A stretch of DNA of 64,000 nucleotides from Onishia taeanensis (GTDB taxonomy: Bacteria > Pseudomonadota > Gammaproteobacteria > Pseudomonadales > Halomonadaceae). Location: the NCBI RefSeq assembly GCF_003268885.1, contig NZ_QLSX01000007.1, positions 1 through 64,000 of the forward strand, read 5' to 3'. Under the pieces are notes generated by a model. That model worked only from the letters and a program-made list of their open reading frames with translations. It did no database searches and was not told the DNA's origin. The position numbers were made by a program, and so were the translations under genes. Every line of letters begins with the position of its first letter. The first letter of the stretch is position 1. Shown here in pieces: positions 1 through 64,000 of this stretch.

Positions 1-345
1 TCCGACAGGAAGGTGACGAAGCACCAGAATCGCCGATGATTCGTTACTACATCAGTTCGGCCGAGCTGAGCGCCATGAAGCTCGCAGAAGCGGCCCGCCA
101 GCATTGGTTTGTCGAGAATAAGCTCCACTGGTCCTTGGATGTGGCGCTCCGCGAGGATGCCTGCAAAATCCATCGCGGGCAGGCAGCAGAAAACCTCGCC
201 AGGGTCCGCCATATCGCCCTGAATTACTTGAAAGGGGAGAAGCGTTTCAAGGGCGGAATTCGGCGAAAGCAGAAGAAAGCCGCGCTGGATGAGACATACC
301 TTGCTGACATTCTCGCGGTCTGATTTTTTTCATGCGTTTTCCCTG
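1..345 (+). mobile_element. ISAs1-family insertion sequence, right-hand end only
   Basis: This is the right end of an ISAs1-type element whose left part lies outside the window. It holds the 3' end of the transposase gene, a stop codon at 321-323 and a short tail ending CATGCGTTTTCCCTG (331-345). That tail resembles the terminal inverted repeat of the family as I recall it. From base 346 the sequence is UDP-glucose dehydrogenase coding DNA in a different frame, so 345/346 is taken as the element boundary. The left end and target duplication cannot be seen. Confidence 0.75.
3..323 (+). CDS. ISAs1 family transposase, C-terminal part (5' end outside window)
   Basis: The open frame runs in from the window edge and ends at TGA 321-323. 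The translation carries the C-terminal signature of ISAs1/H-repeat transposases: RYYISS, then [13 protein letters not shown] followed by the acidic ED of the DDE catalytic core, then an N..RVRHIALN helix. An internal ATG at 36 is not the real start because the homology continues upstream of it. Whether the full element is intact cannot be judged here. The product would cut and paste the IS and has no housekeeping role. Confidence 0.85.
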
Positions 346-957
346 GGTATCGGCAGCGATCCGCGCATCGGCTATCACTTCATCTACCCGGGCTGCGGTT
401 ACGGCGGTTCCTGTTTTCCCAAGGACGTGCAGGCGCTGGCGCGCACCGCCAGCGAGGTTGATTACCCAGCAGATCTGCTGAATGCCGTCGAGAGCGTCAA
501 TCGTCGTCAGAAAAGCACCCTGTTTGCCAAGCTCAACCAGGCCTTCGACGGCGATCTGGCCGGCAAGACGATTGCCCTGTGGGGCCTTGCTTTCAAGCCC
601 AACACCGATGACATGCGCGATGCCCCGAGCCGCGACGTCATGGAAGCGCTGTGGGCGGCCAGCGCCAGGGTGCAGGCCTATGACCCGGAGGCTATGAAGG
701 AATGCCGGCGCATCTACGGAGAGCGCGATGACCTGGTGCTGGTGGCCGATCGCATTCAGGCCGTGAAGGGCGCGGATGCGCTGGTCATCTGCACCGAGTG
801 GAAGGAGTTCCGCATTCTCGATTTCGACTGGCTCAAGGCGCAGCTCGCCATGCCGGTGGTGGTCGACGGGCGTAACCTTTTCCCGCCGAAGGCCGTCAAG
901 GATGCGGGCCTGATGTACTACGCAGTGGGCCGTGGTGACTCTTTGGCTTCAGCTTAG
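346..957 (+). pseudogene. ugd: UDP-glucose 6-dehydrogenase, 3' remnant truncated by the IS
   Basis: About 203 codons of the C-terminal half of a UDP-glucose/GDP-mannose dehydrogenase remain. They begin at [12 protein letters not shown] and include the catalytic-cysteine motif [10 protein letters not shown], the central dimerisation helix and the C-terminal UDP-binding domain ([17 protein letters not shown]). The intact enzyme (about 440 residues) oxidises UDP-glucose to UDP-glucuronate for capsule or exopolysaccharide. The NAD-binding Rossmann half is missing and is replaced at 345/346 by the ISAs1 end. An ATG inside the IS (289) would give a short fusion, but it lacks the cofactor domain. 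The remaining frame is undamaged, which suggests a recent event. Confidence 0.85.
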
Positions 958-960
958 ATT

Positions 961-995
961 GAATCGCCCTATATGTTAGGCATACGGGGCGATTC
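961..995. terminator. Hairpin between convergent ugd remnant and cysNC
   Basis: GAATCGCCC (961-969) pairs perfectly with GGGCGATTC (987-995) across a 17-base loop. It lies between two convergent genes, where a bidirectional terminator is expected. There is no clean run of T on either strand, so termination is inferred mainly from position. Confidence 0.4.
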
Positions 996-1016
996 AGACC
1001 TCTTATTAAAAAAGAT

Positions 1017-2921
1017 TTAGCTGATTAATATACGCTCGCGAAGGTGTTTGATGACTACATCCGCCGCTTCTTCGCTGCCCATGTCGCCTGTTCTAAGGTG
1101 AACATCAGGAGCCTCGGGCGCTTCGTAGGCGGAATCGATGCCTGTGAAATTCTTCAGCTCGCCGCGCCTAGCCTTCTTGTACAGCCCCTTGGGGTCACGG
1201 TCTTCGGCCACATCTAGCGGGGTATCGACGAAGATCTCGATAAACTCGCCATCTTCCACTAGGTCCTTGGCTAACTGCCGCTCGCTGCGGAAGGGCGAGA
1301 TAAAGGCCGTCAATACGATCAGACCTGCATCCACCATCAGTTTGGCTGTTTCGCCGACGCGGCGAATGTTCTCGACCCGGTCAGCATCGGTGAAGCCCAG
1401 GTCACGGTTGAGGCCGTGGCGGACGTTGTCACCATCCAGCAGGTAGGTGTGTTGGCCGGCGGCATGTAGCTTTTTCTCGACCAGGTTGGCAATGGTCGAT
1501 TTTCCGGCCCCTGAAAGCCCGGTAAACCACAGCACGGCAGGGCGCTGATTTTTGGCAGTGGCTCGTGCCTGCTTGTCGACATCCACGTGCTGCATGTGAA
1601 TGTTTTGGCTGCGGCGCAGTGCAAAGTGCAGCATACCGGCGCCGACGGTGTTGTTGGTCATTCGGTCGATGAGGATGAAACCGCCAGTGTCCTGGTTGTC
1701 TTTGTATGGGTCGAAGGCCACAGGGCGGTTCAGGCTCAAGGTGCAAACGCCAGTGGCATTGAGGTCCATCTGCTTGCCAGCGGTGTGCTCCAGCGTATTG
1801 ACGTTAATCTGGTACTTGATGTTTGTGACGGTTGACGACACTGCCTGCGTACCGAGCTTCATCAGGTAGGGACGACCGGGCAACAGGGCTTGTTCATGCA
1901 TCCAAACGATGGTGGCCTCAAACTGGTCGGCTGTTTGAGCCGGCTGATCCACGCCCGAAATCACATCGCCGCGTGAAATATCGATTTCGTCGTCCAGCAG
2001 CAAGGTGACGGATTGACCGGCGACGGCTTCTTCCAAGTCGCAATCGAAGGTATAGATGCGCTTGACGGTGCTGTTCTTGCCGGATGGCTGTACGCGAATC
2101 GCATCGCCCGGTTTTACGCAGCCACTTGAAATCATCCCGCTGAAGCCACGGAAGTCCAGGTTAGGGCGGTTGACCCACTGCACCGGCATGCGAAAAGGCG
2201 TGCGTTGCAGGTGTGCTTCATCTATCTCGACGGTTTCCAGGTAGGCCATCAGCGTCGGGCCGTGATACCAGGGCATATGATGACCATGCTCGATGACGTT
2301 GTCGCCTTTTAGCGCCGACATCGGGATGAAGGTGATCTTTTCCAGGCCGAGCTGTCGTGCCAAGTCGCGGTATTCCTCGACGATTTCGTCGAATCGCGCC
2401 TGCGAGTAGTTCACTAGGTCCATCTTGTTGATCGCCACCACCACATGGCGCATGCCAATCAATGACATCAGAAAGCTATGTCGGCGTGTCTGCGTCAGGA
2501 TGCCGTGGCGGGCGTCGACCATCAGGATGGCGGCATCGGCCGTCGAGGCGCCGGTCACCATGTTGCGGGTGTACTGCTCGTGCCCAGGGGTATCGGCGAC
2601 GATGAACTTGCGCTTATCGGTGGAAAAGTAACGGTAGGCCACATCAATGGTGATGCCTTGTTCGCGCTCGGCGGCCAGGCCGTCCACCAGCAGCGCGAAG
2701 TCCATGTCGCCGCCCTGGGTGCCGTACTTGCGCGAGTCGGCTTCGATGGCCGCTAGCTGATCCTCGAATAGCAGCTTGGATTCGAACAGTAGGCGCCCGA
2801 TCAGTGTGCTCTTGCCGTCATCCACGCTGCCACAGGTAATGAAGCGCAGCAGGCCCTTGTTTTCGTGTGACTTGAGGTAGCCCTCAATGTCACCGGCGAT
2901 CATGTCGGAAGCGTGTGCCAT
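1017..2921 (-). CDS. cysNC: Bifunctional sulfate adenylyltransferase subunit 1 / adenylylsulfate kinase (CysN-CysC fusion)
   Basis: This 634-residue protein has an EF-Tu-like GTPase domain first: P-loop GSVDDGKST near residue 31, [12 protein letters not shown], and NKMDL. Two beta-barrel domains follow, and from about residue 460 there is an APS kinase domain with its own P-loop GLSGAGKST and the [13 protein letters not shown] motif. The CysN part couples GTP hydrolysis to APS synthesis by CysD. The CysC part phosphorylates APS to PAPS. The complex acts in the cytoplasm in assimilatory sulfate reduction or to supply sulfotransferases (NodQ-like). The start follows from homology at residue 1. 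It is separated from cysD by about 290 bp holding a degraded element, whereas the two genes normally sit side by side. Confidence 0.95.
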
Positions 2922-2932
2922 GAATAACCCTT

Positions 2933-2965
2933 TAGCTATAAGCTGTAAGCCATAAGCTGTAAGTA
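2933..2965 (+). repeat. Left arm of inverted repeat flanking the four-helix-bundle remnant
   Basis: Two 14-base direct copies of ATAAGCTGTAAG plus two variable bases lie here, ending with AAGTAC. The same sequence occurs in inverted orientation at 3162-3189. The two arms enclose the degraded gene at 2975-3133 and resemble terminal inverted repeats of a small cassette. Confidence 0.7.
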
Positions 2966-2974
2966 CAACCAGTC

Positions 2975-3133
2975 CTAGCTTGCAGCAGAATCGTCATTGT
3001 CCAGCGAGGTGATCAGGCCGGATCTTGTGACCTGATCCTTGAAGCCGAAATCACGTAGATCCCGCATCGCCTTGTAAATCTCGGCGGATAACCTCGCCGA
3101 GCGCTGCCATACCTGCAGCCTTTCGAAATTCAT
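2975..3133 (-). pseudogene. Four-helix-bundle (23S rRNA intervening-sequence / S23-type) protein, truncated remnant
   Basis: The 52-codon frame starts MNFERLQVWQRSARLSAEIY and reaches FGFKDQVTRSGL. This is the N-terminal signature of the four-helix-bundle family once described from 23S rRNA intervening sequences (normally about 115-125 residues). The family usually continues S(I/V)PSNIAEG; here the text changes after RSGL and stops at TAG 2975-2977, so about the last two thirds are missing. GGCGGCG precedes the ATG as a weak ribosome-binding site. It lies between cysD and cysNC, in their direction, inside inverted AAGCTGTAAG-type repeats. The function of chromosomal family members is not known. 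Confidence 0.7.
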
Positions 3134-3161
3134 CGCCGCCACCTCTGCAAGCTGTTGGGAT

Positions 3162-3189
3162 TACTTACAGCTTACAGCTTACAGCTTAG
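3162..3189 (-). repeat. Right arm of inverted repeat flanking the four-helix-bundle remnant
   Basis: TACTTACAG followed by two further CTTACAG units and CTTAG is read here. Its reverse complement is AAGCTGTAAG repeated with a 7-base period, ending GTAAGTA. It mirrors the left arm at 2933-2965, whose inner end also reads CTGTAAGTA. Confidence 0.7.
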
Positions 3190-3211
3190 GGCTCTTCCAG
3201 GCGCTCCGCGC

Positions 3212-4114
3212 CTAGAAGTACCCCTCTTGCTTTTTCTTTTCCATGGATGCGGCACTGTCGTGGTCGATGACGCGGCCTTGCCGTTCGGATGTTCTGGTGA
3301 GCAGCATTTCCTGAATGATCGCCGGCAGAGTGTCGGCCTCGGATTCCACGGCACCGGTCAGTGGATAGCAGCCCAGGGTGCGGAAGCGCACCTTGCGCAT
3401 CATGGGTACTTCGCCTGGCTCCAGCGGCATCCGTTCATCGTCGACCATGATCAGGGCGCCATCACGTTCCACGACAGGCCGTTCTGCGGCGTAGTAGAGA
3501 GGAACGATGGGGATGTTCTGCAAGTAGATATATTGCCAGATATCCAGCTCGGTCCAGTTGGAGAGCGGGAACACGCGTATTGATTCACCCTTGTGCTTGA
3601 AGGTGTTGAAAACCCTCCAGAGTTCGGGGCGTTGGTTCTTTGGGTCCCAGCGGTGTTGATCGGTGCGAAACGAGAAAACACGCTCCTTGGCGCGGGACTT
3701 TTCTTCGTCGCGACGCGCGCCGCCGAAGGCGGCATCGAACCCGTACTTGTCCATTGCCTGTTTGAGACCTTCGGTCTTCATTACATCGGTATGAATCGCC
3801 GAGCCGTGGGTGAAGGGGTTGATATCCTTCTCGATGCCTTCCGGGTTGATATGCACCAGCAGGTCCATTCCCGCTTCCTCGGCCATACGGTCCCGAAACT
3901 CGTACATGGCACGAAATTTCCAGCGGGTGTCCACGTGGAGTAGGGGGAAGGGAGGAGGCGAGGGCGAAAATGCCTTTCGCGCCAGGTGCAGCATCACAGC
4001 GCTATCCTTGCCGACTGAGTAGAGCATGACCGGGTTTTCGGACTCGGCAACCACCTCGCGCATGATCTGGATGCTCTCGGCCTCGAGGCGTTGTAGATGG
4101 GTGAGTGTCGTCAT
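3212..4114 (-). CDS. cysD: Sulfate adenylyltransferase subunit 2
   Basis: This 300-residue protein is the catalytic subunit of ATP sulfurylase, which makes adenosine 5'-phosphosulfate from ATP and sulfate with CysN as GTPase partner. It starts [15 protein letters not shown], as other CysD proteins do. It has the PP-loop [10 protein letters not shown] at residues 33-42, then [37 protein letters not shown] and a C-terminal RQGRVIDHD segment. Length and motifs are full, so it should be active. It is transcribed toward cysNC and preceded 51 bp upstream by the transposase-derived HTH gene on the same strand. Confidence 0.96.
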
Positions 4115-4165
4115 CGTTGTTCCATTTGGTGGTAAATGCCCGGCTGATCGTAGTTGTGCGCCCGC

Positions 4166-4939
4166 TTATAGCTTGCTGTTGAGCGGCACGTCGAGAAGGT
4201 GAAAATCAGTGTGTAGCTCGAGCCAAGCGGCTATCTCTGCGCTTGCCTTGAAAAAGGCTCCATGGAAAATCAGTGCTGTCGGGCCTTGATCGGCCAAGCG
4301 CTCGAACAATTCAATATAGTCTCTGGCCTTTGGTGGCGAAGCGAATAGGCAGGTGTACAGCACGCCGCGCTTGCCATGCACATACAACTGGTAGCAAGGC
4401 GCCTGGCGATCGTTTGAATTTGTGACGACGCGCACACCTCCCCGCCATTGAGTACCGCCAAGGCTACGCACTCGCTCAACAACCGGCTGTACTTGCTGAC
4501 GCAACCACCGCCCTTTGCGTGAACGCCTTGCCGCGGCCTCTAGTGACATGGGCGCCGGTTTGAGATCCCGCGCCTCCAGCCAGTGTTCTACAGCGCGCGG
4601 CGAGACCTTTTGTCCTGTCTCATCGCTGAGTGCCTCTGCCAGCTCCCGGCTAGTCCAGCCGGGGCTTTTATCGGTAGGCCAGCGAGATAGCCGCTGCCAC
4701 AGGTACTCTCTTTCAGGCTCGCGAAGCCTCTTAGTGTTGCCCTTGTGACGGCCGCGAGGGCGAACCGGCACCGCTTGCCAGCCTCCTTCCCTAAAAGCCT
4801 TCCAGGCGGCTGAAATCGTCGGTGCAGATAGCCCGGTGCGTTTTGCCGTGCTGGCTACTGTCAGGCCATCAAGGCGTAAGCGAACTGCCTCTAGACGGCG
4901 CTGATTGAGCATTTCAGGCGATAAATGTTTAGCGCTCAT
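4166..4939 (-). CDS. Transposase-derived winged-helix protein (IS630-like, catalytic residues lost)
   Basis: The 257-residue protein opens with tandem HTH/winged-helix domains typical of IS630/Tc1-mariner transposases (RRLEAVRLRLDGLTVASTAKRTG.S..TISAAWKAF, then GWTSRELAEAL and SPRAVEHWL). The second half keeps the spacing of the DDE domain (GKRGVLYTCLF, DYIELFERLA, an IFHGAFFKASAEIAAWL segment). However, the expected acidic residues are absent: no DE at the first strand, LD.A.IH reads IFHGAF, and the final PPYSP.LNP.E block is replaced by DVPLNSKL and a stop. It lacks recognisable terminal repeats and lies 51 bp upstream of cysD on the same strand. It may be a DNA-binding protein recruited from a transposase. 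Decay is the alternative, but the frame is intact. Confidence 0.65.
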   Translation of the reverse strand: MSAKHLSPEMLNQRRLEAVRLRLDGLTVASTAKRTGLSAPTISAAWKAFREGGWQAVPVRPRGRHKGNTKRLREPEREYLWQRLSRWPTDKSPGWTSRELAEALSDETGQKVSPRAVEHWLEARDLKPAPMSLEAAARRSRKGRWLRQQVQPVVERVRSLGGTQWRGGVRVVTNSNDRQAPCYQLYVHGKRGVLYTCLFASPPKARDYIELFERLADQGPTALIFHGAFFKASAEIAAWLELHTDFHLLDVPLNSKL

Positions 4940-5071
4940 TTATTTTTCAATGTACTGAAATTAAAGAGAAAAAAATTGGATTTTGCGCTGCGGGTGCATA
5001 GCTGTTCGACATCATCATAAAAGGCCCCGTAAACTCCCACAAGTTTCCTGCAGCCCTCAAGGATGAATCGG

Positions 5072-6799
5072 ATGACAGCTTGGTTGGTACTGCTTTCCTT
5101 GGCCGGCCTGTTGGCCTTGCTGGTGTCGGGTTTGGTGCGGCCTGCCATCGCCTTCGTGACCATGGCCGCTGGCTACCTGGTCTGTGGATTGGTGGATACC
5201 ACTGTGCTTCTTCAGCAATACACCAACCCGGCCTTGGCCGCCTTGCTGTTGCTGCTGCTTGTGTCATTAGCCTTGGAGCGTTCGCCGTTGCTTGACTGGG
5301 TGTCAGAGCACCTTCTGCAAGGGCGTCCTGATAAGGCGGTCTTGAAGTTGATGGGCGTCAGTGCCGTACTTTCGGCCTTTCTCAATAATACGGCCGTGGT
5401 CGCGAGTTTCCTGAGTACGATTTCACGGCAAGACCGTATTGCCCCGTCTCGGCTACTGATCCCGCTTTCCTATGCTTCCATCCTGGGGGGGATGACGACT
5501 CTGGTTGGGACCTCGACCAACCTGGTGGTCAATTCTTTTGCGTTGGGCAGCGCAGGCATCGAACTTGGTATGTTTCAGTTCAGCCTGGTGGGTGTGCCCG
5601 TGGCGCTGCTGACTTTTGCGGTGTTGGTCTGGCGAGCAAGAACATTGCCACATCATCACCCGGAGGAGGCTGAAGATAAGCTTTCCTATTTTCTGGCGGC
5701 CGACCTCGAGCGAAGCTCCGAGTTGGTTGGCAAGAGCATAGAAGCCAATGGTTTGCGCAGCCTGGATGGCCTCTATCTGCTCGAGATTGAGCGAGAAGGG
5801 CGGCTGATCACTCCCGTGGGGCCGGAAGAAGTACTGCATGCAGACGACACGCTGGTATTCACCGGCGCAGTGAGCAAGGTGCAAGCTCTCCAGCGTTTCC
5901 CGGGGCTCAAGCTATTTGGGCACCACGCCGATGACCTGCTGGCCACCAACCTGATGGAAGTCGTGGTCTCGCATGAATCAGAGCTGTCGGGACGGACGTT
6001 GCAGGAAGTCGATTTTCGCAGCATGTTCAATGCGGGGGTGGTGGGCATTCGCCGTGGGGGGAAACGCCTGGAGGGCCAGTTGGGGCAGATTCCGCTGCGA
6101 GTGGGCGACTGTCTATTGATGGCGGTAGGGAGCGACTTTCATCAGCATCGCAACCTGGATCGCAACTTTCACTTGCTGAGCGGCAGCCCCACCCGGCCTC
6201 GCCTGAGTACCTGGGAAAGTGGCTTAACCCTGGCAGGGTTTACGGGCGTGATTGGGCTGTCGGCCCTTGAGCTGTTACCCCTGTTTCATGGTTTGCTGTT
6301 GATGATGGGTGGATTGTTGCTGGGGCGTGTGCTGAGCCCTTCAGAGTTGCGTCGACGCTTCCCCTTTGAGCTTTGGATGATCATCGGCTCGGCACTGGCT
6401 ATTGCTCAAGGACTGGAGACATCCGGCGCGGCAGACCTGCTGGCCGATGGCATGCAGGCAATGTTCAATGGTCACGGCGTGTATGGCGCATTTATCGGCT
6501 GCTATATCCTGACGCTGCTACTGACCGAGACGGTGACCAACAATGCCGCTGCGGCCTTGGCTTTTCCGGTCGCCTGGACCACTGCCCATGCCTTGGGCGT
6601 CGCCCCCATGCCCTTCATCATGGCCGTGGCCTACGGGGCCAGCGCCTGTTTCTTGATTCCCTATGGGTATCAGACGCATCTGATGGTCTACTCGCCGGGG
6701 CGGTATAGCCTGATCGACTTTCTGCGTATTGGTGCCCCGGTCAGCATTGTCTACTCGGCTGCCGTGCTCGTGCTGACGCCCATCGTCTTTCCTTTCTGA
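5072..6799 (+). CDS. SLC13-family permease with two RCK_C (TrkA-C) domains, probable sulfate transporter
   Basis: This is an inner-membrane transporter of about 575 residues. An N-terminal hydrophobic half carries the family motif LNNTAVVASFLSTI and GTSTNLVVNSF. A soluble centre (roughly residues 205-370) holds two TrkA-C/RCK_C-like domains, and a second hydrophobic half has TVTNNAAAALAFP. Proteins of this build import sulfate or other anions with Na+ or H+. Two ATGs are possible; 5072 is preferred because AAGGA (5059-5063) lies 8 bases upstream, while it abuts the ATG at 5063. The gene diverges from the cysD-cysNC operon, which supports sulfate as substrate (inference). The 130-base AT-rich gap likely holds both promoters. 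Confidence 0.85.
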   Translation: MTAWLVLLSLAGLLALLVSGLVRPAIAFVTMAAGYLVCGLVDTTVLLQQYTNPALAALLLLLLVSLALERSPLLDWVSEHLLQGRPDKAVLKLMGVSAVLSAFLNNTAVVASFLSTISRQDRIAPSRLLIPLSYASILGGMTTLVGTSTNLVVNSFALGSAGIELGMFQFSLVGVPVALLTFAVLVWRARTLPHHHPEEAEDKLSYFLAADLERSSELVGKSIEANGLRSLDGLYLLEIEREGRLITPVGPEEVLHADDTLVFTGAVSKVQALQRFPGLKLFGHHADDLLATNLMEVVVSHESELSGRTLQEVDFRSMFNAGVVGIRRGGKRLEGQLGQIPLRVGDCLLMAVGSDFHQHRNLDRNFHLLSGSPTRPRLSTWESGLTLAGFTGVIGLSALELLPLFHGLLLMMGGLLLGRVLSPSELRRRFPFELWMIIGSALAIAQGLETSGAADLLADGMQAMFNGHGVYGAFIGCYILTLLLTETVTNNAAAALAFPVAWTTAHALGVAPMPFIMAVAYGASACFLIPYGYQTHLMVYSPGRYSLIDFLRIGAPVSIVYSAAVLVLTPIVFPF

Positions 6800-6966
6800 G
6801 AGGGCCTCTGCAGCGGCCGGAGTGAAGCACGACCCATCCCCTGTGTACAATGGGCTGAAACTTGAGCCGACACGCGGGAAATACCATTTTTCGGATGGGT
6901 TTCAGAGCGCGTCAGGGGCGCGAGCCTAGTGTATTGTACGATGAGATGCGGAGAACCAATAAAGGC

Positions 6967-8247
6967 ATGGATGTGACATACCCTTACGAACGCCGCCACT
7001 CCCGGTGGTATGAGCAAATCCTGCTGGGCTTGCCTTTCCAGGTATTGGTCGGTCTGCCGCTGGTCATCGCGCTGCCGGCGCTGGAGCGCTGGGGCTGGGG
7101 CTTCTGGCAGACCATGCCGGACTATCGCTTCAACACCATCGTGGCGATCGGCTTGGCCTTTGTAGCTATTACCCTTTGCCTGCGGCGGTTTGCCCGCTTT
7201 CCTGGCGTGCAGGTGGCCGCTTATATTTTGCCCACCGTCAGCTTGGCATTTCTTGTGGTGGTGGCCATCCTCTTCTTCACCAGGGAAGAGTACACGCGCC
7301 AAGTGCTGTTTACGGGGTATCTGGCCTCGCTACTGTGGTTCTTCGCCGGTTACTTCATTGGTAGGCGCTATCGGCGTATGAAGATCGCGGTGGTGCCTGT
7401 GGGTAATGCCTTGCAATTGAAGCCCACAGCGAGGATAGAGCTTCGTCAGCTATGTACCCCTGAGCCGGATGGTACCCGCTATGATGCGGTTGTGGCGGAT
7501 CTAAGAAGCGAGGACCTGGGCGCCGAATGGGAGAAATTTCTGGCGCAATGCACCCTATGCAGAATCCCGGTGTATCACGTCCGCCAGATGCAAGAGTCCA
7601 TCACTGGTCGTGTCCGGGTCGACCATCTTTCGGAGAACGAGTTTGGCTCTCTGCTGCCGTCTGCCATGTACGCCGGCCTGAAGCGCTGTGCCGATTTGCT
7701 AGGCGCGTTGCTGCTACTGCCGGTTCTTGCCCCCATCATGTTGCTCACGGCTCTGGCGATACGGAAAGATAGCCCTGGCCCTGCGCTGTTTCTTCAGGAG
7801 CGCATGGGATATCGAGGTGTTCCGTTCAAGGTCTACAAGTTTCGCAGCATGTATATCGATCGAGATGGCAAGGGCTTTACTGATGGTGATGATGACCCCC
7901 GCATCACCCCGGTTGGCAAGGTGATTCGCAAGTATCGCCTCGATGAGCTTCCTCAGCTCTTTAATGTGTTGAAAGGGGAGATGAGCTTTATTGGCCCTCG
8001 CCCGGAATCCATGCAGCTCTCCGAGTGGTATGAGCGCGATGTGCCTTTCTTCCGCTATCGCCATGTCGTCAGGCCGGGTATTTCCGGGTGGGCTCAGGTC
8101 GAGCAGGGCTATGCTGCCGAGGTTGATGGCATGACGACCAAGCTGCAATATGACTTCTACTACATCAAACACTTCTCACTTTGGCTTGATGTGCTGGTGC
8201 TCTTCAAGACCGTCAAGACGGTGTTTACCGGTAATGGCGCCAGGTAA
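6967..8247 (+). CDS. Polyprenyl-phosphate hexose-1-phosphate transferase (WbaP/WcaJ-like)
   Basis: The enzyme would start a surface polysaccharide by moving a sugar phosphate from a UDP-sugar to undecaprenyl phosphate at the inner membrane. About four hydrophobic segments come first, then a soluble linker, then a hydrophobic helix and the bacterial sugar transferase domain in the last 200 residues. Visible motifs are DSPGPALFLQERMG, KFRSM, the YRLDELPQLFNVL block with the Asp-Glu dyad, and SFIGPRPE. ATGs at 6862, 6946 and 6967 are in frame. 6967 is chosen because AAAGG lies just upstream and hydrophobic homology begins soon after, but 6946 is possible. The sugar is unknown. Confidence 0.9.
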   Translation: MDVTYPYERRHSRWYEQILLGLPFQVLVGLPLVIALPALERWGWGFWQTMPDYRFNTIVAIGLAFVAITLCLRRFARFPGVQVAAYILPTVSLAFLVVVAILFFTREEYTRQVLFTGYLASLLWFFAGYFIGRRYRRMKIAVVPVGNALQLKPTARIELRQLCTPEPDGTRYDAVVADLRSEDLGAEWEKFLAQCTLCRIPVYHVRQMQESITGRVRVDHLSENEFGSLLPSAMYAGLKRCADLLGALLLLPVLAPIMLLTALAIRKDSPGPALFLQERMGYRGVPFKVYKFRSMYIDRDGKGFTDGDDDPRITPVGKVIRKYRLDELPQLFNVLKGEMSFIGPRPESMQLSEWYERDVPFFRYRHVVRPGISGWAQVEQGYAAEVDGMTTKLQYDFYYIKHFSLWLDVLVLFKTVKTVFTGNGAR

Positions 8248-8282
8248 GCGCGTAAGGGCCTTGAAAAAACTCACGTTGTTGA

Positions 8283-8305
8283 GGGCGGCCATGTGCCGCC
8301 CTTTT
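8283..8305 (+). terminator. Rho-independent terminator after sugar transferase
   Basis: GGGCGGC (8283-8289), loop CATGT, GCCGCCC (8295-8301) and then TTTT form a compact intrinsic terminator 35 bases after the stop codon. Confidence 0.8.
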
Positions 8306-8347
8306 CATTGGCCTTTTAATTAGCCCGAGTGTATTAGCTTGAATCTA

Positions 8348-9088
8348 TTAGCCGAGATTCAGGCTTCGTACCATCAGCCCCAAAGCCATAGTAGCTGACA
8401 CGCTGAGCAGGGTACCTAGAAGCACGTACTCGGTGAGCTTGCGATCGCTGCTCTCGCGTAGGTCGCCGAAGCGCAGCACGGACTTGGCAGTCAGCAGGAA
8501 GCCCACGGCTGTCAGTTCATCCAATAGCACCAGGGTCAGTACCAGAAAGCGTTCGAGCATGCCGATGCGTGCTCCAGCTGCGACGAGAGTGCCGGGGTCG
8601 TTGACCTCATCGCTCCAGGGGCGCATGGCCAGGGCGATGCCGATGGCCATCGGCCGGGTCACCAGCAGGTAGGCGCCGGCCAGTGTCAGGGCTCGTGGGG
8701 TGGTTATCCAGGCGAACATCTCGAAAAGAGGCTGAAGGCTGCCTATCCAGCTGAGCCATAGCCCGAGTAGCACCAGCAGGTGTAATAGCTGGTCGAGTAG
8801 GAACCACCTCAGCCGGTTCGAATCAAGATATGTCTTGCCAAGGTCGATCAGTGCATGGCTAATCGCCACCAGAAGCGTGCCGGCCAGAATGATATCCGGC
8901 CCGCTGCCGGCGAGCGTGAGTACTAGAGCCGTGAGCAAACCGTGGATGCATGCATGCCAGTAAAGGGCTGGCGACAATCGCTTGTGGCGCTGTTTCGATT
9001 CGACCCACCGGTGTGGCTGAAATAGAAAATCGCCACTCAGATGGGCTAGCACCAGGCCGAGCAGTGTCGCCATTTCTGGAGAAGTCAT
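8348..9088 (-). CDS. DUF3307 domain membrane protein
   Basis: This 246-residue polytopic membrane protein starts MTSPEMATLLGLVLAHLSGDFLFQPHRW. The AH..GDF.FQ pattern and a second H.CIHGL block are typical of DUF3307, whose conserved histidines and aspartates lie in the first helices. About six hydrophobic segments follow. Its biochemical function is not known. The start codon overlaps the stop of the SatD-like gene (9085-9088, ATGA), so the two are translationally coupled; this pairing is also seen elsewhere in bacteria, as far as I recall. Expression is probably governed by the operator region at 9765-9810. Confidence 0.8.
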   Translation of the reverse strand: MTSPEMATLLGLVLAHLSGDFLFQPHRWVESKQRHKRLSPALYWHACIHGLLTALVLTLAGSGPDIILAGTLLVAISHALIDLGKTYLDSNRLRWFLLDQLLHLLVLLGLWLSWIGSLQPLFEMFAWITTPRALTLAGAYLLVTRPMAIGIALAMRPWSDEVNDPGTLVAAGARIGMLERFLVLTLVLLDELTAVGFLLTAKSVLRFGDLRESSDRKLTEYVLLGTLLSVSATMALGLMVRSLNLG

Positions 9089-9729
9089 TCGTCAGGTTGC
9101 TCCGTGGCCAGGCGCTGTTGGAAGAAGTTCAGCGTATCGGCGAGCATCGCCCAGCGGGCGGCACGCAGGCGCTTGTGAACGCTTGGTTGGCGGATGCCGA
9201 GCCGCTCGGCTATGGCCTGCTGGGACTCATCGTGCCACAGCTTGAGAAAGGCGATCTCAGCGGAGTAATGAGACCAGCCATCGATCAGCTCATCCACATA
9301 GCGGACCAGCAGCGTCATGGCTGCGTCATGCGGGGCATCGGCCTCAGTCAGTGCCAGGTGAGCGTCACTTTCGCTTATGGCGTCCAGTGCTTTGCCAGAT
9401 GCGATGAACACCGGCCCGTCGGCGGATGCCAGGGGGCTACCGGGCTGCCACTCGTTATGACCAACGGCCACCGCGACTCGGGCATCCCAGCGTTGGTCTT
9501 GTGAGTGCATGATCAGCTCGGCACGCAGAGCCACAGCGGCATGCAGGGCCTCGCTGGTGCAGGGGATGGCCAGTTGGAAGCCATCGCCACGGTAGCGCTC
9601 GAAACGGCCGCCATAATGCTTGGCAAGGCGTGACAAGCTGGCATCCAGCACCCGGTAAAGCGCGGTTATATCGCTGATCCGCTGTGATGCGATGATGTCG
9701 CCGGTCAGCACGGCAAGGGGCTGCCTCAT
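9085..9729 (-). CDS. SatD-family protein with C-terminal HTH
   Basis: The 214-residue cytoplasmic protein has an N-terminal SatD-like domain (LAVLTGDIIASQR near the start, then RYRGDGFQLAIP, a nucleotide-cyclase-like GDGF loop, and VAVAVG). Its C-terminal helix-turn-helix reads WHDESQQAIAERLGIRQPSVHKRLRAARW, similar to sigma-70 region 4/SatD ends. The ATG at 9729 is preferred over 9744 because GAGAGAG lies correctly upstream of it. It overlaps the DUF3307 gene by four bases. The HTH and the palindromes just upstream suggest autoregulation (inference). The enzymatic role of the N-domain is unknown. Confidence 0.75.
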   Translation of the reverse strand: MRQPLAVLTGDIIASQRISDITALYRVLDASLSRLAKHYGGRFERYRGDGFQLAIPCTSEALHAAVALRAELIMHSQDQRWDARVAVAVGHNEWQPGSPLASADGPVFIASGKALDAISESDAHLALTEADAPHDAAMTLLVRYVDELIDGWSHYSAEIAFLKLWHDESQQAIAERLGIRQPSVHKRLRAARWAMLADTLNFFQQRLATEQPDE

Positions 9730-9764
9730 TGGGTGCTCTCTCATAACCGGTTTGCCTTTTAAGA

Positions 9765-9810
9765 TAGCCTTATATGGCTATTTGTCAAATATATAGCCTA
9801 TATGGGTTAT
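9765..9810 (-). promoter_or_regulatory. Paired palindromic operators upstream of satD-like gene
   Basis: TAGCC-TTATAT-GGCTA (9765-9780) is a perfect 5-base inverted repeat. A second, imperfect copy, TAGCC-TATAT-GGGTTA (9794-9809), lies 13 bases further upstream. Both sit in an AT-rich stretch 36-80 bases before the start codon, where the promoter should be. They are probable binding sites for the gene's own HTH domain; that link is inferred. Confidence 0.55.
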
Positions 9811-9900
9811 GGATTCGCAATATTCTATTAAACAGCTATGCCCTAACGTCGCCAAACCGATCCGCGCTAGGTGCTCGGTGGCCTGCGCCGTGAATCGCTT

Positions 9901-9965
9901 GTGCATGGGCCTTATGCATGGGTCTTGTGCATGAGGTTAGTGCATGAGGTTAGTGCATGGGACTT
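9901..9965 (+). repeat. 13-bp tandem repeat array (GTGCATGRGGTTA-type)
   Basis: Five head-to-tail units of 12-14 bases all begin (G)TGCATG. Two adjacent copies (9927-9939, 9940-9952) are identical. A further GTGCATG occurs near 9979. There are no spacers. The array lies in a 467-base non-coding gap and no convincing coding frame crosses it. Confidence 0.75.
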
Positions 9966-10058
9966 GGGAACGGATTTTGTGCATGCGTCACGAGGCAGTC
10001 TCGCCTAGCTGGCTCGCTGGCCTAGATGTCGGCTTCAATGCCAAGTATTACGCCAGGC

Positions 10059-10086
10059 TTGAAAACAGGCTGTTCGCCGCTATCAT
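10059..10086 (+). promoter_or_regulatory. Sigma-70-like promoter ahead of the leader RNA
   Basis: TTGAAA (10059-10064) and TATCAT (10081-10086) are separated by 16 bases. Transcription would begin near 10093 and run through the hairpin at 10143-10168 toward the coiled-coil gene. Confidence 0.45.
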
Positions 10087-10092
10087 ATCGCC

Positions 10093-10175
10093 CAAGGTCG
10101 GCGGCATCTGCCGTCGGTCTGTTTACCAATGCTCGCTTCGCACCCCGCCCAGCCTTGGCTGGGCGGGGTTTTTCT
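10093..10175 (+). ncRNA. Candidate small RNA or attenuated leader
   Basis: From the predicted start near 10093 to the T tract at 10169-10173 is about 80 nt with two hairpins: a small CGGC-ATCT-GCCG stem and the strong 12-bp terminator. No open frame of note lies within it. It could be a free-standing sRNA or a leader where termination controls the gene at 10197. The prediction rests only on promoter, hairpin and terminator. Confidence 0.35.
10143..10173 (+). terminator. Strong intrinsic terminator in the leader of the coiled-coil gene
   Basis: CCCCGCCCAGCC (10143-10154) pairs perfectly with GGCTGGGCGGGG (10157-10168) and is followed by TTTTT. It lies only 24 bases before the start codon at 10197, so it ends an upstream transcript or acts as an attenuator. 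Confidence 0.85.
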
Positions 10176-10196
10176 TGATCTACCAAGGGAGATCCT

Positions 10197-10925
10197 ATGA
10201 CTGATACAGCCGCTCAAGATACTCAGGACGACGCGCTGGTTCGTGCCATCACGCTGCAGATGGAAGTCGATGAGCTAAAGGCTGACGTTCAGCAGCTGAA
10301 GAAAGAGGCGCAGCAGGCTCAGAAGGCGCGCGACAAGGCCAAGCACGAAGCCGAGCAGTTGCGTACCCGTAACGCCAAGCTTAGTGACAAGCTTGATGCC
10401 GCAAAGAAAGACGCGAAGCAGGCCAAACACCTGGCGCGCGAAGAATTGCAAAAGGCACGTGCCAAGCAGGACGCCAAGCGCGGCAAGTCGGCCAATAGCG
10501 GTGCTGAAGAAGAAGCGGCATCAATCACCAGTGACGATGGCAAGGTCAAGGTGTCGCTGACCAATGACCAGGTCCAGATTGCGCAGCCGCCGCACTACGT
10601 TATTAGCAGCACTCCGCTGAGCGAGAGTGACCAGCATCAGCTTGAATTCTGCGACCTGATCACCGCAGTTCGCGATGGCGAATATGGAGAGTTCGTGGAC
10701 CAGGCTTCCCAAGTCATGGCGGCTCGCTGGCGTGAGCAAAACCAGTGCTTGAGGGTCGAAGACCTGGAGCTACCGACAAAGGTTGCGGCAACACTGGCCG
10801 AAAATGGACTCGTGATGATTAGCGACATTGAGAGCCGCCATGCAGCCGGCACTCTGGCCGACATCAAGGGGATCGGCCCCGCAGCCATCGAGCAAGTGGA
10901 CAAGGCGTTGGCCAGCACGTCTTGA
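10197..10925 (+). CDS. Coiled-coil protein with C-terminal helix-hairpin-helix domain
   Basis: The 242-residue protein has no signal peptide. Residues about 15-105 are a charged Lys/Glu/Ala-rich coiled coil (DKAKHEAEQLR, AKKDAKQAKHLAREEL). A middle segment is acidic to neutral. The last 50 residues (LELPTKVAATLAENGL..ISDIE...LADIKGIGPAAIEQV) resemble the helix-hairpin-helix of RNA polymerase alpha C-terminal domains, with a GIGP hairpin that binds DNA non-specifically. GGGAGATCCT precedes the ATG. I do not recognise a named family; a nucleic-acid-associated role is an inference. The upstream terminator suggests conditional expression. Confidence 0.6.
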   Translation: MTDTAAQDTQDDALVRAITLQMEVDELKADVQQLKKEAQQAQKARDKAKHEAEQLRTRNAKLSDKLDAAKKDAKQAKHLAREELQKARAKQDAKRGKSANSGAEEEAASITSDDGKVKVSLTNDQVQIAQPPHYVISSTPLSESDQHQLEFCDLITAVRDGEYGEFVDQASQVMAARWREQNQCLRVEDLELPTKVAATLAENGLVMISDIESRHAAGTLADIKGIGPAAIEQVDKALASTS

Positions 10926-11259
10926 TTGGCATCCTGGGCGGATTGTGCGCCATGCCGGCTAGCCTGACGTAGTCGTAAGTGTAGAAGGAGAGATGCCCCG
11001 ACCTTTTGAAGCTCTTGCGGGGGCTGCGCCCCGAGTCCCTAACTGATTGCAGAACCTGATCTGCAACCCGTATTTCAAGACCCGCTTGTGAGCCCTGATA
11101 GAGTGAGAGTCTGCTTTTTGGGCGGTTTGGTTGGGGTTGGCCCCGAGCTTTCTTGTTCTCGGGCCCCGTATCTTGAGTGGCGATAAAGGATGCGCCTGGC
11201 TGCTGGAGCCGGCGCATCTTTACTATGTTTGTCAGTGCCAGTGTCAGAAGAGTTGTTTA
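10926..11259. other. Intergenic gap, no gene seen
   Basis: These 334 bases separate two convergent genes. A small GGGG-CTG-CGCC hairpin near 11019 has no T tract. No supported coding frame, RNA gene or repeat was found. Confidence 0.5.
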
Positions 11260-12630
11260 TCAGTGCGATGGGAGCTGTTCGTCAGTGCGAAGGGCAACGC
11301 CTCGGCTTGATGTGACTCGCCAGCGCCAGATATGGGTTACCAGCCCCCCCACGATCAGGTTATGAACGTAGACGCCGGAAGAGAATGAAAGGTAAGCCTC
11401 GAACTGGTTGACGATCATCCAGAAGATAAAGAAGCTAGCGCCGAACAGCGCCATGTCGCCGGGCATGGCGCCTGCGCGCCAGGCAAGCCAGGTGCCGCGG
11501 CCTACCCAGTAGGCGAGTGCTGCCATTACAAATACACCAAGGGCGCCATAGGCCACCAGCACTTCCAGGAAGGTGTTATGCAGGTGGCCATAACGTTCCT
11601 TGGTTTTTTCTGGCAGCCACTCGGTTTGTTTGACGGCGAGGCTGCGCCCATTTGCGCCCCAGCCAACCAGCGGCCGCTCGGCTATCCATTGCGTGGCGGC
11701 AATCCAGGTGTAAATGCGATTACCAATGCTGGAATTGGGGTCGATGGCGTCAATGTCACCATCCATTAGCTCAGTGATCACTTGGTTCTCGGCACCCAGC
11801 CGCCGTTCTATTGATCCGTGGAAGGCTGTGCCTAACACGGCCACCACGAGAAGCGCAGAGACGCCGCCAACTACCAGGTGCTTCTTGTTCACGCCGAGAC
11901 GTTGAGTCATGAGCCTGGCTGATACCAGCACCAAGGCGGCCATAACCGGTAGGGCTATTAGCAGAGCGAGCCAGATGGCGCGGGTTTGGGTCACTATCAC
12001 GCCTGCAAGGCATATTGTTAATGCTATGCCCCAGGCAAGGCGCCGCAGAATGGACCAGGAACCGGGCTGCAGAGCTCTTCTGCTGAAGGCAAGTAGCCCC
12101 AGCAGCGATGTACCGAAATACATGGCCCCATGCTGAGCATTGTGGATGCCGAAATCGACTCGATGCCCCGATAGCCCTCTTTGCCAGTGATCAAGGCCCA
12201 CATCGTTGGTTATCGAGGTGAGGAATAAGCCCAACATTGCCAGGCACCATAGCCAGAGGGTTGGGCGGGTGCGGCCGCCAAGCCACCATGCAATGCCAAT
12301 GAAAAGGAACCACTTGCCCATGCGATCCAGTTGGGGGTTATCCGGTATCCACTCTGGGTGATGGAAGTAGCCAAGACACCAACTAAGTAGTTGAACAAGT
12401 ACCGCCGCGAGCAGGAGCCAAAGCGGCGCGGAGCCACGGATATCAGCGCTACGTAACACCATGGTCAGCCCTAAAATCGCCATCAAGGTTCCGGCGATTC
12501 CTCCCACTTTGGGCCATAGCAAATTAAGAAATCCGTAGAGGAAAACGCACGCTATCCCTAATAGCCATAGGGGCCTAGGTGACTGCCAAGTTGCCGTACT
12601 TTGATTGAATTGCCACCTAGATCTAAGCAT
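11260..12630 (-). CDS. O-antigen ligase family membrane protein (Wzy_C/WaaL-like)
   Basis: A 456-residue polytopic protein with about ten to twelve hydrophobic segments. The large periplasmic loop and following helix carry the Wzy_C signature: IGNRIYTWIAATQWIAERPLVGWGANGR, then YGHLHNTFLEVLVAYGALGV with the conserved His/Asn. Such proteins ligate O-polysaccharide to lipid A-core or polymerise or transfer glycans at the periplasmic face. It lies upstream of nothing on its own strand except the glycosyltransferase gene at 12720-13886, with a 90-bp gap, so the two probably share a transcript. Ligase cannot be told from polymerase by sequence alone. Confidence 0.85.
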   Translation of the reverse strand: MLRSRWQFNQSTATWQSPRPLWLLGIACVFLYGFLNLLWPKVGGIAGTLMAILGLTMVLRSADIRGSAPLWLLLAAVLVQLLSWCLGYFHHPEWIPDNPQLDRMGKWFLFIGIAWWLGGRTRPTLWLWCLAMLGLFLTSITNDVGLDHWQRGLSGHRVDFGIHNAQHGAMYFGTSLLGLLAFSRRALQPGSWSILRRLAWGIALTICLAGVIVTQTRAIWLALLIALPVMAALVLVSARLMTQRLGVNKKHLVVGGVSALLVVAVLGTAFHGSIERRLGAENQVITELMDGDIDAIDPNSSIGNRIYTWIAATQWIAERPLVGWGANGRSLAVKQTEWLPEKTKERYGHLHNTFLEVLVAYGALGVFVMAALAYWVGRGTWLAWRAGAMPGDMALFGASFFIFWMIVNQFEAYLSFSSGVYVHNLIVGGLVTHIWRWRVTSSRGVALRTDEQLPSH

Positions 12631-12719
12631 GTATTCGTGGTTCCGCTGCTTATGGTTGATGATTTTGTAGTGGGGTTATAACAGGGCTTTCGTTATGACT
12701 TGGTGCTAAAGCGTATGTG

Positions 12720-13886
12720 CTAATGTGCTCGTTTGTTCACTGCCGCGGGGGTGTCCAGGTAACTCGCCACCATGGTCTCTTCAGAGAAGTCCTTGAGCCA
12801 TTCCGGTTTGACCTCATAGCCGCCTTGGCCAAGGACTTCTTGCATCTTGCTCGCCAAGCCTTCCGCGCTGTGTTCAGCGATGCCGATTTCAAGCTCGCCT
12901 TTGAGGATCTCGCGGATGCCGCCGGGGCAGTCCACCGAGGCCACCGGCGTACCGCAGGCCAAGGCTTCGCTTAGTACGATGCCCATGCCTTCTATTCTCG
13001 AGCTCAAGACGAAAAGGCGGGCTGCGCGCATCCAGGGGTAGGGGTTGCGTTTGGTGCCGGCAAAGGTGACGCGCTCGGCAATGCCGAGCCTGCGTGCCTT
13101 GTCTTCCAGTGCTGCCTGTAGGTGGCCTTCGCCGATAATGACAAGCCGCTCTTCGGGCGTGGCCTGGGCATAGGCTTCAAGCAGTAGCTCGTGGTCCTTT
13201 TGAGGCACCAGCCTTGCCACGTTGAGGATGAAGGGCTCGTCTGGAATATCGGGGTCTTTCTCGAGCATCAGCGACTGAATGCGCTTCACCGGGCAGGCAT
13301 TGATGATGCGCTCTAGTGATAGCGGCGTCAGTTGGAAGCGTTGGCTGTAAGCTTGGGCCGAGTCCACTACCCCTTGGGAAACGCCTACCAGGTGGCGCTT
13401 GTCCAGAAGGGAGCGCGCAAAAAGGCGTTGCTGCCAGTGAGGGCCTTTGAAATTGACGCCATTCTCGAGCACGAAGCGTGCGCGCTCGTCACGGAAGCTC
13501 CAGACGCCCTCGTAGGTGCCCAGGCCGCGAAAGATCAGCCGATCCACCTTGCCGTGTTGCTTTTCAAAGCGCTTCAGCCAGGCCCTGAAGACAAAGCCAC
13601 CCAGCCAGCCGGTCCATACAAAGTGAGAGCGACGGATCAGCGGGTTGAGGATCAAACGTGAGATCAGTTCGACCAGTAGGCCAACACCGGTCAAGCGGAT
13701 AAGGCGTTGAATCGGCACCACATGGCTGGTGACGCCAGGATTGTCGGGGGTGAGGACCTGATCCCGGTCGCGCCAGGTGACGATGTGTGATTCGTGCCCG
13801 GCATCGGCGAGGGCATCGGCAAGCGTGATGGCCATTCGTTCCATGCCGCCCATCTTGAGGCTTCTGACGATAACAAGAGTGCGCAT
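12720..13886 (-). CDS. Glycosyltransferase family 4 protein
   Basis: The 388-residue cytoplasmic or peripheral membrane enzyme has the GT-B fold. Near the N-terminus is the glycine loop KMGGMERMAITLADALADAGHE. The C-half has NVARLVPQKDHELLLEAYAQA and the EX7E-type block SSRIEGMGIVLSEALACGTPVASVDCPGGI that binds the nucleotide sugar. It likely adds a sugar to LPS core or O-antigen. The start is the first ATG with family homology from residue 1 (MRTLVIVRSLKMGG). The donor and acceptor are unknown. The neighbouring O-antigen ligase-like gene supports a surface-glycan role. Confidence 0.9.
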   Translation of the reverse strand: MRTLVIVRSLKMGGMERMAITLADALADAGHESHIVTWRDRDQVLTPDNPGVTSHVVPIQRLIRLTGVGLLVELISRLILNPLIRRSHFVWTGWLGGFVFRAWLKRFEKQHGKVDRLIFRGLGTYEGVWSFRDERARFVLENGVNFKGPHWQQRLFARSLLDKRHLVGVSQGVVDSAQAYSQRFQLTPLSLERIINACPVKRIQSLMLEKDPDIPDEPFILNVARLVPQKDHELLLEAYAQATPEERLVIIGEGHLQAALEDKARRLGIAERVTFAGTKRNPYPWMRAARLFVLSSRIEGMGIVLSEALACGTPVASVDCPGGIREILKGELEIGIAEHSAEGLASKMQEVLGQGGYEVKPEWLKDFSEETMVASYLDTPAAVNKRAH

Positions 13887-13946
13887 GTAACCTCGGCGTT
13901 GGCGGGGTGGGGCTGAGTCCGTCTATTCTAAAGCGTTCTGGCGATG

Positions 13947-13990
13947 GCCAAAATGCAAAGGTCAAAAACGCAAAGGCCAAAACGAAAAAA
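13947..13990 (+). repeat. 14-15 bp tandem repeat, about three units
   Basis: The units are GCCAAAATGCAAAG, GTCAAAAACGCAAAG and GCCAAAACGAAAAAA, head to tail. The last unit runs into the T-tract side of the tRNA terminator. It is non-coding. Confidence 0.6.
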
Positions 13991-14017
13991 GCCACTCGAC
14001 AAGGCCGAGTGGCTTTT
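13985..14017 (-). terminator. Intrinsic terminator of tRNA-Pro
   Basis: On the minus strand GCCACTCG is followed by a 7-base loop, CGAGTGGC and a run of six T (AAAAAA at 13985-13990 on the plus strand). The plus strand also shows TTTT after the stem (14014-14017), so it may work both ways. Confidence 0.85.
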
Positions 14018-14025
14018 AATATTTC

Positions 14026-14102
14026 TGGTCGGAGCGACTGGATTCGAACCAGCGACCTCTGCAACCCCATTGCAGCGCGCTACCAAGCTGCGCCACGCTC
14101 CG
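14026..14102 (-). tRNA. tRNA-Pro (anticodon GGG)
   Basis: The minus strand reads CGGAGCG as acceptor stem, a D-arm with GCGCAGCTTGGTAGCGC, and an anticodon stem CTGCA/TGCAG around loop ATGGGGT. The anticodon GGG is at 14066-14068. The T-arm carries GGTTCGAATCC and the closing stem is CGCTCCG. Discriminator A and an encoded CCA end the 77-nt gene. It decodes CCC and CCU proline codons. A terminator lies 10 bases downstream. Confidence 0.97.
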
Positions 14103-14283
14103 ACTCTGGTACTCGGCAGTGCCTTTCGGCTCCTGTGTCCCGAGAACGAGGCGTATACTAGCGCGAGATGTTGGCGATGGGAAGCCCCTTAAGCGCTTTT
14201 TTTTCAAAAGGTTGGCTGAGTGGTTAGTCTGCACCTAGACGAAAGGAGTAGAATGCATCAACGAAGAGTGGAGGAGGGCAGGC

Positions 14284-14649
14284 ATGTCGTTGATCGTTGG
14301 GTTTATCATCTTGCTGGGATGCCAGTTTCTGGGCGAGCTGATCGTTCGCGGTTTCGGTATTCCGGTTCCGGGGCCGGTGATGGGCATGGTGATTCTGCTG
14401 ATCGCCTTGCTGATCAACGGGCGCGTGCCGGATGGCCTTCGTAAGACAGGCCAGGGGCTATTGAACTATCTGACCCTGCTGTTTGTGCCGGCGGGGGTCG
14501 GGATGATGGTGCATTTCCAACTGATTCAGGCTGATTTCTGGACGATCATTGTCACCCTGTTCGTCTCCACGGCGGTAACCCTAGCCGTCACGGCCAAGGT
14601 CATGATGTGGATGAACCAGCGAGTCGGTGGGACGGAGAAGGCCAAATGA
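14284..14649 (+). CDS. lrgA: CidA/LrgA family protein
   Basis: This 121-residue inner-membrane protein has four hydrophobic helices and the family signature GFGIPVPGPVMGMVILLIALL near residues 23-43, plus LTLLFVPAGVGMM. CidA/LrgA proteins are holin-like; with LrgB they influence murein hydrolase export, autolysis or metabolite transport. GGAGGAGGG lies just upstream of the ATG. Its stop overlaps the next start (ATGA, 14646-14649), so the pair is translationally coupled. Confidence 0.92.
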   Translation: MSLIVGFIILLGCQFLGELIVRGFGIPVPGPVMGMVILLIALLINGRVPDGLRKTGQGLLNYLTLLFVPAGVGMMVHFQLIQADFWTIIVTLFVSTAVTLAVTAKVMMWMNQRVGGTEKAK

Positions 14650-15374
14650 ACTTCGTCGCATTGGACCAAGTCTGGGTCTACCTGTCGGGCAACCCCTTGC
14701 TTTCGCTGCTGGTGACGCTGGCAGCATTTTATGTGGCCACGCGAATCAACATCCTGCTTGGCCGCACGCCTTTGCTGCACCCGGTGGTGATTTCGATCGT
14801 ACTGCTGATCGGTTTTCTGTTGCTCAGCGGCATCGAATACAGCACCTACTTCGAAGGGGCTCAGTTCATTCACTTCCTGCTTGGCCCGGCCACGGTTGCC
14901 CTGGCAATACCGCTCTATGATCATCGGGAACGCGTTCGTCGGCTGATATGGCCTGTCATGGTGGCCTGTGTCACCGGCATCGTGACCGCCGTGGGCTCGA
15001 CCCTTGGCATCGCCATGCTGATGGGAGCGAGCCGGGAGACACTGCTGACGCTTGCCCCCAAGTCGGTGACCTCACCGATTGCGATGGGCATCGCCGAGCA
15101 GTTGGGCGGAATTCCTTCGCTGGCAGCAGGACTGGTCTTGCTGACCGGGTCGATCGGCTGTGCCCTGGGGCCTTGGATATTCAGACTGATGCGTATCAAG
15201 GACCCGACCGTTCAGGGCTTCACCATGGGGCTGGCAGCTCATGGCTTCGGCACGGCGCAAAGCTTCAGCTCTATTGGTGCGCTAGCTGGCGCCTTTGCGG
15301 GTCTCGCCATGGGCCTGACGGGGCTGTTGACGGCGTTCCTGTTGCCGTTGATCGTGGCGCTATTGGGGATTTGA
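14646..15374 (+). CDS. lrgB: LrgB/CidB family protein
   Basis: A 242-residue polytopic membrane protein. It carries LGPATVALAIPLYDHR, LAPKSVTSPIAMGIAEQLGG and AAHGFGTAQSF, all LrgB hallmarks. It works with the upstream LrgA-like protein. A longer frame opens at 14607, but the ATG at 14646 is chosen because it overlaps the lrgA stop and begins the family homology (MNFVALDQVW). No dedicated terminator was seen before the convergent gene at 15390. Confidence 0.92.
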   Translation: MNFVALDQVWVYLSGNPLLSLLVTLAAFYVATRINILLGRTPLLHPVVISIVLLIGFLLLSGIEYSTYFEGAQFIHFLLGPATVALAIPLYDHRERVRRLIWPVMVACVTGIVTAVGSTLGIAMLMGASRETLLTLAPKSVTSPIAMGIAEQLGGIPSLAAGLVLLTGSIGCALGPWIFRLMRIKDPTVQGFTMGLAAHGFGTAQSFSSIGALAGAFAGLAMGLTGLLTAFLLPLIVALLGI

Positions 15375-15389
15375 TCGGCCTCTGAGGCC

Positions 15390-15758
15390 TCATATCTCTT
15401 CCCATACCCGCTGACGAAAGTCCAAGGCCATCTCGTTGACCCTGTTCATCCGATTCAGGTGGGCGTTGACGAAATCCTCTATGGCGTCCTGATAACAGCT
15501 ACCCAAGACGGAAGGATCCTTGAGTGTCTGCTGGTCGGACAGGCACTTGATGATCTCCTGCTGGCTGGTGGCGCAGGCGGTCAATAGCTCTGCTTCCATC
15601 TGCATGGCATCAAAGAGCGTTTCCATCCAAGCAACCTGCATGCGGACAACTGGATTCGCGGCTCCCATCCAATGGTGTACCCACCAGTCGATGACCGGGG
15701 CGCTTGCGTCCCTAACTGCTACAGGAAACTCGGCGATATTTTCGGGTTTACTGATCAT
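15390..15758 (-). CDS. Hypothetical protein, possibly phasin-like
   Basis: The frame is open from 15872, but AGGAGGAGTG directly precedes the ATG at 15758, which gives a 122-residue protein starting MISKPENIAEF. It is a soluble, helix-rich protein with Trp-rich WWVHHWM and a C-terminal FVNAHLNRMNRVNEMALDFRQRVWEEI, without signal peptide or membrane segments. The length and amphipathic helices recall phasins (polyhydroxybutyrate granule proteins), but no decisive motif is visible. It converges on lrgB. Confidence 0.5.
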   Translation of the reverse strand: MISKPENIAEFPVAVRDASAPVIDWWVHHWMGAANPVVRMQVAWMETLFDAMQMEAELLTACATSQQEIIKCLSDQQTLKDPSVLGSCYQDAIEDFVNAHLNRMNRVNEMALDFRQRVWEEI

Positions 15759-15939
15759 CACTCCTCCTGACATCACGGTCATTGTGAATTCCGATGTCAT
15801 TCTGTCGGCACCACCCTTGAGTATAGAGGCCGCAAGGCCGCGCACCGTGCGCAAGTGGTGTTCTTCATCCATTCTCTGATGAGAGTCAACTTTTGGTGCG
15901 AGAGGCGATCAAGGTGCTCAAGGGCAGCAGGAGGCGGCG

Positions 15940-16113
15940 ATGTGGCAGGTGATCAAGTCGGTGCTGGCGGCCTTCTTTGGGGTGCAGAAGGAGCAGCAGC
16001 GCAAAAAGGACTTCGAAGAGGGCAAGCCGGTGACCTTTATCATCGTCGGCCTGTTGATGGCGCTGGTACTGGTGGTGGGCGTCTTCATGCTGGCTATGAG
16101 CGCTGCGGATTAG
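15940..16113 (+). CDS. DUF2970 small membrane protein
   Basis: A 57-residue protein starting MWQVIKSVLAAFFGVQKEQQRKKDFEEG, followed by one transmembrane helix (TFIIVGLLMALVLVVGVFML). This is the DUF2970 layout: an amphipathic N-terminus with FGVQ, then a helix. AGGAGGCGGCG precedes the ATG. The function is unknown. Members are often found near cytochrome c oxidase genes, and here the cox cluster begins about 530 bp downstream on the same strand. Confidence 0.8.
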   Translation: MWQVIKSVLAAFFGVQKEQQRKKDFEEGKPVTFIIVGLLMALVLVVGVFMLAMSAAD

Positions 16114-16152
16114 GCAATGGCTGAAAAGTACTGCGCTCGCCCATACGGCGTT

Positions 16153-16243
16153 AAAAATCGGCTGGAGCGCCAGCCCGGTCAAGATGCTCATTTACACCCG
16201 GTAAACTGGTACGCCAGCCCGGTCCGCTCTTTCGCCGATTTTT
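16153..16243. repeat. Large imperfect palindrome with internal direct repeat
   Basis: AAAAATCGGC (16153-16162) and GCCGATTTTT (16234-16243) form the outer arms. Inside, GCCAGCCCGGTC occurs twice in direct orientation (16169-16180 and 16213-16224). It looks like an interspersed genomic repeat rather than a simple terminator; copies elsewhere cannot be checked here. Confidence 0.5.
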
Positions 16244-16316
16244 GCCTTAGCTACGCGCCCCGGTCTGGCCATCGCTCGTCGACTTTTCAGACACAGCCTA
16301 GGGGCGACGTTTTTGC

Positions 16317-16490
16317 TAGAGCCTCTACTACGTAGAGCCCCTATTGACTAGAACGCCAGGTAAGGAGAGCCCCTACTAAGGTAGATGGCTGCGTTTAGTG
16401 ATTGCGCATACTCTGAATAAGAACATCTCGTCAACCTTTCTATACTCTGCTTAATACGTTGCTTCCTACTCTGCTTGGCCGTTGCTTACT
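16317..16490 (+). repeat. Two short tandem arrays (16-bp and about 25-bp units)
   Basis: At 16317-16381 four units of about 16 bases follow the pattern TAGAGCCYCTA plus five variable bases. At 16443-16490 two units share TACTCTGCTT, then CGTTGCTT. Both are diverged head-to-tail duplications in non-coding DNA. Confidence 0.5.
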
Positions 16491-16533
16491 CGAGCCATAG
16501 CGGGTCCAGGCTTCAGCAGTATCTGAACGATGG

Positions 16534-16569
16534 CAGGAAAGTCAGGAAAGTTAGGAAAGTAAGGGGTGT
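16534..16569 (+). repeat. 9-bp tandem repeat
   Basis: CAGGAAAGT, CAGGAAAGT and TAGGAAAGT are exact or near-exact neighbours (16534-16560), followed by a degenerate AAGGGGTGT. It is non-coding, 76 bases before coxB. Confidence 0.65.
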
Positions 16570-16644
16570 TAGAAAGGCCAGCGATATCAGCAGTGCGGGC
16601 GGTGTGATCGCAATGACCGTGACCGGACAGACAAGGAGGGGCCG

Positions 16645-17760
16645 ATGCGCAAATTGCCTGGTGGAGTGGCAGCCATTGGCGGTGGCGTTTGGCTGACCTT
16701 TTCGGCTCTAGCCCATGGCTGGAACATGCCGCTCGGCGTCACGGCCCTGAGCCGCGATATCCACGGCTTGCACATGACGATCTTTTGGATCTGTGTGGTG
16801 ATCGGCGTCGTTGTCTTCGGCGTGATGTTCTACTCCCTCTTCCGCTACCGTCGCTCAAAGGGCGCCCAGGCCTCGCTTTTCCACGAAAACACCAAGGTCG
16901 AAGTGATCTGGACGGCGGTTCCCTTGCTGATTCTGATCGGCATGGCACTGCCGGCGACCGCCACCCTCAAGCAGATGTATGACGCCAAGGATGCCGATCT
17001 GGACGTGATGGTCACCGGCCAGCAGTGGCGCTGGCACTATGAGTACCTGGGCGAAGACGTGGCCTTTACCTCTAATCTCACCACGCCCCGCGATCAGATC
17101 GATGGCCTCGCCGCCAAGGGCGAGCATTACCTGCTCGAAGTTGACGAGCCGCTGGTGCTGCCGGTCGGGCGCAAGGTGCGTTTCCTGCTGACCTCCGATG
17201 ACGTGGTGCATTCCTGGTGGGTGCCTGATCTTGCCGTCAAGCAAGACGCCATTCCCGGTTTCGTCAACGAAAACTGGGTGCGTATCGAAACGCCCGGCAC
17301 CTATCGCGGCCAGTGCACCGAACTGTGTGGACGTAACCATGGCTTCATGCCGGTGGTGGTCGAAGCCATGGAACCCGAGGACTTCGATACCTGGCTTGCC
17401 GAGCGCCAGCAGGCAGCGGCCAGGGAAGCCAGCGGCGTTGATCGTGAGTGGGCCATGGACGAACTGATGTCGCGTGGCCAGCAGGTCTATGAGTCGATCT
17501 GTGCGGCCTGCCATCAGGTCGATGGCATGGGGAATCCGCCGGTCTTCCCGGCACTGGCCAATAACCCTGCCCTAATGGCGGAACGGGACCGGCACATCGC
17601 TACCGTCATCAATGGGGTGGCGGGTAAGCCGATGCCTGCCTTCAGCAGTAGCCTGAGCCCGGTGGAGATTGCCGCCGTGATTACCTATGAGCGCAATGCC
17701 TGGGGCAATGATACCGGGGATAGCGTGCAGCCGTCGGAGATTCAGGCAAGGCTCGAGTAG
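16645..17760 (+). CDS. coxB: Cytochrome c oxidase subunit II with fused cytochrome c domain
   Basis: The 371-residue protein has an N-terminal signal/anchor, two transmembrane helices, then the periplasmic CuA cupredoxin domain with ligands His189, Cys224, Cys228, His232 and Met235 (CTELCGRNHGFM). A C-terminal class I cytochrome c follows with heme motif CAACH (286-290) and axial Met330 in GKPMPAF. It takes electrons from cytochrome c into the aa3-type terminal oxidase. The ATG follows a GGAGGGG ribosome-binding site. It leads the cluster coxB-coxA-ctaG-coxC. Confidence 0.96.
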   Translation: MRKLPGGVAAIGGGVWLTFSALAHGWNMPLGVTALSRDIHGLHMTIFWICVVIGVVVFGVMFYSLFRYRRSKGAQASLFHENTKVEVIWTAVPLLILIGMALPATATLKQMYDAKDADLDVMVTGQQWRWHYEYLGEDVAFTSNLTTPRDQIDGLAAKGEHYLLEVDEPLVLPVGRKVRFLLTSDDVVHSWWVPDLAVKQDAIPGFVNENWVRIETPGTYRGQCTELCGRNHGFMPVVVEAMEPEDFDTWLAERQQAAAREASGVDREWAMDELMSRGQQVYESICAACHQVDGMGNPPVFPALANNPALMAERDRHIATVINGVAGKPMPAFSSSLSPVEIAAVITYERNAWGNDTGDSVQPSEIQARLE

Positions 17761-17823
17761 CCGGCCTGACGGCTCTTGTTCGCGATGCCCGAGTCGCGAT
17801 CACCCGAATGACAGGAGATACCG

Positions 17824-19476
17824 ATGGCGCCCAAGCTACCTCCACAGTTACCCCCCAGGCACCCCGTCGAGCAGGCCGGTGATGCCTCTGGAACGGCCGG
17901 CCATGCTGACGCCGGCTATCATCATGGCCCCAAAGGCCTGCTGCGCTGGCTGTTGACCACCAATCACAAGGAGATCGGTACGCTTTACCTGATCTTCTCA
18001 CTTAGCATGTTCTTCATTGGCGGGATTTTTGCGCTGGTGGTGCGTGCAGAACTCTTCCAGCCCGGTTTGCAGCTCGTGCAGCCGGAGTTCTTCAATCAGA
18101 TGACCACCATGCATGGGCTGATCATGGTGTTCGGTGCCGTCATGCCGGGGTTCGTGGGCCTTGCCAACTGGATGATCCCCTTGCAGATCGGGGCGCCAGA
18201 CATGGCACTGCCCCGGCTCAACAACTTCAGCTTCTGGCTGTTGCCGGTCGCCTTTACGCTGCTGCTGTCGACGCTGCTGATGCCGGGCGGGGGGCCCAAC
18301 TTCGGCTGGACCTTCTATGCGCCGCTGTCGACTACTTATGCACCGCCTTCCACTACCTTCTTCATTCTTGCGCTGCACATGGCGGGCATCAGTTCGATCC
18401 TGGGGGCCATCAATATCATCGCCACCATCCTCAATCTGCGTGCTCCCGGCATGCGGATGATGGATATGCCGCTGTTCGTCTGGACCTGGTTGATCACGGC
18501 CTTCTTGCTGATCGCGGTCATGCCGGTACTGGCGGGTGTCATCACCATGATGCTGCTGGACATCAACTTCGGCACCAGTTTCTTCAATGCCGCGGGCGGC
18601 GGGGATCCGGTGATGTTCCAGCATATCTTCTGGTTCTTCGGCCATCCCGAGGTCTACATCATGATTCTGCCGGCGTTCGGTATCGTCTCGGCCATCATCC
18701 CGACCTTCGCTCGCAAGCGCCTGTTCGGCTACGCCTCGATGGTCTATGCGACGTCATCGATTGCCATCCTGTCGTTTCTGGTCTGGGCGCATCACATGTT
18801 CGCCGTCGGCCTGCCGTTGGTCGCCGAGCTGTTCTTCATGTACACCACGATGCTGATTGCGGTGCCGACCGGGGTGAAGGTGTTCAACTGGATCGCCACG
18901 CTGTTTCAGGGCTCGATTTCCTTCGAGACGCCGATGCTGTTCGCCTTGGCTTTCGTGGTGCTATTCAGTATCGGCGGCTTCTCCGGCCTGATGCTGGCCA
19001 TCGCCCCGGCCGACTTCCAATATCACGATACCTATTTCGTGGTGGCGCATTTCCACTATGTGCTGGTGCCGGGGGCGGTCTTCGCCATCATGGCCGCCGT
19101 CTACTATTGGCTGCCCAAGTGGACCGGGCATTACCCCAATGAGCGACTCGGCCGCTGGCATTTCTGGACCTCGGTCGTGGGGGTGAACCTGACCTTCTTC
19201 CCGATGCATTTCTCTGGCCTCGCCGGCATGCCGCGTCGCATACCTGACTACGCGCTGCAGTTTGCCGACTTCAACATGGCCTCGAGCATCGGTGCCTTGC
19301 TGTTCGGCACCTCGCAGCTGCTGTTCGTGTTGATGATCATCAAGTGCGTGCGCGGCGGTGAGAAGGCGCCGGCCAAGGCCTGGGACGGTGCCGTGGACCT
19401 TGAATGGACGGTGCCGAGCCCCGCGCCGTTGCACACCTTCGAGACGCCGCCACGGTTTCAGCATCCAGAGCATTAA
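17824..19476 (+). CDS. coxA: Cytochrome c oxidase subunit I
   Basis: The 550-residue catalytic subunit has twelve helices carrying heme a, heme a3 and CuB. Ligand motifs are visible: MHGLIMVFG (heme a His), WFFGHPEVYI (CuB His and the cross-linked Tyr), WAHHMFAVG (two CuB His) and HDTYFVVAHFHYVL (heme a3 and a His). It reduces O2 to water and pumps protons across the inner membrane. The N-terminal extension of about 35 residues is His/Pro-rich. AGGAGATACCG precedes the ATG. Confidence 0.97.
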   Translation: MAPKLPPQLPPRHPVEQAGDASGTAGHADAGYHHGPKGLLRWLLTTNHKEIGTLYLIFSLSMFFIGGIFALVVRAELFQPGLQLVQPEFFNQMTTMHGLIMVFGAVMPGFVGLANWMIPLQIGAPDMALPRLNNFSFWLLPVAFTLLLSTLLMPGGGPNFGWTFYAPLSTTYAPPSTTFFILALHMAGISSILGAINIIATILNLRAPGMRMMDMPLFVWTWLITAFLLIAVMPVLAGVITMMLLDINFGTSFFNAAGGGDPVMFQHIFWFFGHPEVYIMILPAFGIVSAIIPTFARKRLFGYASMVYATSSIAILSFLVWAHHMFAVGLPLVAELFFMYTTMLIAVPTGVKVFNWIATLFQGSISFETPMLFALAFVVLFSIGGFSGLMLAIAPADFQYHDTYFVVAHFHYVLVPGAVFAIMAAVYYWLPKWTGHYPNERLGRWHFWTSVVGVNLTFFPMHFSGLAGMPRRIPDYALQFADFNMASSIGALLFGTSQLLFVLMIIKCVRGGEKAPAKAWDGAVDLEWTVPSPAPLHTFETPPRFQHPEH

Positions 19477-19502
19477 TGCCTGCACGGGCGTTGGCGAGGA
19501 GT

Positions 19503-19537
19503 ATCTGGGCAGGGGGATCTGGGCAGGGGATCTGGGC
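19503..19537 (+). repeat. 13-14 bp tandem repeat between coxA and ctaG
   Basis: ATCTGGGCAGGGGG, ATCTGGGCAGGGG and ATCTGGGC follow head to tail, filling most of the 80-base gap between coxA and ctaG. Confidence 0.65.
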
Positions 19538-19556
19538 TGCTGAGGGAGTAAGGCTC

Positions 19557-20123
19557 ATGACGGGAGTGCAGCGCACGGTAACGCGGACACTGGTGGTCCT
19601 GCTGGCGATGTTCGTCTTCGCCTTTGCCCTGGTGCCCCTGTATGACGCCTTCTGTCGGGTGACTGGCATTAACGGCAAGGTCGAGAACACGGCTCAGGCG
19701 CTGATCCGGGACAGCATCGATGAGTCCCGTGTGATTACCGTGCAGTTCATCACCCGCGGCAGTGCAGGGCTTCCCTGGAAGCTCGAGGTGCTCGACCGCC
19801 AGGTGCGCGTGCACCCCGGCGCGGCGACCGAGGTTCATTTCGCTTTCACCAATCACGGCAAACAGGCGGGCTGGGGCAGGGCGGTACCCAGTGTATCGCC
19901 CTCCGAGGCGTCGCTATATATGCGCAAGGTGACCTGCTTCTGTTTTCAGGAGCAGCGACTCGACGCCGGTGAGCGCTACGAGGCGCCGCTGGTCTTCCAG
20001 TTGACCCGCGACCTGCCCGCCGACATCAAGACGGTGACGCTGGTCTACACCCTGTACCCGGTAGACGATAAGACGCTGGCCAATAAGACCCCGGTCGTTG
20101 TCGTTCCTGGAGGTGAAGCATGA
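19557..20123 (+). CDS. ctaG: Cytochrome c oxidase assembly protein CtaG (Cox11)
   Basis: A 188-residue membrane-anchored copper chaperone that delivers copper to the CuB site of subunit I. One N-terminal helix (LVVLLAMFVFAFALVPLYDAFCRVTG) is followed by a periplasmic domain with the copper-binding motif CFCF (in KVTCFCFQEQ) and YTLYP near the end. The frame is open upstream to 19404, but the ATG at 19557 is chosen since homology starts there. Its stop overlaps the coxC start by four bases. Confidence 0.94.
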   Translation: MTGVQRTVTRTLVVLLAMFVFAFALVPLYDAFCRVTGINGKVENTAQALIRDSIDESRVITVQFITRGSAGLPWKLEVLDRQVRVHPGAATEVHFAFTNHGKQAGWGRAVPSVSPSEASLYMRKVTCFCFQEQRLDAGERYEAPLVFQLTRDLPADIKTVTLVYTLYPVDDKTLANKTPVVVVPGGEA

Positions 20124-20977
20124 GTGGCAGCTACTACGTTCCCCCGCAGAGCAAATGGCCGGCGCTGGGCTCTCTGGCCGTCGGGGTCATGATGGCGAGT
20201 CTCGGCATGCAGCTGGTTCATGGCACCGGTGGGCTGGTCATGACGCTGGGCTTGGCGGCAGTGCTGACGGTGATGTGGCTGTGGTTTCGCGATGTGGTCC
20301 GCGAGTCTCGCCAGGGGCTCTACGACGCCCAGATGGATCGTTCCTTTCGCTGGGGGATGGGCTGGTTCATCTTCTCGGAAGTGATGTTCTTCGCGGCCTT
20401 CTTCGGCGCGCTCTTCTATGTGCGGGTGTTCGCCGTGCCCTGGCTGGATGGCGAAGGCGCCAAGGGGGTGGCGGCGCTGCTGTGGCCTGATTTTACCGCC
20501 AGCTGGCCGCTGATGAACCCGCCGAGTGCCGCCATTAGCGGGCCACGGGAGGTGGTGAGCCCCTGGCAGCTACCGCTGGTGAATACGATATTTCTGGTCA
20601 GTTCCAGCGTCACCCTGACGATCGCCCATGAGGCATTGAAGGAAGGGTACCGGAAGACGACCCGCAACTGGCTGATCGGCACCATTCTGCTGGGTGTGTG
20701 TTTCCTGGTCGTTCAGGGCATCGAATACTACGAGGCCTACCACCACTACGGCATCACGCTGCAGGCTGGCATCTATGGTTCGACCTTCTTCCTGTTGACC
20801 GGCTTCCATGGCGCCCACGTCACCATCGGTGCCATCACCCTGAGCGTGATGCTGATGCGGGTGATGAAAGGGCACTTCAACCGTGAGGATCACTTTGGTT
20901 TCGAGGCCGCCGCCTGGTACTGGCACTTCGTCGATGCGGTCTGGATCGGTCTGTTCATCTTCGTGTACGTCTTCTGA
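20120..20977 (+). CDS. coxC: Cytochrome c oxidase subunit III
   Basis: The 285-residue protein has seven helices and the family motifs MGWFIFSEVMFFAAFFGALFY, GIEYYEA and TGFHGAHV near the end, finishing with WYWHFVDAVWIGLF. It stabilises subunit I and its proton uptake. It is translationally coupled to ctaG (ATGA overlap at 20120-20123). Downstream is a 10-bp tandem array and then the convergent DUF2909 gene. Confidence 0.96.
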   Translation: MSGSYYVPPQSKWPALGSLAVGVMMASLGMQLVHGTGGLVMTLGLAAVLTVMWLWFRDVVRESRQGLYDAQMDRSFRWGMGWFIFSEVMFFAAFFGALFYVRVFAVPWLDGEGAKGVAALLWPDFTASWPLMNPPSAAISGPREVVSPWQLPLVNTIFLVSSSVTLTIAHEALKEGYRKTTRNWLIGTILLGVCFLVVQGIEYYEAYHHYGITLQAGIYGSTFFLLTGFHGAHVTIGAITLSVMLMRVMKGHFNREDHFGFEAAAWYWHFVDAVWIGLFIFVYVF

Positions 20978-21000
20978 GACCCGTGCCTGAGGATTCTTGG

Positions 21001-21070
21001 GAAGTCGTGAGAGGTCGTGAGAGCTGGTGAGGGGGCGTGAGAGGGCGTGACGGGGCGTAATGAGTCGTGA
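21001..21070. repeat. 10-bp tandem repeat, seven units in register
   Basis: Seven consecutive 10-base blocks starting at 21001 share the pattern GRGGTCGTGA, with substitutions but no indels. The array lies in the short gap between the 3' ends of coxC and the DUF2909 gene. The period is close to one helical turn. It is non-coding. Confidence 0.75.
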
Positions 21071-21082
21071 GGAGCCGCTGAT

Positions 21083-21277
21083 TCAGCGACTCGCCAGGTC
21101 GCCGAAATAGAAGCCGTAGGCCAGTAGAGCGAACAGCAGCACAGCAAGGCTGACGCGCAGCTTGAGGGATATCAGCAGACGGCGTGAGCGTCCCTGGTCA
21201 CGCAGCAGGAACCCGGCGCCTGCCGCCAGGCTCGCGACCATGCAGACAAACACCAGAGTGATCAGGGCTTTCAACAT
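21083..21277 (-). CDS. Twin-transmembrane DUF2909 protein
   Basis: A 64-residue protein of two hydrophobic helices (ALITLVFVCMVASLAAGAGFLL and VSLAVLLFALLAYGFYFG) joined by a basic loop RDQGRSRR. This matches DUF2909, which is regularly found inside cox clusters. Its exact role is unknown; oxidase assembly or stability is an inference from context. GGAG precedes the ATG. The start is only 10 bases from the divergent SURF1 start. Confidence 0.85.
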   Translation of the reverse strand: MLKALITLVFVCMVASLAAGAGFLLRDQGRSRRLLISLKLRVSLAVLLFALLAYGFYFGDLASR

Positions 21278-21287
21278 GAGGGGCTCC

Positions 21288-22052
21288 GTGAGTCAGAACC
21301 ATATTAGTTCAAGCAAGCGCGCGCCGACTGTCAAGGTCATCCTGCTCTGGTGGGGTTTCTGGGGCCTGCTGGTGGTGTTGGGGCTAGCGCTGGGGCAATG
21401 GCAGTGGCAGCGCGCCGCAGAGAAGGAGGCCTATCTGGCAGCGCTTGCCGCGGCGCCTACGCTGGTCTCGCCGCAGGAAGCGCCACCGGAAGGCGCGACG
21501 CTGATTCTCGAGGGGCGCTATCAGGCCGATGAGACCCGCTTTCTGGACAATCGGACGCATGAAGGCGAGCTGGGCGTGGCGGCCCTGACGCCATTGCGCG
21601 GTGCCGACGGGCGGCTTTGGCTGATCGAGCGTGGCTTTATGCCTACCGGTGTCAGCCGTGAGGCACCGACGGTGGCCACACCCGAAGGAACGGTCACCCT
21701 CAAGGGGCAGTGGCAGCAGGATGGCAAACGGGCGCCGCTGTTTGGTGCCAATCAGGAGGGCCTGAGGCTGCAGCGGATCCAGCTCGATGCCTGGAAGGAC
21801 TTGGGTGGTTTTGCCCAGGCGGGTTGGCTGCACCTTGAGGAGGGAGCCGGCCTGTTGAGTCCCTGGTGGGAGCCAAGCGTGCTGCCCCCCAGCCGTCATC
21901 TGGGCTATGCCGTGCAATGGTGGGGGCTGGCGGCTGCCGCTCTGGTGGTGATGCTGCTGGGTGGCCGGCGCCTAAGGCGAGCCCGCCAGTCTGCGCATGT
22001 ATCCGAACATGTGTCCGAGAATGTCGATGCTTCCCGTCAGCAGGAGTCTTAG
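21288..22052 (+). CDS. SURF1 family cytochrome oxidase biogenesis protein
   Basis: About 254 residues, with transmembrane helices near both ends and the SURF1 signatures LGLALGQWQWQRAAEKEAY, the GRY.....FLDNR.H.G..G....TPL block and LGYAVQWWGLAAAALV. It assists heme a insertion into subunit I. The GTG at 21288 is chosen because AGGGG lies 6 bases upstream; the in-frame ATG at 21276 has no such site and overlaps the DUF2909 start codon. The 3' end is three bases from the next gene. Confidence 0.9.
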   Translation: MSQNHISSSKRAPTVKVILLWWGFWGLLVVLGLALGQWQWQRAAEKEAYLAALAAAPTLVSPQEAPPEGATLILEGRYQADETRFLDNRTHEGELGVAALTPLRGADGRLWLIERGFMPTGVSREAPTVATPEGTVTLKGQWQQDGKRAPLFGANQEGLRLQRIQLDAWKDLGGFAQAGWLHLEEGAGLLSPWWEPSVLPPSRHLGYAVQWWGLAAAALVVMLLGGRRLRRARQSAHVSEHVSENVDASRQQES

Positions 22053-22054
22053 CC

Positions 22055-22591
22055 ATGACGTACGTTAACCGCCAGCGCCTCAAGCTGCTGACACTGATCG
22101 CCGTCTTTGCTCTGCCGCTGTTGGTGGCCTGGGTAATGGTGGAGTGGCGTGTGGGCATTCCCGATGCGCGCACGGCGCATGGCGAACTCAAGCCCGAGGT
22201 GCCATCCCTTGGCGCCTGGCCGCTAGAGGGAACGAGGCCGCCGGCGTCGGCTGATGGCTGGCTGTTGGCCTTCGACTGCACGCTTGATTGCGACCAGATG
22301 GCCGACCAGTGGTGGCGGTTGCACCGTGCACTCGGTAAGGAAGCGACCCGAGTACGCCGGCTGCGTATCGATGCCGCCGCGCAGGGCAGCGCCGCCGCGC
22401 TTCCCGGTGAAACCCGGCTTCGCTGGGCGCGAGAGCCTGATTGGCAGGTTCCCGGCCAGGTCTGGATCGTTAGCCCGCAGGGGCAGGCGGTACTGGGCTA
22501 CCGCGCCGGCGTCGATCCCTATGACGTGCTCGATGACCTAAAGCAGCTGTTGCGCATGAACCCTGAGCCCATCGTGAGGGTGAACGGTTAG
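22055..22591 (+). CDS. Cox-cluster membrane-anchored protein of unknown function
   Basis: This 178-residue protein has one N-terminal transmembrane helix (LLTLIAVFALPLLVAWVMV) and a periplasmic domain containing FDCTLDCDQMADQ. The CxxxC pair, and later WIVSPQGQAVLGY, recall thioredoxin/SCO-like folds. The ATG at 22055 is preferred although the frame is open upstream, because AGGAGTC lies before it and the helix begins directly. It sits between SURF1 and ctaA, the usual site of a conserved hypothetical protein. A thiol or copper role in CuA assembly is an inference. No true SCO gene follows ctaB here. Confidence 0.65.
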   Translation: MTYVNRQRLKLLTLIAVFALPLLVAWVMVEWRVGIPDARTAHGELKPEVPSLGAWPLEGTRPPASADGWLLAFDCTLDCDQMADQWWRLHRALGKEATRVRRLRIDAAAQGSAAALPGETRLRWAREPDWQVPGQVWIVSPQGQAVLGYRAGVDPYDVLDDLKQLLRMNPEPIVRVNG

Positions 22592-22638
22592 TTGGGCTGG
22601 CGTGATGCAGCCGTGTGATGGGAGATATGTGTAGGAAG

Positions 22639-22674
22639 GATGTGTAGGAGGCATGAGTGGAGGCATGAGTGGAG
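22639..22674 (+). repeat. 12-bp tandem repeat before ctaA
   Basis: GATGTGTAGGAG is followed by two identical GCATGAGTGGAG units. A diverged copy (ATATGTGTAGGA) lies just upstream. It is non-coding and G-rich on the plus strand. Confidence 0.65.
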
Positions 22675-22726
22675 GGTTAAAGCGGGATAAGAGAAGGATG
22701 AGATTGCTCCAGGACAGGAGGTGGCC

Positions 22727-23794
22727 ATGTCGCATCATGATCTCAGGCTGGGTTTGCTCATTCGGTTGAGCCAACTAGGCATTGCCTTCACGGTGGCGGT
22801 CATTCTGATGGGCGCCTTTACCCGGCTCATGGACGCGGGGCTGGGTTGCCCAGACTGGCCCGGCTGTTATGGCCAGTGGGTCGTGCCTGAGCCGGGTGTG
22901 GCCGAATCTCACCCTTCCGCAGTGCCGTTGGAACCTCTCAAGGCCTGGCTCGAGATGGTTCATCGCTACCTGGCCTCGATGCTTGGGGGGCTGGTGCTGA
23001 TGATGCTGGCGCTGGGCTGGTCGCGGCGAAAGCGGCCGGGGTATCCCTGGCATATCACGCTTTGCCTGCTGGCTGTGATTCTGCTGCAGGGGGCCTTCGG
23101 TGCCTTTACCGTCACGTTGCGGCTATGGCCGCAGGTGGTCACCCTGCACCTGCTGGGCGGCCTGGTGGTGATGCTGCTGTTCCTCTGGTTGCACCTTAGG
23201 TTACGCGTCACGGCGGTCAGCGCTAATCCAGCGAATCGAGCGCTTCCCAAGCTCTCACACTGGTGGGCCATCGCGGCGTTGCTGCTGGCGGCGCAGCTGG
23301 CGCTTGGCGGCTGGACCTCGAGTAATTACGCGGGCATTGCCTGCCAGGGCTTTCCGACCTGCAATGGCCAGTGGTGGCCGACGATGGACTGGAGCGAGGG
23401 CTTTCATCTGACTCAGCGAGTGGGGCCTGACTATCTTTACGGCCAGTTGCATGCCGATGCGCGAACCACGATTCATCTGGCGCATCGACTCGGTGCACTG
23501 GCGTTGGGGTTGAGCCTTACGCTGCTGGCGGCCCGTCACTGGCGTGAACCGCGCCTGCGCCCCTGGATGGGGGCCATGTTGGCCGCTTATGGGCTCCAGG
23601 TGGGACTTGGGATTGCCAATGTGGTCTGGTGGCTGCCTTTGGGGCTGGCCCTGGCGCATACGGCCGGTGCGGTACTGCTGGCGCTGACCATGGCGCTGGC
23701 TGCCTGGCAGGCCAAGGTGGGGGCGCTCCCGGTCGGTCTGCCGAAGGCGCAGGCTCAAGAGCAGGGAGCGGGTGAATGCGCGATAACTTCATGA
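22727..23794 (+). CDS. ctaA: Heme A synthase (COX15/CtaA family)
   Basis: A 355-residue, eight-helix inner-membrane enzyme that oxidises the C8 methyl of heme O to the formyl of heme A. The family motifs are GAFTRLMDAGLGCPDWPGCYGQW, then histidines in VHRYLASMLGG, HLLGGLVVML, HLAHRLGALAL and HTAGAVLLAL. The ATG at 22727 has AGGAGG five bases upstream; the GTG at 22721 overlaps that site and is rejected. The end overlaps ctaB by 19 bases. Confidence 0.93.
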   Translation: MSHHDLRLGLLIRLSQLGIAFTVAVILMGAFTRLMDAGLGCPDWPGCYGQWVVPEPGVAESHPSAVPLEPLKAWLEMVHRYLASMLGGLVLMMLALGWSRRKRPGYPWHITLCLLAVILLQGAFGAFTVTLRLWPQVVTLHLLGGLVVMLLFLWLHLRLRVTAVSANPANRALPKLSHWWAIAALLLAAQLALGGWTSSNYAGIACQGFPTCNGQWWPTMDWSEGFHLTQRVGPDYLYGQLHADARTTIHLAHRLGALALGLSLTLLAARHWREPRLRPWMGAMLAAYGLQVGLGIANVVWWLPLGLALAHTAGAVLLALTMALAAWQAKVGALPVGLPKAQAQEQGAGECAITS

Positions 23795-24708
23795 TCGCCT
23801 CGTCGTCATCGCTCGAGCGGGCTTGGGGGTGGCGTGACCTGATCACACTCGGCAAGCCCCGTGTGGTGATGGTCATGTTGGTCTGCGTTGTAGTGGGCAT
23901 GGGATTGGCTTCGGCGTCACTGCCGCCCGTGCACCTGGTGATCAATGGTCTGGTGGGCATTGGTCTGACGGCCTCGGGGGCGGCCGCCTTTAATCATGTG
24001 CTTGATCGCCGGCTGGACGCCCTGATGCTGCGCACGGCGGGTCGCCCGCTGGCCTCACGTCGGCTGCCCATGTCTTATGCGTTGGGTTGGGCATCACTGC
24101 TGTCCGTGGCAGGGGTGGGGTTGCTGGCCTGGCAGGTCAATGCACTGACTGCCTGGCTGACGTTGGCATCATTGCTTGGCTATGCGCTGGTCTACACTGC
24201 CTTCCTGAAGCGCGCTACACCGCAGAATATCGTTATCGGTGGGGTCGCCGGGGCGGCGCCCCCCTTGCTTGGCTGGACCGCTATCACGGGAGAACTCGGG
24301 CCAGAACCGCTGTTATTGATGTTGATCGTATTCGCCTGGACGCCACCGCACTTCTGGGCGCTGGCCATTCATAAACATGAGGAATACGCCAAGGCCGGGG
24401 TGCCCATGCTGCCGGTCACCCATGGCGACGCCTTCACTAGATTGCAGATCTGGCTCTATGGCTGGTTGACCGTGGCGGTGACGCTCTTGCCCTTCGTGAT
24501 CGGCATGAGCGGTGTTCTGTACCTGATCGCCGTCATGGGGCTCAACGCCCGCTTCATGGTCTGGAATTTCAGGGTCTGGCGCGGCCGCGACAGCCAGGCG
24601 CCACTGGCCGCCTTCTGGTTCTCTATTCGTTACATTCTTGGTGTCTTCGCCGCGCTGCTGGCGGATCATTACGGCATGCTTTTGCTTGCCCAGTCATCAC
24701 TCGCCTAG
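23776..24708 (+). CDS. ctaB: Protoheme IX farnesyltransferase (heme O synthase)
   Basis: A 310-residue UbiA-type prenyltransferase of about nine helices. It adds a farnesyl group to protoheme IX to make heme O, the substrate of CtaA. The motifs are NHVLDRRLDALMLRTAGRPL (two metal-binding Asp clusters), YTAFLKRATPQNIVIGG and HFWALAIHKHEEYAKAGVPMLP. The last residues and the stop codon (24706-24708) lie inside a 15-bp tandem repeat array, so the C-terminus AQSSLA is repeat-derived. Confidence 0.95.
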   Translation: MRDNFMIASSSSLERAWGWRDLITLGKPRVVMVMLVCVVVGMGLASASLPPVHLVINGLVGIGLTASGAAAFNHVLDRRLDALMLRTAGRPLASRRLPMSYALGWASLLSVAGVGLLAWQVNALTAWLTLASLLGYALVYTAFLKRATPQNIVIGGVAGAAPPLLGWTAITGELGPEPLLLMLIVFAWTPPHFWALAIHKHEEYAKAGVPMLPVTHGDAFTRLQIWLYGWLTVAVTLLPFVIGMSGVLYLIAVMGLNARFMVWNFRVWRGRDSQAPLAAFWFSIRYILGVFAALLADHYGMLLLAQSSLA

Positions 24709-24780
24709 TCATCACTCGCCTAGTCATCACTCGCCCAGTCATCACTCGCCCAGTCATCACTCGCCCAGGTATGGCTTGCC
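24691..24780 (+). repeat. 15-bp tandem repeat, six units, overlapping the ctaB stop codon
   Basis: YAGTCATCACTCGCC is repeated five times without gaps (24691-24765), followed by a degraded copy (24766-24780). Units differ mainly at the first base, C or T. The change to T in the second unit creates the TAG stop of ctaB, so adding or losing C-type units before it would move the protein's end. No spacers are present, so it is not a CRISPR array. Confidence 0.85.
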
Positions 24781-24925
24781 TGGCTATTACTGACATGGCT
24801 CTTGTACTGTCATTTTCTTGGCATCACCCGCCTGAAGCAAAGCCTGTATCCCGCCTTTTTAGGGGCATTTTTCATAGCTGCATTTTCCACAAAGACATCG
24901 GCAACAAAGACATCGCCCATAACGA

Positions 24926-24953
24926 CACCGCCCGGCCAAGTGGCCGGGCGGTG
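24926..24953. terminator. GC-rich hairpin between convergent ctaB and DASS genes
   Basis: CACCGCCCGGCC (24926-24937), loop AAGT, GGCCGGGCGGTG (24942-24953) form a perfect 12-bp stem. No T tract follows on either strand, so intrinsic termination is uncertain; the placement between convergent genes favours it. Confidence 0.45.
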
Positions 24954-25006
24954 TGATTCGGTCGTCAGAGTCGGTCGCACTGCAAGACCCAGAGGGCAGG
25001 GCGCCT

Positions 25007-26467
25007 TTACCAGAACGCAAGAATAAGCAGGTAGGCCATCAGGGTGACGACCGGGGTGCTGATCAGGTTCAGGGCGAAACCGGCGCGGATCATCGACTGG
25101 ATCTTCATGTGCCCGGTAGCGAACACGATGGCATTGGGCGGCGTGGCCACCGGCATCATGAAGGCGCAGCTGGCGGCGATGGCCGCGGGCACGGTCACCA
25201 TCAGCGGCGAAATATCCAGAGAAAGCGCCAGGGCCCCCAGCAACGGCAGGAAGGCGGCGGCCGTTGCCGTATTGGAGGTCACTTCGGTGAGGAAGATGAT
25301 CACCAGCACGACGATACCGATCAGCATCAATAGCGGCAGGGCGCCGAACATGGACAGCTGATCGGCGATCCAGGTCGCAAGGCCCGAGGCCTTGATGGCG
25401 CCGGCAAGCGCCAGGCCACCGCCGAACAACAGCAAAATGCCCCAGGGAAGCTGTTGGGCATCTTCCCACACCATCAATCGCTCACCGCGCTGCTGGCCAC
25501 TTGGCAGCAGGAACAGCAGGATGCCGGCGGTAATGGCAATGCCGGTGTCATTGAGCCAGACAAGTCCCAGGTCGTTGAGAAAGGGGCGGGATACCCAGGC
25601 AATGGCGGCAAGGAGGAATAAGATGCCGACGCGGCGCTCTGCCTTGCTCATCTGGCCAAGCTTGGCCAGCTCTTGTTTGACCATGTCACCGCCGTTGCTG
25701 CCCACCGCCAGATTGAAGCTCTTACGGGTCAGCCACCACCAAGCTGCCGTCATCATCACGATGCTGATCGGCAGGCCAACCATCATCCACTGGGCGAAGC
25801 CGACGTCGATGCCGCGATCTTCAGCCAGGTAGGCGGCAAGCAGCGCATTGGGTGGTGTGCCGATCAGGGTGGCGACACCGCCGATGCTGGCCGAATAGGC
25901 AATGGCTAACAGTAGGGCAGTGGCGTAACGGGATACCTCTTTCGGATCACTGTCCTCGAGCAGGCTGACCACTGATAGGCCAATGGGCAGCATCATGATG
26001 GCGGTGGCGGTATTCGACACCCACATGCTCAAGAAGCCCGTGGCGATCATGAAGCCGGCGATCTGCTGGCGAGGTTGATGGCCAACGACTTGCAGGACCT
26101 TGAGTGCGATTCGCCGATGGAGCTCCCAGCGCTGCATGGCGATGCCCAGCAAGAAGCCGCCCAGGAACAGGTAGATGATCGGGTTGGCGTAGCTCGAGGC
26201 CACGCTGGACATATCATTAATGCCCAGAACCGGAATCAGCACCAGCGGCAGCAAGGAGGTGGCGGGAATCGGCAGGGCTTCTGTCGCCCACCAGGTCGCC
26301 ATCAACAGCGCAACGCCCAGACACAGCCAGGCGCTTTCCGGCATGTCCCCGGGAGCGGGTAGCAGCAGCGTCATGAGTAGCCAGGCGGGGCCGAGCCACA
26401 GGCCGATAGTGGCTGACAGCGAGGGCGCCACTGGGCCATCAGAGCCGGAGGGGCTTGGTGTCGACAT
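25007..26467 (-). CDS. DASS/SLC13 family sodium:anion symporter
   Basis: A 486-residue polytopic membrane protein with both SNT signature motifs of the divalent anion:Na+ symporters, SNTATAIMMLPIGLS in the first half and TSNTATAAAFLPLLG in the second, plus GTPPNALLAAYL. Likely substrates are C4-dicarboxylates such as succinate, malate or fumarate (inference from the subfamily). The frame is open far upstream, but the ATG at 26467 (MSTPSPSGSDG) is preferred since the first helix follows shortly and upstream residues look random. It has no linked partner genes. Confidence 0.88.
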   Translation of the reverse strand: MSTPSPSGSDGPVAPSLSATIGLWLGPAWLLMTLLLPAPGDMPESAWLCLGVALLMATWWATEALPIPATSLLPLVLIPVLGINDMSSVASSYANPIIYLFLGGFLLGIAMQRWELHRRIALKVLQVVGHQPRQQIAGFMIATGFLSMWVSNTATAIMMLPIGLSVVSLLEDSDPKEVSRYATALLLAIAYSASIGGVATLIGTPPNALLAAYLAEDRGIDVGFAQWMMVGLPISIVMMTAAWWWLTRKSFNLAVGSNGGDMVKQELAKLGQMSKAERRVGILFLLAAIAWVSRPFLNDLGLVWLNDTGIAITAGILLFLLPSGQQRGERLMVWEDAQQLPWGILLLFGGGLALAGAIKASGLATWIADQLSMFGALPLLMLIGIVVLVIIFLTEVTSNTATAAAFLPLLGALALSLDISPLMVTVPAAIAASCAFMMPVATPPNAIVFATGHMKIQSMIRAGFALNLISTPVVTLMAYLLILAFW

Positions 26468-26746
26468 GGTGTTGTTTCCGTTGTGCAGGTTGAGTGGAGT
26501 CAGCGACAGGAAAACGCCCCCGTCGCGAAAGCTATCCAGGTCAGTCACTCGATCACGAAATGAACGTAGACACCTTATGGATGGTCGCATCGAGTAGCTG
26601 ACAAGACGACGATGATAAACAGGCGTGCATTTAAGCCTCAACCTGCGTCAAGCAACTGCCCTCTGGGGCTTGGCAGCGTTGGGTTGCTGGCAGTCAGCCA
26701 CGTACAATGCACCTCTTTTTTCCGATAAACAGCGAGAGGCGACGAC

Positions 26747-27214
26747 ATGAGTGAGACGATGGCTTGGATAGTGGCGGGCCTCGCGGTAGTAATCCTGGCA
26801 GGTCTTGGCGCCTATGCATTCACTCTCTGGAAGGAAGTGCGGCGGCGTGAAGCCTTCAAACGCGATGAGGCCGAGCGAGCCAATCAGCAGTGCCTGTCCA
26901 GCCTTGATGCGATCGCACGCTCGATGATCAGCCGCCAAGTTGACCTGGTCGAGGGCTCGCTGCGCTGCAAGGTGCTGCTCGAGATCATTGATCCAGCACT
27001 GTTGCAGCGCGATGGTTTCCGCGTGTTCATTGATGTACATGAGCGTACTGAGCATCTTCATACCCATTCCGCCCGCAATGCGCTGAGTCTCAAGGAGCGC
27101 CTCGACGAAGACCGGCAACGTATGGCCGTTGAGAATGAGTTCGAGACTCCGCTTGTCGAAGCGGCTCGGGACGTGCTCTCCTTCAAGGAGCGTTGGCCAG
27201 AAAGCGGCTATTAG
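26747..27214 (+). CDS. DUF2489 domain membrane-anchored protein
   Basis: A 155-residue protein with one N-terminal transmembrane helix (WIVAGLAVVILAGLGAYAFTLW), then a charged cytoplasmic helical domain with RREAFKRDEAERANQQCLSSLDAIARSMI and QVDLVEGSLRCKVLLEIID. This is the DUF2489 pattern. The function is unknown. GCGAGAGG precedes the ATG. It stands alone between a divergent DASS gene and the OmpA-like gene. Confidence 0.75.
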   Translation: MSETMAWIVAGLAVVILAGLGAYAFTLWKEVRRREAFKRDEAERANQQCLSSLDAIARSMISRQVDLVEGSLRCKVLLEIIDPALLQRDGFRVFIDVHERTEHLHTHSARNALSLKERLDEDRQRMAVENEFETPLVEAARDVLSFKERWPESGY

Positions 27215-27481
27215 TACAGGTAGTACAGGCGTTTGCCTGCACCCTTGAGCCTCTTGCATGGTAGCTATGAGCGTGAGTTTGGTGTTGAACGCTGGTAGGG
27301 ATTCTCTGTCTCCATTAGGAGACACTTGATTAAGTCTAATATCTAGCTGAACATCCCCGAATGTGCTTATCTTTGGTAAGGGTGCGAAAGGATGGGCTTT
27401 TCCGCAGCTTGCTGTTAAGTACCAGTGTTTCGTAACGCCGTTGGCGGGCATCGCCGTGATGCAAATAAGAAGGAGTCTTGC

Positions 27482-28342
27482 ATGAAGAAGTCAACAACAG
27501 GTTTGCTGCTGGGTTCAGCGCTGATGATCGGTCTATCCGGCTGCGCGAGCTCGGCCTCACAGTCCTCGGGTAGCATGGCGAACGATGATGCCTGGTACCA
27601 GAGCCCATTCGTTTGTGCTGTCGCGGGCGGCCTGATTGGTGGCGGTATCGGTTACGCCTCGAGCAGCGAGTCCGATGAGGACAAGGGCGCAGCCATTGGT
27701 ACCACCGCAGGCGCCACTATCGGCGGCATGCTGTGTGCCAATCCCAAGCCGGCCGAGCCGCAGTGTCCGACATTTGGCGACACAGTACCGGCGGGTGTGG
27801 CCACCGATTCCGAAGGCTGTCCGCTCGACTCTGACGGTGACGGTGTCTATGACTACCGCGACCAGTGCCCGGGTACGCCGGCCGGTGTTCAGGTAGACGC
27901 CAAAGGCTGTCCGCTGGACTCTGACGCCGATGGTGTGCCGGACTACATGGACCAGTGCCCGGACACCCCGGCTGGTGCTGAGGTCAATGCCCTGGGCTGT
28001 GTAGATGACCTGGTGCTGGAAGACGTCAACTTCGAGTTCGACTCTGCCAAGCTGACCATGGGCGCCGAGAGCATTCTGTCTGATGTGGCGGAAAAGCTCG
28101 CGGCTAACCCGGAAGCTCGCGTGCGCCTGGAAGGGCATACCGATTCCGTCGGTTCTGCTAGCTACAACAAGGATCTCTCCCAGCGTCGTGCTGACTCCGT
28201 CAAAACCTATCTGGCAAGCGAAGGTATTGATGCCAATCGCATGACGGCCATCGGTTATGGCGAAGAGCAGCCGATTGCTACCAACGATACTGACGCTGGT
28301 CGCGCGCAGAACCGTCGCGTTGAGCTCGGTGAGTGGGAGTGA
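27482..28342 (+). CDS. OmpA-family lipoprotein with TSP3-type calcium repeats
   Basis: A 286-residue outer-membrane lipoprotein. Its signal peptide ends LSGC with the lipid-bearing Cys21. A glycine-zipper-like segment follows (CAVAGGLIGGGIGYASSSES, AAIGTTAGATIGG). Two thrombospondin type 3-like repeats, DSDGDGVYDYRDQCP and DSDADGVPDYMDQCP, should bind calcium. The C-terminal OmpA domain (NFEFDSAKLT, LEGHTDSVGSASYNKDLSQRRA, GYGEEQPIA..NRRVEL) binds peptidoglycan. The true ATG at 27482 has AGGAG upstream; an open frame from 27425 is rejected because it would spoil the signal peptide. It ties the envelope to the cell wall. Confidence 0.9.
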   Translation: MKKSTTGLLLGSALMIGLSGCASSASQSSGSMANDDAWYQSPFVCAVAGGLIGGGIGYASSSESDEDKGAAIGTTAGATIGGMLCANPKPAEPQCPTFGDTVPAGVATDSEGCPLDSDGDGVYDYRDQCPGTPAGVQVDAKGCPLDSDADGVPDYMDQCPDTPAGAEVNALGCVDDLVLEDVNFEFDSAKLTMGAESILSDVAEKLAANPEARVRLEGHTDSVGSASYNKDLSQRRADSVKTYLASEGIDANRMTAIGYGEEQPIATNDTDAGRAQNRRVELGEWE

Positions 28343-28380
28343 GGCATTGAATCTTTGATGTATTGATTCAAGCTTGTTTG

Positions 28381-28416
28381 ACGAGGGGTGCCATGCGGCA
28401 CCCCTCGTTTCGTTTT
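28381..28416 (+). terminator. Intrinsic terminator of the OmpA-like gene
   Basis: ACGAGGGGTGCC (28381-28392), loop ATGC, GGCACCCCTCGT (28397-28408), then TTCGTTTT. It is a strong perfect 12-bp stem 38 bases after the stop. Confidence 0.88.
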
Positions 28417-28650
28417 GTCTTCGTTCAGTCTTCGCTCTGGCCCAACAGAGGTGTTATGCCGCTAGCGCCGGCCACTGCACCTGGCGCGGCTGGACGCCCC
28501 TAGCATGCCCTGCTAATGTGCGCTGCTGCTAGATAGCGCCTCTGAGCCTTTCTAGAGGCGGTGTCCACACTGCCAGACCGACTTCATTCATTTCAGCCTG
28601 TCGCATGTCGTCCCTGGTATGGATGACCACTGCGCTCGAGGATGCCCGCA
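28417..28650 (+). promoter_or_regulatory. thrS leader region
   Basis: This gap between the terminator and thrS contains a hairpin CGCCTCT/AGAGGCG (28537-28543 with 28554-28560, 10-base loop). E. coli thrS is controlled by a tRNA-like operator in its leader; I could not find a threonine-anticodon-like loop here, so the hairpin's role is open. No gene was seen. Confidence 0.3.
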
Positions 28651-30546
28651 ATGCCAATCGTTACCCTGCCTGACGGCAGTCAGAGAACCTTCGACGCGCC
28701 GCTTTCGGTGATGCAGCTGGCCGAGTCCATCGGTCCTGGGCTTGCCAAGGCCTGCGTGGCCGGCAAGATCGATGACGTACCGGTGGATGCCGCCGATATC
28801 ATCGACCATGACGCCAAGGTCGCTATTTTGACCGCGCGCGACGAGGAAGGCCTCGAGGTGATTCGTCACTCCTGCGCCCACCTGATCGGTCATGCCGTCA
28901 AGCAGCTTTACCCCGAGGCCAAGATGGCGATTGGCCCGGTGATCGATGACGGTTTTTATTACGACATCGATTTCGGCCGTTCCGCCACGCCGGAAGACCT
29001 CGAGGCCATCGAGGTGCGCATGAAAGTGCTCATCGAGGAAGGCTATGACGTCGTTCGCGAGTACGTCGATCGTGACAAGGCGATGCTGACCTTCCTGCAC
29101 CGTGAAGAGCCCTTCAAGCAGGAGCTGGTGCGTGGGATCCCCGAGGGCGAAACCATTCGCCTCTATCATCATCAGGAATATATCGACATGTGCCGCGGGC
29201 CGCATGTGCCGAATACCTCGCACCTCAAAGCCTTCAAGCTAACCAAGCTTGCTGGCGCCTACTGGCGGGGCAGCGCCGAGAATCCGATGCTGACCCGCAT
29301 CTACGGCACCGCCTGGGGTGACAAGAAGCAGCTCAAGGCCTATCTCAAGCGCCTTGAGGAAGCCGAGAAGCGTGACCATCGCAAACTGGCGCGCAAGATG
29401 GATCTCTTCCATATCCAGGAAGAGGCGCCGGGCATGGTGTTCTGGCACCCCAACGGCTGGACCATCTATCAGGCACTCGAGCAATACATGCGTCGGGTGC
29501 AGATCGAGCACGGCTACCAGGAAATCAAGACACCTCAGGTCGTTGACCTGTCACTGTGGAAGGCTTCCGGCCACTGGGGCCACTATTCCGACCTGATGTT
29601 CACGACCGAGTCGGAAAAGCGCGAGTATGCCGTCAAGCCGATGAACTGCCCGTGCCACGTTCAGGTCTTCAATCAGGGCCTGAAGAGCTACCGTGACTTA
29701 CCGCTGCGTCTGGCCGAGTTCGGCAGCTGTCACCGCAACGAGCCGTCGGGTTCCCTGCACGGCCTGATGCGCGTGCGTGGTTTCACGCAGGACGATGCGC
29801 ACATTTTCTGCACCGAAAAGCAGATCCAGTCGGAGGCGGAAGACTTCATCGCCCTGACGCTCAAGGTCTACAAGGAGCTGGGCTTCGAGGACGTCGAGCT
29901 CAAGCTGTCGACTCGCCCCGAAGGCTTCATGGGCGAGCCGGATCTTTGGGATCGTGCCGAAGCCGGCCTGGAGGCTGCCCTGAATGCCACCGGCCTCGAC
30001 TGGGAGCTTCAGCCAGGCGAGGGCGCCTTCTACGGGCCCAAGATCGAGTTCGCGCTGCGTGATTGCTTGAATCGCGTATGGCAGTGCGGCACGCTCCAGC
30101 TCGACTTCAATCTGCCGGGGCGTCTTGGTGCACAGTTCGTCGATGAAGATGGCGTGCGTAAGACCCCTGTCATGCTGCATCGAGCGATTCTTGGGTCCTT
30201 CGAGCGTTTCCTTGGTATCCTGATCGAGCACTATGCCGGGGCCATGCCGCTATGGCTGGCGCCGGAGCAGGTAGTGGTCATGACGATCACGGATTCGCAG
30301 CGTGATTTTGCACAAGATGTGGTCAATCGCCTGCAGAAAGTCGGTCTTCGTGCCAAGGCGGACTTGAGGAACGAGAAGATCGGCTTTAAAATCCGTGAAC
30401 ATACGTTGCAGAAGGTTCCGTATCTCCTCGTAGTAGGGGATAAGGAAGTCGAGGCTGATGCGGTTGCTGTTCGCACCCGCACAGGTGAAGATCTCGGCTC
30501 ATTGAAAGTCGATGACCTGATCGCCAAGCTCAACGACGAGCGGTGA
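28651..30546 (+). CDS. thrS: Threonine--tRNA ligase
   Basis: A 631-residue class II synthetase, the expected length. The order is an N-terminal TGS domain ([15 protein letters not shown]), an editing domain with [16 protein letters not shown] and the CRGPHVP zinc-like motif, a catalytic core ([36 protein letters not shown]) and an anticodon-binding domain ([20 protein letters not shown]). The ATG at 28651 is preferred over 28642 because GAGG (28638-28641) is well spaced. It heads thrS-infC-rpmI-rplT. Confidence 0.97.
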
Positions 30547-30580
30547 TCACTACGACGTCAACCAACACGGAGATGTAACG

Positions 30581-31120
30581 ATCAAGAGAAATACTCAGCG
30601 CGGCCGTCCTCAGGACAAGCGCCCTCCAATGAACGAGCGTATCAGCGAAGACCAAGTCCGCCTCATCGGTATCGAAGGTGAGCAGCTTGGGATTGTGTCC
30701 ACCAGTGATGCCTTGGAACAGGCGGAAGCGGCTGGTATGGACCTCGTGCAGATCTCCAATGCCGATCCGATCGTTTGTAAGATCATGGATTACGGCAAAT
30801 TCGTCTTCGAGCAGAAGAAGCAAAAAGCTGCTCAGAAGAAGAAGACCAAGCAGATCCAGGTCAAGGAAGTTAAATTCCGGCCTGGCACCGACGAGGGTGA
30901 CTATCAGGTCAAGCTGAAAAACCTGATCCGTTTCCTCGAAGGTGGCGACAAGGGCAAGGTCACGCTGCGTTTTCGCGGCCGTGAGATGGCCCACCAGGAC
31001 ATCGGCCGCAAGCTGATGGAACGGGTAGCCAAAGATCTCGATGAACTGGCCAACGTAGAGTCTTTCCCGAAGATGGAAGGCCGCCAGATGATCATGATCC
31101 TTGCCCCCAAGAAAAAGTGA
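30581..31120 (+). CDS. infC: Translation initiation factor IF-3 (AUC start)
   Basis: About 179 residues. IF-3 binds the 30S subunit, prevents 70S formation and discriminates start codons. The N-domain reads [20 protein letters not shown]-like (here [14 protein letters not shown]), then [14 protein letters not shown], a Lys-rich linker and the C-domain [22 protein letters not shown]. The frame before the first ATG (30629) still encodes a basic [15 protein letters not shown] leader as in other IF-3 proteins. GGAG (30569-30572) lies 8 bases before ATC 30581, so ATC is taken as start. Unusual AUU/AUC starts in infC allow IF-3 to repress its own translation. Confidence 0.92.
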
Positions 31121-31138
31121 TCCAAAGGCAGTAGAACG

Positions 31139-31171
31139 GGTGTCGGTCGGGACCTGATCTCGACCGGCACC
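31139..31171 (+). promoter_or_regulatory. Hairpin in infC-rpmI intercistronic leader, candidate L20 operator
   Basis: GGTGTCGGTCG (31139-31149) pairs with CGACCGGCACC (31161-31171), with one G-T pair and an 11-base loop. It is not followed by a T tract. In E. coli, ribosomal protein L20 represses rpmI-rplT by binding RNA structure in this region, so an L20 site is a reasonable guess. Confidence 0.4.
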
Positions 31172-31213
31172 GGCCTTGGGTTTTCTGAAGAACCTCGAGC
31201 GGAGTTTTCCCTC

Positions 31214-31408
31214 ATGCCGAAAATCAAGAGCAACAGTGGCGCTGCGAAGCGCTTCAAGAAGACGGCCAACGGCTTCAAGCACAAGCAGTCGTTCCGTAGC
31301 CACATCCTGACTAAGAAGACCACCAAGCGTAAGCGTCAGCTGCGTGGGATGAAGCAGATCCACGCATCCGATGTGCCGCTGATTCAGCGCATGCTGCCGA
31401 ATCTGTAA
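31214..31408 (+). CDS. rpmI: 50S ribosomal protein bL35
   Basis: A 64-residue, very basic protein starting [21 protein letters not shown] and ending [11 protein letters not shown], as bL35 does. It belongs to the large ribosomal subunit. It lies 94 bases after infC and 40 before rplT and is co-transcribed with them. Confidence 0.97.
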
Positions 31409-31448
31409 GCGACGCTGGTAGACCACTTTTTAACGTCAGGAGAAAGCT

Positions 31449-31802
31449 ATGACACGTGTCAAGCGTGGCGTCGTTGCACGTCGCCGTCACAAGAAGATCA
31501 TGAAGCAGGCCAAAGGCTACTACGGTGCGCGTTCGCGCGTCTTCCGCGTAGCCAAGCAGGCCGTTATCAAAGCCGGCCAGTACGCCTATCGTGACCGTCG
31601 CGTCCGTAAGCGTCAGTTCCGTGCGCTGTGGATCGCGCGTATCAACGCTGCTGCCCGCACCAACGGCCTGTCCTACAGCCGCTTCATCGCTGGTCTCAAG
31701 CAGGCCGGTATCGAGATCGACCGCAAGGTACTTGCCGATCTCGCCGTTCACGAAAAGGCCGCCTTTGCCGCTATCGTCGAGAAGGCCAAGGCTGCTCACT
31801 GA
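31449..31802 (+). CDS. rplT: 50S ribosomal protein bL20
   Basis: A 117-residue basic protein with [30 protein letters not shown] at the start, a long helical arm, and ISYSRF-like and [14 protein letters not shown] segments. It is needed early in 50S assembly and is the likely autogenous repressor of rpmI-rplT. AGGAGAAAGCT precedes the ATG. A strong terminator follows at 31874. Confidence 0.97.
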
Positions 31803-31873
31803 GTGAACTGATCATTTCGACGTGCCGGTGCAAGATAGATGCCTCATCGCTCGCATCGCACGCGTAAAGGTCG

Positions 31874-31908
31874 CAGGGGAAGAGCAGCCGCTCTTCCCCT
31901 GTTTTTTT
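31874..31908 (+). terminator. Intrinsic terminator after rplT
   Basis: CAGGGGAAGAGC (31874-31885), loop AGCC, GCTCTTCCCCTG (31890-31901), then TTTTTTT. A perfect 12-bp stem separates rplT from pheS, although some read-through into pheST is common in this operon in other species. Confidence 0.92.
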
Positions 31909-31914
31909 ATATGA

Positions 31915-32988
<1,074 letters not shown>

Positions 32989-33017
32989 ATCCCTGACTGC
33001 AGAACACAGGATATGTC

Positions 33018-35399
33018 ATGAAATTTTCCGAACAGTGGCTGCGTGAATGGGTGTCGCCTCAGTTGGCGACCCAGGCACTGGCCGACCAGATCACCATGGC
33101 AGGCCTGGAAGTCGATGCCGTTGAGCCGGTCGCGGCAGCCTTTCAGGGCGTGGTGGTGGCCGAGGTCGTCGACAAGGCGCAGCACCCCGATGCCGACAAG
33201 CTGAATGTTTGTCAGGTGGCCGACGGTAGCGGTGAGACGGTGCAGGTGGTGTGTGGTGCGCCTAATGTGGCGGTGGGGCAGAAGGTAGCCTTCGCCCAGG
33301 TAGGCGCCGTACTGCCCGGCGATTTCAAGATCAAGAAAGCCAAGCTGCGTGGGGTCGAGTCCCGCGGCATGATCTGCTCGGCATCCGAGCTGGGGCTCGA
33401 GGAAGAGACCTCGCCCGGTATCATGGAGCTTCCCCTCGATGCGCCGGCTGGTGAAGACTTCCGGGCCTGGATGGGGCTCGACGACAGCACCATCGAGGTC
33501 GATCTGACGCCCAACCGTGGTGACTGTCTGAGCCTCAAGGGCATGGCCCGTGAGGTCGGCGTGCTTAACCGCCTGGCCGTCGAAGGCCCGGCGATGGCGC
33601 CGGTGACGCCGACCCATGACGAGGCCTTCCCGGTGGAGGTGCGTGATGGCGAACGCTGCCCGCGCTATATCGGTCGCCTGATCAAGGGTGTCGACGTCAC
33701 CGCCGACACGCCGCTGTGGATGGTCGAACGCCTGCGTCGCAGCGGCGTGCGCTCCATCGACCCGGTCGTCGATATCACCAACTATGTGATGCTCGAGCTC
33801 GGTCAGCCGCTGCATGCCTTCGATCGCGCCAATCTGCATGGGCGGGTCGAGGTGCGTCTGGCGCGCGCCGGTGAACAACTGACGCTGCTAGACGGTCAGG
33901 AGATCGCGCTGCGTGACGATACGCTGGTGATCGCCGACACCCGTGGTGCCTTGGCGATTGCCGGTGTCATGGGCGGCGAGCATTCCGGCGTCAATGCCGA
34001 TACGCGGGATATCTTCCTGGAATCGGCCTTCTTCACCCAGCTCGCCGTGGCCGGTCAGGCCCGCAGCTATGGCCTGCACACCGATGCCTCGCACCGCTTC
34101 GAGCGTGGCGTGGACCCGAAGCTGACGCATGACGCCGTCGAGCGGGCTACCGCCTTGCTGCTCGAGATCACCGGCGGCGAGCCCGGCCCGCTCATCGAGG
34201 CGACCAGTGCCGAGCATCTCCCTGCGCCGCGCCAGATCGTCCTGCGCCGTGCCCGTCTCGAGCAGGCCCTGGGGCTTTCACTGCCGGTCGAGGACGTCAC
34301 CGATATCCTGGAACGGCTGGGCATGCCGGTCGAGGCAGATGATGTCAGCTGGCGTGTAGCGGCCCCTAGCTGGCGGTTCGATGTCGCCATCGAGGAAGAC
34401 CTGATCGAGGAAGTGGCGCGCATTCACGGCTATAACCGCTTGCCGGTGCGTCGTCCTCAGGCTCGCCTGGGTCTGCGTCCGGACGGGGAGACCCAGCAGC
34501 CGCTGTCGCGCCTGCGCCGCCAGATGGTTGCCCGTGGCTACCAGGAAGCCATCAGCTATAGCTTCGTGGCCCCCGAGCTGCAGAAAACGCTGCTGCCGCA
34601 GGCTGTGGCGCCGACCCTGGCTAACCCGATCTCCAGTGACATGTCGGTCATGCGTGCCAGCCTGTTTCCGGGGCTGATCAAGGCCCTCGAGCACAACCTC
34701 AACCGGCAGCAGAGTCGAGTCCGTCTGTTTGAAACCGGCCTGGTGTTCCGCGGTGAACTCGATGCGCTGTCTCAGATTCCGATGATGGGGGCCCTGGTAT
34801 GCGGCAACCGTGATCCGGAAGGCTGGGCGGCGCGCGGCGACAAGGTCGACTTCTTTGATCTCAAGGGCGATCTGGAAAGCCTGCTGGCCATGGGCGGTGA
34901 GCCCGACGCCTGGCGCTTCGAGCCCGGCGAGCATTCGGCGCTGCATCCCGGCCAGGCAGCTAGGGTACTGTATCGCGGCGAAGAAGCCGGCTGGATTGGC
35001 ACTCTGCACCCTGCCGTGCGTGCCGAGCTGGGGCTGAAGGTCGAAGCCGTGCTTTTCGAAGTGCGTCTGGATGCGCTGACTCAGGGTCAGCTGCCGGCAT
35101 TCACGCCGCTATCGCGCTATCCGGAGGTGCGTCGCGATCTGGCCATCTTGGTCGAGGAGGCGCTGCCGGTGCAGTCCCTGCTCGACTGTCTGCGCGAGCA
35201 GGCCGGCGAATGGCTGACCGAAATCAATCTCTTTGACGTTTATCAGGGCAAAGGGGTAGAGGATGGTCACAAGAGTGTGGCTCTGGGCTTGACCTGGCAG
35301 CATCCATCGCGCACGCTGAATGACGAGGAAATCAATCAGTTAGTCGATGCAATCGTCACTGAATCCGGACAGCGCTTCGGCGCTCGGCTGAGAAGCTGA
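33018..35399 (+). CDS. pheT: Phenylalanine--tRNA ligase beta subunit
   Basis: A 793-residue subunit of normal length. Domains in order: an N-terminal tRNA-binding/OB fold ([18 protein letters not shown]), B3/B4 editing domain ([27 protein letters not shown]), B5, the catalytic-like core ([20 protein letters not shown]) and a C-terminal FDX-ACB anticodon-binding domain ([15 protein letters not shown]). It clears mischarged Tyr-tRNA(Phe). It is 29 bases downstream of pheS. Confidence 0.97.
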
Positions 35400-35464
35400 T
35401 CCATTGGCTGCCAAGCCTTGAGCCGGAAGACGGCGATGCTGCCATCCTGCACGAGGGAATGACC

Positions 35465-35770
35465 ATGGGTGCGTTGACCAAGGCGGAACTGGCCGAACAC
35501 TTGCATACCGAATTGGGTTTGTCCAAGCGTGAAGCCAAGTCAATGGTGGAGGCCTTCTTCGAGGAAATCCGCAGCTGTCTGCGCGAGAATGAACAGGTGA
35601 AGCTGTCCGGTTTTGGCAACTTCGATCTGCGTGACAAGCGCGAACGGCCCGGGCGGAATCCCAAGACGGGAGAAGAGATTCCGATTTCTGCTCGCCGGGT
35701 CGTGACGTTTCGGCCCGGCCAGAAGCTCAAGGCTCAGGTCGAAGACTTCGAAGGTCCGCTGACGTATTGA
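35465..35770 (+). CDS. ihfA: Integration host factor subunit alpha
   Basis: A 101-residue HU-family DNA-bending protein: [22 protein letters not shown], then [47 protein letters not shown] with the [10 protein letters not shown] minor-groove arm. It pairs with IhfB to bend DNA at WATCAANNNNTTR sites. Of two ATGs, 35465 is preferred since AGGG (35454-35457) is spaced 7 bases from it but nearly touches 35459. The pheST-ihfA order is typical. Confidence 0.96.
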
Positions 35771-35812
35771 ATGTGACCTACCAAGTGCTAGGCAGCCAGT
35801 TGGCAGACAAAA

Positions 35813-35841
35813 GGCGCCACCCATGGGGTGGCGCCTTTTTT
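35813..35841. terminator. Intrinsic terminator after ihfA
   Basis: GGCGCCACCC (35813-35822), loop ATG, GGGTGGCGCC (35826-35835), then TTTTTT. AAAA on the other side makes it likely bidirectional, serving the convergent DUF2788 gene too. Confidence 0.92.
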
Positions 35842-35872
35842 GTATCTAGACCTGGAAAGCGCTATCGACCTC

Positions 35873-36079
35873 TTAGACGGCCCCGTTTTCCATGACGTAG
35901 GTGATGATGACCTTGATCACGTAGCCCAACATCCCCGCGCCGAGCACGATGAACAGCATGATGGTGCCGAATTTACCGGCCTTCGACTTGCGCGCTAGGT
36001 CCCAGATGATGAAGCACATGAACAGCATCAGGCCGCCGATCATGATGGGCGTGATCCATGCCTCGAAGGTCTCTTGCAT
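35873..36079 (-). CDS. DUF2788 small membrane protein
   Basis: A 68-residue protein with two hydrophobic helices (ITPIMIGGLMLFMCFIIWDL and FGTIMLFIVLGAGMLGYVIKVI) around a basic RKSKAGK loop. The sequence fits DUF2788. Its function is unknown. It is convergent with ihfA across the terminator and divergent from the MioC-like gene. Confidence 0.8.
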   Translation of the reverse strand: MQETFEAWITPIMIGGLMLFMCFIIWDLARKSKAGKFGTIMLFIVLGAGMLGYVIKVIITYVMENGAV

Positions 36080-36214
36080 CGCGTTTCTCGCTCGCCCAAA
36101 AGCGCGAGTATAATCCCCCCGTCCTTATCTCGACAGCGTTGCACGGCAGCGGGGATTCGGCTCGGGTAAGGACTATGGTAATATCCGAGTAAATTTCTCA
36201 AGCAAAGCAGATCC

Positions 36215-36679
36215 ATGTCCATGCTGAAGATTTTCGTTGGCACCATGTATGGCGGCGCCCTCGACGTTGCTGAACAAGTGAAACCGCTGTTTGAGCAGGC
36301 AGGTTACGACGTCGCGATCTATGACCAGCCGGCTCTCGAGGATTTAACCGGTTCACCGACCGACCTGGCGCTGTTCTGCGTGTCGACAACGGGTTCTGGA
36401 GATTATCCGGGCAATTTCGTGGCCTTTTCTCGGTCGCTTCAGGAGCGTGGGGCCGATCTGTCGACGCTGCGCTATGGACTGATCGCGCTGGGTGACAGCT
36501 CTTATGTCGACAGCTTCTGCGGGGCAGGGCGGTCCTTGGATGAACTGCTCGCCGAATATGGCGCTCAGCGCCTCGGTGAGCGTCTCGAAATCGATGCCAT
36601 GGAAACCTTCATGGCTGATGATGCTGCCATCCCCTGGGTCGAAGAATGGATCGAGTCCCAGCAGTTGGCGGTGTCCTGA
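36215..36679 (+). CDS. MioC-like flavodoxin
   Basis: A 154-residue FMN-binding flavodoxin-fold protein. The phosphate loop is VGTMYGGALDVAE near residues 8-20, with STTGSGDYPGN and ALGDSSYVDSFCGAG lining the isoalloxazine. This subfamily (MioC/YqcA) acts as a small electron carrier, for example in biotin synthase or MiaB-type activation; the partner here is unknown. ATGs at 36215 and 36221 are both possible. Its stop codon is directly followed by the start of the next gene. Confidence 0.85.
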   Translation: MSMLKIFVGTMYGGALDVAEQVKPLFEQAGYDVAIYDQPALEDLTGSPTDLALFCVSTTGSGDYPGNFVAFSRSLQERGADLSTLRYGLIALGDSSYVDSFCGAGRSLDELLAEYGAQRLGERLEIDAMETFMADDAAIPWVEEWIESQQLAVS

Positions 36680-37051
36680 ATGAACGCCTCCGCTACGCCA
36701 GAACGCTTCAGCGTGATGACCGGCCTGATACTGGTGATGCTAGCCAGCCTGCCGCGCTATGCGCTTGAAGGGCATGAAACCCGCCTGACGCTGCTGCTGA
36801 TGGCCGCTGGCGTCGTCGCGGTCGCGGCTAGCTTTCACTGGCGCATGCTCGAGGGCAGTGCAAAGCGACAGCTTCCTGGGCTTCTCAAGCGATTGTTGGC
36901 TTGCCTGCTGGGCGGCGGGCTGGCCATCGCTGTCTGGCAGCTCATCAGTCTGGGCGGCGTCGATGCAATCTTGCTGCTGTCACATGGTGCGGCACTCGGG
37001 CTGCTGATCCATGTGGTGTCCCTGCTATGGCGACGTCCCGCGACGGATTGA
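36680..37051 (+). CDS. Hypothetical inner-membrane protein
   Basis: A 123-residue protein with four hydrophobic segments (VMTGLILVMLASLPRYAL, LLLMAAGVVAVAASF, LACLLGGGLAIAVWQLI and ILLLSHGAALGLLIHVVSLLW). The start codon follows immediately after the MioC-like stop (36677-36679), so they form one operon. I do not recognise a family. A membrane partner for the flavodoxin is possible but unproven. Confidence 0.7.
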   Translation: MNASATPERFSVMTGLILVMLASLPRYALEGHETRLTLLLMAAGVVAVAASFHWRMLEGSAKRQLPGLLKRLLACLLGGGLAIAVWQLISLGGVDAILLLSHGAALGLLIHVVSLLWRRPATD

Positions 37052-37090
37052 TAGCGTTTGGCCGATGTCAGCTTGGCTGTGCAAATGAAA

Positions 37091-37118
37091 GGGGGCTCGA
37101 TAGTCGAGCCCCCTTTTT
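37091..37118 (+). terminator. Intrinsic terminator of the flavodoxin operon
   Basis: GGGGGCTCGA (37091-37100), loop TAG, TCGAGCCCCC (37104-37113), then TTTTT. It stands 40 bases after the stop and also faces the convergent ppnN gene. Confidence 0.92.
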
Positions 37119-37175
37119 CCTGGGTGAGATCTCAATGACTGATGTGATCTCTTTATGTCGTGTGGGCAACAAGGC

Positions 37176-38540
37176 TCACCCGAGCGTGTAGCAGGGCTCG
37201 TAATGGCTGCCAGGCAGCTTCATGCGGCCTTGCTCCACGAAGGAGGTCAGCAGCTCATCCAGGCGTGACATCAGATCCGGTTCGGCGTGAAGGCGGAAGG
37301 GGCCATGGGCTTCGATCGCGCGAATGCCTGGCTCCTTGACGTTACCGGCGACGATGCCCGAGAAGGCACGGCGCAGGTTGGCCGCAAGCTCGTGAGTCGG
37401 CTGGTTACGGTGCAGCTCCAGGCCGGCCATAGCGGCGTGGTCGGCGGCGAAGGGTTCCTGGAAGTTGCGATCGATATTCAGGCGCCAGTTGTAGTAGAAG
37501 GCATCCTGATGGGTGCGGCGGAATTCGGCCACTTCATCGATGCCCAGCCGCATGGCCTTGGCGACGCTGGTCGGGTCGTCGATGATGATGCGATAGCGTT
37601 CACGCGCCGCATCGCCAAGGGTGTAGGCCAGGAACTCGTCGATGCGCTTGAAGTAGTCAGCGCTGCTGGCGGGGCCGGTAAAGATGACCGGGAAGGGGAT
37701 GTCCTTATTGTCCGGGTGCAGCAGTATCCCCAGCAGGTAAAGGATCTCCTCGGCGGTACCGACCCCGCCTGGGAATACCACGATACCGTGACCGACGCGC
37801 ACGAAGGCCTCTAGGCGCTTCTCGATGTCCGGCATGATGACCAGCTCATTGACGATCGGGTTGGGCGATTCGGCGGCGATGATGCCCGGCTCGGAAATCC
37901 CCAAATAGCGACCGTGCGAGCGGCGCTGTTTGACGTGGGCCACGTTGGCGCCCTTCATCGGCCCCTTCATGGCGCCCGGTCCACAACCGGTGCAGATGTC
38001 CAGCTCACGCAGGCCCAGGTGATAGCCGACTCGCTTGGTGTAATCGTACTCCTCGCGGGAAATCGAGTGACCGCCCCAGCACACCACGAGGCTCGGATCC
38101 AGCGAAGGCTGCAGGGCGCCGGCCTTGCGCAGGATATGGAAGACCGCATTGGTGGTGCCTTCACCGGTGCTCAAATCGAAGCGCGGATGCGTCTGTATTT
38201 CGTTGTAGACGTAGACGACATCGCGTACCACCGACGACAGCAGTTCGCGAATACCGCGAATCATCTTGCCGTCGACGAAGGCTTCGATGGGGGCATTGCT
38301 GATCTTGAGGCGCAGGCCACGATCTTCCTGGAGCACCTCGATATCGAAGTCACGATAGGCTTCCATGACCGCCAGTCCATCGTCGGTCATGTTATCGCTA
38401 TTGAGAATGGCCAGCGCGCAGCGGCGCAGTAAGTCGTGAAGGCCTGATGACGAAGTGTCGCGCAGGCGGTTCACCTCGTGCTGGGACAGCACCTCGAGGC
38501 TGCCTTCAGGAGACAGCGTAGTGGAAATGGTCTGGGGCAT
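37176..38540 (-). CDS. ppnN: Pyrimidine/purine nucleotide 5'-monophosphate nucleosidase (PpnN/YgdH)
   Basis: The 454-residue protein matches the length of E. coli PpnN, a LOG-family enzyme that cleaves nucleoside monophosphates into base and ribose 5-phosphate and is stimulated by (p)ppGpp. The LOG signatures are SLVVCWGGHSIS, LDICTGCGPGAMKGPMKGA and IVVFPGGVGTAEEIL (PGGxGTxxE). An N-terminal segment (SPEGSLEVLSQHEV) and C-terminal extension are present as in PpnN. The ATG at 38540 is chosen by homology. The gene lies 15 bases downstream of the YfcL-like gene on the same strand. Confidence 0.93.
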   Translation of the reverse strand: MPQTISTTLSPEGSLEVLSQHEVNRLRDTSSSGLHDLLRRCALAILNSDNMTDDGLAVMEAYRDFDIEVLQEDRGLRLKISNAPIEAFVDGKMIRGIRELLSSVVRDVVYVYNEIQTHPRFDLSTGEGTTNAVFHILRKAGALQPSLDPSLVVCWGGHSISREEYDYTKRVGYHLGLRELDICTGCGPGAMKGPMKGANVAHVKQRRSHGRYLGISEPGIIAAESPNPIVNELVIMPDIEKRLEAFVRVGHGIVVFPGGVGTAEEILYLLGILLHPDNKDIPFPVIFTGPASSADYFKRIDEFLAYTLGDAARERYRIIIDDPTSVAKAMRLGIDEVAEFRRTHQDAFYYNWRLNIDRNFQEPFAADHAAMAGLELHRNQPTHELAANLRRAFSGIVAGNVKEPGIRAIEAHGPFRLHAEPDLMSRLDELLTSFVEQGRMKLPGSHYEPCYTLG

Positions 38541-38554
38541 GGGCGGTTTCCTTG

Positions 38555-38845
38555 TTATGCCGCGTCGGCCTGGGCACAGGCCTGTGCCAGCAGGCGACGA
38601 ATCTCGTCCTGATCGTTGGCGCTCATGGCATCCTGGCCAAAGGTACTTTCCAGCCACTCGTGGAAAATGGCATCGAAGTCCTCGGCCAGCACCTCCTCGG
38701 GATCATATTCCACCATTTCCATGACCAGGGGAATCTGTGGAATCAGGTAGCCCAGCGGAAAGAGCTGTTCGTCGGTTGCCTGGCGCTCCATGTCGAGGAG
38801 AGCGTGATGAATGGCGTCGGCACGCCGGGCGAGAGGGTCGGACAT
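38555..38845 (-). CDS. YfcL-family protein
   Basis: A 96-residue acidic, helical cytoplasmic protein (DEQLFPLGYLIPQIPLVMEMVEYDP) that resembles the small YfcL family. The function is unknown. The ATG at 38845 is favoured over an upstream in-frame ATG at 38887, whose leader residues look non-conserved; GGAG lies somewhat far (about 15 bases) upstream, so the start is uncertain. It is probably co-transcribed with ppnN, 15 bp downstream. Confidence 0.65.
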   Translation of the reverse strand: MSDPLARRADAIHHALLDMERQATDEQLFPLGYLIPQIPLVMEMVEYDPEEVLAEDFDAIFHEWLESTFGQDAMSANDQDEIRRLLAQACAQADAA

Positions 38846-38986
38846 GAGGCTGAATTCTCCGTTGGCTTTGCCTTGCGATGCTAACACGTCACCCGGACTC
38901 CCGCAGCGCTGCGCGCGCTAGGCTTATCTGGTAACATTGGGCCGTAAAACCTTCTTCTGATTCGTGATCGAGTGCGTCGCTGCTTC

Positions 38987-39910
38987 ATGTTCAATGCCCA
39001 GTATTTCCGCACCTTCATTACGCTCGTCGAGTCTGGCAGCTTCACGCAGACCGCCCACCGGCTGGACATGACCCAGCCCGGCGTCAGCCAGCATATTCGC
39101 AAGCTGGAGCAGTACCTGCAGAAGTCATTGCTGATTCGCCAAGGGCGTCGCTTTACGCTGACCGAAAGCGGAAGACGGGCCTATGATTACGCGATCAAGC
39201 TGTTCGCCGAGCATGAGCATTTTCGCCACTCCCTGGACAATGAGTCCCTGGATAGCGGCGACTGCCGCATTGCGTCGCGCGCCAGTGTGGGCATGATGCT
39301 TTACCCCTTCATTCTCGGTTATCAGCAGATGCACGCAGGGCTGACGGTGAGCTACAGCTTTGGCTTCAATAGTGCGATCACCGAGGACGTGAAGGCGGGG
39401 CGCTACGATGTAGGCATCGTCACGGAAGTCAGCCGGCATGCCGAGCTGCATTATGCGCCCTGGCACCAGGAGCCTTTGTGCCTGGTGGTGCCGGCAGACT
39501 TCGCCGGCACCAGCCTGACCGACCTGGCGGCGTTAGGGTTCATGAACTATGCCGATGGCGTTCACCACGCCACCCAGCTACTGCGTGCCAACTTCCCCGG
39601 TGAATTCCGTTCGATGAGCCGCTTTCCGCGCCAGGGCTATACCAATGACGTCTCGATGGTCATGGATGCGGTGGCGCGAGGCCTGGGGTTCAGCGTGGTG
39701 TCGCGCCCAGTGCTCGAGACTTCGCCGTGGCAGCGCCAGGTCAAGGAGCTGCCCATGCCGCAGCCGGTCTATGAGTCTTTCCACCTGCTGACGCCTGCCG
39801 GCGTCGAGACACCGCGCCGCTATACGCGACTGCTCGATGAGTTCCTCGAACAGCGCCGCCACGCGCTGTATGGTTTTCCGGAGGAGCCCCATTTTGATAG
39901 CCATAGCTGA
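38987..39910 (+). CDS. LysR-family transcriptional regulator
   Basis: A 307-residue LTTR. The N-terminal winged HTH reads FNAQYFRTFITLVESGSFTQTAHRLDMTQPGVSQHIRKLEQYL. A linker helix and a two-lobed effector-binding domain follow. The ATG at 38987 puts MFNAQYF at the start as in related regulators; the in-frame 38972 start is less likely. It diverges from the yfcL-ppnN pair, which might be its target, though nothing in the sequence proves it. The ligand is unknown. Confidence 0.9.
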   Translation: MFNAQYFRTFITLVESGSFTQTAHRLDMTQPGVSQHIRKLEQYLQKSLLIRQGRRFTLTESGRRAYDYAIKLFAEHEHFRHSLDNESLDSGDCRIASRASVGMMLYPFILGYQQMHAGLTVSYSFGFNSAITEDVKAGRYDVGIVTEVSRHAELHYAPWHQEPLCLVVPADFAGTSLTDLAALGFMNYADGVHHATQLLRANFPGEFRSMSRFPRQGYTNDVSMVMDAVARGLGFSVVSRPVLETSPWQRQVKELPMPQPVYESFHLLTPAGVETPRRYTRLLDEFLEQRRHALYGFPEEPHFDSHS

Positions 39911-40698
39911 TGCGTGGTGCCGGTTCATAAGAAAGATGCCGGCGACCTGGTGTTTAGCATCCCGTTTGATCAGCTAACCTTTCCCCAGTATCCCGTTAAG
40001 CGCCGATGTGAGAAATCCGCACGTTTATTCTGATGGCCGGAGGTCTCGTTATACAGTCCACGATGATCCGCTTCGGGTCTGACTGATGTCCTTGGCAATC
40101 GGGTATTCGCGCGATGGCTATCTGTTTCTGCATGCCTTGCGGAGTCAAGAGAGGCGGGTGGTGAAAAGCTGGGAGAGGACCGGCGCTGGTCCTTCTGCCT
40201 CTACTTCGTGGTCCAACGTGCTGTGGTCATTCTATGAGTCTAGGCTTTCAGGCTCTTTCTATGTCCTAGGTATTTAGTCCCGGGATAGTCATGCTGATCC
40301 GCGGCGCCATTACCTGAAGGGTGACTTTTTTACACTCTACTTTAATGACTTTTTTAGTTTGTTCACACCTTATGCGAATAATTCGCGGTGTATCAGAGAG
40401 AGCCAGCATTACTAAGGACAATTATCTCAAGAAGATGGGGGTCGTGTATTGCTTACGGTGCAGGCGTGAAGGGCGTAAAGACGGTTGTCTTCCTATGGTC
40501 TATTGTTAATAAAGTACATGGCGACCAGTGCCGGACAATGCACTGGTCGCGGCCCCGGTAGGAAATGGCCGCTCAAGCATTGAAGCAGTAGATGCCTGAC
40601 TGGGAGAGGGGTGCTGGTGCCCCCGAGGCAAGCCGTAATGGTGCGCCTTGAGCATGCGCTTAAACATTGCCCCGCTACTCACTGCTGGGAGACATGAC
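39911..40698. other. 788-bp gap without a supported gene
   Basis: Short open frames exist (near 40086-40277 and 40321-40509), but they have no ribosome-binding site, no recognisable motif and poor codon use. A direct repeat TGACTTTTTTA occurs at 40322-40332 and 40346-40356. The stretch around 40260-40520 is notably AT-richer than its surroundings, which suggests acquired or decaying DNA at the border of the accessory region. Confidence 0.5.
40521..40550. repeat. Perfect 11-bp inverted repeat
   Basis: GCGACCAGTGC (40521-40531) and GCACTGGTCGC (40540-40550) enclose an 8-base loop. No T tract follows, so it may be a protein-binding site or a mobile-element scar rather than a terminator. Confidence 0.6.
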
Positions 40699-40857
40699 AT
40701 GTCAATAGGAACAATTTTACTGATAATTGTGGTTCTACTTCTGATCGGCGTGATACCGGCCTGGCCCCACAGCAGGGGATGGGGATACGCCCCAAGCGGG
40801 GGGCTAGGGGTAGTGTTGGTAATTCTGCTCATCCTGTTTTTTTTGGGCAAGATATAG
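40699..40857 (+). CDS. DUF3309 family small membrane protein
   Basis: A 52-residue hydrophobic protein starting MSIGTILLIIVVLLLIGVIPAWP, then HSRGWGYAPSGGLG and a second helix VVLVILLILFFLGKI. This PAWPHSRGWGY.PSGG core is the DUF3309 signature. The function is unknown. An upstream in-frame ATG (40648) is rejected because GGGAG lies before 40699 and the family begins there. Confidence 0.85.
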   Translation: MSIGTILLIIVVLLLIGVIPAWPHSRGWGYAPSGGLGVVLVILLILFFLGKI

Positions 40858-41075
40858 CCTTGTAAAACATTGGATAATGGGGGCAGCTCCTAACCTTACA
40901 ACCGTAACTGACTCTGTTGGTCAGCGGTTATCACATTCCGAGGAGAGTTTAGCAGGATGGCCTAGCAGTACCGGCTCTTGTTGAGCATCATCAATGGCTT
41001 TTAAGTCGGTGCCCAAGTTGGCAGCCCCCATGCTTTGTCGTATAGTACTGAGCGCATTAGGATGACACGTTATTT

Positions 41076-41153
41076 TCATCCCGAAGCATTGCTCGCCACC
41101 GACACCGAGTTGTACTTCATGACGGCGGCGATGATTGAGGCCATCAATGGCAG
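41076..41153 (-). pseudogene. Possible P-type ATPase C-terminal scrap
   Basis: The minus strand encodes LPLMASIIAAVMKYNSVSVASNA before a stop, similar in pattern to the last helix of copper P-type ATPases (a hydrophobic stretch ending S.SVSV..NA). It begins where the small HMA-like gene ends, which suggests a deletion join. The match is short and the call is tentative. Confidence 0.25.
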
Positions 41154-41482
41154 CTCCACGGCTCCTTGCTGGCATTGTCCTTGATGTTTTGGTCGATGAA
41201 CCTGTAGTAGTCTTCCTTGAAACGTGTCCACCAGCCGTCGCTGATGTCGATGGCATGCTGGGCGAGTATCTCCTCGATATGTTCGATGCACAGCCGCGAC
41301 GCATCATAGGCGATGCTGAGCCTGCGTCTGTCGGCGTCGTATGTGACTCTTTCGAGCCCGAACAGCTCATCGATCTTTCCGATGGCAAAACGTAAAGCAT
41401 CATCATCGCAGGGCGCGAGCTTCAACTTGCGCGTCACGAGATGGACCTCGGAGACGCCGAGACGGCGTTCTTTCTTTGACAT
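41144..41482 (-). CDS. Small HMA-like heavy-metal-associated protein
   Basis: A 112-residue soluble protein with a ferredoxin-like pattern (VHLVTRKLKLAPCDDDALRFAIGKIDEL, GLERVTYDADRRRLSIAYDAS) and a conserved-looking tail WWTRFKEDYYRFIDQNIKDNASKEPWSCH ending in Cys-His. Proteins like this occur beside heavy-metal ATPases; a metal-chaperone role is an inference. The tail stops right after SCH where I would expect a few more residues, so the 3' end may be cut by the join at about 41150. The ATG 41482 is preferred to GTG 41491. Confidence 0.5.
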   Translation of the reverse strand: MSKKERRLGVSEVHLVTRKLKLAPCDDDALRFAIGKIDELFGLERVTYDADRRRLSIAYDASRLCIEHIEEILAQHAIDISDGWWTRFKEDYYRFIDQNIKDNASKEPWSCH

Positions 41483-41570
41483 TCTGGACACTCATCTGTT
41501 TGTTGATTACATGCTCGAGAACGAAGGCCTGATCAGGCGGGACCGTGTCCTGATGCCGCAGTTTGGCTAT

Positions 41571-41850
41571 TCAGCCACATCGATCAGCATCAGGCTCCAA
41601 GGTACGACGTGACTCGTAGCGCCCATCGGCCTTCTGCTCTGGCAACACCTCGGCAATTGTTTCGTCGATCCCCAATTGCTTCGTCACTGCCTGGGCCCTG
41701 GTCTGGCTGTCACCGGTGAGCATGACGATGCGAATACCCTCGTCGTGCAGGTCGCGGATTGCCTCAGCAGAGGTCTCCTTGGTCGGGTCGGCGACGGCCA
41801 CCAGCTCCGAGGGCGTGCCATCTACCATCACGGATGTTGCTTCATAACAT
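41571..41850 (-). pseudogene. Copper-type P-type ATPase, internal fragment
   Basis: The fragment encodes [47 protein letters not shown] and [18 protein letters not shown]. This is the nucleotide-binding/phosphorylation domain junction of CopA-like ATPases (MLTGD motif). Upstream (the DKTGT site) and downstream (GDGxNDxP hinge, last helices) are missing: after QKADG the frame turns to unrelated residues and stops. It cannot be functional. Confidence 0.8.
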
Positions 41851-42222
41851 CGTCGCCATCATTTCCCTGCAGGGGCGTCGATCTCCTACTAGTGCGTTCC
41901 GCACAGGGCTTCAAGGATAAAGCTTCCCTGCGGACGGAGGCTGTTCACCGACCAAGCATCTACAGACAATTTTAAAACTCTTGTGTTGCCCAATGGTCAA
42001 GCTGAGGGAGGCACAGGGAGGGGGCGGGCATAACCCAACCTTGGTGGTCATCATGCAATCCATGTCGAACGCCTTCAGGCTGGTCGGCACAGCTGAACCA
42101 AGGCAGAATGGGGCGGATCCTATTAGTGGCGTCACGGACACGCCAGCGAGGCGTGCTCTGGATAAGAGTCACTATCTCCATGATAGATGCCCCCAGCGGG
42201 TGCTTGGTGAGACGCAGGCCAG
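41851..42222. other. 372-bp gap, no gene seen
   Basis: No reading frame with recognisable motifs was found on either strand, and no clear repeat. It lies between the ATPase fragment and the VTT-domain gene and probably consists of decayed resistance-region DNA. Confidence 0.4.
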
Positions 42223-42969
42223 CTACCCCAGGTGCAGCAATCGCTTGAGAGCCGATCGGTAGCGCGCCGGAGCCGCCTTCCAGGAGAGAGGAAGTAGGGT
42301 GATGGTGCCGAGCGCGAACACCGTCAGGCCCGCGCGGCGCAGATCGTCGGAGGCGAGCTCATCGCCGAAATGCGCCAGCAGGAAGCTTGCCGGCATGACG
42401 CCGAGCAGCGTCGCGATGGCGAAGCGCCAGGCCTTGAGGGTCGAGAGCCCGGCCGCGTAGCTGACGACGTCGAAAGACAGGAACGGCATCAGCCGGGTCG
42501 CGAAAACGGCGGCCATCAGGGCGTTCTGGGAGGTGATGAAACGGTGGAGAAGGCCGCTGAAGGGGCGCATGCCCAACCAGGCTCTCAATGCGTCATACCC
42601 TAGCAGGCGGGAAATGGAGAAGGCGATGAGCGCGCCGGTCTCGGAGCCGATGGCCACGTAAAGCGTACCCCAGACATGGCCATAGGCCGCGCCGGCGGCG
42701 AGCGCGATCGGGGCGCTGGGGATCGGGCTCATGACAATGGCGATCGTCATCAGGCTAATGACCAGTGCCGGGCCGAATGGGCCAAGCCGTATCACTGCCT
42801 GCTCAAGGGTGTCGCCGGCCAGCAAAGCATCCAGCATGCCGGTTCGCCACAGCACCAGAGCGGTGGCGAGGAAAACGATAAGTACTGCCATGCCCAGCAT
42901 GATGCGCCGCCATGAGGCGTGGGAAAGGCGTGCGTGGGTGCTTGTATCGATCTTCTGCGGGCTAACCAT
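42223..42969 (-). CDS. TVP38/TMEM64 (VTT-domain, DedA-like) membrane protein
   Basis: A 248-residue polytopic membrane protein. The VTT domain shows PSAPIALAAGAAYGHVWGTLYVAIGSETGALIAFSISR, then TRLMPFLSFDVVSYAAGLS and a final helix. Such proteins are linked to lipid scramblase or flippase-like and envelope homeostasis functions. The gene is frequent in metal-resistance and mercury clusters; here it sits among copper-gene remnants but is itself intact. The ATG is followed by a polar stretch before the first helix. Confidence 0.85.
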   Translation of the reverse strand: MVSPQKIDTSTHARLSHASWRRIMLGMAVLIVFLATALVLWRTGMLDALLAGDTLEQAVIRLGPFGPALVISLMTIAIVMSPIPSAPIALAAGAAYGHVWGTLYVAIGSETGALIAFSISRLLGYDALRAWLGMRPFSGLLHRFITSQNALMAAVFATRLMPFLSFDVVSYAAGLSTLKAWRFAIATLLGVMPASFLLAHFGDELASDDLRRAGLTVFALGTITLLPLSWKAAPARYRSALKRLLHLG

Positions 42970-43079
42970 GTCTCCTTTTCCCTGTCTTCGGCACGCATCG
43001 AGGAGTCAGGATCATGAAATCCTGACCCCTCGGTATTTCATGAGGATTCGGCCCGAGCCATTATGACGCTAGGTCAGGA

Positions 43080-43319
43080 TCAGAACCACATCCTAACGCC
43101 GGCGACGACGCCGGTATCCTTGATCGCATCCCCCGAGGCGCGAGCCAAGTCAGCCGTATCGCCATAGGACTTTGCTCAGTAACCGCCGACATAAGGGGCG
43201 AACTTTCGGGTGACTTCGTAGCGCAACCTAAGCCCTGTGCGAACCGAGGTAATGCCCTTGCCGACGCCAAAGTCCGGCACTTCTTCGGCCGCAGCGTTGA
43301 CATCCAACAGCTTCATGCC
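43080..43319 (-). pseudogene. copB: Copper resistance protein B, C-terminal remnant with in-frame stop
   Basis: The minus strand encodes VPDFGVGKGITSVRTGLRLRYE, VTRKFAPYVGGY, then TGA (43176-43178), then AKSYGDTADLARASGDA and DTGVVAGVRMWF with a stop at 43080-43082. This is the C-terminal beta-strand region of the outer-membrane protein CopB. The internal TGA stands where a Trp (TGG) is expected, a single base change. The N-terminal two thirds are missing. It is directly joined to the cupredoxin remnant. Confidence 0.8.
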
Positions 43320-43328
43320 TTCATCTCT

Positions 43329-43763
43329 TCATCCTTGGAGGTCGATGTCTCCGTTCATGCCTGACTCGTAGTGGCCGTGAATGTTAAAGGCGAATTCGAA
43401 CTTATCGGTATCCTGAGGGCGGTCCACACCAGAGCGGCGGTCTAGACCGGGGCGATGGTCACGGAGGTTATTCCGTCCCCGTGGCCTCCACCATGATGCT
43501 GTCCGGACATGTTGTGCCCACCCCCGGACGCCATCGCGAGCATCATCTCGCGGTGGTTCGCCTGAGCTTCGGCGTTGCCGATCTCGAACTTCACCGTCTT
43601 TCCCGGCGCGATATCGAGTTTGCCGGGCGTGAACCACATGTCTCCAGCCTCGAAGCTGATGGGTGCTGTCCATCTGGGCGTCATTCTCATCGCCATGATC
43701 GCCGCCGGCCATGACTGCAGGAGAGGCGAGGCCCAAGGCCATTGCCAGAAGCGTCTTGCGCAT
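43329..43763 (-). pseudogene. Cupredoxin-family copper-binding protein, frameshifted
   Basis: The N-terminus is an intact signal peptide (MRKTLLAMALGLASPAVMAGG) followed by DHGDENDAQMDS. The frame then shifts near 43665 into SFEAGDMWFTPGKLDIAPGKTVKFEIGNAEAQ, HREMMLAM and SVTIAP, and shifts back near 43445 to DTDKFEFAFNIHGHYESGMNGDIDLQG. The type 1 copper Cys of FACNIPGHY-like proteins is Phe here and the Pro is His. At least two frameshifts plus this ligand loss show decay. The parent was a periplasmic cupredoxin of copper-resistance loci. Confidence 0.75.
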
Positions 43764-43855
43764 GTTGATACCTCCGTAGAGTCAGTTGGACTGTTCTATG
43801 TAAGTCATCAACCTGAAACTGGGCTGAAGCCGTTGGCACTCAACTGTCCCACTGG

Positions 43856-43890
43856 AAACCTTGACTTAGGGGTTGCGCACAGGTTGTAAG
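43856..43890 (+). promoter_or_regulatory. Candidate promoter of the Met-rich periplasmic protein gene
   Basis: TTGACT (43861-43866) and TTGTAA (43884-43889) are spaced 17 bases. AACCT (43857-43861) and AGGTT (43881-43885) form an inverted repeat across the spacer, which would suit a metal-responsive regulator, but this is weak. Confidence 0.35.
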
Positions 43891-43968
43891 CTCATAACGA
43901 AAGCTTATACGCCTTTTCCAACCAGAAAAGGCGACGTCTCTGCCATCAGAAAGACGAGGAGAAAGACC

Positions 43969-44559
43969 ATGACCAAGTACAAGCAGGTAATCGCCATCGT
44001 GCTGGCCGCTGGCCTAGGCATCGCCGCCAGCGGTGGCGCTTCCGCTCATGGGATGCATCAAGGCAACCAGGGAGCTGGCAGCATGATGATGGGCGGCGGC
44101 CAGGGCAGCATGGGCCCCGGTATGATGATGGGCGGCGGCCAGGGCAGCATGGGTCCCGGCATGATGATGGGCTACGGCCCAGGCGGCATGGGGCCAGGCA
44201 TGATGATGGGTAGCCAGGGTAGCATGATGCCCTGTCCCATGATGGGCGGTATGGGATCCATGGGCGGTATGGCAGGAATGCTCGACGACGAGCAGCTGAG
44301 CACCCTGCGCGAGATGCGCAAGGCGCATCGTTCTGCCCACTTCGAGCGGATGGGCGAAATGATGAACCTGCGTGATGAGATGATGCTGCTTATGCAGGCC
44401 GATCGTCCGGATCCAGAGGAGGTGAAGACACTCCATGGTCAGATGGCTGAGTTGCAAGGCGAGATGATGGCGGACGAGGTGCGCATGCGTAACCAGAAGC
44501 GGGATCTGCTGACCGACGAGCAGATCAAGCGGATGCAGCAGGGCAAGGTCGCGCAGTGA
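43969..44559 (+). CDS. Met-rich periplasmic heavy-metal-responsive protein (Spy/CpxP-like)
   Basis: A 196-residue secreted protein. The signal peptide (VIAIVLAAGLGIAASGGASA) is followed by a Met/Gly-rich region, residues about 28-100, with two exact 13-residue units GGGQGSMGPGMMM and further variants. A helical domain follows, LDDEQLSTLREMRKAHRSAHFERMG...LRDEMMLLM, and an LTDEQIKRM motif as in LTXXQ/CpxP-type proteins. Met clusters bind Cu(I). AGGAGAAAGACC precedes the ATG; an open frame from 43873 is not the start. A periplasmic copper buffer is inferred. Confidence 0.75.
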   Translation: MTKYKQVIAIVLAAGLGIAASGGASAHGMHQGNQGAGSMMMGGGQGSMGPGMMMGGGQGSMGPGMMMGYGPGGMGPGMMMGSQGSMMPCPMMGGMGSMGGMAGMLDDEQLSTLREMRKAHRSAHFERMGEMMNLRDEMMLLMQADRPDPEEVKTLHGQMAELQGEMMADEVRMRNQKRDLLTDEQIKRMQQGKVAQ

Positions 44560-44641
44560 TAGGCGCTCAGCCATGGACAGTGATAATCCGACCTTGAGTT
44601 CCAAACGGGGAGGTATCCTCTCCTTATAGGATCGACAGAGG

Positions 44642-44661
44642 CCGGAGCGAGGTCGCTCCGG
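44642..44661 (+). terminator. Hairpin downstream of the Met-rich protein gene
   Basis: CCGGAGCGA (44642-44650), loop GG, TCGCTCCGG (44653-44661). A short TCTTAAA follows, with no long T run. Confidence 0.45.
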
Positions 44662-44680
44662 TCTTAAACGGAGGAAGCCG

Positions 44681-44723
44681 GATGCCCGCCGGTTGTCTCC
44701 CGATAGGAGACCGGCGGGGCATC
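44681..44723. repeat. Nested inverted repeat
   Basis: GATGCCCGCCGG (44681-44692) pairs with CCGGCGGGGCATC (44711-44723) with one bulge. Inside, TCTCC and GGAGA form a second stem. This could be a terminator without U tract or a regulatory RNA structure. The surrounding gap 44560-44893 has no gene. Confidence 0.5.
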
Positions 44724-44837
44724 AGGCAGGTAAGTGATATGCCGGTCGGCTTCGTTGGGCTTTAGATCGCCACTGCAGGCGGTGGTCCAAAATCACAGTA
44801 ATTGTCACAAGCAACCGTCTCGTACAATAGTCACAAA

Positions 44838-44870
44838 CCAAAAGGCCCCGGCAATCATTGCCAGGGCCTT
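44838..44870 (-). terminator. Intrinsic terminator of gcvP
   Basis: On the minus strand AAGGCCCTGGCAA, loop TGA, TTGCCGGGGCCTT, then TTGGTTTG. The stem is 13 bp with one mismatch or wobble and lies 24 bases after the gcvP stop. Confidence 0.75.
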
Positions 44871-44893
44871 GTTCATGCAGCGTCTGATTACTT

Positions 44894-47788
<2,895 letters not shown>

Positions 47789-47896
47789 GAAACACCTATG
47801 CGGTTGATCGAGCGATATGGCCAAGCGGGCCGTGAAGCGAGCGGGCCGTTGCAAAAGAGGGCGCGGGCGAGAGGGTGCCCGCGCCAGTGGAGTGGG

Positions 47897-48292
47897 TCAG
47901 TCCTGGTCGGCTTCGGCGACCTTGGTGTAGGCCTCGGCATCGAGCAGCTTGCCAAGCGCGCTTTCATCGGCAAGCTTAAGCTTGGCGATCCAGCCGCCCT
48001 CGTAGGGCGCTTCGTTGACGGTCTCCGGTGCGTCTTCCAGAGAGTCGTTGACCTCCACCACTTCACCCGCGAGCGGCGCGTACAGGTCGGAGGCGGCCTT
48101 GACCGATTCGATGACCCCGAACTCCTCGCCGGCTGCAAGCTCCTGACCGACTTCCGGAAGATCAACGAAAACCACATCACCCAAGGATTCCTGAGCGTGG
48201 TCGGTGATGCCGATGGTGACGGTTCCGTCGCCGTTATCCAGGATCCATTCGTGGCTTTCGGTGTAGCGAAGGTTGGCAGGGATAGTGCTCAT
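47897..48292 (-). CDS. gcvH: Glycine cleavage system H protein
   Basis: A 131-residue lipoyl carrier protein: RYTESHEWI at the N-terminus, [19 protein letters not shown], and the lipoylation site ESVKAASD with Lys65. It shuttles the aminomethyl and dihydrolipoyl intermediates among GcvP, GcvT and the lipoamide dehydrogenase. It forms an operon with gcvP; gcvT is on the opposite strand, on the far side of the symporter gene. Confidence 0.97.
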
Positions 48293-48937
48293 CGCGTTTT
48301 CCTATAAGAAAAAGGTTTACCTAGGAGAGAATCGTAACGCCCTCGGCCGCGTTTGGCGAGTCCCGCTGGCGTCGATTCTTGCCAGCAGCCGGTGCTGCTT
48401 CGGTCTCATCTTAGGCGGATTCCCGGTGGGGTTCACCCCTGTCGGCGGCAGTGTTCGGCCAGCTGCCGCTGCCAGAGGCATAATAAGAGGCTGCACGCTA
48501 CGCTTACCCAGGGCTGAATCAGAGTGCCCGCTGTGAGGAAGGGGTGGCAGGCTCGTCCGAACGCTCCATTTGACCTGTTGCAGACGGCTTTGGCCGTCGA
48601 CTTGCCCAACGGCAATCGCCGCTATAAGGTTATTTTGTTTCTGATAGGAAATAATTTCCCGGGGCCATTGAAGGGCAGTCGTCCCCTTGGCGTATCTCTC
48701 AGCCGAGTATTGGAATGGCTGTTTCCATCCCTACTAAGACCAATGGTTAAGGCTTTTTGCTGCTATTGGTGCGTATTGCAAGATTTTCGCATGGGAGGAT
48801 GGATCAATGATGGTGGGTTCCGCTATGGTGTCGTTGGTTCGTCCATTGGCTGGTAAACCATCGCTCAAACGGCCCTTCATGAGGCCTGAGGCAATGCACC
48901 TCGGTGCATAACAACAATTAACGACGGGAGAATAACC
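48293..48937. other. 645-bp divergent intergenic region between gcvH and the symporter
   Basis: No supported gene. It should hold the promoters of gcvHP (minus) and of the symporter-gcvT unit (plus). I searched by eye for a glycine riboswitch on both strands and did not find its conserved core. A hairpin ATGCACC-TC-GGTGCAT (48894-48909) lies 28 bases before the symporter start and might control translation. Confidence 0.5.
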
Positions 48938-50317
48938 GTGGAAGCAATCACAAGCTTTTTTTCAGCTGTAGAAGGTGTGGTTTGGGGGCCGCTGATGCTG
49001 GTCCTGCTGCTTGGGGTCGGCCTTTATCTGCAGGTAGGCCTCAAGCTGGTACCGATTCGTCGACTGGGAACAGGGTTCTCGCTGCTCTGGAAGGGGCGTG
49101 AAACCGGCAAGGGTGATGAGGGCGAGGGCGAAGTCTCGCCGTTTAACGCCCTGATGACCTCGCTGTCCGCCACTATCGGTACCGGCAACATCGCTGGCGT
49201 GGCCACCGCCATCTTCCTGGGTGGGCCGGGCGCTGTCTTCTGGATGTGGATCACTGCCCTGGTTGGCATGGCCACCAAGTTTTCCGAGGCCGTGCTGGCC
49301 GTGCGTTATCGCGAGGTGGATGAAGCGGGCGATCACGTTGGCGGTCCCATGTATTACATCCGCAATGGCCTGGGCAAGAAGTGGGCCTGGCTGGGCGGTG
49401 CCTTCGCCTTCTTCGGGGCCGTGGCGGCTTTCGGGATCGGCAACACCGTGCAGTCCAACTCGGTGGCGGCGGGTCTCAACGAGTCACTGGGGCTGCCTGC
49501 CTGGATCACGGGTGTCGTGATCATGGTGCTGGCGGGTGCCGTGATTCTCGGCGGTATTCGCCGCATCGCCAAGGTGGCCGGCAAGCTGGTGCCGATCATG
49601 GCCATTGCCTATGTCTTGGCGGGGATTGTGGTACTGATCATCAATGCTGATGCCATCGGCAATGCGCTGGGCATGATCTTTGGATATGCCTTCTCGCCGG
49701 TATCGGCGGCAGGTGGCTTCGCCGGGGCGGCAGTGGCCAAGGCCATTCAGTTCGGTGTGGCCCGTGGCGTCTTCTCCAACGAAGCCGGCCTGGGTAGTGC
49801 ACCGATCGCACACGCGGCGGCACAGACCAAGAATCCGGTCCGTCAGGGCCTCATTGCCATGCTGGGCACCTTCCTGGACACCATCGTGGTGTGCTCGATC
49901 ACTGCGCTGGCCATCCTGACGTCTACTCAGTGGACCAGCGGTGAGACTGGGGCAGCCCTGACGTCCCTGGCCTTCGACGAATCCCTGCCGGGCATCGGTC
50001 AGTACATCGTGTCCTTCGCGCTGGCGGTGTTCGCCTTTACCACCATTCTGGGTTGGGCCTTCTACGGCGAAAAGTGCATCGAGTTCCTGTTCGGTGTGCG
50101 CGCCATCAAGCCCTACCGCGTGGTGTATATCCTGGCGATCCTGGCCGGTGCCGTGGCGCCGCTGGACTTCGTATGGCTGATGGCCAGCGTCTTCAACGCC
50201 ATGATGGCCTTCCCCAACCTGATCGCCCTGGCGCTGCTGTCGCCGGTGGTCTTCAAGTTGACCAAGGATTACTTCGACGGCAAGCCGGTACTGCCTGGCG
50301 AAGAACTCAACAAATGA
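48938..50317 (+). CDS. AGCS-family sodium:alanine/glycine symporter
   Basis: A 459-residue polytopic inner-membrane transporter. Family motifs: NALMTSLSATIGTGNIAGVATAI near residue 70, GGPGAVFWMWITALVGMATKFSEA, GGPMYYIRNGLG, and GVARGVFSNEAGLGSAPIAHAAA. The start is GTG (48938) with GGGAG upstream; MEAITSFFSAVEGVVWGP fits the family start. It likely imports glycine or alanine with Na+. Being directly upstream of gcvT, it probably supplies glycine to the cleavage system. Confidence 0.93.
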   Translation: MEAITSFFSAVEGVVWGPLMLVLLLGVGLYLQVGLKLVPIRRLGTGFSLLWKGRETGKGDEGEGEVSPFNALMTSLSATIGTGNIAGVATAIFLGGPGAVFWMWITALVGMATKFSEAVLAVRYREVDEAGDHVGGPMYYIRNGLGKKWAWLGGAFAFFGAVAAFGIGNTVQSNSVAAGLNESLGLPAWITGVVIMVLAGAVILGGIRRIAKVAGKLVPIMAIAYVLAGIVVLIINADAIGNALGMIFGYAFSPVSAAGGFAGAAVAKAIQFGVARGVFSNEAGLGSAPIAHAAAQTKNPVRQGLIAMLGTFLDTIVVCSITALAILTSTQWTSGETGAALTSLAFDESLPGIGQYIVSFALAVFAFTTILGWAFYGEKCIEFLFGVRAIKPYRVVYILAILAGAVAPLDFVWLMASVFNAMMAFPNLIALALLSPVVFKLTKDYFDGKPVLPGEELNK

Positions 50318-50385
50318 GGCAATGCCGCGGCCGCCTCGTCGGCCGCGGCGTCTGCTATCAGCAATGTACGGGATGAACCTAGCCG

Positions 50386-51498
50386 ATGAACGAACTACAC
50401 AAGACACCGCTTCATGACCTGCACGTGGAACTCGGTGGCAAGATGGTGCCCTTCGCGGGCTATTCGATGCCGGTGCAGTTTCCGCTAGGGGTCAAGAAGG
50501 AGCACGAGCATACCCGCGCCGCCTGTGGTCTCTTTGATGTGTCCCACATGGGGCAGGTGCTGGTAACTGGCAGCGAACCGGCCAAGGCACTGGAAACCCT
50601 GGTGCCGGCGGACCTCCTCGGCCTTCCCGAAGGCATGCAGCGTTATACGCTGTTCACCAACGGAGAAGGCGGTATTCTCGATGACCTGATGGTGGTGAAT
50701 GCGGGCGATCATCTGTATCTGGTCGTCAATGCTGCCTGCAAGGAGCAGGATATTGCACACCTGCGCACCGGCCTGGGTGGCGATCATCAGGTCGAGGTGC
50801 TGGACCGTGGGCTGCTGGCCCTGCAGGGCCCCAAGGCCGCCAGCGTGATGCAGCGTCTGTGCCCGGCGGCCTGCGAGATGGTCTTCATGCAGCACGGCCG
50901 TTTCGAGATCGAGGGTATCCCGGTGTGGGTCAGCCGTGCCGGCTACACCGGCGAGGATGGCTTCGAGATATCCGTGGCTGCCGAGCAGAGTGAGGCCCTC
51001 GCCCGCCTGCTGCTGGCTGAAGACGAGGTCGAGGCCATTGGCCTGGGCGCTCGCGACTCGCTGCGTCTTGAGGCTGGGCTGTGCCTCTATGGCCACGATA
51101 TCGACACCACCACCACCCCGGTGGAAGGGGGTCTGATCTGGGCCGTGAGCAAGCCGCGTCGCCGCGGTGGTGAGCGGGCCGGTGGCTTCCCCGGCGCCGA
51201 CCTGGTGCTGCATCAGGTCGAGGTCAAGGACCATCAGCGCAAGCGGGTCGGTCTGCTGGGCGAGGGGCGTGCCCCGGTCCGTGAGGGCGCCGATCTCTAC
51301 GACGGGGAAGACCGCAAGATTGGCGTAGTCACGTCTGGCGGCTTCGGGCCCAGCGTCGGCAAGCCCGTCGCCATGGGCTATGTCAGCATTGATCAGGCGG
51401 CGATCGATACTCAGGTCTTCGCCGATGTACGCGGCAAGCGCCTGCCGATGACCGTGACCAAGATGCCGTTCGTGACGCCAGGATACTACCGCGGCTGA
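50386..51498 (+). CDS. gcvT: Aminomethyltransferase, glycine cleavage T-protein
   Basis: A 370-residue tetrahydrofolate-dependent enzyme that releases ammonia from the aminomethyl-lipoyl group of GcvH and forms methylene-THF. Motifs: LHDLHVELGGKMVPFAGYSMPVQF, CGLFDVSHMGQ, GGILDDLMV, RAGYTGEDGFEI, LGARDSLRLEAGLCLYGHD and FGPSVGKPVAMGYV. AGCCG rather than a strong Shine-Dalgarno site precedes the ATG. It lies 68 bases after the symporter gene. Confidence 0.96.
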   Translation: MNELHKTPLHDLHVELGGKMVPFAGYSMPVQFPLGVKKEHEHTRAACGLFDVSHMGQVLVTGSEPAKALETLVPADLLGLPEGMQRYTLFTNGEGGILDDLMVVNAGDHLYLVVNAACKEQDIAHLRTGLGGDHQVEVLDRGLLALQGPKAASVMQRLCPAACEMVFMQHGRFEIEGIPVWVSRAGYTGEDGFEISVAAEQSEALARLLLAEDEVEAIGLGARDSLRLEAGLCLYGHDIDTTTTPVEGGLIWAVSKPRRRGGERAGGFPGADLVLHQVEVKDHQRKRVGLLGEGRAPVREGADLYDGEDRKIGVVTSGGFGPSVGKPVAMGYVSIDQAAIDTQVFADVRGKRLPMTVTKMPFVTPGYYRG

Positions 51499-51562
51499 TC
51501 GATCCGGCATCGACGCTTATAACCAACACTAAATATACCGTTATCTTTTTTTGAACATCATG

Positions 51563-51592
51563 AGCCGCTTCCCTCGGGAGGCGGCTTTTTTT
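51563..51592 (+). terminator. Intrinsic terminator after gcvT
   Basis: GCCGCTTCCC (51564-51573), loop TC, GGGAGGCGGC (51576-51585), then TTTTTTT. It has one G-T pair and lies 65 bases after the stop. Confidence 0.9.
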
Positions 51593-51610
51593 GAGCTCTA
51601 TCCAGCCAAA

Positions 51611-52975
51611 TCAGCGAAAAACAGGCAGGATCATACTAAAAGTGGTGTTTTCGGCATCGCTTTTCACCTGCACATCCCCGCCATGCCACAGGGCGATGGA
51701 GCGCACGATGGCAAGACCTAAACCACCGGTGTCACCGCCTTTGCTGCGCGAAGCGTCGCAGCGATAGAAGCGTTCGAAGATGCGGGACTGATCTGCAGGA
51801 AGGATCGGCTGGCCTTTATTGTGGACGCCGATCTCGACCCACTCCTTCGCTACGGTGGCGACAATCTGAATTGGCGTGCCGGACCGGCCATAGTGCAGGG
51901 CATTGGCGATCAAGTTGGCCAGAGCACGGCGCAGAAGCTCGGGGTTCACCCAAGCGATGCCCTGAGCCTGATGAAGCAGCTTCCGCCCATCATCTTCTGC
52001 CATGCCCTCGAAGTAATCGCATAGCTGTTCGACGAGTTCGCCTAAATTCACCTTCTCTCGAGCCATTGTCGTGGAGGGACTCTCCGTGCGGGCCAGGAAC
52101 AACATGCTGTTGATCATCCGCGAAAGGCGTTCGTATTCCTCGATATGCGAGGCCAAGAGCTGTTGATAGTCTTCTTCCGGGCGCTCTTGTCTAAGCACCT
52201 GCTGAGTATGTCCGAGTAGGTTGCTCAAGGGCGTGCGCATTTCATGGGCGAGGTCCTCGGAGAAACGAGACAGTTGAGCGAAGCCTTCTTCCAATCGGTC
52301 CAGCATTTCATTCAACACTTGGCTCAAGACTCGCAACTCCGTGACTTCATGGTCACTATCCAGGCGCAGATGCAAATGTCGTGCGTCGATGGCTCCAGCA
52401 CGCCTCGCAAGGCGGCGCACCGGGCGCAGTCCTCGACGGCTTATCCCCCACCCCAGTAGAAAGGCCAACAGGGCACCCACTCCTAGCGCCATCCATAGCT
52501 TTAGGCGATAAGCCGCGAGCATCTGGTCACGCTCGCTAAGTAACTTGCCGGCGACCAACGTTAGGTGTTTTCCACCTTGAATAACGTCGAGCCATGCCAA
52601 GCGAGCCCGCACCTCGCCAGGATAATTGCCAAGTCGTGCCTCATAAGTGTCCGGCAAACGGGGAAGGGGAAGCTTAGTGGGATTGACCTCGATGAGCACT
52701 TTTTCCTGGGCATCCAAAATCCACAGCAGACTGTCGCGATTGCCTAGCATGTTGGCATAGAGCTGAGGTCGTAAGCGCAGGGCTGCAATGCTTTCGCCAT
52801 CGTCAAGCAGCGACTCCATGCGTTCCAGCCGTCCGTGCAGCATCCGATCATCCCGCCAGGCAATTTCCTTAACCAGAGATTGGTAGAGATACAAGCTGAT
52901 GCCGCCTAGCAGCAATAAACTGATCAGGGCAAACATTAGTGCAAGGCGCAGCCCCAGCGACTTTGGTAAGCTCAT
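51611..52975 (-). CDS. hprS: Heavy-metal/oxidant-type sensor histidine kinase (HprS/CusS-like)
   Basis: A 454-residue inner-membrane kinase. TM1 spans about residues 10-32, a periplasmic domain about 33-157 and TM2 158-178. HAMP, then the H-box FSEDLAHEMRTPLSN with His244, N-box LANLIANALHYG, and G-boxes GDTGGLGLAI. It belongs to the CusS/CopS/IrlS/HprS family. Assignment to HprS rests on the linked hiuH gene and the palindrome at 53699. The ATG at 52975 overlaps the regulator's stop by one base (TGATG); the frame also opens with GTG at 52978. Confidence 0.85.
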   Translation of the reverse strand: MSLPKSLGLRLALMFALISLLLLGGISLYLYQSLVKEIAWRDDRMLHGRLERMESLLDDGESIAALRLRPQLYANMLGNRDSLLWILDAQEKVLIEVNPTKLPLPRLPDTYEARLGNYPGEVRARLAWLDVIQGGKHLTLVAGKLLSERDQMLAAYRLKLWMALGVGALLAFLLGWGISRRGLRPVRRLARRAGAIDARHLHLRLDSDHEVTELRVLSQVLNEMLDRLEEGFAQLSRFSEDLAHEMRTPLSNLLGHTQQVLRQERPEEDYQQLLASHIEEYERLSRMINSMLFLARTESPSTTMAREKVNLGELVEQLCDYFEGMAEDDGRKLLHQAQGIAWVNPELLRRALANLIANALHYGRSGTPIQIVATVAKEWVEIGVHNKGQPILPADQSRIFERFYRCDASRSKGGDTGGLGLAIVRSIALWHGGDVQVKSDAENTTFSMILPVFR

Positions 52976-53646
52976 CACTTAGGTGCCTCGAGCACATACC
53001 CCATGCCGCGCAACGTATGAATCAACTTGACGTTGTAGGGTTCATCGACCTTGGCGCGCAGGCGGCGAACCGCCACTTCCACCACGTTGGTGTCGCTGTC
53101 GAAATTCATCTGCCACACCTGAGAAGCGATATAGGTACGTGAAAGCACCTCGCTCTCGCGATCCATCAGCAAATGTAGCAGAGCGAATTCCTTGTTGGTC
53201 AGGTTCAGACGTTCCCCCTGACGCGTCACTCTGCGACGCATCACGTCCATGTGCAGATCTGCTACCTGGAAGTATTCCGTTTCTCGCGGAGGGCCCCGGC
53301 GCAGCAGAGTGCGCACCCGAGCCAATAGCTCAACAAACGAAAAGGGTTTAATCAGATAATCGTCCGCACCAAGCTCAAGCCCCTTGACCCGATACTCCAC
53401 CTTGTCCCGGGCGGTGAGAAATAGGACCGGTGTTTGACTGCGGCGCCGAATATGACTCAGCAGCTGCCATCCATCGAGTCCTGGCAGCATCACGTCGAGG
53501 ATGATCAGGTCGAACGCGAACTCTTCGATCAGATGCTGCCCGTCATGGCCATTTCTAGCCACTTCAACCAGATAGCCGGACTCGCCGAGCCCCTTTTGTA
53601 GATAGTCGGCGGTTTTGACCTCGTCTTCGACCACCAGGATCTGCAT
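52975..53646 (-). CDS. hprR: OmpR-family response regulator (HprR/CusR-like)
   Basis: A 223-residue regulator. The receiver domain has acidic pocket VVEDE, phospho-acceptor Asp51 in [12 protein letters not shown], Thr78 region FLTARD and Lys100 in YLIKPF. The C-terminal winged helix includes [47 protein letters not shown]. It is transcribed ahead of the kinase gene. E. coli HprR (YedW) binds a CATTACAAAnnTGTAATG box and regulates hiuH; an identical-pattern box lies 53 bases upstream here. Signals in E. coli are hydrogen peroxide and copper. Confidence 0.87.
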
Positions 53647-53698
53647 GCGTGTTCTCTCCCGAAATCCGCCTAGGCTAGCGGGCTTTATGAATCTTGCC

Positions 53699-53716
53699 CA
53701 TTACAAAGCTGTAATG
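53699..53716. promoter_or_regulatory. HprR/CusR-type operator
   Basis: CATTACAAAGCTGTAATG is an inverted repeat (CATTACA/TGTAATG, 4-base centre) that fits the E. coli HprR box CATTACAAAnnTGTAATG at every fixed position. It lies in the divergent gap between hprR (start 53646) and the GlcG/HbpS-like gene (start 53804), so it can control both directions. Confidence 0.75.
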
Positions 53717-53803
53717 CTGGCGTCAGGGGTTTGATAAGCGCCTTCGCGCATAGTGATGTCCATCGTCAGCCATGACGGTAACGTCATTCATCAGGAGGTC
53801 TTT

Positions 53804-54304
53804 ATGATGGCCAGATTTGCTCGCCTTCCCTTGCTAGGCGCCACGTTGCTCGCCGGTTCTGCGTTGGCCGGACCGATGCCGGTCTTGGACCAACAGAACG
53901 TGTCCTTGGCGTTGGCCAACCAACTGGTCGACGCAACGCTCGAAGCCTGCCATGCCGAGGATCATACCGCGGTAGTCGCCGTCGTCGATCGCGGTGGAAA
54001 TCTCGTGGCGCTGAAGCGTGATGACAACATCGGGCCGCACAATACCAAGGCAGCCCAGCGTAAGGCCTATACGTCGCTGTCGACCAAATCGACGTCGCGT
54101 GAGCTCGCTGAGCATGCTCGAAACGACCCGTCATCGGCGAATTTGACCACTGTCGACGACCTACTGTTACTCGGCGGTGGTGTGCCGGTAAGACTCGGCG
54201 GTGACGTGATTGGCGCCATCGGTGTCGCTGGCGCCGGAGGGTCCGCCATCGACGAGGGCTGCGCGATGGATGGCATCACCAACACCTTGTCTGAACAGTC
54301 ATAA
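53804..54304 (+). CDS. GlcG/HbpS family heme-binding-type protein, secreted
   Basis: A 166-residue protein with a signal peptide (RLPLLGATLLAGSALAGPMP) and a GlcG/HbpS domain: LALANQLVDATLEACHA, VAVVDRGGNLVALKRDDN, NTKAAQRKAYTSLS, GGGVPVRLGGDVIGAIGVAGAGGS, DEGCAMDGI. HbpS of Streptomyces binds heme and senses redox stress with a two-component kinase. AGGAGG (53793-53798) precedes two adjacent ATGs (53804, 53807). It lies between the HprR box and hiuH, 19 bases upstream of the latter. The role here is inferred from context. Confidence 0.85.
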   Translation: MMARFARLPLLGATLLAGSALAGPMPVLDQQNVSLALANQLVDATLEACHAEDHTAVVAVVDRGGNLVALKRDDNIGPHNTKAAQRKAYTSLSTKSTSRELAEHARNDPSSANLTTVDDLLLLGGGVPVRLGGDVIGAIGVAGAGGSAIDEGCAMDGITNTLSEQS

Positions 54305-54323
54305 CCCAACCAAGGAGAATCTC

Positions 54324-54737
54324 ATGAAAATGTTGGCTTCCACTCTGGCCGGTCTCACCCTGCTGGGCGCAGCTACCCTTGCTCAGGCCGCGGGTAACCC
54401 TCTTAGTGTGCACGTATTAGATATCCAGACCGGCAAGCCCTCTGGCGGCATTGAGGTGGTACTGGAGAAACGCACGGACAGCGGCTGGGAAACGCTTAGC
54501 CAGGCTGCGACCGAACAGGACTCCGGGCGTATCAGCGCACTGTTCCCACAGGATCAGGATTTTAGTGAGGGCATCTATCGGGTGACCTTCGAAACCGGTG
54601 CCTATTTCGACGCCCAGGGCACCGATACCTTCTTCCCGGACATTCCGGTGCCCTTCAAGGTCGAGAACACCGAGCAGCACTATCATATTCCGCTGTTGCT
54701 CAGCCCATATGGGTATTCTACCTACCGCGGCAGCTAA
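54324..54737 (+). CDS. hiuH: 5-hydroxyisourate hydrolase, periplasmic (transthyretin-like)
   Basis: The 137-residue precursor has a signal peptide (STLAGLTLLGAATLAQA) and the transthyretin-like fold of HIU hydrolase: LSVHVLDIQTGKPSGGI with the first catalytic His, an Arg in GRISALF, HYHIPLLLSPYGYSTYRGS ending in the diagnostic YRGS tetrapeptide. It hydrolyses 5-hydroxyisourate to OHCU in urate breakdown. AAGGAGAATCTC precedes the ATG. No uricase or OHCU decarboxylase gene is nearby, so its use may be oxidative-stress linked as in E. coli. Confidence 0.94.
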   Translation: MKMLASTLAGLTLLGAATLAQAAGNPLSVHVLDIQTGKPSGGIEVVLEKRTDSGWETLSQAATEQDSGRISALFPQDQDFSEGIYRVTFETGAYFDAQGTDTFFPDIPVPFKVENTEQHYHIPLLLSPYGYSTYRGS

Positions 54738-54760
54738 GCTAAGACACCCAGCAGGAGCTA

Positions 54761-54795
54761 TTGACGGCGGACCTAAGCGTTCGCCGTCAACTTTT
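54761..54795 (+). terminator. Intrinsic terminator after hiuH
   Basis: TTGACGGCG (54761-54769), a 12-base loop, CGCCGTCAA (54782-54790), then CTTTT. It lies 24 bases after the hiuH stop. Confidence 0.7.
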
Positions 54796-55103
54796 ACGAC
54801 TTCAAATAAATGATAGTGGTACGCCGCCATCGACATGCAGTGGGCAAGGTAATGGCAGCGTTTCGTGATGTGCGCGCATAGGAAGTGTCGATGCCAGTGA
54901 TTGTCGGCAGCCAAGAGGATAGCGCCCAACGATGGAAGGACGTCCGACTATTTGACCAATATCAAGGCGACGCCAGAAATATCGGCCGTTCCGCTTTAGG
55001 ATCAGCAAGGTGCTGACGGGATAGGCTATCGTTGGCCAGTTGCGACTGAACTAATCTATTCATGGATGAACGTGGATCGAACTACCTGGCCGAGGAACCT
55101 GTC
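54796..55103 (+). other. Gap upstream of the HlyD/ABC export operon
   Basis: About 308 bases with no supported gene. The operon promoter is expected here; no clear -35/-10 pair or operator was identified. Confidence 0.4.
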
Positions 55104-56084
55104 ATGAAGCGACTGCAAACGGCACTCATCGTTCTTGTCTGTGTCGCTGCTGGCGCCGGAGGCGGGTATTACTGGTGGCAGCAACAGCAGGGCGGTCTGG
55201 GGGAAGGCTTTGCCCGGGCCAACGGACGGCTTGAGGCGACACGCATCGATGTGGCGCTGAAATTCAGTGGCCGGATCGCTGAGGTGGTCGTCACGGAAGG
55301 ACAGCGGGTAGAGGCAGGAGAGGTGATCGCGCGAATTGATGCCACCGAGCTTGAGGCGCAGATACGCGCCGCTGAGGCCGGTACCCGGCAGGCAGAGCAG
55401 GAATTGGCCCAGGCCAAGGCCCTGGCGATCCAGCGCACAAGTGAATTGGCACTTGCCGGCTCAGAGTTGGGCCGTACCCAGACGCTTGCCGGGCGTGGGT
55501 ATGCCTCACAGGAGCTGCTGGATCAGCGGCGCTCGCTGCAAACCACGGCAGAGGCGGCACTCAACACCGCGCGTGCTCAAGTTTCCGCCGCCGAGGCGTC
55601 GATCGAGGCGGCCCAGGCGCATGTCGCGGCGCTTAATGCCAATCTCGCTGATCATACCCTGGTCGCGCCGCGCGCCGGTCGCGTGCAGTATCGCTTGGCA
55701 GAGCCCGGCGAGATCCTGGCAGCGGGCGGCAAGGTCGTCTCACTGCTCAACCTGGCGGATGTCTACATGGACGTCTATCTGCCCACCGACGAGGCGGGGC
55801 GCCTGCGCTATGGCAGTGAGGCGCGGCTGATTCTCGATGCTGCTCCGCAGTATGTGATTCCGGCGGCCGTCGATTTCGTGGCCTCGGAAGCGCAGTTCAC
55901 CCCCAAATACGTGGAAACCAAGAGCGAGCGCGAAAAGCTGATGTTTCGCGTCAAGCTGCAGATTCCTGCCGATATCCTGAGCCGCTATCAGGAGGTCGTG
56001 AAAACCGGGGTGCCGGGCGTGGCCTATGTCCGTGTGTCACCGGAAGCCGAGTGGCCCGAGGCCCTTGCGGTGAAGCTGCCCTGA
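55104..56084 (+). CDS. HlyD-family periplasmic adaptor (YhiI/YbhG-like)
   Basis: A 326-residue membrane-fusion protein: one N-terminal helix (ALIVLVCVAAGAGGGYYWW), then a lipoyl-like half (ARANGRLEATRIDVALKFSGRIAEVVV.EGQRVEAGEVIARID), a coiled-coil hairpin (about residues 80-190, AEAGTRQAEQELAQAKA) and a beta-barrel (VAPRAGRVQYRLAEPGEILAAGGKVVSLLNLADVYMDVYLP). It links the ABC exporter to an outer-membrane channel. An open frame starts at 55062, but 55104 begins the helix. The stop overlaps the next start (TGATG). Confidence 0.9.
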   Translation: MKRLQTALIVLVCVAAGAGGGYYWWQQQQGGLGEGFARANGRLEATRIDVALKFSGRIAEVVVTEGQRVEAGEVIARIDATELEAQIRAAEAGTRQAEQELAQAKALAIQRTSELALAGSELGRTQTLAGRGYASQELLDQRRSLQTTAEAALNTARAQVSAAEASIEAAQAHVAALNANLADHTLVAPRAGRVQYRLAEPGEILAAGGKVVSLLNLADVYMDVYLPTDEAGRLRYGSEARLILDAAPQYVIPAAVDFVASEAQFTPKYVETKSEREKLMFRVKLQIPADILSRYQEVVKTGVPGVAYVRVSPEAEWPEALAVKLP

Positions 56085-58816
56085 TGACGGACCTCAACGA
56101 TGTGGTCGCGACGCTTGACGGTGTCAGTCATCGCTATAAGTCGATCATCGCTCTCGATAACGTCTCGCTGGAGATTCCTTCTGCCCGGATGGTGGGGGTG
56201 ATCGGGCCGGACGGGGTGGGCAAGTCCACCTTGCTGGGCCTGATTGCGGGAGTGCGCCGCTTGCAGGTCGGGCAGGTCACGGCCCTGGGAGGCGCGATGG
56301 ATGACGCAAAACATCGCGCCGCTACTTATGCTCGCATCGCGTACATGCCCCAGGGCCTGGGACGCAATCTCTATCAGACGCTGTCGGTGCGTGAGAATAT
56401 CGATTTCTTCGGTCGTCTCTATGGCCAGTCGATGACCGAGCGCTCGACGCGCATCGATGTGCTGCTGAAGAGTACCGGTCTCGAGGCCTTTGCCGACCGG
56501 CCGGCGGGCAAGCTCTCCGGTGGCATGAAGCAGAAGCTCGGCCTGTGCTGTGCGCTAATACATGATCCGGACCTGTTGATCCTCGACGAGCCAACCACCG
56601 GCGTTGATCCCCTGTCCCGCCAGCAGTTCTGGCAGTTGATCGAGCACATCCGTGAACGCCGCCCCACGATGAGCGTCATCACCGCCACCGCCTACATGTC
56701 TGAGGCAGAGCGTTTCGATCAGCTGATCGCCATGAATGCCGGGGGGGTCCTGGCGGAGGGGACACCGGAGGCCTTGAAGTCACAAACCGCTACCGAGACC
56801 CTGGAAGCGGCCTTCATCGCGCTACTGCCGGAAAAGGATCGGCAGGGCCATCAGCCCGTTTCGTTGCCGCCGCGTGTGGTTCAGGCGGGGCCGCCGGCCA
56901 TCGAGGCGGAAGGGCTGACCATGCGGTTCGGTGACTTCACTGCCGTCGATCATGTCAGCTTTTGCATCGAGTCCGGGGAGATCTTCGGTTTTCTCGGCTC
57001 GAACGGCTGCGGCAAGACCACCACCATGAAGATGCTCACCGGGCTGCTGACCGCCAGCGAAGGCAGTGCCCGGTTGATGGGCAAGCCTCTGGGGACCGAT
57101 GCCATGGCCACGCGGCGCCGCGTAGGCTATATGTCGCAATCATTTTCGCTTTATTCCGAACTCTCGGTGCGGCGCAACCTGGTGCTGCATGCCGATCTGT
57201 TCCATCTGCCCAAGGCACGTCGTGGGCCACGGGTCGCGGAGCTGATCGAGCGCTTCGATCTGGGCGCGGTAGCGGAGTCGACCCCGGAAAGTCTGCCGCT
57301 GGGGGTGCGCCAGCGTCTCCAACTCGCTGTCGCGGTACTGCATGCTCCCGAGCTGCTGATCCTCGATGAGCCGACCTCTGGCGTCGATCCGATCGCGCGC
57401 GACGCCTTCTGGGCGCTGCTGATCGAGCTGTCACGCAAGGACGGGGTGACGATCTTCATCTCCACCCACTTCATGAACGAAGCCGAGCGCTGCGACCGCA
57501 TCTCGTTGATGCACGCGGGCAAAGTCCTGGCCCAGGGCGAGCCGGACGAACTGCGTCGTCAGCGGGACGCGGAAAGCCTCGAAGACGCCTTCATCAGCTA
57601 TCTACAGGACGCCGGTGCGGAAGATGCGGCAGCACCGGTGTCGTCAGACGTCGGCACGGGCGGGAATCGACCTGAGCATCGTATGGGCTGGTTTTCTTTC
57701 TTGCGAACCTGGGCCTTCGCGAGGCGCGAGGCGATGGAGATCCTGCGCGATCCGATTCGCCTGGTGTTTGCGCTGTTCGGCCCGATCGTGCTGATGGTGG
57801 CGATGGGCTACGGCATCACCTTCGATGTCGAGAACCTGTCCTACGCGGCACTCGATCAGGATCAGTCGCGGGAAAGCCGGATGTTTCTCGAGGCCATGAC
57901 GAGTTCACGCTATTTCGACGAGCAGCCAGCGCTTGCCGATTTCGACGAGCTGGATCGACGCATGAAGGCCGGGGATATCTCCCTTGCCGTGGTGATTCCG
58001 CCCGACTATGGCCGTGATCTGCTGTCGGGACGAGTCCCGCAGATCGGTGCCTGGCTCGACGGCTCGAACACCACTCGCGCGGAGACCGGGCGTGGCTATG
58101 TGCAAGGCGTGCTAACTACGCACCTCGCCGATCTCGCGCTGCGCGAGGGCCGGGACGTCGTGGATATCTACCCGGCGAGCGTCGAGCCCCGGCTGCGCTA
58201 CAATCAGGCCTTTCTATCCCAGCACGCGATCCCGCCCGGTGTGCTGATGATGCTGCTGATCATGATTCCCGCCATGCTCACCGCCCTCAGCGTGGTGCGC
58301 GAGAAGGAGATGGGCTCGATCCTCAATCTCTATGCGGCTCCGGTGCACAAAATCGAGTTCCTGCTCGGCAAGCAGCTGCCGTATATCGGTGTTGCCATGG
58401 TCAGCTTCGTAAGCCTCGTAGCGCTGATGATGGCGCTGTTCGGGCTTGGCATGCCGGGTAGCCTCCCGGCGCTGGTGAGCGGTGCGCTGCTGTTTACCAC
58501 TGCCGCCACTGCCTTCGGCCTGGTCGTCTCGACCTTCGTGAGTTCACAGATCGCGGCGATTTTCGCCACGGCGATCATCGTCATGATTCCGACGGTCAAT
58601 TTCTCCGGGATGATGTATCCGGTGTCGACTCTTGAGGGCGGTGCGGCCCTCCTCGGCAAGGCCTTCCCGGCGCTGTATTTTCAGCAGATCAGTGCCGGCG
58701 TCTTCAACAAGGGGCTCGACCTCCGGGTGCTGTATCCCAATCACCTAGTCCTTGGTGGGTTCTGCGCGCTGTGCTGGATCGTGGCCAGCGCCTTGCTGCG
58801 CAAGCAGGAGCTCTGA
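56084..58816 (+). CDS. RbbA/YhiH-like ABC transporter: two ATPase domains fused to an ABC-2 permease
   Basis: The 910-residue fusion has a first nucleotide-binding domain (Walker A GPDGVGKST at 41-49, signature LSGGMKQKLGL, Walker B LLILDEPTTGVD) and a second one (GSNGCGKTT, LLILDEPTSGVD). Its signature in the second reads LPLGVRQRLQL, lacking the SGG. The C-terminal 370 residues are an ABC-2 permease with large periplasmic loop and HAIPPGVLMMLLIMIPAM. E. coli RbbA has the same layout and sits in yhiI-rbbA-yhhJ; the gene order matches. Substrate unknown. Confidence 0.9.
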   Translation: MTDLNDVVATLDGVSHRYKSIIALDNVSLEIPSARMVGVIGPDGVGKSTLLGLIAGVRRLQVGQVTALGGAMDDAKHRAATYARIAYMPQGLGRNLYQTLSVRENIDFFGRLYGQSMTERSTRIDVLLKSTGLEAFADRPAGKLSGGMKQKLGLCCALIHDPDLLILDEPTTGVDPLSRQQFWQLIEHIRERRPTMSVITATAYMSEAERFDQLIAMNAGGVLAEGTPEALKSQTATETLEAAFIALLPEKDRQGHQPVSLPPRVVQAGPPAIEAEGLTMRFGDFTAVDHVSFCIESGEIFGFLGSNGCGKTTTMKMLTGLLTASEGSARLMGKPLGTDAMATRRRVGYMSQSFSLYSELSVRRNLVLHADLFHLPKARRGPRVAELIERFDLGAVAESTPESLPLGVRQRLQLAVAVLHAPELLILDEPTSGVDPIARDAFWALLIELSRKDGVTIFISTHFMNEAERCDRISLMHAGKVLAQGEPDELRRQRDAESLEDAFISYLQDAGAEDAAAPVSSDVGTGGNRPEHRMGWFSFLRTWAFARREAMEILRDPIRLVFALFGPIVLMVAMGYGITFDVENLSYAALDQDQSRESRMFLEAMTSSRYFDEQPALADFDELDRRMKAGDISLAVVIPPDYGRDLLSGRVPQIGAWLDGSNTTRAETGRGYVQGVLTTHLADLALREGRDVVDIYPASVEPRLRYNQAFLSQHAIPPGVLMMLLIMIPAMLTALSVVREKEMGSILNLYAAPVHKIEFLLGKQLPYIGVAMVSFVSLVALMMALFGLGMPGSLPALVSGALLFTTAATAFGLVVSTFVSSQIAAIFATAIIVMIPTVNFSGMMYPVSTLEGGAALLGKAFPALYFQQISAGVFNKGLDLRVLYPNHLVLGGFCALCWIVASALLRKQEL

Positions 58817-58817
58817 C

Positions 58818-59942
58818 ATGCGCTGGATCACCAACATCTATCGGCTGGGCATCAAGGAAATCTATAGCCTCCTGCGCGATCCCGTGCTGATGGGGCTGAT
58901 CCTCTATACCTTCACCTTAGCCATCTATACCGTCGCCAACGGGGTGAAGACCGAGCTCAATAATGCCTCGATCGCCATCGTGGATGAGGATCGCTCGGTC
59001 CTCTCCTCACAGCTCACCGCTGCATTTTTGCCGCCGTATTTCAAAGCGCCGGAGGTCATCGAACTGTCCGAGGTCGATCCGGGGATGGACACGGGGCGCT
59101 ACACCTTCGTGCTGGATATTCCGCCACGATTCGAGGCGGACGTGCTGGCAGGGCGATATCCCGCGATCCAGCTCAATGTCGATGCCACGGCGATGGCGAT
59201 CGCCGGCAATGGCAGCCACTACATCGCCAGCATCATCAACACCGAGCTTCTCAAGTACGTCAGTCGCTCAAGTGGAGACGCTGCGCTGCCGGTCGATCTG
59301 CGGGTGCGTGCGAAATTCAATCCCAATCTCGATTCGAGCTGGTTCATGGCGGTGATGCAGATCATCAACAATCTGACCATCCTGGCCATCGTACTGGGCG
59401 GGGCTGCGGTGATTCGCGAGCGTGAGCATGGCACCCTCGAGCACCTGTTGGTGATGCCGGTAACCGTCAGCGAGATCATGCTCGCCAAGATCTGGGCCAA
59501 CGGCCTAGTGATCGTGATCGCGGCGATACTCTCGCTGCAGGTCGTGGTGCAGGGCCTGCTTGGCATTCCCATTAGCGGGTCGGTGACCCTCTTTGCGCTG
59601 GGCGCGGCCGTCTACCTGTTTGCCGTGACCGCCATGGGCATCACGCTTTCCACCGTGGCGACAACCATGCCGCAGTTCGGTTTGCTGTCGATTCCGGTGT
59701 TCGTGGTGATGAACCTGCTGTCCGGGGGCATTACCCCGCTGGAGAGCATGCCGCCAGCGCTGCAGAAGGCGGTGCAGGTGCTGCCTTCGACGCATTTCAT
59801 TCAGTTTGCCCAGGCGGTGCTGTATCGCGGTGCGGGGATTGGCATCGTGTGGCCGCAACTGCTGGCGACGGCGGCGATCGGCATGGCCTTCCTGGCATTC
59901 GCGCAGGTGCGATTCAAGGCGACCCTGGCAGCGGTGCGCTAG
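58818..59942 (+). CDS. ABC-2 type permease (YhhJ-like)
   Basis: A 374-residue membrane protein with one N-terminal helix (PVLMGLILYTFTLAIYTVANGV), a large periplasmic domain (ASIAIVDEDRSVLSSQL) and five C-terminal helices; REREHGTLEHLLVMPVTVSEIMLAKIWANG is the ABC-2 signature. It would pair with the permease part of the RbbA-like protein. The start ATG lies one base after the stop of the upstream gene, so the three genes are tightly coupled. No outer-membrane channel gene is adjacent. Confidence 0.92.
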   Translation: MRWITNIYRLGIKEIYSLLRDPVLMGLILYTFTLAIYTVANGVKTELNNASIAIVDEDRSVLSSQLTAAFLPPYFKAPEVIELSEVDPGMDTGRYTFVLDIPPRFEADVLAGRYPAIQLNVDATAMAIAGNGSHYIASIINTELLKYVSRSSGDAALPVDLRVRAKFNPNLDSSWFMAVMQIINNLTILAIVLGGAAVIREREHGTLEHLLVMPVTVSEIMLAKIWANGLVIVIAAILSLQVVVQGLLGIPISGSVTLFALGAAVYLFAVTAMGITLSTVATTMPQFGLLSIPVFVVMNLLSGGITPLESMPPALQKAVQVLPSTHFIQFAQAVLYRGAGIGIVWPQLLATAAIGMAFLAFAQVRFKATLAAVR

Positions 59943-59959
59943 ATCGTTTTTTCTCGGCG

Positions 59960-60583
59960 CTAGCGCGGATAGACGCGACGGAAGGTCAGGCTGATCCGCA
60001 TGCCGGGCAGTTTTCGTGGCAGCAGGGCATGTTGCAGCTGGCGCTGGGTGCCTGCTCCCATCACCAGCAGGCTGTCATGTGGCAACCAGACATTGAAGGC
60101 AGCCGCGCGGCGGTCCTGCCAGCGAAAGCGCAGCGGTCGTTCGGTACCGAGACTCACCGCGGCGATCAGCGGGTCCTTGCCGAGCTCCGTCTCGTCATCG
60201 CAGTGCCAGCCCATGCGATCCTCGCCATCGGCGTAGCGATTGAGTAGCACGCTGTTGAAGCTTGCGGGCTGTCCTGTGGCTTCCAGGGCCCGTTCAACGG
60301 CGAGCCTGATCTCCTCAACCGCCGGGTGCCAGGGCGTGGGAGTAAACGCCTCGCCGGAATAGCGATAGGCGGCGTCCGGATCGCCCATCCAGATCTGGCG
60401 GCGGGGAATGAAGTGTTGGCGGCCGTAAAGAGTGAGGGTTGGCCGCTGCCAGTGCAGCTGCTGATCCAGTTGCAGCAGCAGCTCGTTAGCACGCGTGAGG
60501 CCAAAAAGGCCAAGTCCCAGCGACAACGGCGGCGAGTCGAGAAGGGCCTGCCAGTGCGGCGGCCCGAGGGTTACGTCATTCAT
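59960..60583 (-). CDS. alkB: AlkB-family 2-oxoglutarate/Fe(II) dioxygenase
   Basis: A 207-residue DNA/RNA repair dioxygenase. The Fe-binding triad is visible as HCD in MGWHCDDETELG and the later His in QHALLPRK. The 2-oxoglutarate-binding arginines are in RISLTFR. RYSGEAFTPTPWHP and SVLLNRYADGEDRMGWH match short AlkB homologues. It removes methyl groups such as 1-methyladenine and 3-methylcytosine oxidatively. It is convergent with the ABC operon and lies downstream of the PAP2 gene on its strand. Confidence 0.93.
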   Translation of the reverse strand: MNDVTLGPPHWQALLDSPPLSLGLGLFGLTRANELLLQLDQQLHWQRPTLTLYGRQHFIPRRQIWMGDPDAAYRYSGEAFTPTPWHPAVEEIRLAVERALEATGQPASFNSVLLNRYADGEDRMGWHCDDETELGKDPLIAAVSLGTERPLRFRWQDRRAAAFNVWLPHDSLLVMGAGTQRQLQHALLPRKLPGMRISLTFRRVYPR

Positions 60584-60622
60584 GGGCCTAGCTTGCCAGC
60601 CCCGGCAGCGTCTGTCGCGGGG

Positions 60623-61174
60623 TCAAGCCGCTAGCGGCAAGAGCTCAAGGCTTGCCAGGGCAAACATCACACCGATCAGTCCGCCGCCGATCACATCGCT
60701 GATGTAGTGCAGCCCCAGGCCGACTCGGGACACCGCGATCACGACGGCAAGGGGGGCTACGATCACCAGCAGCCAGGGCGTGGAGGTAGCCGTCAGCACC
60801 GTGAACATCACTGCGTGCATGGTGTGGCCGCTGGGAAAGCTGTAGCGGTCCCTGGGTGGTTCGGTGCAGGGAATGCACTCGAAGGTGATGGAAGGGCGTT
60901 CGCGACATAGACGCGTCTTCAGAAGCCGATACACCAGCAGCGCTGCGATGGCGGTGAGGCTGAACTGCAGCAGACGTTGCCAACCCAGGCTTGGGTCGAG
61001 CAAGGGTTGCGCCAGTATCAGAACGACCCAGGCGGGCCAGTCGCCGACTTTGCTGGCGATTCGCAGCGTCGCCAGCGGCAGCAGTCGTGTATTGCTGGCC
61101 AGGGCGAAGCGATGGCACAGCCGCCACTCGAGCGAGTCGAGGCGTTCAAAGACGGTAGGCGTGCGAGGCGTCAT
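60623..61174 (-). CDS. PAP2-family phosphatase
   Basis: A 183-residue membrane protein with the three PAP2 motifs: KTRLCRERP (motif 1), SFPSGHTMHA (motif 2, catalytic His) and SRVGLGLHYISDVIGG (motif 3). Such enzymes dephosphorylate lipid phosphates, e.g. phosphatidate or undecaprenyl pyrophosphate. The ATG at 61174 has AGGAGA six bases upstream and lies 29 bases inside the end of the glycosyltransferase gene, so both form an operon. Together they may work on a glycolipid or carrier lipid. Confidence 0.88.
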   Translation of the reverse strand: MTPRTPTVFERLDSLEWRLCHRFALASNTRLLPLATLRIASKVGDWPAWVVLILAQPLLDPSLGWQRLLQFSLTAIAALLVYRLLKTRLCRERPSITFECIPCTEPPRDRYSFPSGHTMHAVMFTVLTATSTPWLLVIVAPLAVVIAVSRVGLGLHYISDVIGGGLIGVMFALASLELLPLAA

Positions 61175-62300
61175 CTGAAGTCTCCTGTAATGAAAGCAGG
61201 ATGCGCAGGAAGTCGTCGGCGATCCGGTCCCAGCCGTTCGATGCCACGCGCTGTCTGGCCTGGCGGCCCAACTGGCCGTAACTGGCCGGGTGCTGGCACA
61301 GCGAGACCGCATGGTCGATGAAGCCCTTTTCATCACCCACCTGTGCCGTCAGGCCTTGCTGGCCAGACGTGATCAGCTCACTGGCGGCGGCATGATCGAA
61401 GGCCACCACGCCAAGGCTGCTGGCCATGGCTTCGGCGACGACATTGCCATAGGTCTCCGAGCAGGAGGGGAAGATGAAGATGTCGGCGCTGGCGTAATGC
61501 CTGGCAAGCGATTCACGATTGATGAAACCGGTAAAAATGGCGTCGGGCAGGCGCTGTTGCAGGCTTGCTCGTAGCGGGCCATCGCCGACCATTACAGTGA
61601 CCAGGTCTGGCTGAACCTCCTGCATCGCCTGCACGCTTTCCACCAGCAGGTCCAGGTTTTTCTCACTGGCCAGCCGCCCCACGTGCAGGGCGACCGGCTG
61701 ATTCTCACCGACGCCCCAGGTCTGGCGCAGCTCTGGGTCGCGTTTTTCCGGTGAGAAGTGTTGGGCATCGATGCCTCGGCTCATCACCTGGACGTTGTCA
61801 AAGCCCTGGGCGCTGAGTGCCCGCACCTGTGTGGCGGTAGGCACCAGGGTCGCCCCGGTGCGGTTGTGAAAATGACGCAGCACCGCCGATACCGGCCTTT
61901 TCAGCCAGGCGAAGCCATAGTCGCCGGCGTAGTGATCGAAGTTGGTATGAAAGCCGCTGGCCACTGGCAGCCCCAGGCGCCGGGCCTGTCGCAGCGCCGA
62001 CCAGCCCAGGGGGCCCTCGGTGGCGATATAGACCGCATCGGGGCGACGATCTCGCCATAACCGCGCCAGGGCTCGTCCGGCGGGAAGGCCTAGCTTGACG
62101 GCTTTATAGCCGGGAAGGTGAAACCCGCTTACCTGTAGTTCGTCCTCGATCCCTTCTGCACGGCAACCGTTGTCAGGCTTCGGGCGCACCAGCTGCAGGG
62201 TGATGTTTCGTGCATCGAGTTCGCGGCTCAGGTGACCCAGGGTATGGGCCACACCGTTGATATCCGGCGACCAGGTTTCGCTGACGAAGCAGATGCGCAT
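61146..62300 (-). CDS. Glycosyltransferase family 4, glycolipid-type
   Basis: A 384-residue GT-B enzyme: N-terminal FVSETWSPDINGVAHTLGHLSREL, IATEGPLGWSALRQARRLGLPVASGFHTNFDHYAGDYG, and C-terminal VGRLASEKNLDLLVESV and FPSCSETYGNVVAEAMASSLGVVAFDHAA with the EX7E motif. This sequence style is that of glycolipid mannosyl- or glucosyltransferases (MgtA/SQD2-like). The acceptor may be diacylglycerol; this is inferred from subfamily resemblance and the linked PAP2 phosphatase, which could provide it. Confidence 0.9.
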   Translation of the reverse strand: MRICFVSETWSPDINGVAHTLGHLSRELDARNITLQLVRPKPDNGCRAEGIEDELQVSGFHLPGYKAVKLGLPAGRALARLWRDRRPDAVYIATEGPLGWSALRQARRLGLPVASGFHTNFDHYAGDYGFAWLKRPVSAVLRHFHNRTGATLVPTATQVRALSAQGFDNVQVMSRGIDAQHFSPEKRDPELRQTWGVGENQPVALHVGRLASEKNLDLLVESVQAMQEVQPDLVTVMVGDGPLRASLQQRLPDAIFTGFINRESLARHYASADIFIFPSCSETYGNVVAEAMASSLGVVAFDHAAASELITSGQQGLTAQVGDEKGFIDHAVSLCQHPASYGQLGRQARQRVASNGWDRIADDFLRILLSLQETSDDASHAYRL

Positions 62301-62483
62301 AAGGCTCGTGTGTCCCGTTCATGAGTCGTGAATTCAGGATCACGGTGGCGCATGACAGGACAGGGACGAATTGGTGAAGCCTGGATGACACTCGGTGCCA
62401 AATGTTGTCGCATAAGGCGTTGGCCTGCGCTTCCCATGAGTTCTCACAGCGTTGGCGAGCGGCTTTATCCTCGCAGCCCAGGC

Positions 62484-63401
62484 CTAGCGAAGTACCCGGC
62501 GGGGGTCGATGGGCTTGCCACCACGACGCATGTCGAAGAGCAATTCATTGCCGCGGTCGCCAGAGCTTGTTCGGCACACTGCGTCGCCGCGGCTCACGCG
62601 CTCGCCAACGTCGACCGACAGTGACTGGCAGAGCGCATAGACACTCTGCAGGTTATCGGCGTGGTGCACGATTACCACGCGGCCCAGCTGGCGCATGCTG
62701 CCGGCGAAGCGGACTTCGCCGTCGGCAACGGCGAGTGCTTTATCGGAGCTGGCGCTGGTCAGCAGCATGGGCTGCAGGGTGCCGCGTGAGTCCTTGCCAT
62801 ACTCCCGTGCGACCCGGTGTTTCTCGAGCGGCCAGGGCCAGCTGCCGGCCGAGGAGGGCAGAGGGCCACTGAGTGCTGGACGACGCGTTGAGGACGATGA
62901 AGACGAGCCCGATGACCGGGAGGCGACGCTCGATGATGCGCTGCCACCATTGAGTGGCACCTTGATCAGTTGGCCGACACGTAGCGAGGAGGCGGAAGTG
63001 CCGGGGTTGCCGGCGCTCAAGCGGCTGGCGCGGGTGCCGAAGTGCCGGGCAATGGCCGTGTAGGTATCGCCAGGGCGCACCTGGTAACGGTAAGGACCGC
63101 CGTAGGGAGCCCGTTCCTGGTGGGTGGGAATCAGCAGGCGCTGGCCGATGGCCAGGGAACGGGCCTGGACGCCTGGGTTGAAACGCTGCAGGCGCTTCAG
63201 GGGCACACCGGCCTGATTGGCCAATTCGCCCAGGGTATCGCCGCGCTTTACGCTGACCCAGTTGCCGGGAGTGACCGACTGGTTCCAGCCGCCATGACTC
63301 GCACAGCCGGCCATCAGCAGGGCGATCAGAAGCAGAACGGCGAGGTTCAGACGCTGGCGTCGAGGGTACGATCCTTGTCCTGCCACAGCTCGTTGATCCA
63401 T
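62484..63401 (-). CDS. LysM lipoprotein with degenerate LytM (M23) domain, NlpD/EnvC-like
   Basis: A 305-residue protein with a lipobox (LLLIALLMAGC), two LysM peptidoglycan-binding motifs (VSVKRGDTLGELANQAGV and YQVRPGDTYTAIARHFG), a Ser-rich linker and a C-terminal M23 fold. The zinc ligands are lost: no H..GIDI (the segment reads RGTLQPMLL), the second His region is YALC, and H.H is NELLFD. Catalytically dead LytM proteins activate cell-wall amidases, so an activator role is inferred. The start (63401) overlaps the acyltransferase gene by 55 bases; a GTG at about 63386 is another option. Confidence 0.8.
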   Translation of the reverse strand: MDQRAVAGQGSYPRRQRLNLAVLLLIALLMAGCASHGGWNQSVTPGNWVSVKRGDTLGELANQAGVPLKRLQRFNPGVQARSLAIGQRLLIPTHQERAPYGGPYRYQVRPGDTYTAIARHFGTRASRLSAGNPGTSASSLRVGQLIKVPLNGGSASSSVASRSSGSSSSSSTRRPALSGPLPSSAGSWPWPLEKHRVAREYGKDSRGTLQPMLLTSASSDKALAVADGEVRFAGSMRQLGRVVIVHHADNLQSVYALCQSLSVDVGERVSRGDAVCRTSSGDRGNELLFDMRRGGKPIDPRRVLR

Positions 63402-64000
63402 GTCTGGAAGCGTTCCTTGTAATCCGGGTCTTGATGGTAGTCGCCGCCCGGCATCCAGGCCGGGACATCGAGTCGTCGCACGTTGACCCGAATGGCTCCC
63501 TCGCGTCCGCAGAGGAAGCGCCAAAACGTCGGCTGAGGGCGTGCATAGGCGATGGCCACGTCGAGAATGCCGCTGAGCCGGTGCCCCAGCAAGCCTACCA
63601 CCTGGGCGGTGCCGCCGGCCTTGGGCCGCAGAAGATGACGGTAGGGGCTTTGCTGGGCCGCCTGCTTGGCCGGTGTGAACCGGGTGCCCTCGACGAAGTT
63701 GTAGATCGCGGTCGGCATGTCCTGAGCGCGTTCGCACATCTGCTGTGTGGCCTCGCGATCACGACGGGCCAGTTTGGGGTTCTTCTCGAGTGCCTCGCGG
63801 GAGTAGCGGCGCATGAAGGGAAACTCCAGCGCCCACCAGGCGAGCCCGATGACCGGAATCCAGATCAGCTCGCGTTTGATGAAGAAGCGAGGGATCGGGA
63901 TACGCCGATGCAGCGCCATCTGCAGCATGAAGATGTCGGTCCAGCTCTGGTGATTGGCCACCACCAGCCACCAGCGATCGGGGCTGAGCCCCTCAGGGGT
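63347..64000 (-). CDS. 1-acyl-sn-glycerol-3-phosphate acyltransferase-like protein (YihG-type), 5' end outside window
   Basis: The visible part is the C-terminal ~217 residues. Acyltransferase block I is NHQSWTDIF (NHxxxxD), block II FFIKRELIWIPVIGLAWW, block III FVEGTRF and block IV PKAGGTAQV. The length of the tail fits the YihG/acyltransferase group that esterifies lysophospholipids. The frame continues past 64000. It overlaps the LysM/LytM gene by 55 bases, so they are co-transcribed. Confidence 0.88.
   Translation of the reverse strand, partial: TPEGLSPDRWWLVVANHQSWTDIFMLQMALHRRIPIPRFFIKRELIWIPVIGLAWWALEFPFMRRYSREALEKNPKLARRDREATQQMCERAQDMPTAIYNFVEGTRFTPAKQAAQQSPYRHLLRPKAGGTAQVVGLLGHRLSGILDVAIAYARPQPTFWRFLCGREGAIRVNVRRLDVPAWMPGGDYHQDPDYKERFQTWINELWQDKDRTLDASV

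Follow-up and report, generated by a model that had tools for sequence, protein, structure and literature searches.

Between cysD and cysNC of Onishia taeanensis, in the first 64,000 nucleotides of contig NZ_QLSX01000007.1 (hereafter the window), lie 290 bp (2922-3211) that contain a fragment of a gene and two arms of repeated sequence, and the question is what this insert is and how it came to stand inside an operon. An earlier note, made from the sequence alone, had described it as a small mobile cassette, inserted in operon direction, with a truncated S23/IVP-type four-helix-bundle gene between inverted repeat arms. The position of the insert, its splitting of cysD (end at 3212) from cysNC (start at 2921), its orientation and its arms were all borne out by our analysis; the arms are 32 nt each and 88% complementary, and both read ...CTGTAAGTA inwards. 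The repeat itself is not a single fixed inverted repeat, as had been assumed, but a pair of tandem 7-mer arrays whose unit varies from element to element. The parts are listed in Table 1.

Table 1. Parts of the cysD-cysNC region in the window
Feature	Position	Strand	Remarks
cysD, 300 aa	3212..4114	-	upstream host gene, accessory sulfate-activation operon; orthologues in G168 and G166
cysNC (CysN fused to APS kinase)	1017..2921	-	downstream host gene
GC-rich hairpin TTCTAGGCGC-GGA-GCGCCTGGAA	3195..3217	-	last codon and stop of cysD form the 5' arm
Upstream TAAGCTG heptamer array (left arm, gene sense)	3162..3193	-	
S23/IVP four-helix-bundle gene remnant	2975..3133	-	52 aa from ATG; internal deletion derivative
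Junction of 201-nt in-frame deletion	3013..3019	-	GGCCTG microhomology
Downstream array of inverted TAAGCTG/TAAGCCA heptamers (right arm, gene sense)	2934..2965	-	
CTAAAGGG, Shine-Dalgarno-like stretch before the cysNC start	2928..2935	-	right edge of insert; by eye

With up to two mismatches, the array pattern TAAGCNNTAAGCNNTAAG has seven matches in the window, all inside the insert, where 0.09 would be expected and the maximum of 100 shuffles was two. In the whole genome, six matches to the TAAGCTG array pattern were obtained with at most one mismatch, five of them in the insert and one on another contig (C11), where it adjoins another array. That site (L107, G000:C11:117227) consists of a long CGAAGCT array, a terminator-like hairpin and a facing TAAGCTG-like scrap, and has no S23 match. 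Right edges resembling that of the insert are present at other S23 loci, and it is plausible from the sequence that the insert leaves a Shine-Dalgarno stretch ahead of cysNC. Folded as RNA, the insert has a computed energy of -146 kcal/mol (z -7.5); its stem measures ~26 bp.

The sole family match between the arrays is the S23 remnant; neither a transposase nor a RAYT gene was found in the insert, and the window's genome has no RVT_1 match. An IS630-type transposase-like frame (4166-4939, minus strand) lies directly upstream of cysD and matches the N-terminal part of its model only (E 4e-15, positions 1-115 of 299). At the start of the window, a short frame (36-323) which we take to resemble the end of a transposase adjoins a 5'-truncated gene (289-957), presumably related to nucleotide-sugar dehydrogenases, beside the cys operon; a presumed glycosyltransferase-like gene lies nearby at 6862. 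Together with the operon, window 1-957 and the gene at 6862 perhaps form a sulfated polysaccharide locus.

The open reading frame at 2975-3142 (minus strand) matched PF05635 with an E value of 7e-6, under the curated cut-off because the match is partial, and NF008912 with an E value of 2e-16 over profile positions 1-40 of 117, also under the cut-off; on these two sub-threshold matches the remnant belongs by sequence to the S23/IVP family (PF05635, TIGR02436). No second S23 match was found in the window's genome by profile search, and relatives above the cut-off occur in 68 of 275 genomes of the bacterial family. Three full-length relatives of 119 aa (L048, L058 and L063) have both termini in common with the remnant, are 82-83% identical to it over shared columns, and differ from it by a single 201-nt in-frame internal deletion at a GGCCTG microhomology, equal to 67 codons. 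The gene is therefore an S23 remnant, as had been proposed, but one shortened internally rather than truncated at an end. L058 and L063 each stand ahead of a cysN start that closely resembles the window's.

The structure predicted for L058 (pLDDT 96) has four helices, and a Foldseek search with this model matched Xcc0516 (2gsc), BT_0352 (2rld) and Avd of diversity-generating retroelements (DGRs; 4dwl, 8ube). The structures 2gsc and 2rld contain five chains each, and Xcc0516 is described as a homopentamer in the available text of PMC4990558. The four-helix bundle of the family is predicted in this way for the full-length relative L058; the remnant is without 67 of the residues. The median dN/dS across pairs of S23 genes, 155 in number and non-independent, was 0.048, and intact full-length frames were present in 65 of 70 chosen family loci; the S23 protein is under strong purifying selection. 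The window insert, judged from its sequence, is a dead copy that kept both ends of its gene.

Are other S23 genes flanked in the same manner? We took 121 oriented S23 loci of Pseudomonadota, of which 71 (L001-L071) came from the 109 rows of a search of the window's family, the 38 unused rows being lower-ranked ones, six of them above the cut-off, and 50 (L108-L157, of which L129 is again from the window's family) from the 92 rows of a phylum-wide search. Flanks were usable at 119 loci, L031 and L125 being dropped for short flanks, and 236 random windows of the same spacing, drawn from 59 control loci, served as controls. With thresholds of 13 here and 14 below, both picked after the scores were seen, a best facing inverted repeat of at least 13 was found at 53 of 70 family loci (the window's included) and 28 of 49 phylum-wide loci vs 3 of 236 controls, with the arms falling under the threshold at the other 17 and 21 loci. 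A periodicity of 7 in both flanks was seen at 50 of 70, 23 of 49 and 0 of 236, respectively. The arms most often comprised four units (46 of 96 left arms and 56 of 98 right arms).

The same anatomy was seen outside this phylum. Among the best 80 loci of the matches listed in a scan of named records, 78 were usable (L176 and L178 had short flanks), and their phyla, as judged from the record titles, included Bacteroidota, Patescibacteria, Planctomycetota, Chloroflexota, Firmicutes, Spirochaetota, Acidobacteriota, Desulfobacterota and more. A locus's own arms scored at least 14 in 46 of the 78, vs 3 of 160 mismatched pairs; the best period on both sides was 7 in 47 of the 78 loci and 8 in 14. An S23 gene between facing 7-nt arrays is thus shown to be a widespread anatomy, present in many bacterial phyla. 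That the window copy might be the only one so flanked is clearly not the case, and the suggestion that full-length relatives carry the same repeat holds for the facing arrays, although not for the unit.

This anatomy recalls the intervening sequences (IVS) of 23S rRNA genes. The IVS of Coxiella burnetii is 428 nt long and has an S23p ORF that is decayed in some strains, a 28-bp terminal stem and, directly upstream of S23p, two to three heptamers in tandem; mobility of the ORF was suggested by Ralph and McClelland in 1993 (as cited in the available part of PMC4990558, the source for all of these). The window insert is similar in that its S23 ORF lies between complementary termini able to form a stem (88% between the arms; z -7.5 for the fold), each arm commonly having about four heptamers among the loci studied here, but it lies between cysD and cysNC, in a protein operon, and not in an rRNA gene. 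A link between the two settings was provided by genome G490, where an S23 gene with facing TCAGGAA-type heptamers is located within the 23S rRNA gene (1288 bits); in the single rRNA case examined, intergenic and rRNA elements have one common anatomy. We read the window copy as a dead IVS-type element outside rRNA. On balance, the insert is probably a dead copy of a widespread IVS-type selfish element that consists of one S23 gene and two facing 7-nt arrays.

The cys operon of the window is a second, accessory copy; the other cysN of the genome (L310, on C4) is preceded by a gap of 126 bp with no arrays. Orthologues of the accessory operon were found in two genomes of the genus, whose CysN proteins show 99% and 98% identity in the 100 residues at the N-terminus. 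At the empty sites L073 and L074, cysD and cysN overlap at their stop and start codons (TGATG), and the gene and the arrays are both missing. Comparison of empty and filled sites, which the earlier note had proposed, revealed by eye no more than an imperfect resemblance of GGGTATTTC to GGGTTATTC, and a target-site duplication could not be demonstrated. In a survey of 30 cysN loci, the window's included, 29 had a recognisable cysD end; ten of these had no gap, 17 had a gap without 7-periodic arrays, and two, the window and G013 (L086), had arrays. The earlier note had counted repeats in a gene-less cys gap against its cassette, and such repeats do occur: L086 has facing CGAGCTA arrays and no gene, and one of the 17 gapped sites (L092, in G003) has a short array-like scrap. 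Because the window copy too has suffered gene loss, we read both as decay products like it.

Gene-less arrays are also found elsewhere. At the gene-less loci that were printed, facing arrays stand at gene ends, often around a terminator-like hairpin (by eye), and at L243 the adjoining stop codon forms part of the array. At the leuA end, compared in 30 genomes, hairpins were recognised by eye both with arrays (L260 and L264) and without (L261 and L263), and the unit differs by genome: TAAGCTG in L260 and L264, GAAGCTG in L270, an octamer in L272 and GCGCTAG in L286. Since the bracketed host hairpins exist free of arrays elsewhere, arrays may form in place. A simple cut-and-paste cassette is unsatisfactory for the same reason, namely that gene-less arrays enclose host hairpins that are also present without arrays. 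What remains of the proposed cassette is that gene and arrays are a recurring unit, absent together from L073 and L074.

The cys site itself has a further peculiarity. A cysD end lies just upstream of S23 at 56 of the 121 loci; in 50 of these, a start resembling that of cysN was recognised on the downstream side. At L140, L150, L153 and L155, the S23 gene follows a cysD end in three other Gammaproteobacteria family groups (f16, f35 and f9). The presence of S23 at the cysD end across family groups may reflect either a shared hotspot or an old resident. The arrays at this site are mostly preceded by a hairpin with one arm formed by the cysD end, and complete six-base pairing with the local stop codon was found at 41 of 52 occupied family loci vs 0 of 18 gapped sites that lack S23. 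In all 41 fully paired cases, the locus's own stop was the best match, and at L045 the inverted copy extends further into cysD. Both cysD ends of G152 (L045 and L057) are followed by GAAGAGG-type S23 elements, the stretches being 91% identical over 2.4 kb. Template switching at hairpins would leave inverted copies of this kind. Because the hairpins here are inverted copies of host sequence, the cysD end, copying through host replication is favoured over cut-and-paste.

These observations can be put to another use. The insert could be an immobile regulatory or processing element, the arrays of which form an RNA stem in the operon transcript that is cut by RNase III, with S23 binding to tune the flanking genes. 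The computed fold of the insert RNA, the stems of rRNA IVS as RNase III substrates (PMC4990558, as far as available), the frequency of a cysD end just upstream (with four of the 56 in three other family groups) and the agreement of the hairpin with the local stop codon wherever pairing is complete (41 of 41) are all consistent with such a role. However, a stem of sense RNA should tolerate G-U pairs, and among 79 deduplicated arm alignments scoring at least 13, from which counts are non-independent, mismatches compatible with G-U numbered 29 in the sense and 59 in the antisense strand, the wrong sign. We take this as a lack of support for the sense-RNA stem and not as proof of a role of the DNA. 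In the same alignments, A-C-type mismatches (gene sense) were twice as frequent as the G-U type, a strand asymmetry. Moreover, some sites are empty and some copies lack an intact gene, arrays of these units stand at many other places, and the element also occurs in rRNA. We regard an immobile processing element as unlikely.

Movement of S23 elements was not observed and is inferred here. Among nine same-genome locus pairs, no identical elements were found at unrelated sites; the sole identical pair, in G490, stems from duplication of a 23S rRNA region, and the remaining eight have diverged or are unrelated, the two elements of G343 matching at only 69%. An attempt to define the element ends from a recent copy pair failed, the only identical pair being that rRNA duplication. 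DNA similar to the insert was not found in a plasmid collection, and matches in a phage collection were to the host cys genes only. A partner reverse transcriptase was considered and is unsupported: 27 of 48 S23-positive genomes, seven of these single-contig, have no RVT_1 match, and a resident RVT_1 reverse transcriptase is therefore not needed. This bears on the idea that the element is non-autonomous and is moved by an unrelated host transposase or reverse transcriptase, with S23 as an accessory like Avd in DGRs, an idea to which the match of the S23 fold to Avd (4dwl, 8ube), the partner of a reverse transcriptase, lends some substance. Those same 27 genomes argue against it, as does the lineage specificity of the arrays, which is unlike ends read by one shared transposase, and we find it distinctly unlikely.

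The lineage specificity was examined on a tree of 68 S23 proteins from the family loci, which omits L001 for its shortness, L007 because no unit had been assigned to it, and L031. On this tree, built from few columns and with 33 of 64 inner branches open, 10 unit classes, assigned with hand-made word lists drawn up after the arms had been viewed, required 9 changes, which is the minimum (shuffled mean 42.6). For cys-site elements only, four units required three changes, again the minimum, and the GAAGCTG and AGCGCCC classes, taken alone, are not single branches. For host genus, this tree called for 17 changes (minimum 8, shuffled 23.3), and a single unit class occurs in as many as six genera; therefore, the elements are not simply passed down with the host. 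Within the family, the unit is shown to go with the protein lineage.

The number of hits of a unit also depends on the S23 gene that is present. In 275 genomes, GAAGCTG counts, which are of overlapping hits rather than arrays, include the arrays beside the gene and ignore phylogeny except for the split by genus, had a median of 56.5 (minimum 6, 20 of 20 nonzero) where S23 has GAAGCTG arms, vs 3 (33 of 46 nonzero) where it has other examined arms (MWU 5e-7), 0 (4 of 20 nonzero) where the arms lay outside the examined set and 0 (37 of 189 nonzero) in genomes without an S23 match. In the largest genus, the medians were 163 (same unit, n = 13), 4.5 (other examined arms, n = 26) and 0 (n = 49). G107, with 81 hits and no S23 match, is a counter-example. 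For TAAGCTG, in 80 hand-picked genomes, the medians were 11 with S23 of the same unit (13 of 13 nonzero), 2.5 with S23 of another unit (23 of 34) and 0 without S23 (12 of 33). A unit is thus shown to have more hits in genomes whose S23 gene has the same unit in its arms.

A prediction follows. GGGAATC heptamers are known from Xanthomonas (PMC4692102, in its available text), and if S23 is behind heptamer repeats, a genome with GGGAATC arrays should have an S23 gene between GGGAATC arrays. Such arrays were found in one of 369 Gammaproteobacteria genomes, G425 (19 hits; the reversed-pattern control gave 0 there), and its S23 gene, although frame-broken, is flanked by GGGAATC and GATTCCC arrays. 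The S23 match in G425 was known before the array scan, but its flanks were then unseen. The prediction held. The only other genome hit was G809, with eight hits of the reversed control, from a different heptamer array family. That all these arrays are ordinary heptamer microsatellites made by polymerase slippage, in which the S23 gene hitch-hikes or lands, would suit the over-representation of the little-studied heptamers in bacteria (PMC4692102 and PMC4679880, in their available texts), the arrays in 37 of 189 genomes without S23 and the existence of other heptamer arrays in G809, but is very improbable in the face of facing arrays at S23 genes far above control windows and of a unit that matches the protein lineage at the minimum number of changes.

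How might an IVS-type selfish element of this kind spread? As ring size and unit number suggest about one 7-nt unit per subunit, the S23 ring would read its own unit on folded or single-stranded arrays and would promote copying of the arrays by host replication. Within an array, copying would proceed by slippage, and between arms by strand switching templated by a hairpin; neither a transposase nor an RVT_1 reverse transcriptase would be needed. Between one stop codon and the start codon that follows it, copies would be tolerated, the insert supplying a ribosome site. The window copy, minus its 67 codons, could be acted on only in trans. A wider and more tentative proposal, which may well prove too broad, is that S23 proteins are sequence-reading rings, each with a lineage-specific 7-nt word, that create facing arrays and spread them through host replication without a transposase or reverse transcriptase and thereby cause both the bacterial excess of heptamers and the IVS of 23S rRNA.

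MITEs and REP/REPIN sequences are also short non-coding copies that go with an autonomous gene family; unlike these, S23 elements end in variable tandem arrays and not in a fixed terminal repeat. The fold of S23 is that of Avd, but the DGR reverse transcriptase has no counterpart in the insert or, as judged from RVT_1, in the window's genome. Intergenic tandem 7-mers like those described here have been reported from Xanthomonas (GGGAATC, with 70 and 75 convergent pairs in the two genomes studied) and Nostoc (PMC4692102), and from Beggiatoaceae (TAACTGA; PMC4679880), as far as the available texts go. These texts hold no mention of S23 or four helix, whereas in our GGGAATC genome an S23 gene stands between the arrays. 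Likewise, the available part of the Coxiella IVS paper (PMC4990558) does not present facing arrays as a rule, the matching of unit and protein, or gene-less arrays. A search by which subscription papers were poorly covered brought up no literature that draws a general link between S23 genes and facing heptamer arrays.

The S23/IVP family is widespread and its structures are solved, but it has no known function, and the known excess of heptamer repeats in bacterial genomes is unexplained. Position, the matching of unit and lineage, copy number and a successful prediction link the two here, so that the role of the family can now be tested directly. Intervening sequences of rRNA, intergenic heptamers and the S23 protein would in this manner be joined as one system.
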